DNA of 34,230 nt from Nitrospirae bacterium RIFCSPLOWO2_02_FULL_62_14. Its GTDB lineage: Bacteria > Nitrospirota > Nitrospiria > Nitrospirales > Nitrospiraceae. The notes beneath the pieces are model-generated. The model did no database searches, had not been told where the DNA came from, and saw only the letters and a list, made by a program, of their open reading frames with translations. The position numbers were made by a program, and so were the translations under genes. Positions 1 to 34,230 of the stretch are shown in pieces. The DNA is taken from assembly GCA_001805245.1 (NCBI GenBank), contig MHEU01000003.1, positions 23,979-58,208 on the forward strand, read 5' to 3'. Numbering within the stretch: the stretch's first letter is position 1; each line of letters opens with the position of its first letter.

Positions 1-1
1 C

Positions 2-1279
2 GTCCAGCCGCTGAACCGGCCCGTGTTCGGAGGCACCGCCTTCAACCTGAACTCGATCGAAAAGTTCGACCAGCGAAATTCTTCCCTGACCCTGGACGTC
101 ACCCAAAATCTTTTGACCGGCGGCAACTACGACCTGAACTACAGCCCGCAGCGGACCAACGTGAACCAGAACGTGGCCACCGGATTCCTCTTCAACCCCG
201 CCTATACCGGCGGGCTGGCCTTCACCTTTACCCAGCCGCTCTTGCGCAACTTCGGCGTCGACGTCAACCGCACGTTCATCCAGGTGGCCCAGAACAATGC
301 CAAGGTGGAAGAGCAGGTCTTCACGGACCGGGTCCTGACGGTCATCGCGACTGTCGAGCAGAGCTTTTGGGAACTGGTCTTCGTGAACGAAAACCTGAAG
401 GTCGCCGAGTCGGCGCTCAAAGCGGCGCAGGAACTGCTGGCCAGCAACCGCGCCAAGGCCAAGGCCGGCGTCATGTCCATCGTGGACGTGCTGCAGGCCG
501 AGGCGGCCGTCGCCTCGCGCGTGGAACAGGTGCTGGTGGCTGAAAAAGCGATCCGCGATCAAGAAGACCAGTTTCGCCGGTTGTTGAACCCGGCCGAGGA
601 AGAACTCCGGCAGGATGTCCGTCTCACGCCGCTGGACAAACCGAGCCAGACGCTCGAAGCGATCAGTCCCGAAGAGACGGTCGACGTGGCGCTCGAGCTG
701 AGGCCCGAAATCCTGCAGGCCAGGAAAAACCTCGAATCCGCCAGCGTCAACGTCAAATTTGCCAAGAACCAGCTGCTTCCGAACCTGTCGTTCCAGGGCA
801 CCTCCGGCATGTCGGGCCTGGGCAATGACGCGGGGGACATGGCCAACAAAAACTTCAGCGGAGAATACTACAACTACGGGGCGGGTCTCGTATTCAGCTA
901 TCAACTCGGCAACCGCTCCGCCATCAGCCAGTACAACAAGCGCCAACTTGAAGGCATGAACGCCAAGGCCTCGCTGGCCAGCGTGCGGCAGCAGGTGATC
1001 GTCAGCGTGCGCGAGGCGGTGCGACGCGTCCAGACCGATTTCAAGCGGATCGAGACGACGCGGTCCGCGCGCATCATGGCCGAAAAGCAGTTGCAGGCCG
1101 AGCGTGAACGGCTGAACGTGGGGTTGACCACGACCCGCTTCGTGCTCGACTTCCAGCGCGACCTCGCCACCGCGCAGGGCAACGAGTTGCGCGCGATCGT
1201 GGACTACAACAAGTCGCTGTCCAATTTGTCTCGAAACAAGGCGACCACCCTCGAACGGTACAGCATTCAATTGCAGTAG
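2..1279 (+). CDS. TolC-family outer membrane efflux protein, 5' truncated by the window edge
   Basis: The reading frame is open to the first base, so the N-terminus and signal peptide lie outside; at least 425 residues remain. It is an outer-membrane channel protein of the TolC/OEP type, which forms a trimeric barrel and periplasmic alpha-tunnel for tripartite efflux or type I secretion. The sequence shows the expected pattern: beta-strand-rich stretches with TQPLLRNFG, then long Ala/Glu/Gln/Arg-rich helices (VIATVEQSFWELVFVNENL, AKAGVMSIVDVLQAEAAVAS) repeated as two halves. The second half ends with the family-typical FVLDFQRDLATAQGNEL and a short C-terminal helix. No inner-membrane pump or adaptor gene is seen downstream; any partners would be upstream of the window. 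Family assignment is firm, substrate unknown. Confidence 0.9.
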   Translation, partial: VQPLNRPVFGGTAFNLNSIEKFDQRNSSLTLDVTQNLLTGGNYDLNYSPQRTNVNQNVATGFLFNPAYTGGLAFTFTQPLLRNFGVDVNRTFIQVAQNNAKVEEQVFTDRVLTVIATVEQSFWELVFVNENLKVAESALKAAQELLASNRAKAKAGVMSIVDVLQAEAAVASRVEQVLVAEKAIRDQEDQFRRLLNPAEEELRQDVRLTPLDKPSQTLEAISPEETVDVALELRPEILQARKNLESASVNVKFAKNQLLPNLSFQGTSGMSGLGNDAGDMANKNFSGEYYNYGAGLVFSYQLGNRSAISQYNKRQLEGMNAKASLASVRQQVIVSVREAVRRVQTDFKRIETTRSARIMAEKQLQAERERLNVGLTTTRFVLDFQRDLATAQGNELRAIVDYNKSLSNLSRNKATTLERYSIQLQ

Positions 1280-1284
1280 CGACT

Positions 1285-1971
1285 TTGCATCCGGTCTCTC
1301 CTGAGCGGCTGGCGTGGTTGGCATGGCTGCCGATCCTGGCCACCGCCCTTTTCTACGCCCTCCCTTCCGATCTCCAGAGTGACCGGGCTATCCAGTTTCT
1401 CCCGCAAGCTGTCGCCTATGCGGCGCTGGCCCTCTGGGTCCAGCATAATGCCGGCATCACAGCCCGTCTCGGACTCCGGACTCCACAGATCGGCCAGGGC
1501 CTCCGCTGGGGAATCGTCGCCGGCCTGATCCTGGGCACGGCAAACGCCGGCGTCATTCTCCAGCTTGTTCCCCGGCTCGGCTACGACATCGCCTTCCTGC
1601 GCGAGACGCCCCACGCGCAGGTTCCTCCTGCCATCATGCTGCCCTGGCTTATCGTCGCGATCGCCATGTTCGTGGAGGTGAACTTCCGGGGGTTCCTCCT
1701 AGGCCGCCTCCTTGCGTTGACGGAACGGATGGTCCCCGTTCTTCCCATGCCGCTTGTCTCCTGCCTGGCCGTTGGAACCACGGCCCTGACCTTTTCCTTC
1801 GATCCCTTCATGGTGGTAACCTTCCGGCACCTGCACTGGATCGCCCTGTGGGACGGGCTGGTGTGGGGTCTGCTCTGGGTGCGGCTGCGGAACCTCTACG
1901 TTCCCATCGTCGCCCATACAGTCGAAGTCATGATCATGTACTCAGTTATAAAGATGGTCCTCAGTGCGTAA
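1285..1971 (+). CDS. CPBP-like (Abi family) polytopic membrane protein with degenerate active-site motifs
   Basis: A 228-residue hydrophobic protein with about six predicted membrane segments. It starts at TTG five bases after the TolC stop, so it is probably co-transcribed; no clear ribosome binding site is visible and a later start is possible. The layout resembles CPBP intramembrane glutamic proteases (prenyl-endopeptidase/bacteriocin-processing family). FVEVNFRGFL stands where an EExxxR motif is expected, FRHLHW resembles the FxxxH motif, and a late VAHTVE replaces HxxxN/B. The first Glu of EExxxR is Val and the last motif lacks Asn, so catalytic activity is doubtful. It could be a non-catalytic relative or an unrelated membrane protein. 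Confidence 0.6.
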   Translation: MHPVSPERLAWLAWLPILATALFYALPSDLQSDRAIQFLPQAVAYAALALWVQHNAGITARLGLRTPQIGQGLRWGIVAGLILGTANAGVILQLVPRLGYDIAFLRETPHAQVPPAIMLPWLIVAIAMFVEVNFRGFLLGRLLALTERMVPVLPMPLVSCLAVGTTALTFSFDPFMVVTFRHLHWIALWDGLVWGLLWVRLRNLYVPIVAHTVEVMIMYSVIKMVLSA

Positions 1972-2044
1972 CCTGAATCATTTGATGAGGAGGCGAAGGA
2001 GACGCGGCCAGATGCCAGGCCGCAGGCTTGAACAAAACCGGAGG

Positions 2045-2100
2045 CGTATTTTCTGAAATACGTTGAGGATTTTTTCGAGCCGAGAACGCCGCAGATGGCT
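2045..2100. repeat. Palindromic intergenic repeat, relic-like
   Basis: This lies in the 152-bp gap before the MBL-fold gene. It contains a 7-bp perfect stem, CGTATTT (2045-2051) with AAATACG (2056-2062) around a 4-nt loop. From 2059 on, the word order (tacgttgagg, then cgagaacgc) resembles 28678-28719 of the larger element between the cytochrome genes. The similarity is partial, so this may be a decayed member of the same family. Confidence 0.4.
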
Positions 2101-2123
2101 GCGTATCGTTCGCCGTAACCTAC

Positions 2124-3149
2124 ATGAATCCTTCGTTTTCAACCTATCTCGTGAATGAGCCCTTCGACGATCCGGGCCTCTATGTCGAAATCCGCTGGGC
2201 GCGCCGCGCGCTCCTGTTCGATCTGGGCGACAACACCGCGCTGAGTCCGACCCGGCTCCTGCGCGCAACCGAGATTTTCGTCTCCCACATGCACATGGAC
2301 CATTTCATCGGCTTCGACCGCGTGCTCCGGACCGCCCTGGGACGCGGCAAAACGCTCACGCTGCACGGCCCGCCGGGCCTGATCGACAATGTCGCGGGCA
2401 AACTGCGCGGCTATACGTGGAACCTGGTGGACGGCTATCCCCTGACCATCGAGGTGCGCGAGTTCCACGAGCGCGAGATGCGGCCGGCCCGTTTCCAGGC
2501 GACCGACGGCTTCCAGCCGCACGAATTGCCCGCCCGGCCCCTGGCGCTCGCGCCGCCCTCCGGCCTGTTCCCCGTGCTCGACGATCCGATGTTCACCGTG
2601 CAGGCGGTCGCCCTGAACCACCGCGTGCCCTCCTTCGGCTATGCGCTTCAGGAGCATTTTCACGTCAACTTCAACAAGGAGAAACTGCATGCGGCAGGCC
2701 TGCCGGTCGGCTCCTGGCTCAAGGATGTGAAGCAGCACCTCTGGGAAGGGAAGCCGGATGACTTCAAGTTCACTGCCACGCTCTATTTCGAGCACCACCG
2801 TCAGGAATTGGAATTCGTGCTCGGCGAGGTCAGGGAGCGTTTCGTCACCATCACGCGGGGACAGAAAATCGCCTACGTGGTGGACGTCCGCTACGATGCT
2901 GAGAACGAAGCGAAGATCGTCGAGCTCGCGCAAGGTGCCGACGTGTTCTACTGCGAAGCGCCGTACATGGACCGCGATGCGGGCAAGGCGCAGGAGCGCT
3001 ATCACCTGACCGCGCGACAGGCCGGCCTCCTGGCGAAGAAAGCCGGCGTGCGGGCGCTGGTGGTCTTCCACTTCTCGCCGCGGTATACCGGATTGGGCGA
3101 AGAGATCAGAAAAGAAGCGCGCGAAGCATTCGAGAACACGATCGTCTAA
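2124..3149 (+). CDS. Metallo-beta-lactamase-fold hydrolase, RNase Z-like
   Basis: A 341-residue cytoplasmic protein of the MBL fold. The metal-binding signature is SHMHMDHFIGFDR (HxHxDH) near residue 55, followed by a conserved His in ALNHRVPSFGYAL, an Asp in VVDVRYD and a late FHFSPRY that supplies the last His. The SFGY and FSPRY elements are closer to RNase Z/ElaC-type phosphodiesterases than to glyoxalases or lactamases. Family members process tRNA 3' ends or hydrolyse other phosphodiesters; which applies here cannot be told from sequence. It begins at ATG 2124 and runs 10 bp short of the next gene, so the two are probably co-expressed. Confident of the fold and the probable dinuclear zinc site, not of the substrate. 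Confidence 0.85.
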   Translation: MNPSFSTYLVNEPFDDPGLYVEIRWARRALLFDLGDNTALSPTRLLRATEIFVSHMHMDHFIGFDRVLRTALGRGKTLTLHGPPGLIDNVAGKLRGYTWNLVDGYPLTIEVREFHEREMRPARFQATDGFQPHELPARPLALAPPSGLFPVLDDPMFTVQAVALNHRVPSFGYALQEHFHVNFNKEKLHAAGLPVGSWLKDVKQHLWEGKPDDFKFTATLYFEHHRQELEFVLGEVRERFVTITRGQKIAYVVDVRYDAENEAKIVELAQGADVFYCEAPYMDRDAGKAQERYHLTARQAGLLAKKAGVRALVVFHFSPRYTGLGEEIRKEAREAFENTIV

Positions 3150-3158
3150 GGAGGAGCC

Positions 3159-3497
3159 ATGCCGGAATTGATGAAGTACGGACTCTATTTCCTGATCGGC
3201 GGGGTGGTCGTCAGTCTTTCAACCTATCTGGGCACGAAAGGCGAAGGGTTTCTGGCCGCATTGGCGAGTACGTTTCCGGCCATCACAGGCGTCACGTTCG
3301 TCCTGATCTATCTGAACGGCGGCTATGACGCCACATTGATTTACGCCAAGAATCTCCTCTGGTTCGTCCCGCCCTGGCTGGCCTATGTGGGATTTATGAT
3401 CGTCGCGCTGAATCATCTGGGATTCTGGGTCACGATGGCCGGCTCGCTGGCGGTCTACATGGGCTGCGTGGGCCTGCTTCGTCTGGCACTGCGCTAG
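3159..3497 (+). CDS. GlpM/DUF3147-like small integral membrane protein
   Basis: A 112-residue protein with about four membrane helices, starting MPELMKYGLYFLIGGVVVS. A strong AAGGAGG ribosome binding site lies 6-7 bases before the ATG. The helical pattern and the GG-VVSLSTYLGTKGEG-LAA loop resemble the GlpM/DUF3147 family, membrane proteins of poorly known function. The last 45 codons (from 3364) are repeated at 4214-4347 beyond the DUF4258/zinc-finger module, with seven base differences and one amino-acid change (Asn to Thr). So this gene's 3' end is either resident or was rebuilt by an insertion. The gene itself appears intact. Confidence 0.75.
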   Translation: MPELMKYGLYFLIGGVVVSLSTYLGTKGEGFLAALASTFPAITGVTFVLIYLNGGYDATLIYAKNLLWFVPPWLAYVGFMIVALNHLGFWVTMAGSLAVYMGCVGLLRLALR

Positions 3498-3499
3498 GC
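3364..3499 (+). repeat. Left copy of a 136-bp direct repeat (3' end of the GlpM-like gene)
   Basis: Positions 3364-3499 match 4214-4349 at a constant offset of 850 bp. Mismatches fall at 3389, 3392, 3395, 3407, 3412, 3413 and 3416, and the last 83 bp are identical. Five mismatches are third-position synonymous changes; two lie in one codon (AAT to ACC). Confidence 0.97.
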
Positions 3500-3536
3500 T
3501 GGGATAGCCCTAAAGATCAATAATTCTCAACTTGAA

Positions 3537-3565
3537 TTGGCTTTCTAAGAGGGGGCTGCTAAAAT
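3537..3565 (+). promoter_or_regulatory. Putative sigma70-type promoter of the DUF4258/zinc-finger module
   Basis: TTGGCT (3537-3542), a 17-bp spacer and TAAAAT (3560-3565), with TGC just before the -10. The region between the repeats is AT-richer than its surroundings. No good ribosome binding site precedes ATG 3613; a GGAGG lies about 24 nt upstream, too far to be typical. Confidence 0.5.
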
Positions 3566-3612
3566 AACGCCAGTTTGACATACGGAGGCCGAAGGGTTCC
3601 CGACCCGACCGA

Positions 3613-3936
3613 ATGAACATCGACGAGATACGCCGGAGTATTCAGCAAGGCTCATACACGATTTCATTCACTCATACTGAGAAGCTCCGACGACGAAAGA
3701 TCGAGCTGGCAGTGATCGAGGAGGCTGTTTCCAATGGTCAGATCATTGAGTCATACCCGGATGATCCAAGAGGACCGTCTTGTCTCATCCTCGGCTTTAC
3801 CAACACAAAGCGTCCTATTCACGTCGTCTGCGGGCATCTGGGGCGCGATCACATCTTGATCATCACGGCCTACGAGCCCGATCGCGAGGAATGGGAATCC
3901 GACTGGAAGACAAGAAAAGGGAAGAAGCAACCATGA
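3613..3936 (+). CDS. DUF4258 protein, putative toxin of a type II toxin-antitoxin pair
   Basis: A 107-residue basic protein. It has the DUF4258 layout: an N-terminal helix, a FTHTEKLRRRKIEL segment with a conserved His, a SCLILGF strand, then PIHVVCGHLGRDHILIITAYEP containing the family's His-Val-Val and Ile-Thr-Ala-Tyr core. DUF4258 proteins are small and often sit beside YgiT-type zinc-finger genes; they are predicted RelE/MqsR-like toxins, but the biochemistry is largely inferred. Here the stop overlaps the next ATG by 4 bp (ATGA at 3933-3936), which implies translational coupling with the zinc-finger partner. The module sits between duplicated gene ends, consistent with recent transfer. 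Confidence 0.75.
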   Translation: MNIDEIRRSIQQGSYTISFTHTEKLRRRKIELAVIEEAVSNGQIIESYPDDPRGPSCLILGFTNTKRPIHVVCGHLGRDHILIITAYEPDREEWESDWKTRKGKKQP

Positions 3937-4169
3937 TCACATCCTGCTATTTCTGCAAGGGAAAGGTCGTTGACCAGGTGACCAGCGTGGATTTTTGGTG
4001 GGGCGACGACTTGAAGATCATCGAAAACGTGCCGTCAGGAATCTGCCAGCAATGCGGCGAGAAATACTTCTCTCCCGACGTATACAAGGAAATGGAACGG
4101 CTGGCGAAGGGGCGCGGCCCTGCCGTTTCCCATCTCTCCGTGGATGTCCTGCGTTACTCACCCGTCTAA
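3933..4169 (+). CDS. YgiT-type (MqsA-like) zinc-finger protein, putative antitoxin
   Basis: A 78-residue protein. The start is ATG 3933, which overlaps the upstream stop; an in-frame upstream extension would run through the DUF4258 gene and is rejected. It has two Cys pairs, CYFC near residue 5 and CQQC near residue 37, spaced as in the zinc-binding N-terminal domain of MqsA/YgiT. Between them is [18 protein letters not shown], and after them [16 protein letters not shown]. The C-terminal helix-turn-helix of full MqsA is absent, so it probably neutralises its partner without a separate DNA-binding domain. The end ([12 protein letters not shown]) runs into the sequence before the duplicated GlpM fragment. 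Confidence 0.75.
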
Positions 4170-4213
4170 TCTGCTTCTGTACAGATCGCGTCTTCGGACC
4201 AGTCGCATTCTCA

Positions 4214-4347
4214 TCGTCCCGCCCTGGCTGGCCTATGTCGGCTTCATGATCGTCGCCCTGACCCACCTGGGATTCTGGGTCACGATGGCCGGCTCGCTGG
4301 CGGTCTACATGGGCTGCGTGGGCCTGCTTCGTCTGGCACTGCGCTAG
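4214..4347 (+). pseudogene. 3' fragment of a GlpM-like gene
   Basis: About 44 codons, from ...[15 protein letters not shown] to the stop, match the C-terminus of the GlpM-like protein at 3159-3497 apart from Thr for Asn. It has no start codon of its own; the open frame runs back to 4144 through the end of the zinc-finger gene without a recognisable domain. The mostly synonymous differences suggest this piece diverged while under selection as part of a working gene, and was then cut off from its 5' part. Confidence 0.85.
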
Positions 4348-4349
4348 GC
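4214..4349 (+). repeat. Right copy of the 136-bp direct repeat
   Basis: This is the partner of 3364-3499: 129 of 136 positions are identical, and both copies end two bases after the stop codon. The spacer between the two copies is 714 bp and holds the whole DUF4258/zinc-finger module. Confidence 0.97.
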
Positions 4350-4386
4350 ACCCTCCGGCATTCTCGCGACCGCCTGCCCAATCCGG

Positions 4387-4415
4387 TTGCGCCTGCATCA
4401 CCGGCTTGCTACGAT
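4387..4415 (+). promoter_or_regulatory. Putative promoter of uvrA
   Basis: TTGCGC (4387-4392), a 17-bp spacer and TACGAT (4410-4415) preceded by TGC (extended -10). The inferred transcript start near 4422 leaves a short leader before the GTG start codons. Confidence 0.5.
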
Positions 4416-4438
4416 GACAGACTTCCCTGTCTCGCGAG

Positions 4439-7267
4439 GTGCATCGCGTGCCCAACAATAGCAAGCCATCCCGTGAATCCGGCGACCTGATTGTCGAGGG
4501 CGCGCGGCAGAACAACCTCAAGAACATCTCCCTCCGCATCCCCCACAACAAAGTCACCGCCATCACCGGCGTGTCCGGTTCCGGCAAGTCGTCGCTGGCC
4601 TTCGACACGCTGTTTGCCGAGGGGCAGTGGCGCTATGTGGAATCGCTCTCGACCTACGCCCGCATGTTCCTCGAAAAGGTGGACCGCCCCGACGTGGACC
4701 GGCTGGTCAATGTGCGACCGGCAATCGCCATTGAACAGAAGAACCCGGTGCGCACGGCCCGCTCGACGGTCGGCACGGCCACAGAAATAGCCGACCTGCT
4801 GCGCCTGCTCTTTGCCAAGATCGGCAAACCGGTCTGTCCCGATTGCCGGCAGGAGGCGCGCGGCTACCATCCCGGGTCGGTCGCCGATGACCTGCTCGCC
4901 CGCTTTTCCGACGGGCGCGCGATGATCCTGTTTCCGGTGAAGGACCCCGGCCCCGGCCACGATCGCGCCATGGTCGACTCCCTGCTGACGCGCGGATTCG
5001 TGCGGTTGAAATGCGGCGACGACACGGTGGACCTGCACCCAAGCATGGCCCTGCCGAGAACGGCCGGTACGGACCTCCACGTCGTGTTGGACCGTCTGGT
5101 CATCCGTCCCGATAACCGCAACCGGATCATCGAAGCCATCGAGACCGCGTTTCGCGAAGGCGACGGCCTCTGCCGCGTGGAAGTCATCGGCCAGGGCCTC
5201 CACACCTACAGCACAAAGTTCCGCTGCCAGTCCTGCGGCAGAACCTTCGAACCGCTCCGGCCGATCCTGTTTTCCTTCAACCACCCGTTGGGCGCCTGCC
5301 CCGAATGCAAGGGCTTCGGAAACATCCTCAAGTACGACGAGGATCTCGTGATTCCCAACTGCAACCTGTCCCTGGCCGACGGCGCCGTCGAGCCCTGGAC
5401 CAAGCCCGGCACGGACTGGTGGCAGAAGCAGATGCTGCTGGCCATGAAACGGAAAGGCGTGGACCTCACCACGCCCTACGCCAAGCTGTCCGGGGAGGAA
5501 CGGGCGCTGATCTGGAAGGGCGATAAAAAATTCGACGGCATCGACGACTTTTTCAAACATCTCGAGCAGAAGCGTTACAAGCTGCACGTGCGGGTGTTCC
5601 TGAGCCGTTACCGCAGCCCTGTCCCCTGCCCGCTGTGCCACGGCAGCCGGCTCAAGCCGGACGCGCTCTTCGTGAAAGTCGCAGACCGCGACATTCATCA
5701 GATTGTCCATCTCACCATCCATGAGGCTGCCGGCTGGATCGAAGGGCTGCCCCTCTCGAAGTTCGAGGCCGAAGTGGCGCATGACATTCGCCGGCAGCTC
5801 CGCATGAAGCTGGGGTTCCTGCTTCGGGTGGGCCTGGGCTACCTCACCCTCGCCCGGCAGACGAAAACGCTCTCCGGAGGGGAGGCGCAGCGGATCACGC
5901 TGGCCAACCAGCTCGGGGCCAGGCTGGTCGGCACCCTCTACGTGCTGGATGAACCGACCATCGGCCTCCACGCACGAGACACCGCCACGCTGGCCGGCAT
6001 CCTGCGCGATCTGGCCGATAGCGGCAACACCGTCGTGGTGGTCGAGCACGACCGGCAGATGATCCAGGCCGCCGATTATGTGATCGAGATGGGACCGCGG
6101 TCCGGCGAACGCGGCGGCGAGGTGGTCTGCGCGGCGCCCTGCAGGCAATTTATCGCCGATCCGCGGTCGCTCACGGGCCGGTACCTTCGGGGCGAGGAGA
6201 CCATCGCCATCCCGCGCACGCGACGCTCCGGCAGCGGCAGGTTCCTCAGCCTGGCCGGAGCGCGCGAGCACAATTTAAAGGACCTCAACGTCCGGTTCCC
6301 CCTCGGCATGCTGATCTGCGTGACCGGGGTGTCGGGCTCGGGGAAAAGCACGCTCGTCGACGACACGCTCTACCGCGCGGCCGCGCGGGCCTTCCGCCTC
6401 AAATCCCTGCCGATGGGACGATTCACCGCCATCAAGGGGCTGGAGTACCTGAAATCGGTGCGGCTGATCGATCAGGAGCCGATCGGCCGGACGCCCCGCT
6501 CCAACCCGATCACCTACCTGAAAGCGTTCGACGACATCCGCGCATTGTTCGCCAACACACAGGGCGCGAGAACCGCCGGGCTGACGCCCGCCCACTTTTC
6601 CTTCAACACGCCGGGCGGCCGGTGCGAACGCTGCGAGGGCAACGGCTACGAAAAGCTGGAGATGTATTTCTTCGAGGACCTCTACGCCACCTGCGAAACC
6701 TGCGGCGGACGGCGGTTCGGCCAGTCCGTGCTGAACGTCCGGTACCGCGACAAAACGATTCACGAGGTGCTCGGCCTCACGGTGAACGAGGCGCTGACGT
6801 TTTTCTCGGGATCCACGAGGCTCGGCGAGAAGCTTCATCTATTAGCCTCGATCGGGCTGGGCTACCTTCGCCTCGGCCAGCCGGCCACCACCCTGTCCGG
6901 CGGCGAGGCGCAGCGCCTCAAAATCGCGGCGGAATTGAACACACGGGGACAGGCACCGGCCTCCGGCCGGAGCCAGTCCCCTGGCGTGCTCTATATCATG
7001 GACGAGCCGACGACGGGATTGCATCTGGACGACATTAAAAAACTGCTGGCCGTGCTCGGCAAACTGGTGGATACGGGCAACACGGTGGTCGTGGTCGAGC
7101 ACAACCTGGACATGATCAAGGCGGCCGACTGGATCATCGATTTGGGGCCGGAAGGCGGCGAACAGGGAGGCCGCCTTGTCGCCGAAGGACGGCCCGAGCA
7201 AGTCGCGCAGGTGGCGGAATCACATACGGGGAGGTTTCTGAAAGCAATGCTGGAAGAAAAGAGCTAA
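4439..7267 (+). CDS. uvrA: Excinuclease ABC subunit UvrA (divergent paralogue type)
   Basis: A 942-residue protein of full UvrA length: the damage-sensing ATPase of nucleotide excision repair, which loads UvrB. It has a Walker A motif GVSGSGKS (residues 44-51) and CPDC/CQSC/CPEC zinc-binding cysteines. The first ABC signature is LSGGEAQR with [10 protein letters not shown]; the second half has GVSGSGKS, a CERC/CETC zinc module, LSGGEAQR and MDEPTTGLH. The [10 protein letters not shown] and [19 protein letters not shown] segments differ from the usual UvrA wording, so a second, canonical UvrA may exist elsewhere. A 37-bp palindrome at 6945-6981 adds residues between the second signature and Walker B. 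GTG 4439 gives the longest frame; GTG 4448 with GAGG at 4435 is an equally good start. Confidence 0.92.
6945..6981 (+). repeat. REP-like palindrome embedded in the uvrA coding sequence
   Basis: A 37-nt imperfect palindrome starting ggggacaggcacc and ending gagccagtcccc. Base i pairs with base 38-i at 16 of 18 positions; the two symmetrical exceptions are A-A oppositions, and the loop is essentially the centre base. The ends match the style of REP-type palindromes seen in many environmental genomes. It is in frame and encodes part of a Gly/Ser/Pro-rich stretch (about residues 836-848). Confidence 0.7.
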
Positions 7268-7347
7268 TGGCTTATGGCGTATGGTTTATAGAAAGTGAAA
7301 ATCTCCTGTTTTGCTATTTGCCATAAGCTATCAGCCATAGGCTCTTC
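7267..7347. repeat. Hairpin of heptameric repeats between convergent genes
   Basis: Left arm: atggctt, atggcgt, atggttt (7267-7287). Right arm: gctattt, gccataa, gctatca, gccatag, gctcttc (7313-7347). The arms are approximate reverse complements. The array starts on the last base of the uvrA stop and ends just before the yqgE stop, so it could act as a bidirectional terminator. A T-run typical of intrinsic terminators is not obvious. Confidence 0.7.
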
Positions 7348-7350
7348 GTC

Positions 7351-7911
7351 TTAATTCAGGCTGGGGTCCGGAGGCATCTGCGCATACATTTCGTAGCGGC
7401 TGCCGAGGGATTGCATGATGTCGGCCCAGATGCGCAGCGGGTCCTTGTCGAACACGATGGACGGATCCGCCGGCAGCGTGATCCAGGAACCGGTCTTCAT
7501 CTCGTTTTCCAGCTGTCCCGGCGCCCAGCCCGAATAGCCCACATAGGCCCGGAAGGCGGCCGTTCCTCCGGGGACGGTCAGCATTTTCTCCAACGCCGCC
7601 ATGTCCCCTCCCATATAGACGCCGTCGAAGACATGGTGGGTGTTGTCCGGCTCCTGCCCCGTCCGCAGCAGAATCAGGACATGGTTGGGCTGCACGGGCC
7701 CGCCCGAGAACAGCATGTGGCGCTGCCCCTCCAGCACGGGAATTTGCGGCAGGGCTTCGGCAATATGGATGGCTGTCGGGCGGTTGACGACGACGCCCAG
7801 CGCGCCCTGCGAGCCGTGCTCGCACAGCAGCACCACCGTCTGGCGGAAATTCGGATCGCGCAACGACGGCGCCGCCACGAGAAAAATTCCCTTTCCGAGC
7901 GTCACATCCAT
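7351..7911 (-). CDS. YqgE/AlgH family protein
   Basis: A 186-residue protein with the family hallmarks: GIFLVAAPSLRDPNFRQTVVLLCEH at the start, GALGVVVNRP, FSGGPVQP, and the late VGYSGWAPGQLENE with GSW. YqgE/AlgH proteins are conserved and cytoplasmic; AlgH was linked to alginate regulation in Pseudomonas, but the molecular role is unknown. Length agrees with the family. It lies 38 bp downstream of the nitrilase gene on the same strand, probably in the same transcript, and ends against the heptamer hairpin shared with uvrA. Confidence 0.9.
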   Translation of the reverse strand: MDVTLGKGIFLVAAPSLRDPNFRQTVVLLCEHGSQGALGVVVNRPTAIHIAEALPQIPVLEGQRHMLFSGGPVQPNHVLILLRTGQEPDNTHHVFDGVYMGGDMAALEKMLTVPGGTAAFRAYVGYSGWAPGQLENEMKTGSWITLPADPSIVFDKDPLRIWADIMQSLGSRYEMYAQMPPDPSLN

Positions 7912-7949
7912 AAATCCATCCTACTGCGTCACGCAGCGTAGCGGCAAGA

Positions 7950-8741
7950 TCACGCCTGGTACAGGGCGGTGCGGCGATCCCGCAGCAAGTCGTTATAGGG
8001 GTTGAGCGACTTGTCGCGGGCTTCCTTCGGATCAATGTCCACGACGGCCAGATCTTCACGATCCTCCGGCGCGCGGTGCGCTATTTTTCCCCGCGGACCG
8101 ACGACCTCGCTCTTGCCGATGAAGGTCAGCCGCTTTTTCCCGCCCCGCTCCTCCGAGCCGATCCGGTTGGCCGTAATGCTGAAGACGTGATTTTCCAGGC
8201 ACCGCGTAACCATGGCATCCGGGCAGTGCGGCAGCACCAGATTGGACGGATGGCAGATGATATCCGCGCCTTTCAGCGCCAGGGTGCGCGCCGATTCCGG
8301 GTAGTACCAGTCGAAACACACCATCACCCCGATTTTTGCCGATCCGATATCCCATACCTGAAACCCCGAGTCGCCCGGCGTGAAGAACTGCGTTTCTTCG
8401 AAGAATAGATGAGCCTTGCGATAGCAGCCGATCACGCCCTTGGGCCCGACGACGACGGCGGAGTTAAAAAACCGGCTTCCGTCCCGCTCGGGCAGTCCCG
8501 CCACGATATGCATGGCACGCTCACGCGCCACGTCGCAGAGACGTTTTGTCGTGGGCCCGTCCGGCACCGGCTCCGCCAGGGCCGCCACCTCGTCTTTGGA
8601 GACAAACTGGTAGCCGGACGCGAACAGCTCCGGCAGGACCATGAGGTCGCAACGAGCCGAGGACAGTTTCTTCGTCACTGTCTCGAGGTTGCGCGCCACG
8701 TCGCCAAAGACCGGATCGAACTGGTAATAGCCGACTTTCAT
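7950..8741 (-). CDS. Carbon-nitrogen hydrolase (nitrilase superfamily)
   Basis: A 263-residue amidase-type hydrolase. The catalytic Glu-Lys-Cys triad is visible as Glu38 (LPELFASGY), Lys109 (YRKAHLF) and Cys142 (VCFDWYYPE). The start at ATG 8741 (MKVGYYQFD) is chosen because GGAAGG lies 6 bases before it; an ATG 15 bases further upstream lacks this. Members cleave C-N bonds in amides such as N-carbamoyl compounds, omega-amides or carbamoylputrescine; the substrate cannot be assigned here. The smbP gene upstream ends in its own terminator, so this gene probably has its own promoter. Confidence 0.88.
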   Translation of the reverse strand: MKVGYYQFDPVFGDVARNLETVTKKLSSARCDLMVLPELFASGYQFVSKDEVAALAEPVPDGPTTKRLCDVARERAMHIVAGLPERDGSRFFNSAVVVGPKGVIGCYRKAHLFFEETQFFTPGDSGFQVWDIGSAKIGVMVCFDWYYPESARTLALKGADIICHPSNLVLPHCPDAMVTRCLENHVFSITANRIGSEERGGKKRLTFIGKSEVVGPRGKIAHRAPEDREDLAVVDIDPKEARDKSLNPYNDLLRDRRTALYQA

Positions 8742-8754
8742 GAAATTCCTTCCC

Positions 8755-8788
8755 AAAAAAAGAACGGGCAGGGTCGCCCCTGCCCGTT
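8755..8788 (-). terminator. Intrinsic terminator of smbP
   Basis: An 11-bp perfect stem (8763-8773 with 8778-8788, loop tcgc) is followed on the minus strand by seven T residues (A-run 8755-8761 on the plus strand). It lies 25 bp after the smbP stop. The T-run ends just before the ribosome binding site of the next gene. Confidence 0.85.
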
Positions 8789-8813
8789 GCTTACCGCTCT
8801 ATCAGAGCGTCTC

Positions 8814-9146
8814 TCACTTCACTTCGGACAGGTGCATCACCGCCGTATCAGCATGCTTGACGATCGCATCGGCATGGCCCTGCTTGCCGTGCGACACGGC
8901 TTCCTCGAGGTGTTTCACCCCTTCATCGAGGTGCGGGCTCTTCACTTCCTTCTGCGCGCCCTTGGCATGCTCCAACGCGCCCTCGGCATGCTTGAGGGCG
9001 ACATCCGCATGGCCCTGCTTGCCATGCTCCACCGCTTCCTTGGCATGGTGGATCGCTTCGTCCACATGCTTGTTGCCGGCCCAGGCAGGTGCGCTCAACA
9101 GCATCACGGCTGCACCGGCGATCACCAATCCCATCAACGTTTTCAT
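8814..9146 (-). CDS. smbP: SmbP-type small His-rich metal-binding protein, periplasmic
   Basis: A 110-residue protein from ATG 9146, with AAGGAGG ahead of it. The frame stays open far upstream, but only this start gives a signal peptide (MKTLMGLVIAGAAVMLLSAP, cut after AWA). The mature part of about 87 residues has 13 His, no Cys, and two similar halves of amphipathic helix: HVDEAIHHAKEAVEHGKQGH and HLDEGVKHLEEAVSHGKQGH. This matches SmbP of Nitrosomonas europaea, a periplasmic protein that binds Cu(II) and other divalent metals. It probably buffers copper or nickel in the periplasm, which would suit an organism rich in metalloenzymes. A dedicated promoter and terminator make it a single-gene unit. 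Confidence 0.9.
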   Translation of the reverse strand: MKTLMGLVIAGAAVMLLSAPAWAGNKHVDEAIHHAKEAVEHGKQGHADVALKHAEGALEHAKGAQKEVKSPHLDEGVKHLEEAVSHGKQGHADAIVKHADTAVMHLSEVK

Positions 9147-9218
9147 GCTTGGCCTCCTTGGTAAATGACTGCCGACGTTTTCGTCTCTGTTACGAATGCG
9201 CGGTCGAATTGGATGTGT

Positions 9219-9247
9219 GACCTTATCATGCGACCCGGGAGGGGTCA
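9219..9247 (-). promoter_or_regulatory. Promoter of smbP
   Basis: On the minus strand: TTGACC (9247-9242), a 17-bp spacer and TAAGGT (9224-9219). The -35 box overlaps the last codons of the rhodanese gene. The leader is about 65 nt. Confidence 0.65.
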
Positions 9248-10120
9248 AGACGGCTTCCCCTCCTCGGAACCCACGATTTTGTGCAGCAATTTCGCGTCCT
9301 TCTCGACCGGCGCGGCAAAATCGCGGCTCCATTCCCACCAGGACCCGGGATAGTTCCTGACTTTTTGATAGCCGGCCAGTTTCAGCACGACATAGAGCCA
9401 GGCCGAGCGCACACCTCCCGTGCAATAGCAGACGACTTCATGGCTGGGATGCAGCCCCTTGTCATCGAGCCCCGCGCGGATCTTTTCGAGATCCTTGACC
9501 GTGGCATCCGGGTTCAAAAATGCGTTCCAGGGCACGCTGGCGGCGCCCGGAACGTGCCCCGAGCGGGGAATGCCTGAAATTTCCTTGCCGGCATACTCTT
9601 CCAGGCTGCGGGCATCCGCAATGACCGTCTCCGGATGCGGCCGCTTCACGATTTTCTTCAGCTCGTCCTTCTCGATGATCACATCGGAGTTCACAGCCGC
9701 CTTGAAGCTGCCCGGCTTCGGCGTCACGACGCCATGCTCGTACTTGCGGTGTTCGGCCGTCCATTTGACCCAGCCGCCATCCAGGATCTTGAGTCGCGCG
9801 TGGCCGAGGTACTGCAACATCCAGAACATCCGCCCTTCGTCGCCCCAGTTGTCGAACGGATTCGAATAGATCACGACGTCGCTGTCAGGATTGATGCCCA
9901 ACGACTGGATTTTCTGCTCGAGGCGGGACGTGTCCGGATCGAGCAGCCCCTTGGCCGCCGCGTCGGGATCACTGAACTCGTGCCACGTGGCATTCACGGC
10001 GCCCGGGATATGACCCCCGAAGGCATAGGCCGCCTTGCCGCGGACGTCGATAATGACCAGCCCCTCGCGCCCGAGGTTCTGGTCCAGCGTCGCCGTATCG
10101 ATGAGCATCGGATGGATCAT
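9245..10120 (-). CDS. Tandem-domain rhodanese (thiosulfate/3-mercaptopyruvate sulfurtransferase type)
   Basis: 291 residues with two rhodanese domains. The N-terminal domain (residues 1-125; VIIDVRGKAAYAFGGHIPGA, DGGWVKW) has SNPFDNW where the catalytic loop would be, so it lacks the active Cys. The C-terminal domain carries the loop CYCTGGVRS with catalytic Cys233. Such enzymes move sulfane sulfur from thiosulfate or mercaptopyruvate to cyanide or thiols. No signal peptide is seen, so it is probably cytoplasmic. It begins 21 bp after the pentaheme cytochrome gene on the same strand and is likely co-transcribed with it. AGGGAGA precedes the ATG. Confidence 0.9.
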   Translation of the reverse strand: MIHPMLIDTATLDQNLGREGLVIIDVRGKAAYAFGGHIPGAVNATWHEFSDPDAAAKGLLDPDTSRLEQKIQSLGINPDSDVVIYSNPFDNWGDEGRMFWMLQYLGHARLKILDGGWVKWTAEHRKYEHGVVTPKPGSFKAAVNSDVIIEKDELKKIVKRPHPETVIADARSLEEYAGKEISGIPRSGHVPGAASVPWNAFLNPDATVKDLEKIRAGLDDKGLHPSHEVVCYCTGGVRSAWLYVVLKLAGYQKVRNYPGSWWEWSRDFAAPVEKDAKLLHKIVGSEEGKPS

Positions 10121-10141
10121 AAGATTGTGGTTCTCCCTGGT

Positions 10142-11443
10142 TCAGCCTGCTTTGTACCGGTTTTTTTTCGCCCCGTCCACTGCACAGGTCTGCGTCGGAT
10201 CGTAGGCCGCCCGGTCGACCGCGGCCCTCAGTTCGTTGGAGAGAGGAAACGCCCGCTCGTAGATCGTGAACCGGTAGGGATCGTCGGCCGTCAGGCCGTA
10301 TGTGGTCTGCAACATCTCGTGCTGGTCGTCCGTCAGGATGTGATACCGCACGAGGGTCTTGAGCGTGAGTCCCGCCGATTGTTCAGGCATGCGATAATTA
10401 AATTTATACTCGCGGCTGGCCAGCGGCAGGAGACGATTGTCGTAGACCTCCACGACGACCGGCTGCCAGAGGATCCACCGGCCCATCGTATCCGTCTGGT
10501 GCGAGAGCACGCGCCCGTCCTTGTCCTGCACGAGAAATTCGACGGTGAAATGCCGGTCCGGGTCTCCGGTGGGAATCTTGTGTCCCGCCCCCGCGTTGAT
10601 CAACGTCGCGGTAAACGTCACGCGCTCGCCCGGTTTGGGCGCCGGGGGATCGGCCTGCACGCGCACCGCCACCGCCTGCCTGATCATGTCCGGATCGTGT
10701 CCGCCGCGCCAGAAATGGCGGCGCCCCTGACGGACCGGCCCGCCGCGCGCCATCGGCCGTTCAACTTCGGGCATGTGGCAGTTCTGGCAGATAAAGCCGC
10801 GCTCCTGCATGAAATACTTGCCTTCGTACTCGGCGTAGGTCCCGCAGGGGCCGGCATTATAAAATTGCGCGGGCCCCGACACGACGTTATGGCACCGGTA
10901 ACAGACCTGCGCGGTCCGGAACGTCGGATCGAACTTCGTCGGATGCGGCGCGGCGGAATCGTCGAACGGCCCGTAGATCACCCCGTCACGCACATGGCAG
11001 GCGGCGCAGGTGATGGATTCCTTCTGATAGGCCGGATCGTAGCGGGGGTTCGGCTCCTGCACGGCCTTCTCCACCCGCCCGCGCGGAATCTCCTTAATCA
11101 CCGTCGGCTGCTGATTTTCCAGCGGCGCGTGGCAGTTCAGGCAGACCCAGATATTGTGGTCCTTTTTCCAATAGGCCTGGAAGAACGGATCCTCGAAGGC
11201 TTTTGAATGGATGCTGGTTTTCCATTCGTCGTAGATCTCGCGGTGGCAGGTCCCGCAGGACTCCGCCTTGAGGCTGTCGAGGCCGGCCGGAATGTTCTGA
11301 TAGGGGATCGCGTGCGCGTAGTCCGAGCGCAGGCCGAAAATCACAACCGGCTTGACCTCTGTGTAATAAAGATAAACCAGGCCCGCGAGGATCAGACCGC
11401 CAAAGGCAATTTTCCATGCTCGTTGCATACGGCTTGCGCTCAC
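10142..11443 (-). CDS. Membrane-anchored pentaheme c-type cytochrome (cytochrome c554-like)
   Basis: A 433-residue protein with one N-terminal membrane anchor (about residues 10-27) and five CXXCH heme-c sites: CGTCH 63, CLNCH 101, CAACH 146, CYRCH 181 and CQNCH 219. The second half has no heme site and reads as a beta-sandwich (VTFTATLINAGAGHKIPTGD, HFTVEFLVQDKDGRVL). The same plan recurs in the cytochromes at 27171-28424 and 28735-30033. It should carry electrons on the periplasmic face of the membrane; the partner is not known. GTG 11443 gives the longest form; ATG 11428 is also possible. It lies in the hdaC-cytochrome-rhodanese direction, about 90 bp after hdaC. Confidence 0.9.
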   Translation of the reverse strand: MSASRMQRAWKIAFGGLILAGLVYLYYTEVKPVVIFGLRSDYAHAIPYQNIPAGLDSLKAESCGTCHREIYDEWKTSIHSKAFEDPFFQAYWKKDHNIWVCLNCHAPLENQQPTVIKEIPRGRVEKAVQEPNPRYDPAYQKESITCAACHVRDGVIYGPFDDSAAPHPTKFDPTFRTAQVCYRCHNVVSGPAQFYNAGPCGTYAEYEGKYFMQERGFICQNCHMPEVERPMARGGPVRQGRRHFWRGGHDPDMIRQAVAVRVQADPPAPKPGERVTFTATLINAGAGHKIPTGDPDRHFTVEFLVQDKDGRVLSHQTDTMGRWILWQPVVVEVYDNRLLPLASREYKFNYRMPEQSAGLTLKTLVRYHILTDDQHEMLQTTYGLTADDPYRFTIYERAFPLSNELRAAVDRAAYDPTQTCAVDGAKKNRYKAG

Positions 11444-11520
11444 ACGCTCGTGCTGACAAGCTTACATGCTGACAGGCGACACGGCTCCGTCCACTTGCGC
11501 CTTGTCAGCTTGTCAACGTC
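11438..11520. repeat. Octamer-repeat hairpin between hdaC and the cytochrome gene
   Basis: Consecutive units of mostly 8 bp begin with gc: gctcacac, gctcgt, gctgacaa, gcttacat, gctgacag, gcgacacg, gctccgtc (11438-11491). An inverted arm follows, with agcttgtca at 11507-11515 pairing perfectly with tgacaagct at 11454-11462. The left end overlaps the first codons of the cytochrome gene. Confidence 0.6.
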
Positions 11521-11532
11521 TTTGTCCGGCGC

Positions 11533-12477
11533 TCATGCTTCCAGAAGCGCCATCACATGCCGTTCGACCGAAGCCGACAGGGCCTGGAGATTGTAGCCGC
11601 CCTCAAGCGACGACAGGATGCGGCCCTTGCCATGGCGGCGCGCGATCCCCGCCACAATCCGGGTCAGCTCGGCATATCCGTTTTCCGTCAGGCCCATGCT
11701 CGCCAGCGGATCGTCGCGGTGCGCGTCGAAACCCGCCGAAATGATGACGACGTCCGGCTTGAACGAATCCGCGGCCGGCACCAGCACTTTTTGAAAGACC
11801 GCCAGATAGTCCTCGTCGCCTTCGCCGGCCTCCATCGGCACGTTGATCGTCGCGCCTTCGCCCTTTCCGCTTCCGCGCTCCGACGCTCCCCCGGTCCCCG
11901 GGTAATGCGGATACTGATGCGTGCTGAAAAACAGCACGGACGGATCGTCGTAAAACGAATGCTGCGTGCCGTTGCCGTGATGGACGTCCCAATCCACGAT
12001 CAGTACGCGAGCGAGGCCGTGTTTGCGCTGAAGATACCGGGCCGCGATCGCGACATTATTGAACAGGCAGAACCCCATCGCGCGATTGTGCTCCGCATGG
12101 TGCCCCGGCGGGCGGACGGCGCAGAACGCGCTGTCCACGCGGCCGGCCATGACGGCATCCGCCGCGGCCAGGACGCCGCCGGCCGCCAGATAGGCGGCCG
12201 GCAGGGAGCCGGACGACATGGAAGTATCGGCATCCAGCATGACCCGGCCGCTTGCCGGCGCATGCCGCTTCAACGCCGCCACGTAGGACGGTTCGTGCAC
12301 CAGGGTAATCCACTCATCCGCCGCCGGAACCGGGTCGATCCGGATCAACCGGGACATGACCCCGCCCTGTTCCAGCCGCGCAACGATCGCTCGCAGCCGC
12401 TCCGGCGACTCCGGATGGCCGGCTCCCATGTCGTGTTTCAGATAGTCGGGATGATAGACGAAACCGGTCTTGGCCAT
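11533..12477 (-). CDS. Histone deacetylase family protein (acetoin utilization/acetylpolyamine amidohydrolase-like)
   Basis: A 314-residue zinc-dependent deacetylase of the arginase/HDAC fold. Visible motifs are GHPESPERL near the start, RPPGHHAE (His126-His127, the general base pair), VDWDVHHGNGT (Asp164 and His166 as zinc ligands), STHQYPHYPGTG, and SAGFDAHRDD with the third zinc ligand, then LEGGYN. Bacterial members remove acetyl groups from polyamines, lysines or other small amides; the substrate here is open. The length is typical for bacterial AcuC/AphA-type proteins. A heptamer repeat array lies in its probable 5' leader. Confidence 0.92.
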   Translation of the reverse strand: MAKTGFVYHPDYLKHDMGAGHPESPERLRAIVARLEQGGVMSRLIRIDPVPAADEWITLVHEPSYVAALKRHAPASGRVMLDADTSMSSGSLPAAYLAAGGVLAAADAVMAGRVDSAFCAVRPPGHHAEHNRAMGFCLFNNVAIAARYLQRKHGLARVLIVDWDVHHGNGTQHSFYDDPSVLFFSTHQYPHYPGTGGASERGSGKGEGATINVPMEAGEGDEDYLAVFQKVLVPAADSFKPDVVIISAGFDAHRDDPLASMGLTENGYAELTRIVAGIARRHGKGRILSSLEGGYNLQALSASVERHVMALLEA

Positions 12478-12485
12478 ATAACCCT

Positions 12486-12552
12486 AAGAGCGAATGGCGT
12501 ATAGCCTACAGCTCGAAACTCTCCGCTATCAGCCATATGCTATATGCTCTTC
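12486..12552. repeat. Array of nine heptamers forming a hairpin in the hdaC/TPR divergent region
   Basis: Nine consecutive 7-bp units run from 12490: gcgaatg, gcgtata, gcctaca, gctcgaa, actctcc, gctatca, gccatat, gctatat, gctcttc. The outermost aagagc (12486-12491) pairs with gctctt (12546-12551). Eight of nine units start with gc. It belongs to the same family as 7267-7347, sharing gctatca, gccata and gctcttc. Confidence 0.75.
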
Positions 12553-12567
12553 GCCTTCGCAGCGCGC

Positions 12568-12597
12568 ATCGTAGCATGGCCCAAACGCGATAGACAA
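12568..12597 (-). promoter_or_regulatory. Putative promoter of the histone-deacetylase-family gene
   Basis: On the minus strand: TTGTCT (12597-12592), an 18-bp spacer and TACGAT (12573-12568) with TGC before it. The transcript would begin near 12561 and carry the heptamer hairpin in its leader of about 80 nt. Confidence 0.45.
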
Positions 12598-12610
12598 TCC
12601 GACGAAAACC

Positions 12611-12943
12611 GTGTTACGGTTTCGCACCGTGGCGAATTCAAAAATTGAACCGCTCAAAAAACTGCTGGCGATGGATCCGAACGACGAGGTGGCCTGGTTC
12701 GGGCTGGGAAAGGCCTATCAGGGAGACGGAAGCTTTCAGGACGCGGCCTCGGCCCTGGACCGCTGCATCGCGGTCAAGCCGACCTACTCGGCCGCCTACT
12801 TCGCCCTGGCCGAGTCGCTGAAACAGCTGGGACAGACCGACCGCTGCCGGCAGATCTGCGATCAGGGCATCGAGGTCTCGACCAGGAACGGCGACGCGAT
12901 GGTGACGAAGAATCTGCAGGCGCTGAAACAAAGCCTGGGATAA
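12611..12943 (+). CDS. Small TPR-repeat protein
   Basis: Up to 110 residues from GTG 12611; GTG 12629 (VANSKIEP...) is an alternative start that fits family-like N-termini better. It contains about two and a half tetratricopeptide repeats: PNDEVAWFGLGKAYQGDGSF, AASALDRCIAVKPTYSAAYFALAESLKQLGQ, then RCRQICDQGIEVS. There is no signal peptide or membrane segment, so it is probably a cytoplasmic protein-protein adaptor. It is divergent from hdaC and convergent with the following orphan gene. The partner is unknown. Confidence 0.75.
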   Translation: MLRFRTVANSKIEPLKKLLAMDPNDEVAWFGLGKAYQGDGSFQDAASALDRCIAVKPTYSAAYFALAESLKQLGQTDRCRQICDQGIEVSTRNGDAMVTKNLQALKQSLG

Positions 12944-12966
12944 CGCGGCTTTTTATTCCGTTTCTC

Positions 12967-13269
12967 TCAGTCCGGCTTCTGCTGCCGCTCAGGATGTTCC
13001 CGCATCAGCGCGTCATACAATTCATCCAGCCACCGGCCGGCGCACCCCAGCACTTCGCGCACCAGCGGCTCGGGCTGGCCCGTTTTCGCCATCGTCCACC
13101 GGCAGACGTATTCCAGCAGCGTCGGCCGGTCGAATTGCGTGGACGACGTGGCGGCCATGGCCGACAGTTCGGCAAAACCGGTCGTGATGATCTGCGCGAC
13201 CGTGTCGCGCCCGTACGAGGTGCTGGCGACGACATACTGGACGGCCCGGTTGATTTCCTGGTCGGTCAT
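12967..13269 (-). CDS. Hypothetical protein, probably translated from a leaderless mRNA
   Basis: 100 residues from ATG 13269 (MTDQEINRAVQYVVASTSYG). The open frame extends 33 bases further, but a perfect TATAAT lies exactly 7 nt before this ATG, which supports this start on an mRNA with essentially no leader. It is predicted mostly helical and soluble, with one Cys pair spread over the chain and an RPTLLEYVCRWTMAKTG segment. No domain was recognised. It lies back to back with the oligopeptidase gene and converges on the small TPR gene. Confidence 0.65.
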   Translation of the reverse strand: MTDQEINRAVQYVVASTSYGRDTVAQIITTGFAELSAMAATSSTQFDRPTLLEYVCRWTMAKTGQPEPLVREVLGCAGRWLDELYDALMREHPERQQKPD

Positions 13270-13276
13270 GGCTCTC

Positions 13277-13306
13277 ATTATAGAACAGGCTGGCCTGTCC
13301 ACCGAA
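13277..13306 (-). promoter_or_regulatory. Promoter with consensus -10, seven bases before an ATG
   Basis: The minus-strand TATAAT (13282-13277) is a consensus -10. A weak -35 (TTCGGT, 13306-13301) lies 18 bp upstream. The 7 nt between the -10 and ATG 13269 place the transcript start at or next to the start codon. Confidence 0.55.
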
Positions 13307-13322
13307 ACGCCCCGGGAATGGT

Positions 13323-15122
13323 ATGATGGCTTCGCCTATGCCTAAGAACACCCGCACGACCGCAGTCGTTCCGTCCGAATGGGACCTGTCCGGTCTGCTG
13401 CACCATCCCGCCCAGGATTCCGAGCATCTCCTCAAACACCTGGACCAGCAGGTCTCGCAGGTCGAAGTCAGGCGCCCGGCGCTCGCACCCGCGATGACGG
13501 TCGAGGGATTCCAGGAAATCCTCCGGCTCCTCGAGGAGATTGCGTCCCTCTCCTCGAAGCTCAGCGCCTATGCCTATTTGTGGTTCTCCGAGAACACGAA
13601 ACGGCCGGAGGCGCGGGCGTTCAAAACCAGGGTCGAAGAGCGGCTGGCGGCGCTCCAGAACCGAATCCTCTTTTTTGATCTCTGGTGGCAGACGGTGGAT
13701 GCGGCCAACGCCGCCCGCCTGCTCGACGCGTCCGGCGATCTCCGCTACCACCTGGAGACGATCCGCCGGTTCAAGCCGCACACGCTCTCCGAGCCCGAGG
13801 AAAAGCTCATCAACCTCAAGAACACCACCGGGCGCAGCGCCGTCAACACGCTCTATGATCTGTTAACCAACAGCCTGACCTTCACGCTGACAGTTGACGG
13901 CAAACGGAAAACCCTGACGCGCGAACAGCTTTCGATCTACATCCGAAGCCCGAAGGCCCGCGTGCGGGAAGCCGCCTACAAGGAATTGCACCGGGTCTTC
14001 GGCGGGCAGCAGGACATGATCGGCGAGATGTACTCCACGCTCGTCAGCGACTGGAAGAACGAAAACCTCACCCTGCGGAAGTTCTCCGAGCCGGTGGCGG
14101 CCCGCAACCTCAGCAACGACGTGCCGGACGAGGCCGTGACCGCGCTGCTGGCGGCCTGCACGCAGAACGCCGGCGTGTTCCAGGAGTATTTCCGATTGAA
14201 GGGACGCTTCTGCGGGATCAAGCCGATGAACCGGTACCATCTTTACGCGCCGCATCCGGCCGACCGCGGACAGTACCGCTATCAGGATGCCGTGCGCATG
14301 GTGCTCGACGCCTACCGGGGATTTTCACCGTCGCTGGCCGATCTGGTCCGGCGCGTGATCGACGAGCGGCATCTGGACGCGCGCATGAGGCCCGGCAAGC
14401 TCAGCGGCGCCTACTGCTACAGCGTCGTGCCGGGACTCACGCCCTACGTGCTGCTCAACTACACCGGGGAGGCGCGGGACGTCGCCACGCTGGCACACGA
14501 GCTGGGACACGCGGTGCACGGCATGCTGGCGGCCGGACATTCCATCTTCACGTTTCACGCCACCCTGCCGCTGGCCGAGACGGCGTCGGTGTTCGGCGAG
14601 CGCATTCTCTCCGATGCGCTCATGGCGCAGGAGACCAGGAAGTCGGTCAAGCAGGGGCTGCTGATCAGCCAGCTCGACGACATCTATGCCACCGTCATCC
14701 GGCAGGCCTACTTCGTGCTGTTCGAGAAGACCGCGCACGAGATGATCGCCAGGGGCGCCACGGCCAAGGACCTCAGCGCCGTGTACCTCGACACGCTGCG
14801 CCAGCAGTTCGGCAGGGCCGTGCCGGTGCCGGACGAGTTCCGTTGGGAATGGCTGAGCATCCCCCACATCTTCGGAAGCCCGTTTTATTGTTACGCGTAC
14901 AGCTTCGGGAATCTTCTGGTGCTGGCGCTCTACCAGCAATACCGGCGGCAGGGCCAGGCCTTCGTGCCCAAGTATCTGAACCTGCTGGCGACCGGCGGCT
15001 CGAAAAGCCCGGAGGCGATCCTGGCGGAGGTCGGCGTGGATATCCGGTCGGCTTTGTTCTGGCAGGCAGGGTTTGATACGATCGCGGAAATAGTGTCAGA
15101 GCTGGAACGAACGGCGGATTAA
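13323..15122 (+). CDS. pepF: M3-family oligoendopeptidase (PepF-like)
   Basis: A 599-residue cytoplasmic zinc metallopeptidase that cuts short peptides. The active site is TLAHELGHAVHG, with zinc ligands His392 and His396 and catalytic Glu393; the third ligand Glu is expected in LPLAETASVFGE. The helical N-terminal half (residues 20-200) and the C-terminal DEFRWEWLSIPHIFGSPFYCYAYSFGNLLVL match the PepF branch of M3. Its length is usual. ATG 13323, 13326 and 13338 are all possible starts. The gene is divergent from the orphan gene at 12967-13269, with only about 50 bp between them. Confidence 0.92.
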   Translation: MMASPMPKNTRTTAVVPSEWDLSGLLHHPAQDSEHLLKHLDQQVSQVEVRRPALAPAMTVEGFQEILRLLEEIASLSSKLSAYAYLWFSENTKRPEARAFKTRVEERLAALQNRILFFDLWWQTVDAANAARLLDASGDLRYHLETIRRFKPHTLSEPEEKLINLKNTTGRSAVNTLYDLLTNSLTFTLTVDGKRKTLTREQLSIYIRSPKARVREAAYKELHRVFGGQQDMIGEMYSTLVSDWKNENLTLRKFSEPVAARNLSNDVPDEAVTALLAACTQNAGVFQEYFRLKGRFCGIKPMNRYHLYAPHPADRGQYRYQDAVRMVLDAYRGFSPSLADLVRRVIDERHLDARMRPGKLSGAYCYSVVPGLTPYVLLNYTGEARDVATLAHELGHAVHGMLAAGHSIFTFHATLPLAETASVFGERILSDALMAQETRKSVKQGLLISQLDDIYATVIRQAYFVLFEKTAHEMIARGATAKDLSAVYLDTLRQQFGRAVPVPDEFRWEWLSIPHIFGSPFYCYAYSFGNLLVLALYQQYRRQGQAFVPKYLNLLATGGSKSPEAILAEVGVDIRSALFWQAGFDTIAEIVSELERTAD

Positions 15123-15128
15123 CTCTTC

Positions 15129-15719
15129 CTAGCGCGGCGATCCCCGCTTGACCGTCCAGGTCACTTCGGCGACTCGTTTTCCCAATTCCCGGGCGGATGC
15201 CAGTTCCCTGTCGTCGATCCCTGGGCTGTCTCCCTCCGTCGTCGCGGAGGCCCCGAACGCGCCGCCCCCGCTCACGACGATCATCTGATTGCCCAGCATG
15301 GCGGCCAGGATCGTCAGCATCGTGACTTCCTTGCCGCTCGCCACCTGCCCCCCGGTGGCGAACGCCGCCCCCACCTTGTTGCGCATCTTGAATTCCGGAT
15401 AAACCCCGAATTTCAACTGCCAGTCGTCGAAAAACTTTTTGACGTCTCCGGACATGTTGGACCAGTAGACCGGCGACCCGACCACCACCGCATCGGCGGA
15501 GAACAGATCGCCGGCGGCCACCTCGCCCACCCGTTTGAGCACCACCCTGGTTCCCGGCAGGCTCCTGGCCCCTTCGACGACTCCCTGCGCCATTTTCTCG
15601 GTATGTCCCGTCGCCGAATGATAGGCCACCAGCACCGTGATATTGGCCGGCGGCTCGGCGGCCGGAGCCGCGATGATCCAGCCCAAGACGAGAAGCCCAA
15701 CAAGCACTATCTGGCGCAT
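15129..15719 (-). CDS. Exported flavodoxin-like (WrbA/NAD(P)H:quinone oxidoreductase-type) protein
   Basis: A 196-residue protein with a signal peptide (MRQIVLVGLLVLGWIIAAPA) followed by a flavodoxin fold. It has VAYHSATGHTEKMAQGVVEGA (FMN phosphate loop), VVGSPVYWSNMSGDVKKFFDDW and AAFATGGQVASGKEVTMLTI with VSGGGAFG. The motifs resemble WrbA-type FMN-dependent quinone reductases, which are normally cytoplasmic; export is unusual because FMN and NAD(P)H are not plentiful outside. GGAGGT precedes ATG 15719. It converges on the oligopeptidase gene. The signal peptide could instead be a membrane anchor. Confidence 0.82.
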   Translation of the reverse strand: MRQIVLVGLLVLGWIIAAPAAEPPANITVLVAYHSATGHTEKMAQGVVEGARSLPGTRVVLKRVGEVAAGDLFSADAVVVGSPVYWSNMSGDVKKFFDDWQLKFGVYPEFKMRNKVGAAFATGGQVASGKEVTMLTILAAMLGNQMIVVSGGGAFGASATTEGDSPGIDDRELASARELGKRVAEVTWTVKRGSPR

Positions 15720-15800
15720 GGGTCCACCTCCTGCGATGTGACGAACCGCACGACTGAATGGAAGGATTGTGGAAGCGAAGAAGGGGGCAGTTGGGAACGA

Positions 15801-15986
15801 CTACCGTCTAATGGTTTCCTCATCCAGATGCTCTTCCACCGACAACTCGGTGAGTGTCCCGCGATAGTCGCACTTGTGGCAGCGGATGCGAAATTCCTCG
15901 ATCCACTTCTCCTGGACGTAGGACTGGCGGCATTTGGGGCACACGAACACGCCCTTCTTGTACAGCACCTTGCGTTTTTCCTTCAT
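15801..15986 (-). CDS. Small zinc-ribbon protein
   Basis: A 61-residue basic/acidic protein with CPKC (near residue 16) and CHKC (near residue 36), a spacing consistent with one zinc ribbon. It ends in an acidic tail (VEEHLDEETIRR). GAGGG lies about 7 bases before the ATG. No specific family was recognised. It may bind nucleic acid or a protein partner. It sits between the exported flavodoxin and the acyl-CoA synthetase, all on the minus strand. Confidence 0.65.
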   Translation of the reverse strand: MKEKRKVLYKKGVFVCPKCRQSYVQEKWIEEFRIRCHKCDYRGTLTELSVEEHLDEETIRR

Positions 15987-16065
15987 GCCATCCCTCGTGT
16001 GGTTGCGTGAGACCGGCGTAAACGGCAGCAGAATCGCATACCGCAGCGCACGATTGCAAGCCGGG

Positions 16066-17760
16066 CTACTTCTCCGTTTCGCCCCTGCGGCGCTTCAATT
16101 CCTCCTCCACCAGCACCCGGCGCAGCACCTTGCCGACGATCGTTTTCGGCAGCTCCGTCCTGAATTCCACGCGCTTCGGCACCTTGAATTTCGCCAATTC
16201 CCTCCGGCAATGCTCCAGCAGGTCGGCCGACGCCGCCTGCTCGCCCTCCTTCAGGACCACGTAGGCCTTGATCAGCTCGCCCCGCAATTCTTGCGGGATG
16301 CCGACAACCACCGCATCCTTCACCTTCGGATGCCGGAGCAGGGCTTCCTCGACCTCACGCGGGTAGACATTCTCCCCGCCCGACTTGATCATGTCCTTCT
16401 TGCGGTCCTCGATGTAGAAATAGCCGTCCGCATCGCGCCGGGCCATGTCGCCCGTGTAGAGCCAGCCGTCCCGCAGCACCTGGCTGGTTTCCTCCTCGCG
16501 ATGCCAGTAGCCGCGCATGACTTGTGGGCCGCGAACCACCAACTCGCCGATCCCGCCGACTGGAAGCTCGCGCTGCCCGGTTTCCGCGTCCATGATGCGC
16601 GCGTCGGTATCCGGGAGCGGCAGCCCGATGCTGCGCCGGTGCCGCTTCTCCATCGGCTGCTCGATCGGATTGGCGTGGGTCACGGGGCTGGCCTCCGTGA
16701 GCCCGTACCCCTCGACCAGCTTGGCTCCGGTCAACGCCTCGAACCGCTCCTGGACGGGGAGGGGCAGCGGCCCGGCTCCGCTGATGCAGACGCGGATCGA
16801 GTGCAGGTTGTAGCGATCCAGTTGCTGGTAGTTGTTGATCGCGGAGTACATCGCGGGAATGCCCGGGAAGATCGTCACCCGGTCACGCACGATGGCCTTC
16901 AGCACTTCGCCGACCTGGAACCGCGGCAGCAGCACCAGGCTGCTGCCCACGCCGAGCGCCAGGTTGAGGCAGACGCTCATGCCATACACGTGGAAGAACG
17001 GCAGGACGCCCAGGAACACCGCCTCTCCATCCCGGAGGGAAGGAATCCAGCTCCGGATCTGCCAGGTATTCGTCACCAGGTTGCGATGCGTCAGCACCAC
17101 GCCCTTGGGCACGCCGGTCGTCCCTCCGGTGTACTGCAGCAGCGCCGTGTCATCCGGGGCGATGGACACGGCCGGAGGCTCCGGCGGGACCTCCAGGAAC
17201 GGGCGAAAGGCATGGACGGCGGGATGGCTCGGCGGCCGCACCCACTGCCCTTCCCGCCTGGCTTTCAGCGGGTACAGCAGCCGTTTGAGCCACGGCAGGT
17301 AGTCCGCCACTCCCGCCAGGATCACCCGCTTGAGGTGCCCCTCGCGCAGCACCGGCTCGACCCGCGGGAAAAACTGACCAAAGGCCACCAGCATCTCGCA
17401 GCCCGAGTCCCTAACCTGGTGCCGGATCTCAGGCTCGACGTAGAGCGGGTTGATCATCGTCACCGTGGCGCCCGCGCGGAGGCTGCCGTAGAACGCGATC
17501 ACCGTCTGCGGCAGGTTCGGCAGCATGATGCCGACGACGCTGCCCTTGCCGATGCCCATCCGCAGCAGGGCCTGCGCGAACCGGTTGACCAGCTCATCCA
17601 GCTCGCGATACCGGATGATGCGGCCGTAGAAGAGCAGGGCCGGACGGTCGGGAAACCGGAACGCCGAGCGGGTCAGCAGCTGCGGTAGGGGTTCTTCGGG
17701 ATACGACAGGGTCGCGGCGACAGACGGGTCGTACTGCGCGGTCCAGGCGCGATCCATCAT
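16066..17760 (-). CDS. Long-chain fatty-acid--CoA ligase (AMP-forming), FadD-like
   Basis: About 564 residues of the ANL adenylate-forming superfamily, which activates a carboxylate to acyl-AMP and then acyl-CoA. The P-loop-like YTGGTTGVPKG, the A5 motif GYGLTEASP, the A7/A8 region GWLYTGDMARRDADGYFYIEDRKKDMIKSGG.. (YTGD and RKKD core) and the final Lys motif LPKTIVGKVLRR are all present. The segment PFFHVYGM and the overall order fit medium- to long-chain acyl-CoA synthetases. Starts at ATG 17760 or 17757 are preferred over an upstream GTG; none has a strong ribosome binding site. It is divergent from the DUF192 gene, with a 65-bp intergenic region. Confidence 0.9.
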   Translation of the reverse strand: MMDRAWTAQYDPSVAATLSYPEEPLPQLLTRSAFRFPDRPALLFYGRIIRYRELDELVNRFAQALLRMGIGKGSVVGIMLPNLPQTVIAFYGSLRAGATVTMINPLYVEPEIRHQVRDSGCEMLVAFGQFFPRVEPVLREGHLKRVILAGVADYLPWLKRLLYPLKARREGQWVRPPSHPAVHAFRPFLEVPPEPPAVSIAPDDTALLQYTGGTTGVPKGVVLTHRNLVTNTWQIRSWIPSLRDGEAVFLGVLPFFHVYGMSVCLNLALGVGSSLVLLPRFQVGEVLKAIVRDRVTIFPGIPAMYSAINNYQQLDRYNLHSIRVCISGAGPLPLPVQERFEALTGAKLVEGYGLTEASPVTHANPIEQPMEKRHRRSIGLPLPDTDARIMDAETGQRELPVGGIGELVVRGPQVMRGYWHREEETSQVLRDGWLYTGDMARRDADGYFYIEDRKKDMIKSGGENVYPREVEEALLRHPKVKDAVVVGIPQELRGELIKAYVVLKEGEQAASADLLEHCRRELAKFKVPKRVEFRTELPKTIVGKVLRRVLVEEELKRRRGETEK

Positions 17761-17789
17761 GTCTTGCACCGGCCGCTGTCGGAACCGCC

Positions 17790-17818
17790 TTGACAGGCCA
17801 TGGAGCCCCCTCTAGGAT
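17790..17818 (+). promoter_or_regulatory. Promoter of the DUF192 gene, spaced for a leaderless transcript
   Basis: Consensus TTGACA (17790-17795), a 17-bp spacer and TAGGAT (17813-17818). The ATG follows after exactly 7 nt, so the expected +1 coincides with the start codon, or nearly so. Confidence 0.75.
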
Positions 17819-17825
17819 CGCCGCC

Positions 17826-18365
17826 ATGCCGGATGAGCGGACAAGGCCTCATCGGACCTGCCTGGGACGGGTTGGATTCATCGCCGCGGTATGCGGCCTG
17901 GTGGCCGGCCTGCAGGCGACGCCGGGGCAGGCCCAGCATCCAGCTAAGGCCGGGCTGATCGCCGTGACGACGCCGCAGGGGACCGTCATCATGGCCGAAC
18001 TGGCGGACACGGCCGAGGAACGGGCGCACGGGCTCATGTTCCGTTCATTGCTCGAAAGAAACCGCGGGATGCTCTTCACCTTTGCCGAACCGCAGCAGTG
18101 GAGCTTCTGGATGAAAAATACCCGCATCTCTCTCGACATCATCTGGATGGATGGCAACAGGAAGATTGTCCATATCGAGCGCCACGTCCCCACCTGCAGC
18201 CGCACCGATGACGGCTGCCCGCAATACCAGCCAAACGAAAACGCGCTCTACGTGCTGGAGCTCGCAGCGGGATCGGCGGAGGCGCTCAAACTCGAACGCG
18301 GCGCGACGCTCCGTTTCCAGCTTCCCCCGGATCCTCCCGCCAGGAAACCAGCACGCAAACCGTAG
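17826..18365 (+). CDS. Secreted DUF192 domain protein
   Basis: A 179-residue protein. The start at ATG 17826 is set by the promoter; upstream in-frame codons lie inside the -35 box. It has a basic N-terminus, a hydrophobic signal segment (VGFIAAVCGLVAGLQATPGQ), then the DUF192 fold: ELADTAEERAHGLMFRSLL, GMLFTFAEPQQWSFWMKNT, SLDIIWMDGNRKIVHIERHVPTC, and YVLELAAGSAE. These are the typical DUF192 landmarks (GLM-R, W-F-WMKNT, D--W). Members are small extracytoplasmic proteins of unknown function. The Pro/Lys/Arg-rich tail is probably disordered. Two Cys in the loop after HVP could form a disulphide. Confidence 0.85.
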   Translation: MPDERTRPHRTCLGRVGFIAAVCGLVAGLQATPGQAQHPAKAGLIAVTTPQGTVIMAELADTAEERAHGLMFRSLLERNRGMLFTFAEPQQWSFWMKNTRISLDIIWMDGNRKIVHIERHVPTCSRTDDGCPQYQPNENALYVLELAAGSAEALKLERGATLRFQLPPDPPARKPARKP

Positions 18366-18375
18366 CAACGCAAAT

Positions 18376-18447
18376 AGTCGAAAGTCGTAAAGTCCAAAGT
18401 CCGAAAGTCTGAAGACATTAAGACTTTACGACTTGATGACTTTCAGA
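18376..18447. repeat. Hairpin of AAAGTC-type short repeats between convergent genes
   Basis: Repeats of the word aaagtc at 7-8 bp spacing (18381-18410) are followed by the inverted word. A 13-bp perfect stem forms between 18382-18394 and 18422-18434 (aagtcgtaaagtc with gactttacgactt). The site separates the DUF192 stop from the rel stop and could terminate both transcripts. Confidence 0.75.
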
Positions 18448-18457
18448 CCCCTGCAAT

Positions 18458-20632
18458 TTACTCGTGCCAGGCGCGGATGCGTCTCGCCGTGATCACGCCT
18501 TCGACCTTTTCGATCGCCTTCAGCACCCGGTCCAGATGCGCCGTATCCTGCACCTCGACCACGAAATTGAGGATGGCCTTCCGGTCCTCGCTCGTGGCGA
18601 TCTCGGCGCGCGTGATGTTGGCCTCCGCGCCTGAAATGGAAGACGACACGTTCGCCAGCACCCCGGGCTTGTCCACCGCCACCACCGACACCTTGACCGG
18701 GTGCGTGCTGGGAGTCGTGAAATCCCATTCGACGTCGATGAGACGGTCCCGGTCGTAATCCAGTGCGTCAAGGTTGGGACAGCCGACCGCATGAATCGTC
18801 AGGCCGCGCCCCCTGGTGATATAGCCCATGATCCGGTCGCCCGGAACCGGATTGCAGCAGCGGGACAGTTGCATGAGCAGGTCGCGCCCACCCTTGACCT
18901 TGACGCTCTTTTCCTCGTCCTTCGCGCCGGGAATCCGTTCAGCTGCCGGCGCGCCGACCGCGGGCCCGGCCTCCGCGGACACCGGCTCGAGCAGCCAGCT
19001 CGCCACTTTTGCGGCTGAGACGTGGCCATAGCCGACGGCGGCCGCCAGGTCGTCGAGCGTATCGAAACCGGATTTTCGCGCGGCGTCCAACAGGCGGTCT
19101 GATTTCAACGTCTGGGCGGGCGGCAGGTCATGGCGCTTGAGCTCCCGCTCCAGGAGACGACGTCCGACCTCCACGCTGCGTTTCTGCTGCTCGGCCTTGA
19201 GCCAGTGCTTGATCTTGGTCTTCGCGCGGGAGGTCCGGACGAACTTCAGCCAGTCCTTGTGCGGGACCTGCGTCGGGGAGGTGAGAATCTCGACTGTATC
19301 CCCGCTTTTGATCTGGTGCTTCAAGGGAACGATCTTGCCGTTCACCTTCGCCCCGACGCAGTGGTCGCCGATCTCCGTGTGGATGGCGTAGGCGAAGTCC
19401 ACCGGCGTCGAGCCCAGGGGCATTTCCTTCACCATCCCCTTGGGCGTGAAGATATAGACGACGTCGTGGAAGAGATCCAGCTTGACGGAATCCATGAACT
19501 GGCGATTGTCGGCCAGGTCCTGGTTCCACTCCACGAACTGGCGCAGCCAGTTGAAGGCCTTGCCCTCTTGGGCGTCGATCGTGCCAGGCTCCTTGTATTT
19601 CCAATGCGCGGCGATGCCGTACTCGGCGATCCGATGCATCTCCTCCGTCCTGATCTGGAACTCGACCCGCTCGCCCTTGGGACCGACGACCGTGGTGTGG
19701 AGCGATTGGTACAGGTTCGACTTGGGGATGGCGATGTAATCCTTGAACCGGCCCGGCACCGGCCGCCAGAGGGAATGGATCAACCCCAGCGCCGCGTAGC
19801 AGTTCATCTTCGAATCCGTGATGATGCGCACGGCCGTCAGGTCGTACACTTCGTCGAACGGCACCGACTGGCGTTCCATTTTCTGGTAGATCCCGTACAG
19901 GTGCTTGGGCCTGCCCTGGACTTCGCCTTTCAAGCCCGCCTCCGTCAGCGCCTGCCTGACCAGCTGAACGACGTCCTGGATATATTGCTGCCGCTCCTCG
20001 TCCCGCTTGGCCACCCGCATTTTCAGCTCGGCATAGACGTCGGGCTTCAGCGCCTTGAGGCACAGGTCCTCCAGCTCGTTCTTCATCCATCCGATGCCAA
20101 GCCGGTTCGCCAGGGGGCCGTAGATCTCGATCGTTTCCTGGGCAATCTGCCGGCGCTTGGCTTCCTGCAGATGTTCCAGCGTCCGCATGTTATGGAGGCG
20201 GTCGGCCAGCTTGATGAGGACGACCCGGATGTCGTCCGCCATCGACAGGACCATCTTGCGGAAATTTTCAGCCTGCTTTTCCTCGTAGTTCCTGAACGGA
20301 ATTTTCCCGATCTTGGTCACGCCGTCGACCAGATGCACGACGTCCTTGCCGAACTCCTTCTCCAGCTGATCCGGCGTCGCCAGCGTGTCTTCGAGCGTGT
20401 CGTGCAACAGCCCGGCCGCCACGGCGGTGACATCCGAGCGCAACGCGGTGAGCACGCCGGCCACCGCCAGGGGATGCTGCAGGTAGGGCTCGCCGGACCG
20501 CCTCGTCTGGCCTGCGTGGGCCTTCTCGGAAAAGGCATAGGCCCGACGCACCAGTTCCACGTCGGCATGCGGGTTGTAGCTTTGGACCCGGCTGATCAAC
20601 TGATCGAGATCTGTGATCGTGTCGTTCGGCAT
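18458..20632 (-). CDS. rel: Bifunctional (p)ppGpp synthetase/hydrolase Rel (RelA/SpoT homologue)
   Basis: 724 residues from ATG 20632 (MPNDTITDLD); a longer frame upstream is rejected because it lacks family sequence. Domains in order: HD hydrolase (residues 25-180, HDTLED with His77-Asp78), synthetase (about 235-350), TGS (VVYIFTPKGMVKEMPLGSTP), a helical region, a zinc-finger/CC region (SRCCNPVPGD) and a C-terminal ACT domain. The synthetase loop reads GRFKDYIAIPKSN: the RxKD form of bifunctional Rel/SpoT, not the ExDD of synthetase-only RelA. It makes and degrades the stringent-response alarmone. A near-consensus promoter lies 125 bp upstream, giving a leader of about 118 nt. Confidence 0.93.
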   Translation of the reverse strand: MPNDTITDLDQLISRVQSYNPHADVELVRRAYAFSEKAHAGQTRRSGEPYLQHPLAVAGVLTALRSDVTAVAAGLLHDTLEDTLATPDQLEKEFGKDVVHLVDGVTKIGKIPFRNYEEKQAENFRKMVLSMADDIRVVLIKLADRLHNMRTLEHLQEAKRRQIAQETIEIYGPLANRLGIGWMKNELEDLCLKALKPDVYAELKMRVAKRDEERQQYIQDVVQLVRQALTEAGLKGEVQGRPKHLYGIYQKMERQSVPFDEVYDLTAVRIITDSKMNCYAALGLIHSLWRPVPGRFKDYIAIPKSNLYQSLHTTVVGPKGERVEFQIRTEEMHRIAEYGIAAHWKYKEPGTIDAQEGKAFNWLRQFVEWNQDLADNRQFMDSVKLDLFHDVVYIFTPKGMVKEMPLGSTPVDFAYAIHTEIGDHCVGAKVNGKIVPLKHQIKSGDTVEILTSPTQVPHKDWLKFVRTSRAKTKIKHWLKAEQQKRSVEVGRRLLERELKRHDLPPAQTLKSDRLLDAARKSGFDTLDDLAAAVGYGHVSAAKVASWLLEPVSAEAGPAVGAPAAERIPGAKDEEKSVKVKGGRDLLMQLSRCCNPVPGDRIMGYITRGRGLTIHAVGCPNLDALDYDRDRLIDVEWDFTTPSTHPVKVSVVAVDKPGVLANVSSSISGAEANITRAEIATSEDRKAILNFVVEVQDTAHLDRVLKAIEKVEGVITARRIRAWHE

Positions 20633-20756
20633 GGCAGTTCTTATCACCGGCACCACCGGGTGGACTCCCGCCCAGCCTGATTGCCAACCCGGCGAAACAG
20701 ATGCCGGATTCTGCGATCGGTCGGACAGACAACGCAACTTGCTGAATTTAAAGAAG

Positions 20757-20785
20757 ATACTAGACGCTCAGGAAATGTTTGTCAA
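20757..20785 (-). promoter_or_regulatory. Promoter of rel
   Basis: On the minus strand: consensus TTGACA (20785-20780), a 17-bp spacer and TAGTAT (20762-20757). It stands between the UBact terminator and the rel start. Confidence 0.75.
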
Positions 20786-20832
20786 ACACGACCCGCTGGG
20801 GGCTAATGCAGAGCGCCTGTCGCAGGGAAGAG

Positions 20833-20877
20833 AAAAAAACGGGAGGCGGGAATGGCGGGCCTATTGCCCGCCCTTCT
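20833..20877 (-). terminator. Putative terminator of the UBact gene
   Basis: On the minus strand, GGGCGGGC spanning the last codons pairs with GCCCGCC just after the stop (alternatively with a second CCCGCC), and a run of seven T residues follows (A-run 20833-20839 on the plus strand). The T-run is several bases beyond the first stem, so the exact fold is uncertain. Confidence 0.5.
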
Positions 20878-21058
20878 GCACGTAGTTTTTCACGAACTCT
20901 TCGGCGTTTTCCTCGAGGACGTTGTCGATCTCGTCCACGAGCTTGTCGATTTCCTCTTTCAGCTTCTTACCGGATTCGACAACCTTGGGATTCGGCTTGA
21001 CGTCCTCTTTGGCCTGAGGCTCTTTTTTGGACTCGGATTTCCGCTCCTGCTTTTCCAT
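20861..21058 (-). CDS. ubact: UBact/Pup-like prokaryotic ubiquitin-like protein
   Basis: A 65-residue, very charged protein with no hydrophobic core. A Lys/Glu-rich disordered N-terminus leads to a coiled-coil-like stretch (KKLKEEIDKLVDEIDNVLEE), then EEFVKNYVQKGGQ at the C-terminus. The Gly-Gly-Gln end, size, and Tyr-Val-Gln-Lys-Gly-Gly ending match Pup, and UBact as described in Nitrospirota and relatives. In Pup a C-terminal Gln is deamidated by Dop before PafA ligates it to lysines of target proteins for proteasomal degradation. Those enzymes and the proteasome are not in this window. GGAGGT precedes the ATG; the gene has its own promoter and a hairpin in its leader. Confidence 0.85.
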   Translation of the reverse strand: MEKQERKSESKKEPQAKEDVKPNPKVVESGKKLKEEIDKLVDEIDNVLEENAEEFVKNYVQKGGQ

Positions 21059-21075
21059 CGGAGCACCTCCACACC

Positions 21076-21144
21076 GAACTTCGTTTGAGCCGCTCGCTCT
21101 TTATCGCTTTATCGAATATGGATGCGAGCGGAGAACCCCTCCAG
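21076..21144. repeat. Hairpin repeat in the UBact leader, shared with 28605-28664
   Basis: This copy reads cttcgtttgagccgctcgct, 26 nt of variable loop, then atgcgagcgga and cctccag. The stem CCGCTCGC (21090-21097) with GCGAGCGG (21124-21131) is perfect. The same ends and stem, with a shorter loop, occur at 28605-28664. Confidence 0.75.
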
Positions 21145-21169
21145 TGATTTCTTACTCGGTTGTGAGGTC

Positions 21170-21199
21170 AGGATAACCCCGCCTCGATAAGTTCGTCAA
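21170..21199 (-). promoter_or_regulatory. Putative promoter of the UBact gene
   Basis: On the minus strand: TTGACG (21199-21194), an 18-bp spacer and TATCCT (21175-21170). The leader of about 105 nt contains the hairpin repeat at 21076-21144. Confidence 0.6.
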
Positions 21200-21232
21200 G
21201 CAAACCGTCGTTGACCCGCAACGCCGCGGGGG

Positions 21233-23284
21233 CTAGACGATCAACGACACGATCAGCAGCGCCACGATATTGATCACCTTGATCATGGGATTGATCGCCG
21301 GGCCGGCCGTGTCCTTGTACGGATCGCCGACTGTGTCGCCGGTCACCGCCGCCTTGTGCGTGTCGCTCCCCTTCTTGCCCTGCTCCTCAATATACTTCTT
21401 CGCATTGTCCCAGGCACCCCCACCGCTGGTCATCGAGATCGCGACGAAGAGACCGGTCACGATGCTGCCCACGAGCACGCCGCCGAGCGCCTGCGGACCC
21501 AGGACGACGCCCACCAGAATCGGCGATACGACGGGAATCAATCCGGGGATCATCATTTTTTTGATGGCGGCCTGCGTAACGATGTCGACGCAGGTGCCGT
21601 ACTCGGGTTTGCCGGTTCCCTCCATGATTCCTTTGATCGTCCTGAACTGCCTGCGCACCTCTTCGACCACGAGACCGGCCGCCTCCCCCACGGCTTTCAT
21701 GCAGAGGGCCCCGAAGATAAACGGCAGCATGCCGCCCAGAAACAGCCCGACCAGGACCAAAGGATTGGAGAGGTCGAAGGTGCTCGCCCCGCTGCCTTTG
21801 CCCACTTCGCGCGCGTATTCGGCAAATAAGACCACCGCCGCAAGTCCGGCCGACCCGATGGCATAGCCTTTCGTCACCGCTTTCGTCGTATTCCCGACGG
21901 CATCCAATGGATCGGTGATGTTCCGCACCTCTTTGCCGAGATGGGCCATTTCCGCGATGCCGCCCGCGTTGTCGGTAATCGGCCCGAAGGCGTCGATCGC
22001 AACCACAATGCCCGCCATGGACAGCATCGACACAGCGGCAACCGCCACGCCATACAGCCCGCCGCCCGCTGCGCCGCCGCAGATCCAGTAGCTGCCAAGA
22101 ATCGCCCCGCCGATCACCACCACCGGCCAGGCCGTCGCCTGCATCCCCACGGCAAGCCCCGCGATGATATTCGTCGCATGGCCCGTTTCGCTCGCCTTCG
22201 CAATGGCCTTCACTGGCGCATAATCTTTGGAGGTGTAATAGTCGGTGATGAACACCAGCGCGAGCGTCACCGCCAATCCCACCAACGCGGCGATGTAATA
22301 GCTCGTGCCGCTGACGCCGCCCACGCCTTCCATGATTTTCATCGTGACCGGATAAAAGGCCGCCGCCGCAATCCCGCCGGCGACGAAGAGACCCTTATAG
22401 AGCGCTGTCATGATGCCTCCCCCCGAACCCACTTTGACGAAGAGGATGCCGATGATCGTCGCAAAGATCGTGACACCGCCGAGCGCCAGCGGATAGAGAA
22501 TCGGCGCGCTCTGTCCCTTGAACAGGGTGAAGGCCAGCACCATGGCCGCGACGGTCGTCACGGCGTAGGTCTCGAACAGGTCCGCGGCCATGCCGGCACA
22601 GTCGCCGACATTGTCGCCCACGTTGTCGGCAATGACGGCCGGATTGCGCGGATCGTCTTCCGGAATTCCCGCTTCAACCTTGCCGACCAGGTCAGCGCCG
22701 ACGTCCGCCGCCTTGGTATAGATCCCGCCGCCGACACGCGCAAAGACCGAGATCAAACTGCCGCCGAATCCCAGGCTCAGCAGCGCATGGATCGCTTTTT
22801 CCTGCCCCGCGAACTGAGAGGCCAGCGTGTAGAAGCCGGTGATCGCCAGCAAGCCCAGGCCGATCAGCAGCAACCCGGTCACCGCCCCGCCGCGGAAGGC
22901 CACGGTCAGGGCCGCGTTCAAGCCGCCATGGGCCGCCTGCGCCGTGCGGACATTCGCGCGCACCGCGATGATCATGCCGACATAGCCGGCAATCGCCGAG
23001 GCGCCGGCGCCGATCAGGAAACCGACCGCCGTCAGCAGGCCGAATTTATCCGAAGCCAAACCACCCGCCCACAGAATGGCGAACAGCACGGCCGCCACGA
23101 CGCCGACCGTCCGGTACTGGCGGTTCATGTAGGCGCCCGCGCCCTCCTGAATCGCCTTGGCAATTTCCTGCATCTTGGCGTTGCCGGCGTTGAGCTTGAA
23201 CACCCACATGGCCAGATACAGGCCGTAGGCAATCCCGGTCACCGCAGCTATCAACGCGAACGTGACAATCGCTGAATCGCTCAC
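21233..23284 (-). CDS. hppA: Membrane-bound proton-translocating pyrophosphatase, K+-independent type
   Basis: A 683-residue protein with about 16 membrane helices that couples PPi hydrolysis to ion pumping. Family signatures are [39 protein letters not shown] and, near the end, [21 protein letters not shown]. The segment [19 protein letters not shown] carries Lys in GNTTKA where K+-dependent enzymes have Ala (GNTTAA), so this should be the K+-independent, H+-pumping class. GTG 23284 follows GGGAGGAG. It recovers energy from biosynthetic PPi, useful for an organism on a low-energy metabolism. It is upstream of UBact on the same strand, but UBact has its own promoter. Confidence 0.95.
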
Positions 23285-23422
23285 TTCAATCTCCTCCCGT
23301 GATGAACAACCATCTGTTATTGGGCTCCCGTCGCTTCAACCCGCCCAAGCCTTGTGATGTAGTAGGGGGAACGCGGAAGCCAGGATTTTTGTCAGGTATC
23401 TAACTGCCTGAAAAGTCGGGTC

Positions 23423-23451
23423 ATTTTATACAGATGCTGCAGGGGTATCAA
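23423..23451 (-). promoter_or_regulatory. Promoter of hppA
   Basis: On the minus strand: TTGATA (23451-23446), a 17-bp spacer and TAAAAT (23428-23423), inside the ATAAAAT-rich patch. The leader is about 130 nt. The remainder of the 200-bp gap between the Top6A stop and hppA shows no other feature. Confidence 0.65.
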
Positions 23452-23483
23452 GACAAAATACGGGGCAAGTCCGAGGGCCGGCT

Positions 23484-24590
23484 CTAATCGATCCAGTCCT
23501 TCTCCTTCAGCTTCCGCGGCAGATATTTTTTGGTGAGGTACTGAAAATCCTTGTTGGCGAGGGAGTCCAGTTCGTACTTGAGCCCGCTCGCGAGCATCCG
23601 CTTGATCTCCGCCTGCCAGACTGGCTTCTGGAACCACTGGTAGTTGAGCAACTCCTTCGCGCGCGCGATGTCCTTCTCGTTGAGCTTGATGCCGACGTTG
23701 CGCGGCAGGCCGTACCGCTCGGGGTCCGCGCTGGAGAGCCCGATGAATTTCGCCTTCGGAATCGCCATGCGCTGGCTCTCGAACGCGAGATTGATGGAGC
23801 CCTGCTTGACCACCGAGTAGATGTAGTAGCCCCAGGGATCGTTGTCGACCAGCACGTACACCGGCAGCTTGTATTCCTCGTGAAGCCGGCGCGCCAGGCG
23901 CCGGACCCCGCGGGGCGGCTGGCCGTTGCCGGTCAGCAGCACGCAGTTGTAGCGTTTCCAGAACTTGTCCTCCGACAGCCGGTTCCACTGCGTGCCTTTC
24001 TCGACGAGCAGCACGAAATCGGCCGTGCAGCGACGAATCCCCACGTACTCCGATTCCACGATCGAGGGCACCGAATAGCCGCCCTTGCCCAGCTTCGCGC
24101 AGTCCACGCGGTCCCCGTCGTCCTCCAGCACCAGCGGGCCGACCACGCTGCCGCCGTTCTCCGCCCGCACGTGCAGCTCTTCGCGAAGCGCCGCCAGCGA
24201 CACTTCCAGATCTTCGATGACCGGGTCCGATTCGTCCTGCGTATCGAACGTGTTCTCGTGCGAATCCTTGATCGTGTGCTTGGTCCGGTAATAGATCTCC
24301 CTGAGCGAAGTCGTCAGGTCCGAACGCTGGAGTTCCGAGAGCGCATCGGCCACGAGGATCGTCTGCATGAACTTCTTCGCCATGGCCACGTTGAAGAAGG
24401 AACGCGCCTGCTTTTTCTTGCCCATCTCGATCAGGCCGTTGCGCGGGTTGAACGAAACGTTCGACAGCGCGCGGATGGGAATCGCAAGCGTCGGGTCCTT
24501 GGACCTCTCCGCCGCCGTAATGACCACGTCGGCCAGCCCGACCAGCTTTTTCGCCACCGCGCCGTTATGCTTGTGTTTTGTCTTGGCCAT
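23484..24590 (-). CDS. top6A: DNA topoisomerase VI subunit A (Spo11-like)
   Basis: 368 residues. The A subunit cuts both DNA strands through a tyrosyl link. The winged-helix CAP domain has LREIYYRTKH with adjacent Tyr100-Tyr101, one of which is the catalytic Tyr. The Toprim domain has LLVEKGTQWNRL (Glu197) and VLVDNDPWGYYIYSV (Asp249, Asp251) for Mg2+. Length agrees with archaeal Top6A. It begins 5 bp after top6B and is surely co-translated with it. Topoisomerase VI is mainly archaeal and plant; bacterial copies are scattered. A Lys-rich N-terminus (MAKTKHKHNG) is specific to this copy. Confidence 0.92.
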   Translation of the reverse strand: MAKTKHKHNGAVAKKLVGLADVVITAAERSKDPTLAIPIRALSNVSFNPRNGLIEMGKKKQARSFFNVAMAKKFMQTILVADALSELQRSDLTTSLREIYYRTKHTIKDSHENTFDTQDESDPVIEDLEVSLAALREELHVRAENGGSVVGPLVLEDDGDRVDCAKLGKGGYSVPSIVESEYVGIRRCTADFVLLVEKGTQWNRLSEDKFWKRYNCVLLTGNGQPPRGVRRLARRLHEEYKLPVYVLVDNDPWGYYIYSVVKQGSINLAFESQRMAIPKAKFIGLSSADPERYGLPRNVGIKLNEKDIARAKELLNYQWFQKPVWQAEIKRMLASGLKYELDSLANKDFQYLTKKYLPRKLKEKDWID

Positions 24591-24595
24591 GGTTC

Positions 24596-26737
24596 CTACT
24601 TCTTATGCCGGGACCTGGAAGTCTTGCCCGCCTTGACGGACATTGCGTGAGGCTTCCTGCCGCCGGGAGCCTCTCCCACGAACAGTGCCAATTGTGCCGC
24701 CTTGCCCTTCGGATGCTTCGCCGCCGGACCCGGCCTGGCCGGTTTCGAACCGGTCTTACCCTGTTTCCCAGCCGGCAGCTCCCCGGCGGGCAGGTCGGCC
24801 TGCTGGGCTGACACGACTCCGCCAGGACCGGGGACGCTCTCGACAGCCACCGCCACTTCGCCTTCGATTCCTTCCGGCGTGACGATGATCGAATGCGGCA
24901 GACCCTCCGGGCCGCCGCCAGTCTTCCCCAGGGCCTCATCCGTCTTCATGCCGCCGGTGCGCGAGTTGGCGATCTTCTGCAACTGGGCCTTCAGCTTCTC
25001 CGTGCGCAGCTTCCCGCCCTTCAGGCGGTTGCAGGCCTCGGCCACTTCCTCGATGTAGAGTTCGAAAATATTCCGTCGGCGGAACTCGCCCTGCGCCCGC
25101 TCGCGCCGGCGGAGAAACAGTCCCAGGCGCCGGCCGCACTCGCGGAGCGCCAGCGTGATCTCCTTGCGAATCTCGTCGTAATCCGCGATCGCTTCCTTCG
25201 ATTCGCTCGTGAACGGCACCCACACGGACGCCATGTGGACGAAGATCACCAATGGGCCGGCCGGCAGGGCTCCGCGCGACTGCGTCACGCCGTAGTTCCG
25301 CCAGGTCGTGTCGAGCACGGCCTTGAAGGTGGCGCAGGCCGATTGCTGATAGAGCAGCGGGACGCGGTTGGCGTAGCGGATCACGCGGGCCAGCTCGTCG
25401 TCGCGCTCATGCTCCTCCCCCTCCGCCAGCGGCCGGTCGGCAGGTTTTTGCGCCGCCGCAGTTTCGCCGGGCCGTTTGCCGTAGGCCAGCCCCGCTTCGA
25501 TGATGAACGGATTGCCGCGATACACCGCCGGCGGACGGCTCACCGCCGTGTAAAACTCCCCTTTGATCTGCTTGTAGAGGCCGGAGAGGATCGCCTGCTC
25601 GCCGATCGGCGCCAGGCAGTTCGTCGGCGGCGCCATGATCTTGGTGGTTTGAATCGTCTTGTACAGCATCTCCGCCGGATGCCCATGAATGTCCCGCGGA
25701 CGGGCATGCGGCGACAGCTTGGCGGTCTTGCACATCTCCGCCGCCAGCGCGGACGACACGCGGCAGAAATCGCTCGCCAAAAATCCGGACAGGGTATGGC
25801 TCTTCGTGTCATGCAGCATCTTGAGAAACATGCCGAACTCGATGCCGTAGGGATGCGGCTTGATTTCGCGCGGCGAGGGCGGCAATTCCTTGTACGTGCG
25901 CGGGAATGTCCTCGTTTCGCCCTCGGGCGTCACATACGCCAGCTGCACGTGCGGGTTGGAGATGATGGTCTGCTCCAGGTACTCGTCGACCGAGGCGCGC
26001 CCCTTCTGGTAGCGGCCCTCCACTTCGAGCGCCACCTGCGTCCCGCGCGGCTGCTCCCAGTCGACCTGTTTATTCTCCAGAATGCGGGGCTCGTTCTTTT
26101 TCGTATCGATCTGAACTTCGAAATAGTGGGCCGCCGACCGGGCGTTGGTGCGGGAGGTAATCTTCACCGGTTTGCCGGTGGTGAGCTGGCCGTACATGCC
26201 GGCCGCGGAAATGCCGATGCCCTGCTGGCCCCGGCTCATCCGCAGACGGTGGAATTTCGAGCCATAGAGCAGCTTCGCAAAAATTCTCGGAATCTGCTGC
26301 TTGACGATGCCGGGCCCGTTGTCGCCGACCGTGATGCGGAACCGCGTGGCCTGGCTCACCGCCGGCACGGTCGCTCCATCCGGCACCACTTCGAGCTTCA
26401 CCAGGATGTCGGGCAGGATCCCGCCCTCTTCGCAGGCGTCCAGCGCGTTGTCGACCGCCTCCTTCACGCAGGTCAGCAGCGCCTTGCGCGGGTTGTCGAA
26501 GCCGAGCAGGTGCCGGTTTTTCGTGAAAAACTCGGAGACGGAAATCTCCCGTTGCCGCGCGCCCATTTCGACGGCCGTCACGGGCTCCGCAGGACGGCTC
26601 ACGCGGGGGACCGGCTTCCCGGACTCCGCCGGCTCGACAACGGGCTTGGCTGGCTTGGACTGGGGCTTCGCCTGAGGCTTGGCCTGAGATTTTGATTGAA
26701 ACTTGGACTTTGACGGAGCTGACGCTGGCTTGGCCAT
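24596..26737 (-). CDS. top6B: DNA topoisomerase VI subunit B (GHKL ATPase)
   Basis: 713 residues. The ATPase/clamp subunit of topoisomerase VI. GHKL motifs are KEAVDNALDACEEGG (Glu93, Asn97), VGDNGPGIVK (Asp139) and SRGQQGIGISAAGMYGQL (about 168-184). The H2TH and transducer regions follow, to about residue 610. It is longer than archaeal Top6B because of a Ser/Lys/Gln/Pro-rich N-terminal tail of about 45 residues with QAKPQ-type repeats, and a Gly/Pro/Lys-rich C-terminal extension of about 100 residues. Both are probably disordered. GAGAGGTTGA precedes the ATG. A weak promoter-like TTTACT-17-TTAAGT lies upstream. The start is divergent from the orphan gene at 26906. Confidence 0.92.
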   Translation of the reverse strand: MAKPASAPSKSKFQSKSQAKPQAKPQSKPAKPVVEPAESGKPVPRVSRPAEPVTAVEMGARQREISVSEFFTKNRHLLGFDNPRKALLTCVKEAVDNALDACEEGGILPDILVKLEVVPDGATVPAVSQATRFRITVGDNGPGIVKQQIPRIFAKLLYGSKFHRLRMSRGQQGIGISAAGMYGQLTTGKPVKITSRTNARSAAHYFEVQIDTKKNEPRILENKQVDWEQPRGTQVALEVEGRYQKGRASVDEYLEQTIISNPHVQLAYVTPEGETRTFPRTYKELPPSPREIKPHPYGIEFGMFLKMLHDTKSHTLSGFLASDFCRVSSALAAEMCKTAKLSPHARPRDIHGHPAEMLYKTIQTTKIMAPPTNCLAPIGEQAILSGLYKQIKGEFYTAVSRPPAVYRGNPFIIEAGLAYGKRPGETAAAQKPADRPLAEGEEHERDDELARVIRYANRVPLLYQQSACATFKAVLDTTWRNYGVTQSRGALPAGPLVIFVHMASVWVPFTSESKEAIADYDEIRKEITLALRECGRRLGLFLRRRERAQGEFRRRNIFELYIEEVAEACNRLKGGKLRTEKLKAQLQKIANSRTGGMKTDEALGKTGGGPEGLPHSIIVTPEGIEGEVAVAVESVPGPGGVVSAQQADLPAGELPAGKQGKTGSKPARPGPAAKHPKGKAAQLALFVGEAPGGRKPHAMSVKAGKTSRSRHKK

Positions 26738-26856
26738 TCAACCTCTCAGAACGTTTCCGCACACTCGACCGGCGGCGACTGTCTGCACGCACCAAAAGAC
26801 CGAGCGGTACTTAACACAGATGACGGGCGGCAGTAAATACTCCCGATCCGCCGTGT

Positions 26857-26885
26857 TTGCGGATGGGGAACAGACTTGCTATAGT
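26857..26885 (+). promoter_or_regulatory. Putative promoter of the 26906 orphan gene
   Basis: TTGCGG (26857-26862), a 17-bp spacer and TATAGT (26880-26885) with TGC before it (extended -10). GGAG at 26892 then serves as the ribosome binding site for GTG 26906, giving a leader of only about 14 nt. Confidence 0.6.
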
Positions 26886-26905
26886 GCGCGCTGGAGAAAC
26901 GGCCG

Positions 26906-27160
26906 GTGGGACTCGAACCGAACTATATCGTCGTCGACGGGCAGACTTTCAGCAAGACCAAGCTGGTGCTGGACAATCACGTCTACAGGAACTGCCAGAT
27001 CGATGACTGCGAGATCTATTACAGCGGCGGCCAGTACGAACTCATCGACACCCGCGTCACGAACTGCCGGCTCATTCTCAACCAGCCCGCCAAGGGGATG
27101 TACGCCGCGATTCAGATTTTCAAGATGAAGTCGCCCGGCTCGACGATCGTCTCGGAATAG
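26906..27160 (+). CDS. Orphan 84-residue protein, beta-rich
   Basis: Starts at GTG 26906 (MGLEPNYIVVDGQTFSKTKL). No domain was recognised with confidence. The middle (VYRNCQIDDCEIYYSGGQYELIDTRVTNCRLIL) alternates N-C-x-I and D-C-x-I-like steps, which recall a short right-handed beta-helix such as pentapeptide-repeat or polysaccharide-lyase-like coils. Three Cys occur at similar steps. There is no signal peptide. It is a single-gene unit, convergent with the cytochrome at 27171 and separated from it by 10 bp. Confidence 0.6.
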   Translation: MGLEPNYIVVDGQTFSKTKLVLDNHVYRNCQIDDCEIYYSGGQYELIDTRVTNCRLILNQPAKGMYAAIQIFKMKSPGSTIVSE

Positions 27161-27170
27161 CGCCCGGCTC

Positions 27171-28424
27171 TCACCCGCCCGGCGTCACCGGAATATTGAC
27201 CGTCTGCCTGGTAATCGGGATTGATTGGAAGGCAGGATCCTGCGTGCCCTGCGAGGACTCCGCTTCGATGCGCTGGAGAAACGCCGGAGGGCCCGACACC
27301 GGCGCATAACTCAAGGCAGCCTCGACATCGAACGTTTTCGTATCCTTGGGCGTGGGGAAGGTGAAGGTTTCGACGCGCGTCTCCTCCGGCTTCAGAACCG
27401 TATTCTCGAGCACTTTCGCCGCCTCGAAGTCGAACACGGTCGTCTGCCCCTTGGCATCGGCATAGGTCCGGCCGTACACCCGCTGCTCCGAGTAGACGGT
27501 CTTCAGATTTTTCCCCTGGATGTTCAAGTCGAGCACCACCCGCGCCCATCCCGGATGGGTGGTCGGCAGATTGTGCGGCACCATGCTGCGCACGGTCACC
27601 TTGACGGTGGTCTGGTCTCCCTTGACCGTCGTGGCAATTTCCAGCTTGGCCGCCTCCTGCCTCAGCTTGCCGATCCGGCCTGGGAACGAGTGGTTGGCTA
27701 CCTTGCGTTTGTTCTCGCCGTTGGCCGACTCGCCGACCTGCTCGGGCATGTGGCAGGTCTGGCATTCCTTCCCGGACTTGACCGCCTTGCTCGCCTCCCA
27801 CCCGCCGAGCAAGTCATTGCTCTTGCCGAGATTGGCTGCGTTGGGCACGGCCAGATGGCAGTTGAGGCAGAGATCCGACTTGCGGAAGAGCGGAAGCTCG
27901 ATGGATTGATGCGCCAGGTTCTGCACGAAATCCTTGTACGGCCCGAACAGCGTCTTGCCCCCCGTCTCATAGCGGGGGCTCGGTTGGATGTTACTCCGGT
28001 CCACCTGCTTGATGAGGTGGCACTGCGCGCATCCCACGCCGTCGATGGCCGGGTCGCCCGATTTCGCCTGTGCGATGAAGGCGGGCCCCTGGTCCGGATA
28101 CTCGTTGACGTGCGGGGCATGGCACCGGAGACAGAGCACCTTGTCCCTGCTCGATCCGGATGTCAGATAGGCATCGAGGGCGGCGCGAAACACGGGGGAA
28201 TGGATGGAGCGCGAAAGCGGCGACGTTTCCCACTCTTCGAACACGCGCTCATGGCAACGCTTGCATTTTGCCGACGCGGGAAACACCTTGTCCATCGGTC
28301 CCTTGGACTTGGCGTCCTGCGCCAGCCCGGACGGCCCGCCTGCGAACAGCACGAGCGCAGCCATGACGCCGGCAGCCACCGCCAGAGTCCACCGTAACGG
28401 TTTCCACGACGTCATAGCAGCCAC
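27171..28424 (-). CDS. Periplasmic pentaheme c-type cytochrome
   Basis: 417 residues with an N-terminal signal/anchor (about residues 10-30) and five CXXCH sites: CKRCH 54, CLRCH 98, CAQCH 132, CLNCH 176 and CQTCH 211. The remaining 200 residues are heme-free beta-structure (VTVRSMVPHNLPTTHPGWAR). It is paralogous to the proteins at 28735-30033 and 10142-11443: the shared order is heme 1 CxxCHexxxEEW, heme 3 GxGCAxCHLI, then GKTLFGPY. Likely a periplasmic electron carrier. AAGGAGG lies just before GTG 28424; ATG 28415 is an alternative start. It is separated from the next cytochrome by a repeat element, so its transcription may be interrupted or driven separately. Confidence 0.9.
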   Translation of the reverse strand: MAAMTSWKPLRWTLAVAAGVMAALVLFAGGPSGLAQDAKSKGPMDKVFPASAKCKRCHERVFEEWETSPLSRSIHSPVFRAALDAYLTSGSSRDKVLCLRCHAPHVNEYPDQGPAFIAQAKSGDPAIDGVGCAQCHLIKQVDRSNIQPSPRYETGGKTLFGPYKDFVQNLAHQSIELPLFRKSDLCLNCHLAVPNAANLGKSNDLLGGWEASKAVKSGKECQTCHMPEQVGESANGENKRKVANHSFPGRIGKLRQEAAKLEIATTVKGDQTTVKVTVRSMVPHNLPTTHPGWARVVLDLNIQGKNLKTVYSEQRVYGRTYADAKGQTTVFDFEAAKVLENTVLKPEETRVETFTFPTPKDTKTFDVEAALSYAPVSGPPAFLQRIEAESSQGTQDPAFQSIPITRQTVNIPVTPGG

Positions 28425-28454
28425 AGACCCTCCTTTGAATGAAACGGCTCCTCC

Positions 28455-28732
28455 AGGATGTTCAAAAAAGCCGTCTTCTCACCCGCCCACCCCGCACGTT
28501 GTCGCACCCACCCACCCCGCGCCTGTCGAGACAGGCGCTTCTCCACGGGGACGCGTGCTTTTCCCGTGGCGGCCGCAGCAGCGAAAGACGAGGAGGTACA
28601 TACCAAGCTTCGCTTGAGCCGCTCGCTTCGATCAAATGCGAGCGGATAGTTACTTTGCCTCCAGTAGGCTACGCAGTACGTCGAGCCTTTGAGCGATGCG
28701 AGAACGCAGCTGGAGGCTTTTTTCAACATCCT
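28455..28732. mobile_element. 278-bp inverted-repeat-bounded, MITE/REP-composite-like element
   Basis: The ends are an 18-bp inverted repeat with one mismatch: 28455-28472 (aggatgttcaaaaaagcc) and 28715-28732 (ggcttttttcaacatcct). Inside are several strong stems: a 9-bp stem with 2-nt loop at 28519-28538, a ccacggg/cccgtgg stem at 28542-28567, and CCGCTCGC/GCGAGCGG at 28619-28645. No transposase or convincing gene lies inside. It fills almost the whole 310-bp gap between two pentaheme cytochrome genes. Confidence 0.6.
28605..28664. repeat. Second copy of the cttcg-ttgagccgctcgct hairpin repeat
   Basis: This copy matches 21076-21144 at both ends (cttcgcttgagccgctcgct, then atgcgagcgga and cctccag), with a shorter loop and a 15-nt rather than 7-nt right flank. 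The stem is perfect over 8 bp. Confidence 0.75.
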
Positions 28733-28734
28733 AC

Positions 28735-30033
28735 CTACAACGATTTAGTACGGAAGGTAAGGACTCGCGGTTGGGAATATTCCTGCAGGAGCTTCACGGC
28801 CTCGGCGCGAGCCTTCTCATCCGGCAGCGTGGCCAGATACTTTTCTTGAAGTCCGGGAGACGGCTCGGGAATGAGCGCGTAGGTCAGCATCGCCTCGATG
28901 CTGGCCGCTGCGGCACCGTCCTTGAGCGCGAGGGAAAACGGCACCCGCCTGGTCGTACCTCCCTTGATGAACGGCTCGGGGAACGGTCCCCGCGCAATCT
29001 GCTCGAACGGAAGGCCGAACCGTTTGACCTCGGAGGCGATCGTACGGCCTTTGGCATCCTTGACCGCAATGGTCACGAAATACTGCTTCAGGACCGGGTC
29101 GCCGTCAGGAAAACTGTGCGGCAGGCTGCCGACCCGGACCAGCACCGTGCCCTGCACGGTCTGGCCCGACTTGTCGGCTTCGATGTCCACGCGCGGCATC
29201 CATTCCGCCTGCAGGTTCCTGTTTTTCAGCATGATGCCGGGAATCACGACTCCTCTGAACCAGTGCCGCCCGATGGCGCGGGTCATCGCGCCGCGCTTGG
29301 ACGTCGAGCTGCCGGTCGACGGCTCCATATGACAATCCTGGCAGACCGTGCCCTGGAGGATTTCTCCCGGCAATTCACGCTTCGTCACGTCCTTGACCTT
29401 GTCGAAGTGGCAGGAAGCGCAAAAATTGACGCTGCGAAAGAGATCCGACTGGACGGCCGGGTGGACCAGGTTCTCCTCCGGATCGGCGTAGGGTCCGTAC
29501 AGCGTCTTCCCGGGCTTCACCTTGAACGTCGGCGCCGGCGCTGCCGGATCCTTGGCGGTTTCATTGATCAGGTGGCAGGAGGCGCAGCCGATCCCCTCGA
29601 CCTGGACCTTGCCGGCCAGGACTTGTCCCGTGATCTTCTCGACATGCTGCGGGAACACGGTCGTCGAGGGGACATGGCAGGACAGGCACTGCTTTTTCTG
29701 ATCCGGCGTCGGACCGGTCTGCAGCCATACGCCCAGTACCGTCCGGAAGACCGGCGATTCCAGCGATGTGCCGTGAAGCAGGGCCGCGTCGACGCGCCCG
29801 AAGGTCTTGAGATCCGGCGTCTGCTCGCGCGCGCCCTTCCACTCCTCATAGTGCCGGTCATGACACTGCTTGCAGTCTTCCGACCGGATGAAAATCTTTT
29901 CGATCTGCTCGACCCAGTCGGCCGGCGCCTGGCCATCGGCCTTCTGCGCCACGGCATGCCCGGAAAGCATCCAGCCCGCCGCCACGACGAGCGCACACAC
30001 ACCGAATGCCGCCGCTGCCTTGAATTGCCTCAT
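28735..30033 (-). CDS. Periplasmic pentaheme c-type cytochrome
   Basis: 432 residues from ATG 30033, chosen because it starts a clear signal peptide (MRQFKAAAAFGVCALVVAAG); the frame continues upstream into the PDZ gene. Heme sites are CKQCH 54, CLSCH 116, CASCH 150, CASCH 195 and CQDCH 221. A heme-free beta domain follows (VQGTVLVRVGSLPHSFPDGD, KQYFVTIAVKDAKGRTI). It is 26 bp downstream of the PDZ gene and part of the minus-strand respiratory cluster. Its sequence order resembles that of the cytochrome at 27171-28424, which points to a local duplication. A role in electron transfer to or from the heme-b protein at 30572 is inferred from position only. Confidence 0.9.
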   Translation of the reverse strand: MRQFKAAAAFGVCALVVAAGWMLSGHAVAQKADGQAPADWVEQIEKIFIRSEDCKQCHDRHYEEWKGAREQTPDLKTFGRVDAALLHGTSLESPVFRTVLGVWLQTGPTPDQKKQCLSCHVPSTTVFPQHVEKITGQVLAGKVQVEGIGCASCHLINETAKDPAAPAPTFKVKPGKTLYGPYADPEENLVHPAVQSDLFRSVNFCASCHFDKVKDVTKRELPGEILQGTVCQDCHMEPSTGSSTSKRGAMTRAIGRHWFRGVVIPGIMLKNRNLQAEWMPRVDIEADKSGQTVQGTVLVRVGSLPHSFPDGDPVLKQYFVTIAVKDAKGRTIASEVKRFGLPFEQIARGPFPEPFIKGGTTRRVPFSLALKDGAAAASIEAMLTYALIPEPSPGLQEKYLATLPDEKARAEAVKLLQEYSQPRVLTFRTKSL

Positions 30034-30059
30034 GCGTTCCAAGCCCTTCCGCGTTGGGA

Positions 30060-30575
30060 TCAGTCCCGCTTGCAGCCCACGAAATGAAAATTCACGCCCC
30101 ATCCGACCGGATCCCCGGGATCCGCCGGTTCGTAGGTGCCCACGGTGAAATTGCATTGCTCCATGGCACGCTTCAGGGCTTTGCCGAAGTCAATCAAGTT
30201 TCTGACTTCGACCTTGTCGATTTCCTTGATGACGGACCGGACCTTGATGCCGGCGTAATCGGCCTGAGAGTTCCCGATCACTTCGAGCACGGCCACGCCT
30301 TCCGTCCGTTGCAGGCCCAGTTCCTTTCGAATCCCCTCATCCACCTCGTCGACCACGATGCCGAACTCCTCGCCAAGACGCACGGCATCCTCCTTGGTCA
30401 TCTCGCTTTTGACGGCAGCCTTCGGAGCAGGCTCTTGCGCGGCTTGCGGCTGGGCCTCCACGCACTTCAGATCGCCTCCCCACAACCCGAGTGCCGCAAA
30501 AAGCACCAAAAAAGCCCTTCCCGACGGGAGGGCTCGTTGCCGGACCGGCCTGTCTGACCACACCTGAACGATCAC
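30060..30575 (-). CDS. Exported PDZ-domain protein
   Basis: 171 residues if translated from GTG 30575, which overlaps the upstream stop by 4 bp (GTGA). A second start, GTG 30506, gives 148 residues beginning at the hydrophobic segment LFAALGLWGG and is favoured by the terminator-like hairpin at 30508-30534 between the two starts. After the signal segment comes a Gln/Ala/Pro linker, then a PDZ-like domain (about residues 60-145: GVAVLEVIGNSQADYAGIKV, VIKEIDKVEVRNLIDFGKAL), and a Cys-containing tail. It lacks a protease domain. PDZ domains bind C-terminal peptides, so this may be a scaffold for neighbouring periplasmic proteins. Confidence 0.75.
   Translation of the reverse strand: MIVQVWSDRPVRQRALPSGRAFLVLFAALGLWGGDLKCVEAQPQAAQEPAPKAAVKSEMTKEDAVRLGEEFGIVVDEVDEGIRKELGLQRTEGVAVLEVIGNSQADYAGIKVRSVIKEIDKVEVRNLIDFGKALKRAMEQCNFTVGTYEPADPGDPVGWGVNFHFVGCKRD
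30508..30534 (-). terminator. Terminator-like hairpin inside the 5' part of the PDZ frame
   Basis: On the minus strand AGCCCT pairs with AGGGCT (plus CCC/GGG inside, one bulged A, loop GTC), followed directly by six T residues. It lies 40-67 nt after the stop of the heme-b protein gene, a normal place for that gene's terminator or an attenuator. Confidence 0.55.
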
Positions 30576-31399
30576 AGACTCGCTACCGGATCAATCGCCA
30601 ACTGAAACCACGGCGCCACGGCTTTCTGTCCGTTGCGCTCCTTGTTTTCCCCGTTCCAGACCGCAAACGCGACCGCTTGCAGGCGTCCCGGCTCCAGCCG
30701 GGCTTCATTCTCCTGCCCGGTGCTGCCCATCGGACGCCGGATCACCACCCGCCACACGCCGTCCTTCCACGTCGCCTTGCCCTGCACCCGTCCCTGATCC
30801 TCCTTGGTCGTCAGCGTGCTGAATCCGCCGCCGATCAGGTCCTCGACGGACGACTTGCGCCGCGGGATCACTTCGAACCGCCGCACCTCTCCGCTGGCCT
30901 TCCCCTCCGCCGCCCGGGCGGCCCGCCGGTCGATGTCGCTCTGCCAATCCGCCTTCCAATGCCAGATATTGATGTAATGATCGAGCTGGCCCATGCAAAA
31001 GAACGCCGGCGCGTCGCCGAGCGGCAACCCGATCGCCACGCCGTCCCGGAACGTGCCGGGCGTCAGACGGTCGTTTTTCGTATTGTCCTGCCATTCCAGA
31101 AGGAATGCGATCTCCGTCCCGTTGTGGATCGAACGCAGGCTGAGCGCCCGCGCGCTGGGCTCCGGCCAGACCGGCCTGGTGATGACCTGGCCGCTGAGCG
31201 GAATGGCCATGACAGGAACCTTCTCCCAGGCCGGATCTTCCGGGGTGGCGGGAAGATCGCCCGACACGAGGTGGGAACGGATGATCATGCCCTCGGAGCT
31301 GACCACCGGAATGCCGAGCCATCCCAGGACCAGCGCGCCGAACAGCAGACCTGCAAGCAAGGGTATGATGGAACGAGACCGGTCAAGAAACCGGACCAT
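30572..31399 (-). CDS. Heme-b-binding gamma-subunit homologue (ethylbenzene dehydrogenase/NxrC-like)
   Basis: 275 residues with a single N-terminal membrane anchor or signal (about 10-30) and a beta-rich body of the ethylbenzene-dehydrogenase-related heme-binding type. This is the gamma subunit of type II DMSO-reductase-family enzymes (EbdC, ClrC, SerC and, in nitrite oxidisers, candidate NxrC). Visible features: AWEKVPVMAIPLSGQVI, EIAFLLEWQDNTKND, PAFFCMGQ with Met136 as a possible heme ligand, WHWKADWQ, and GKATWKDGVWRVVIRR, where Lys208 or Lys212 could be the second ligand. Assignment to one enzyme is not possible, and the catalytic molybdoprotein and Fe-S subunits are not in the window. 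TatA nearby fits export of such a complex. Confidence 0.75.
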   Translation of the reverse strand: MVRFLDRSRSIIPLLAGLLFGALVLGWLGIPVVSSEGMIIRSHLVSGDLPATPEDPAWEKVPVMAIPLSGQVITRPVWPEPSARALSLRSIHNGTEIAFLLEWQDNTKNDRLTPGTFRDGVAIGLPLGDAPAFFCMGQLDHYINIWHWKADWQSDIDRRAARAAEGKASGEVRRFEVIPRRKSSVEDLIGGGFSTLTTKEDQGRVQGKATWKDGVWRVVIRRPMGSTGQENEARLEPGRLQAVAFAVWNGENKERNGQKAVAPWFQLAIDPVASL

Positions 31400-31444
31400 G
31401 CCGGGCCCTCATCACATTGCGATGACGACAACCCGCGACGCGGG

Positions 31445-32698
31445 TTACCAGAGCTTGGCGCGTCGAATCTTGTTCTCGCCGCGCTCACAGATATACAAAA
31501 GTCCCTGCGGATCGAGCGCGAGCCCGACCGGAGAATTCACCACGGCCTCCAGCGCCGGCAGGCCGTCGCCGTGCTTGAGCTGGCCTGCGGATTCCTTGGC
31601 CACGAACCGGGCCGCGCCGCAACCGCCCATGTTCTTGTCCTCATAGCCGCTCTCGCCGTTGCCGGCGGCCGTCGTGATGATCCCCGTCCTGGCGTCCACC
31701 TTCCGGACACGATGGTTCATCGTATCCGAGATGTAGAGATTATCGTGCGCATCGAGCACCACGGCTTCCGGCGCATGGAGCATGGCTTTCACGGCCGGCT
31801 TGTCGTCGCCGTCATAGCCGTACCGGCAGACACCGGCCACCGTGGACATGATTCCGGTGGATGCGTCGATTTTCCGGACACGGTTGCTGCCCTTGTCCAC
31901 GATATGGACATGGCCGCGGCTGTCCACGGCGATGCCCACGATGTCGTAGAGCCGGGCCTCCCTGGCGGGCCGCCCGTCATCCAGATACATCGACAGATCG
32001 AGCCCGTCCGAGCAGACCGGCATCAGCCACCCGTGGTCGTCGCTGAAATCAATGCCGATGGCATCGCCGGAGAGTACGACCAGGTTTCGGGCGACGAGCG
32101 GCTGTTCGCGGGCTTCGTCCTCGGCCGTCCAGGTCCCGGCAATCGTCGTGACCTGGCCCGTCTTCGGATCGTACCGGCGAACCCGGTGCGCCTGGGTGTC
32201 GGCAATGTACAGGACATCGTCGGCATCGAACGCGATCGCGGCCGGCCAGGTGAGGTTCACTTCAAGGGCCGGCCCATCCCCGTTGAAACCGTGCTGCCCG
32301 GTTCCGACGATGGTGGTAATGACGCCCGTTTCGCGATCGACCCGCCGGATCCGGTTGCTGCCGGAGTCGCAAATGAAGAGGTGATTATGGGAATCGAAGG
32401 CAACATCGAGCGGCAGATACAGGCCCGCCTCGCCGCACGGGCCGCTGTCGCCGCTGTAGCAGGTTTCGCCGATGCCGGCAAAGTTGTGGAGGATGCCGGC
32501 CTGAAGATCCACGCGCCGCACGCGGTCGGATCCGGACTCGGCAAAATAGAGATACCGCCCGTCTCGATCCAGCGCGGCATGGTGCGGGAGCGGAATGCCG
32601 GCCTTCACGGCCAGCTTGCCGTCTCCGGTGCTGCGCGCTTTTCCGTTCCCGGCGAAGGTCTCGATAAACCCGACGCCGAGCTCAACCTGCGTTCCCAT
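31445..32698 (-). CDS. NHL-repeat beta-propeller protein
   Basis: 417 residues from ATG 32698 (MGTQVELGVGFIETFAG). It has about six NHL-type blades with the repeated pattern P-A-VAFD---LYI-D---HRVRKVD--TG-I-T-AG-G, for example FICDSGSNRIRRVDRETGVI and YISDTMNHRVRKVDARTGII. NHL propellers are protein-protein or ligand-binding platforms. There is no obvious signal peptide, so it is either cytoplasmic or exported with a partner. The blade around residues 195-235 is irregular (DFSDDHGWLMPVCSDG). It lies 23 bp after tatA and 45 bp before the heme-b protein gene, in the same direction; no enzyme motif was seen. Confidence 0.85.
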   Translation of the reverse strand: MGTQVELGVGFIETFAGNGKARSTGDGKLAVKAGIPLPHHAALDRDGRYLYFAESGSDRVRRVDLQAGILHNFAGIGETCYSGDSGPCGEAGLYLPLDVAFDSHNHLFICDSGSNRIRRVDRETGVITTIVGTGQHGFNGDGPALEVNLTWPAAIAFDADDVLYIADTQAHRVRRYDPKTGQVTTIAGTWTAEDEAREQPLVARNLVVLSGDAIGIDFSDDHGWLMPVCSDGLDLSMYLDDGRPAREARLYDIVGIAVDSRGHVHIVDKGSNRVRKIDASTGIMSTVAGVCRYGYDGDDKPAVKAMLHAPEAVVLDAHDNLYISDTMNHRVRKVDARTGIITTAAGNGESGYEDKNMGGCGAARFVAKESAGQLKHGDGLPALEAVVNSPVGLALDPQGLLYICERGENKIRRAKLW

Positions 32699-32721
32699 AG
32701 TGTCCGTTTCTGCCCTGTGTC

Positions 32722-32997
32722 TCAAGCCTTGGGCGGTGGCGGTGCAGCCTGCTGCTCTGCGGGAGCCGCCGCGGTCTGTGGTGGAGCCGCCTGTGCCTGC
32801 GGCGTGGCCGGCAGCTGCGCCTGAGCCTGGGCTTGCGCCTCGGCCTCGATCGCATCCGCTTCGTGCACGGACTTCTTGAACCCCTTGATCGCCTTGCCCA
32901 GCCCTTCGCCCAGTTGCGGAAGCTTGCCCGCCCCGAAAATGATGAGCACGATGACCAGGATCAAAACCAGTTCTGTGATGCCGATACTTCCAAACAT
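32722..32997 (-). CDS. tatA: Sec-independent protein translocase protein TatA
   Basis: A 91-residue protein with the TatA plan: a short N-terminal membrane helix ([21 protein letters not shown]), the [22 protein letters not shown] hinge and amphipathic helix (FG, LP and GFKK conserved), and a low-complexity Ala/Gln/Pro tail in AQAQ and APP repeats. The initial FGSIG and the absence of TatB-type length favour TatA/E. It forms the pore component for export of folded, cofactor-containing proteins. GAAGGAGAA lies 8-9 bases before the ATG. Its place among respiratory genes suggests dedicated export of their Tat substrates, though no twin-arginine signal is evident in this window. Confidence 0.92.
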
Positions 32998-33038
32998 GGT
33001 GGCGTGTTCTCCTTCGCTAAAAAAATCCTAGCCCCAGC

Positions 33039-33851
33039 CTATGCCGTCCCGGCTTCCTTCGGACGCTTCGCAAACCGGTCCTTCAACCGCTGCCGCGTCT
33101 GCTCGGCCTGTTCGAACATCTTGCATTTGTCGTAGGCGCTAATCAAGTTGTAATAGGCGAGCGGCTCGTCCGGATTGTGCTCGACGGCGTCCTCCAGCAC
33201 CTTGATCGCGAGATCGGATTTCTTGTGATTGAAGGCGATCTCCATCAACTTGAAACTGGCTTCGAGGTGCTTGGGGTCGAGCTCCAGGGTTCGGAGATAG
33301 CATTGCATCGCCATGTCCATGGTGTTGTAATCGGACACTTCCGGATTATCCAGCTCGACGTACACGCCCGCCAAATTGTACCACGCGATCGGATCCTCGG
33401 GCGTCACTTCGATCAGCCGCTCGTAGTACTTCTGCGCCTCGCGGAACTGCCGCTTGTCGGCATAGACGCGCCCAAGGTTGAAAAGCGCCAGCACATCGTC
33501 GCCATGCAACTCCAGCGCGCGCTTGAACTGCGCTTCGGCCTCCTCCGCCATGCCCTTGGTGGCGTAAATGGTCCCGAAGTTGGAATAGTACATGGCCAGG
33601 GACCGGTTCATTTCCTGACGCAGGCCCTCCGCCATTTCGATGGATTTTTTGACTTCGGCCAGCGCGTCGTCCAGACGGCCCTTGCTGAAATACAGTTCGC
33701 CGAGCCGGCAGCGGGCCTGAAAATCCTCCCCGTCCGTCGCCAGCAGCTTTTCCAGCTCGGCGATTTCCTCGTCCGGCGTCAGCTGCTGGTCCGGCTGGCC
33801 GATGGCGGCCCCGCCCGCGTCTGCCTGTTGAGTTGCCTGTTGCTCATCCAT
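33039..33851 (-). CDS. TPR-repeat protein
   Basis: A 270-residue acidic, soluble protein. After a Gln/Ala-rich N-terminus (MDEQQATQQADAGGAAIGQP) it has about six tetratricopeptide repeats, such as DFQARCRLGELYFSKGRLDD, SNFGTIYATKGMAEEAEAQF, ALFNLGRVYADKRQFREAQK and YYNLISAYDKCKMFEQAEQT. There is no signal peptide. TPR proteins act as adaptors, and in this setting it may help assemble the cluster's exported complex, but that is inferred only from its neighbours (membrane protein upstream, tatA downstream, 41-bp gap). Confidence 0.88.
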   Translation of the reverse strand: MDEQQATQQADAGGAAIGQPDQQLTPDEEIAELEKLLATDGEDFQARCRLGELYFSKGRLDDALAEVKKSIEMAEGLRQEMNRSLAMYYSNFGTIYATKGMAEEAEAQFKRALELHGDDVLALFNLGRVYADKRQFREAQKYYERLIEVTPEDPIAWYNLAGVYVELDNPEVSDYNTMDMAMQCYLRTLELDPKHLEASFKLMEIAFNHKKSDLAIKVLEDAVEHNPDEPLAYYNLISAYDKCKMFEQAEQTRQRLKDRFAKRPKEAGTA

Positions 33852-33866
33852 GGTGTGTGTTCCTCT

Positions 33867-34230
33867 TCATGCCTGCTGGCCGAGCAAAGGAGGCGGCTCC
33901 CCTGCCGGTGTGAAATCTTCCGTCCGCATTCCCGCCTGGGGCATGGTCCGCCGGCGCTCCAGCGTCAACAGCAGCACCCCGAGCAGCACCATCAAGGTCA
34001 GATGCGACAACTGCAAGGCGTAACCGGCCAGAAACATCAGCCCGATGCCGATGCCTTCGTAGCGCCCCTGCGTGTACAGTTTGATGACCGTATAGGACCA
34101 GGCCAGCAGCCCCGCCATGTACAACGCAAAGGGCAGGTAGAAGGTGTAGCCCATGCCCATCTGAAAAATCCAGCCGATCCCCTCGCCTGCTTTGCGTACG
34201 CTCTCGGCCACGGCCGGATCGTACCACCCG
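33867..34230 (-). CDS. Small membrane protein, 5' end beyond the window edge
   Basis: At least 120 residues. The frame remains open to the window edge (upstream codons read GWYDPAVAES), so the apparent GTG start at 34211 may not be the real one. It has about three membrane helices (FYLPFALYMAGLLAWSYTVI, GIGLMFLAGYALQL, LTLMVLLGVLLLTL) and then a cytoplasmic Pro-rich tail ending LLGQQA. No family was recognised. It lies 15 bp from the TPR gene and is the most upstream gene seen of the minus-strand respiratory cluster. Confidence 0.65.
   Translation of the reverse strand, partial: GWYDPAVAESVRKAGEGIGWIFQMGMGYTFYLPFALYMAGLLAWSYTVIKLYTQGRYEGIGIGLMFLAGYALQLSHLTLMVLLGVLLLTLERRRTMPQAGMRTEDFTPAGEPPPLLGQQA

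Follow-up and report, generated by a model that had tools for sequence, protein, structure and literature searches.

A predicted toxin–antitoxin pair between direct repeats of a GlpM-like gene's 3′ end, and similar repeats around other toxin–antitoxin genes in Nitrospiraceae

Insertion with long target duplication (ILTD) has been described for Helicobacter restriction-modification genes, as the work of Nobusato et al. (2000) is recounted in later papers (PMC1643837, PMC3874152, PMC3031569). In E. coli, duplications of the lacZ end, 109–950 bp in length, arise by single crossovers (PMC3240628), and homology-facilitated illegitimate recombination has been invoked for the 3′ ends displaced in T6SS arrays (PMC5361080). 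A genomic island in another system is stabilised by a toxin–antitoxin (TA) module (PMC8978831). Finally, a 2025 survey (PMC11980606) places DUF4258 (PF14076) among the type II toxins with a BECR fold, in the RelE/ParE superfamily, and also describes DUF4258–MqsA fusions; a word search of that survey finds no mention of duplication or direct repeats. The literature that we searched, which lacked most subscription journals, contains no report of such insertions for TA modules.

The window, that is, the whole stretch of 34,230 nucleotides that was analysed, contains an intact gene for a GlpM-like membrane protein (ORF list, positions 3159–3497, plus strand, 112 aa), with orthologues upstream of uvrA across Nitrospiraceae; we propose that it is an insertion target. 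The GlpM-like label is a weak one: the match to NF006751, at 4.4e-6, lies far under the cut-off of that model, and the protein has no Pfam match. The last ~134 coding nucleotides of this gene recur 850 bp downstream. A repeat search delimits two direct copies of 136 nt (3364–3499 and 4214–4349, both on the plus strand; 95% identity, spacing 850), which form the longest repeat of the whole window. Copy A consists of the 3′ end of the intact gene and 2 nt past its stop codon, with less conserved letters at 3389–3416; copy B extends from codon 69 to the stop (nhmmer E about 4e-27). The two differ at seven positions (3389, 3392, 3395, 3407, 3412, 3413 and 3416), after which 83 bp (3417–3499) are identical; under random placement, the confinement of seven mismatches to 28 of 136 positions has P = 1.9e-4. 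Six of the seven are at third codon positions, and an adjacent pair of mismatches interchanges Asn (AAT) and Thr (ACC). The repeat search and mismatch listing reproduce what the first-pass annotation had read from the letters: the repeat coordinates, the seven mismatches, the identical tail, and a single two-base codon change among otherwise synonymous differences. Elsewhere in the window, a 38-nt direct repeat (79%) occupies 21061–21098 and 28590–28627, 7.5 kb apart.

The DNA between the copies opens with an AT-richer leader (3500–3612, plus strand) that carries a sigma-70-like site, TTGGCT-17-TAAAAT, at 3537–3565. Downstream lies a gene for a 107-aa DUF4258 protein (3613–3936, plus strand; PF14076, 2e-22), which overlaps by four bases a second gene (3933–4169, plus strand); the 78-aa product of the latter is a predicted YgiT/MqsA-type zinc-finger antitoxin (TIGR03831, 1.6e-14), and a protein 85% identical to it is encoded behind glpM in G014, a genome of another genus. 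The GC content is about 0.48–0.58 in the module, 0.60–0.68 in the DNA downstream, 0.63–0.70 in the RNase Z-like gene and 0.55–0.62 in glpM; the GC profile, promoter-like site and domain matches agree with the AT-richer promoter and the DUF4258/zinc-finger pair first described. We predict that the DUF4258 protein is a BECR-fold (RelE/ParE superfamily) toxin: the best PDB matches of its AF2 model (pLDDT 76) include TA toxins, BrnT and MqsR (E 0.01 at best). A PDB sequence search with the DUF4258 profile yielded no TA toxin; its hits were short or weak and fell on designed and unrelated proteins. The PADLOC library contains no match for either module protein or for GlpM. The DUF4258/MqsA type II TA family is recognised by a DUF4258 domain protein adjoining an MqsA/YgiT-type antitoxin; this arrangement is found here, with the toxin gene first, and the pair is a predicted type II TA module. 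According to the ORF list and domain searches, these are the sole genes between the copies and the module contains no integrase, which agrees with the original description of an 850-bp unit without one. There is no tRNA within the window.

Gene order around this site is conserved: a CAAX protease gene, an RNase Z-like gene, the GlpM-like gene and uvrA, which is represented in the window by a uvrA-like gene (4439–7267, plus strand; ORF list) that forms the conserved right flank. Module-free relatives with a single-copy target, which the insertion proposal had called for, do exist: in G007 (GlpM identity 83%) the glpM stop codon is followed by about 73 bp and then by uvrA, and other loci likewise have spacers of less than 300 bp. 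In the window, the spacer that follows copy B (4350–4438, plus strand) is homologous, by eye, to the native glpM–uvrA spacers of G001 and G007, and a direct joining of 3363 to 4214 restores an intact 112-codon gene. The empty site, the homologous spacer on the copy B side and the intact joined reading frame all support insertion, as the first-pass annotation had proposed. The RNase Z-like gene upstream of glpM in G007 (L036 2184–2377) has shrunk to about 25 recognisable codons.

Because copy B is joined to the native spacer, it looks like the displaced original end of glpM. The 28-nt divergent tract points in the same direction, since copy B is there the nearer of the two to relatives: it matches G007 at 24 positions against 18 for copy A, and G013 at 22 against 18, with marginal differences for G032 (20 against 19) and G001 (25 against 24). 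On these few sites, clear in two genomes and marginal in the other two, copy A looks like an imported end. The contig of G001 (CR_Sed_300A_bin.52, a genome of the same genus; L033/L139) breaks off within the glpM 3′ repeat region, repeats being where assemblies tend to stop, and may hold a second glpM 3′ copy at its end.

Among 137 distinct Nitrospiraceae glpM loci, uvrA is in reach in 115; the gap between the two genes measures less than 300 bp in 25 loci and 0.7–12.4 kb in 90. We searched both strands with a nucleotide profile built from the final 171 nt of glpM and identified 3′ remnants (E <= 0.0011) in seven loci (the window, G021, G013, G062, which has two, G064, G079 and G087), every one in direct orientation. 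A profile of the 5′ half of glpM matched only where continuous with two of these remnants, a profile of the upstream sequence had no match in the glpM–uvrA loci, and the glpM tail profile found nothing significant downstream of uvrA. All seven remnant-bearing loci contain TA genes, of at least five TA families; the pairs that lie between intact glpM and remnant, or beside the remnant, include HEPN-nucleotidyltransferase, Phd-ParE, DUF433-DUF5615, HepT-nucleotidyltransferase and VapBC. In G079, S2bin.17, G087 and G082, a single common junction follows the same Phd-ParE pair and the remnant is deleted to different extents, as expected of a single old insertion. In G014, VapBC is situated beside glpM, followed by a truncated DUF4258 gene with the zinc-finger gene mentioned above, and then by a weak glpM-like remnant: as we read this gene order, it shows stacking, in which a newer module would have displaced an older one. 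The glpM–uvrA gap in Nitrospiraceae is an insertion hotspot.

Several features of individual gaps are also of interest. G062 and G064 (L140, L141) have 10-kb intervals with a displaced glpM copy that starts from about codon 31 and is frameshifted near codon 72; as both genomes share the displaced copy and the frameshift, the insertion is probably older than their split. In G021, a MITE-like insert of ~210 bp with inverted CATTATTCATGA-like ends (L142 9124–9336) splits the displaced glpM 3′ end. A minus-strand gene, arylamine N-acetyltransferase-like by eye, is present in many of the gaps (an ORF cluster in 35 loci), so the gap collects other genes too.

The genome that contains the window is in 76 contigs, and the contig of the sister genome ends inside the repeat; such facts might point to an artefact in the assembly of metagenome-derived genomes. 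We consider this extremely improbable: the copies can be told apart at seven sites, each has its own unique flanks, and the same pattern is found in the single-contig genomes G013 and G079.

We also looked for spanning repeats, defined as at least 40 bp long, with E <= 1e-4 and within 1.5 kb, around DUF4258 and ParE genes that were defined by Pfam and drawn from across the family, using GNAT (acetyltransferase) genes and random positions as controls; Pfam-defined baits were used because our first TA baits, which came from remnant-bearing loci, would have made the argument circular. In this sample, which comprises top-scoring loci of one family, includes many draft MAGs and pools loci that partly share ancestry, spanning repeats occurred around 8 of 30 DUF4258 genes and 12 of 30 ParE genes, against none of 30 GNAT genes and 16 of 600 random positions, some of the latter being TA loci (Fisher p = 8e-5 and 1.5e-13 for TA genes against the two controls, respectively). 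Merging by hand those orthologous sites that we recognised left 17 of 57 (p = 2.8e-4). About one third of the TA genes sampled thus have a spanning repeat and about two thirds do not; the signal is weaker (4/29) when the ParE genes come from the order's other families. Close relatives of the window's own pair are flanked by direct repeats at 5 of 15 other sites. A search around the DUF4258 gene on contig C29 of the window's genome found no direct repeats.

Wherever the neighbouring gene could be recognised, the repeat is an end of that gene, which is itself whole (this reading excludes L255, L257, L265, L268, L286, L303, L320 and L323). Both polarities are represented: 3′ ends are repeated for atpC, a HEAT-repeat gene, purQ and a T2SS ATPase gene, and 5′ ends for eno, aat and an FAD oxidase gene. 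At other DUF4258/zinc-finger sites the repeat is 48–324 bp long, as against 136 bp in the window. One of these sites is in the window's own genome (L388, G000:C55, 1631–5046), where gatB and eno are separated by a second DUF4258/zinc-finger pair, and a 97%-identical copy of the first 24 codons of eno lies beyond that pair. The gatB–eno arrangement is common to G021 and G008, in two other genera (L389, L390); the eno copies are 97, 89 and 92% alike within genomes, versus 81–87% between genomes.

These data bear on two alternative accounts. The first, which corresponds to the 'island tactic' invoked in the first-pass annotation, is that a tyrosine or serine recombinase, supplied in trans, integrated the module site-specifically at an attachment core in the gene end. 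The repeated use of the glpM 3′ end in many genomes would suit it, as would the phage-type integrases elsewhere in the window's genome and the fact that several remnants start at about codon 84–86, where identity also begins in the window. However, the duplicated segments start at varying codons (about 31, 61–69 and 85), and the homology reaches well upstream of any core, to about codon 31 in G062 and G064 and to codon 69 in the window, as an att reaction would not do; moreover, the target genes are unrelated, some are duplicated at their 5′ ends, and the module is without an integrase. The variable duplication starts and unrelated targets argue against a constant att core, and by eye the target ends have no core motif in common. 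That part of the earlier proposal is not supported, and we regard site-specific integration as unlikely. In the second account, a tandem duplication of the glpM end came first, and a separate, unrelated event later placed the TA pair between the copies. Bacteria commonly acquire tandem duplications, and no special donor would be required. Against this, not one TA-free glpM locus among the 137 had its 3′ end in duplicate; the remnant that comes closest to standing alone, at +55 in G062, has a junction that matches the Phd-ParE insertion of relatives, and the repeats associate with TA genes rather than with GNAT genes or random positions. This sequence of events seems to us decidedly unlikely, even a shade more so than a recombinase acting in trans.

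The divergence of the repeat copies is informative as to their origin. Over 16 comparisons, pooled mismatches at first, second and third codon positions number 42, 30 and 101 (third-position excess, p = 1.3e-11 versus one third). For copies that were identical at birth, with the displaced one drifting freely, our own estimate of the third-position share is 0.44; the observed share of 0.58 exceeds this (p = 1e-4, for pooled loci that are not fully independent), with G021 and G013 among the comparisons that lack the bias. From this excess, much of the divergence seems older than the joining, which favours a donor allele that was imported with the module: the copies probably diverged largely as working alleles before they were joined. 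The first-pass annotation had suggested that the second copy came from a diverged but working homologue; the third-position bias supports such a homologue, and the roles are reversed, the downstream copy looking native and the upstream end imported.

A further account that must be weighed here is a transposition-like insertion with long target duplication, in which an unknown machinery copies roughly 50–330 bp of the target, so that the two copies are identical at birth and later diverge or stay similar through gene conversion. It has the anatomy reported for restriction-modification systems, namely variable long duplications, an addiction-type cargo and no integrase (PMC1643837, PMC3874152, PMC3031569), it is compatible with targets that are gene ends of either polarity, and the eno copies are most alike within one genome. 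The likeness of the eno copies fits gene conversion, and also repeated insertion; gene conversion between copies is likely to have blurred their history. What counts against target copying is the third-position excess above that expected for identical copies under neutral decay, together with the displaced remnant in G079, which resembles the glpM of another species (91%) more than the glpM of its own genome (85%). We consider target copying possible but doubtful.

We hypothesize instead, with a probability of roughly 0.55, that the best explanation is RecA-type recombination of a fragment composed of a gene end and TA genes, and its retention by TA addiction. A small foreign fragment, on which a type II TA pair accompanied the 3′ end of a glpM homologue, would enter the cell; a ComEC-type competence gene is present in the window's genome. 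Homologous (RecA-type) recombination inside glpM would then join the fragment to the resident gene, and the full-length gene would thereafter end in donor sequence; the left side of the insert is continuous with glpM. The right junction lies inside glpM, at a codon that varies between loci: here the other end of the fragment would be joined within resident glpM (at about codon 69) by illegitimate end-joining or, alternatively, a circularised fragment would enter by one crossover. The original 3′ end would be pushed downstream as a remnant, with no host gene broken. Loss would be punished by the TA pair, as a repeat-mediated deletion would remove the antitoxin, and the insert would persist until the remnant decays. 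We infer the RecA-type entry, the donor, the route in, and the part of addiction in keeping repeats around TA inserts. We found no donor whose glpM end is of the A type; the tract of 83 identical base pairs needs either a donor nearly identical in that segment or later gene conversion.

How chromosomal TA modules move without a visible mobile element is a long-standing question, and our analysis suggests that homologous recombination and addiction may suffice. As deletion is easy between direct repeats but would be penalised by a TA pair, the model predicts why TA genes in particular sit between repeats that are otherwise prone to deletion. With an intact gene on one side of the module and a surplus end of that gene on the other, the footprint can be used to locate insertions, to date them and to count them. 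More tentatively, and at less than even odds, the TA modules of Nitrospiraceae may be integrase-free cassettes that carry a homologous gene end, recombine, regenerate the gene, become addiction-locked, and stack as an array with decaying gene-end spacers.

The window's pair resembles the DUF4258–MqsA type II TA modules of the 2025 survey (PMC11980606) in its DUF4258 toxin and MqsA/YgiT-type antitoxin; its toxin gene comes first, whereas that survey lists the order as antitoxin/toxin and the activity as unknown. The locus is like Vibrio cholerae T6SS effector/immunity arrays (PMC5361080) in that a new module is placed beside a conserved anchor while older modules and 3′ ends are pushed downstream; in those arrays it is the variable effector itself that is displaced, whereas here an unrelated resident gene stays whole and only its end is displaced. 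With gene-end-targeting integrative islands it shares insertion at a gene end, a restored coding sequence and a displaced old end; unlike them, it has no integrase, measures about 850 bp, and belongs to a set of insertions with no fixed core, variable length, and both 5′ and 3′ ends as targets. With ILTD, as far as the later papers describe it, the resemblance is one of anatomy: both involve short addiction-type units without an integrase, long and variable direct duplications, and empty sites in relatives. The inserted genes here form type II TA pairs from several families rather than restriction-modification systems, and the copies appear to have diverged before they were joined, an indication of recombination with a donor allele and not of target copying.

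Follow-up and report, generated by a model that had tools for sequence, protein, structure and literature searches.

A pup gene located apart from its enzyme cluster, with a promoter-like element of its own, in the Nitrospirales

The window analyzed here, a stretch of 34,230 nucleotides from a genome of the order Nitrospirales, contains a pup gene that stands by itself between hppA and rel (Table 1), on a different contig from the genes for Mpa, Dop, PrcB, PrcA, and PafA. Pup is a small protein tag by which bacteria mark other proteins for the proteasome. The reading that we favor, and hold with high confidence, is that the gene encodes a working Pup belonging to an ordinary pupylation–proteasome pathway and that it left the cluster mpa–dop–pup–prcB–prcA–pafA once, at the root of the order or earlier, settled below hppA, and gained a promoter of the σ70 type. 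The identities of the parts, their place, the promoter-like element, and the Asp motif of Dop were read from the sequence, and the relocation comes from the comparison of genomes.

Table 1. Positions of pup and its neighbors in the window, and of the enzyme genes on contig 10 of the same genome
Feature	Position	Strand	Basis
pup, 65-residue Pup ending KGGQ	20861..21058	-	PF05639, TIGR03687, solved Pup chains
GGAGG ribosome-binding site, 7 nt before ATG	21066..21070	-	sequence
pup promoter-like element, TTGACG-18-TATCCT	21170..21199	-	promoter scan; conserved in order
Terminator-like hairpin over pup stop codon	20854..20872	-	fold
T7 run after hairpin	20833..20839	-	sequence
hppA, membrane pyrophosphatase, upstream neighbor	21233..23284	-	NF001951, 1020 bits
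rel (RelA/SpoT family), downstream neighbor	18458..20737 (ORF)	-	TIGR00691, 797 bits
Promoter-like site before rel, TTGACA-17-TAGTAT	20757..20785	-	promoter scan
Mpa	contig 10, 9750-11585		NCBIfam equivalog cut-off passed
Dop	contig 10, 11609-13090		557 bits (NCBIfam cut-off 492.3)
PrcB	contig 10, 13136-13963		NCBIfam equivalog cut-off passed
PrcA	contig 10, 13966-14646		NCBIfam equivalog cut-off passed
PafA	contig 10, 14737-16113		569 bits (NCBIfam cut-off 551.3)

The open reading frame, which is read from 21058 down to 20861, extends from an ATG to KGGQ followed by TAG; the N-terminal half of its product is rich in lysine and glutamate, and the protein ends in ENAEEFVKNYVQKGGQ. The Pfam model for Pup, PF05639, matched it with an E-value of 3.2e-21 (76.4 bits, cut-off 27), the NCBIfam model for the Pup C-terminus, TIGR03687, scored 61.1 bits (cut-off 41.45), and solved mycobacterial Pup chains aligned with 38 of its residues at a best E-value of 3.5e-11. 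The frame is open and keeps every column found invariant in an alignment of 24 Pups, a Pup homolog lies at a similar site in 56 relatives, and the match is the only one to Pup in the window's genome, which amounts to 2.66 Mb in 76 contigs and is 95% complete. The KGGQ end supplies the C-terminal Gly-Gly-Gln or Gly-Gly-Glu expected of a Pup, and the same genome encodes PafA and, as called for by a Gln end, Dop. Judged by its sequence, with a signal far above chance, the window gene is a Pup, and Pup and its chemistry are ordinary in this lineage. An earlier note on this DNA had described a 65-residue protein with a KGGQ end lying between hppA and rel; the reading frame and the family matches bear out the protein, and family models identify both neighbors. 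The true start of rel is probably the ATG at 20632.

The same note had called the gene a ubiquitin homologue and UBact, and neither name stands. Pup is unrelated to ubiquitin in both sequence and fold, according to passages of PMC2588565 and PMC3511204. UBact, the Pup analog of Gram-negative bacteria, is a separate family with a model of its own, NF033388, which did not match the window protein at E-values up to 10 or anything in the window's genome, and which found UBact in 28 of the 61 genomes of the order. A similar size, a Gln or Glu end, and kinship to Nitrospira could suggest UBact, but NF033388 is unmatched by protein and genome, TIGR03687 is passed, and UBact of relatives lies in a different cluster. 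We reject this identity, whose probability we regard as close to nil. Three such clusters (L128–L130) were compared, and their Mpa-, Dop-, PrcB-, PrcA-, and PafA-like genes are 27–44% identical to the first set. UBact follows the dop-like gene in L128 (9422–9616), and in a table comparison it came just after a dop-like gene in 26 of 28 genomes, the other two not being placeable. The UBact system, absent from the window's genome, is present in its genus-mate G002.

The partners of Pup are encoded elsewhere in the genome. Contig 10 holds together two genes of the Pup-ligase family, two 20S subunits, and Mpa above the cut-off, downstream of thi genes (names read from translations), and pup is not among them. 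The claim that the tag is encoded apart from its enzymes was thus correct, and a genome search for dop, pafA, and proteasome genes, which had been proposed along with it, recovered all of them, each over its NCBIfam cut-off; Dop and PafA, whose absence had been named as grounds for abandoning the claim, are both there. Between dop and prcB, the usual place of pup, there are about 45 bases, with no room for the gene, and a second pup inside the cluster is excluded by this gap and by the single Pup match in the genome. Dop and PafA align over almost their full length with solved homologs, and the C-terminus of Mpa is STGHYF. Dop keeps the Asp of the motif YVDxAHPEY, as do all 30 order Dop loci that we looked at, and PafA keeps YQDTGCHPEY; we take the Asp of these motifs to be the catalytic one. 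That a conserved Asp of Dop/PafA-type enzymes is catalytic is stated in passages of PMC3511204.

The separate location is not peculiar to the window. Our sample of the order comprised 61 genomes (the window's own and 60 relatives), and we compared the pup regions of the 57 relatives with a match together with the window's own. Pup matched in 58 of the 61 genomes and the Pup-ligase family in all 61, above the cut-off in 60; three genomes (G008, G043, and G053) have Dop/PafA-family genes and no pup that we could find, most likely as a result of assembly gaps. Pup was intact in 57 of the 58 regions, the remaining one (G045) containing a remnant. Genes for Mpa, Dop, PrcB, PrcA, or PafA were found in 0 of 57 pup regions, 42 of which reach 5 kb or more to either side of pup, and no PafA-family gene adjoins pup in the window's genome, as it would at a canonical locus. 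A same-strand hppA is found no more than 3 kb upstream of pup in 49 of 57 regions, and rel follows pup at a distance of up to 4 kb in 53 of 57. Contig ends account for several of the misses, but hppA is truly further off or was not found near pup in part of family f3, and G027 showed no rel in 7.4 kb. Between pup and the nearest hppA the spacer ranges from 64 to 899 nt, and for some members of family f3 the distance is kilobases. The relatives inspected for recJ carry this gene between pup and rel, and most relatives have the order pup–recJ–rel on one strand; the window's genus and G007 lack recJ at this position. We also compared 80 loci named Nitrospiraceae, Nitrospira, or Nitrospirae, including Nitrospira moscoviensis, from genomes that partly overlap the order sample: none had an enzyme match, 75 had hppA, 74 had recJ (within 1.5 kb), and 72 had rel (within 4.5 kb). 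Both dop and prcB could be placed in 29 of 30 order loci, and in all 29 the gap between them is without pup. Fourteen genomes, read by eye, have pup and dop on one contig; the two genes share a strand in all of these, at distances that range from 43 kb to 1.4 Mb and are 43–50 kb in eight.

The genome with the remnant, G045, is 96% complete. Its only match to the Pup-ligase family is weak (8.7e-5, below the cut-off), its sole proteasome-family gene is HslV beside HslU (names read from translations), and it has no 20S proteasome. At the usual site by recJ and rel is a pup remnant (L113, about 9937–10074) that ends in QQGRG and matched at 41% over 41 residues by tblastn. In this one case the enzymes are lost and the distant pup has decayed along with them, as expected if the two work together. 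With a true leftover at hand in a relative, the window gene might be taken for the leftover of a decaying pathway or for a chance reading frame. We consider this highly improbable, however, because the window Pup keeps the invariant columns, its frame is open, and its enzymes are intact; a chance reading frame or pseudogene is also ruled out by the PF05639 match and by the single-copy Pup match.

Of the 57 intact Pups found in the order, 45 terminate in GGE and the other 12 in GGQ, and a failure of the GG end to persist in relatives, which the earlier note had named as telling against its reading, was not seen. Its statement that the Gln implies a deamidation step of the Dop type holds for the window Pup; most relatives encode GGE and would need no such step. 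The last residue changed between Gln and Glu at least seven times on a Rel tree of 53 rows (the count uses the 52 that have an intact pup), once between two species of a single genus, G025 with Gln and G034 with Glu. This alternation rules out the Gln end as a peculiarity at the level of the genus. No change in the Dop active-site motif that tracks Gln or Glu was seen among the 30 order Dop loci. The Pup of G054 (L121, 9895–10110) has an insertion in its helical part and NVQKGGE in place of YVQKGGE.

Across the phylum, Pup was found in 137 of 295 genomes. For loci outside the order we examined 40 of 43 pup loci, in 38 of 41 genomes from other orders of the class and from other classes, leaving out those of G133, G136, and G150. 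All 40 adjoin Pup-system genes; pup sits between dop and prcB in nearly every one, and dop and/or prcB is next to it in 39 as far as the contig reaches; the modifier had indeed been said to lie beside dop and pafA in many genomes. The remaining locus, in G091 (77% complete), has only pafA, directly after pup (L166, 4578–6220), and no proteasome, Dop, or Mpa gene was seen on its 13-kb contig. A pup–pafA pair without proteasome genes is described in corynebacteria. Since the detachment of pup is specific to the order, a single move is indicated, at its root or earlier. We looked for an empty site, hppA–recJ–rel without pup, outside the order: 11 of 18 same-class genomes had an hppA, and none of the nine hppA regions compared had recJ or rel nearby. 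The site is therefore itself specific to the order, and the insertion is not datable by it. Duplication followed by loss of the old copy would give the same pattern, and is indistinguishable here from local rearrangement.

How might the detached gene be expressed? We searched up to 160 nt upstream of pup in the order for the pattern TTGAC(G/C/A), 16–19 nt, TAnnnT and found it in 49 of 57 members, with a spacing of 17 or 18 in all 49 and with TGGRG preceding the -10 element in most; it is missing in the other eight. Among control upstreams, the pattern was present in 0 of 45 for hppA, 3 of 54 for rel, and 0 of 85 for six further genes. Control counts of this kind are rough, as the control upstreams begin at the first aligned residue and hence possibly inside the gene. 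A second scoring gave at least 9 of 12 matches in 34 of 57 members, against 1.9 expected from dinucleotide shuffles. Outside the order, no pup (0 of 40) had the pattern within 250 nt of its aligned start. A promoter of its own, as had been claimed for the window pup, is well supported by this conservation within the order as against loci elsewhere, with the promoter being a consensus match and not a mapped transcript start. A purine-rich site like the GGAGG of the window precedes pup in most of the relatives compared. Unlike other neighbors, the reading frame at 16066–17769 of the window (minus strand) has the same promoter pattern upstream in 9 of 16 relatives.

The terminator that had been claimed together with the promoter fared less well. 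There is a hairpin with a 7-bp GC stem spanning the pup stop, and a T7 run begins 14 nt further on; the case is weaker than that for the promoter, and the terminator scan did not list the hairpin. The folded stretch at the 3' end of pup has a z of -2.7, and 16 of 200 shuffles were as strong as the window's own hairpin. A hairpin over the pup stop that was matched by at most 10 of 200 shuffles was seen in 14 of 57 order members, where about three were expected. A pup terminator is likely, and it is less uniform than the promoter. The codons for the terminal Gly-Gly-Gln (20866–20872) form the 5' arm of the hairpin that encloses the stop, as do the Gly-Gly-Gln or Gly-Gly-Glu codons of relatives with such a hairpin; the end of the coding sequence may double as a terminator stem. 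The pup stop TGA is overlapped by an ATG or GTG in six genomes of family f2 (L106, L109, L114, L117, L119, and L122), and in at least one f2 genome the frame that follows, read by eye, resembles that of a secreted protein carrying a signal peptide.

The same-strand order pup–recJ–rel of most relatives would also fit an operon that pup leads or joins, tying tagging to the stringent response or to DNA repair. The hairpin after pup in the window and in the 14 members argues against it, as do the promoter-like site of rel in the window and the lack of an intervening recJ in G007 and the window's genus. We therefore judge such an operon improbable.

Under the reading of a relocated, working Pup, pup would be transcribed from its own σ70-type promoter. 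By analogy with known systems, Dop from the distant cluster would deamidate the C-terminal Gln to Glu, PafA would join the side chain of that Glu to lysines of target proteins, the coiled coil of Mpa would bind the Pup helix, the 20S core would degrade the target, and Dop would also take Pup off again. We infer this biochemistry, including isopeptide conjugation to lysines, from the Pup systems of Actinobacteria. As to the purpose of the move, our hypothesis is that relocation lets the supply of the tag vary independently of the enzymes, a neutral move being equally likely. Tentatively, the dedicated, order-specific promoter, and possibly growth-state signals shared with recJ–rel, could set how much of the consumable tag Pup is made, which would make tag supply, rather than the level of the enzymes, the control point of pupylation in the order; we hold this to be possible though doubtful. 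The anatomy would be the same, and only the purpose would differ, if a functional Pup had moved neutrally, with selection only for some promoter and with dosage control unaltered, a course to which we assign slightly less than an even chance. To our knowledge hppA, recJ, and rel have no link to pupylation, which together with the widely varying spacer between pup and hppA speaks for a neutral move, whereas the retention of the place and of a single promoter type over several families of the order speaks against it. The sister orders as controls, and a paralogous UBact system that has retained the earlier arrangement in many cells of the order, offer a direct test of whether tag supply is regulated separately from the enzymes. 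Gene-neighborhood searches for pupylation would overlook pup in these genomes.

Finally, we compare the relocated gene with known systems. Actinobacterial Pup, as in the solved structures from Mycobacterium tuberculosis, resembles the window Pup in size, in a disordered N-terminal half and a helical C-terminal half, and in a VQKGGQ end, and both systems have the full enzyme set. In Actinobacteria, however, pup is directly upstream of prcB and usually after dop (according to passages of PMC3511204), whereas the window pup is alone, on another contig, and with its own promoter-like element. Leptospirillum ferrooxidans, of the same phylum, has two pupylation clusters, one Pup of which "even lacks the terminal GGE" (figure legend of PMC3511204); the UBact cluster of the order may correspond to this second copy. 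That system is unlike ours in that, per the legend, its gene order is rigidly conserved. A transcript table for L. ferriphilum, part of PMC9053815, in which Pup is up 4.2-fold, was set aside as support because pup could not be placed in that species. The UBact system is alike in its Mpa-, Dop-, PrcB-, PrcA-, and PafA-like enzymes and in a small tag with a Glu end; it differs in that the tag, of family NF033388, stays by the dop-like gene and in that the whole system is missing from the window's genome. The published view, in the figure 2 legend of PMC3511204, is that gene order at pup loci is rigidly conserved. Our literature search turned up no described detached pup in Nitrospira, with a mention in the original UBact paper or in De Mot 2007 being possible. 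The canonical loci elsewhere in the phylum have homologous Mpa, Dop, PrcB, PrcA, and PafA as well as Pup, with a PafA 51–78% identical to that of the window's genome; there, in contrast, pup is by its enzymes in 40 of 40 loci, and none has the TTGAC promoter within 250 nt. With these sister orders as controls, the order that includes Nitrospira consistently departs from the published rule that pup lies beside its enzymes.
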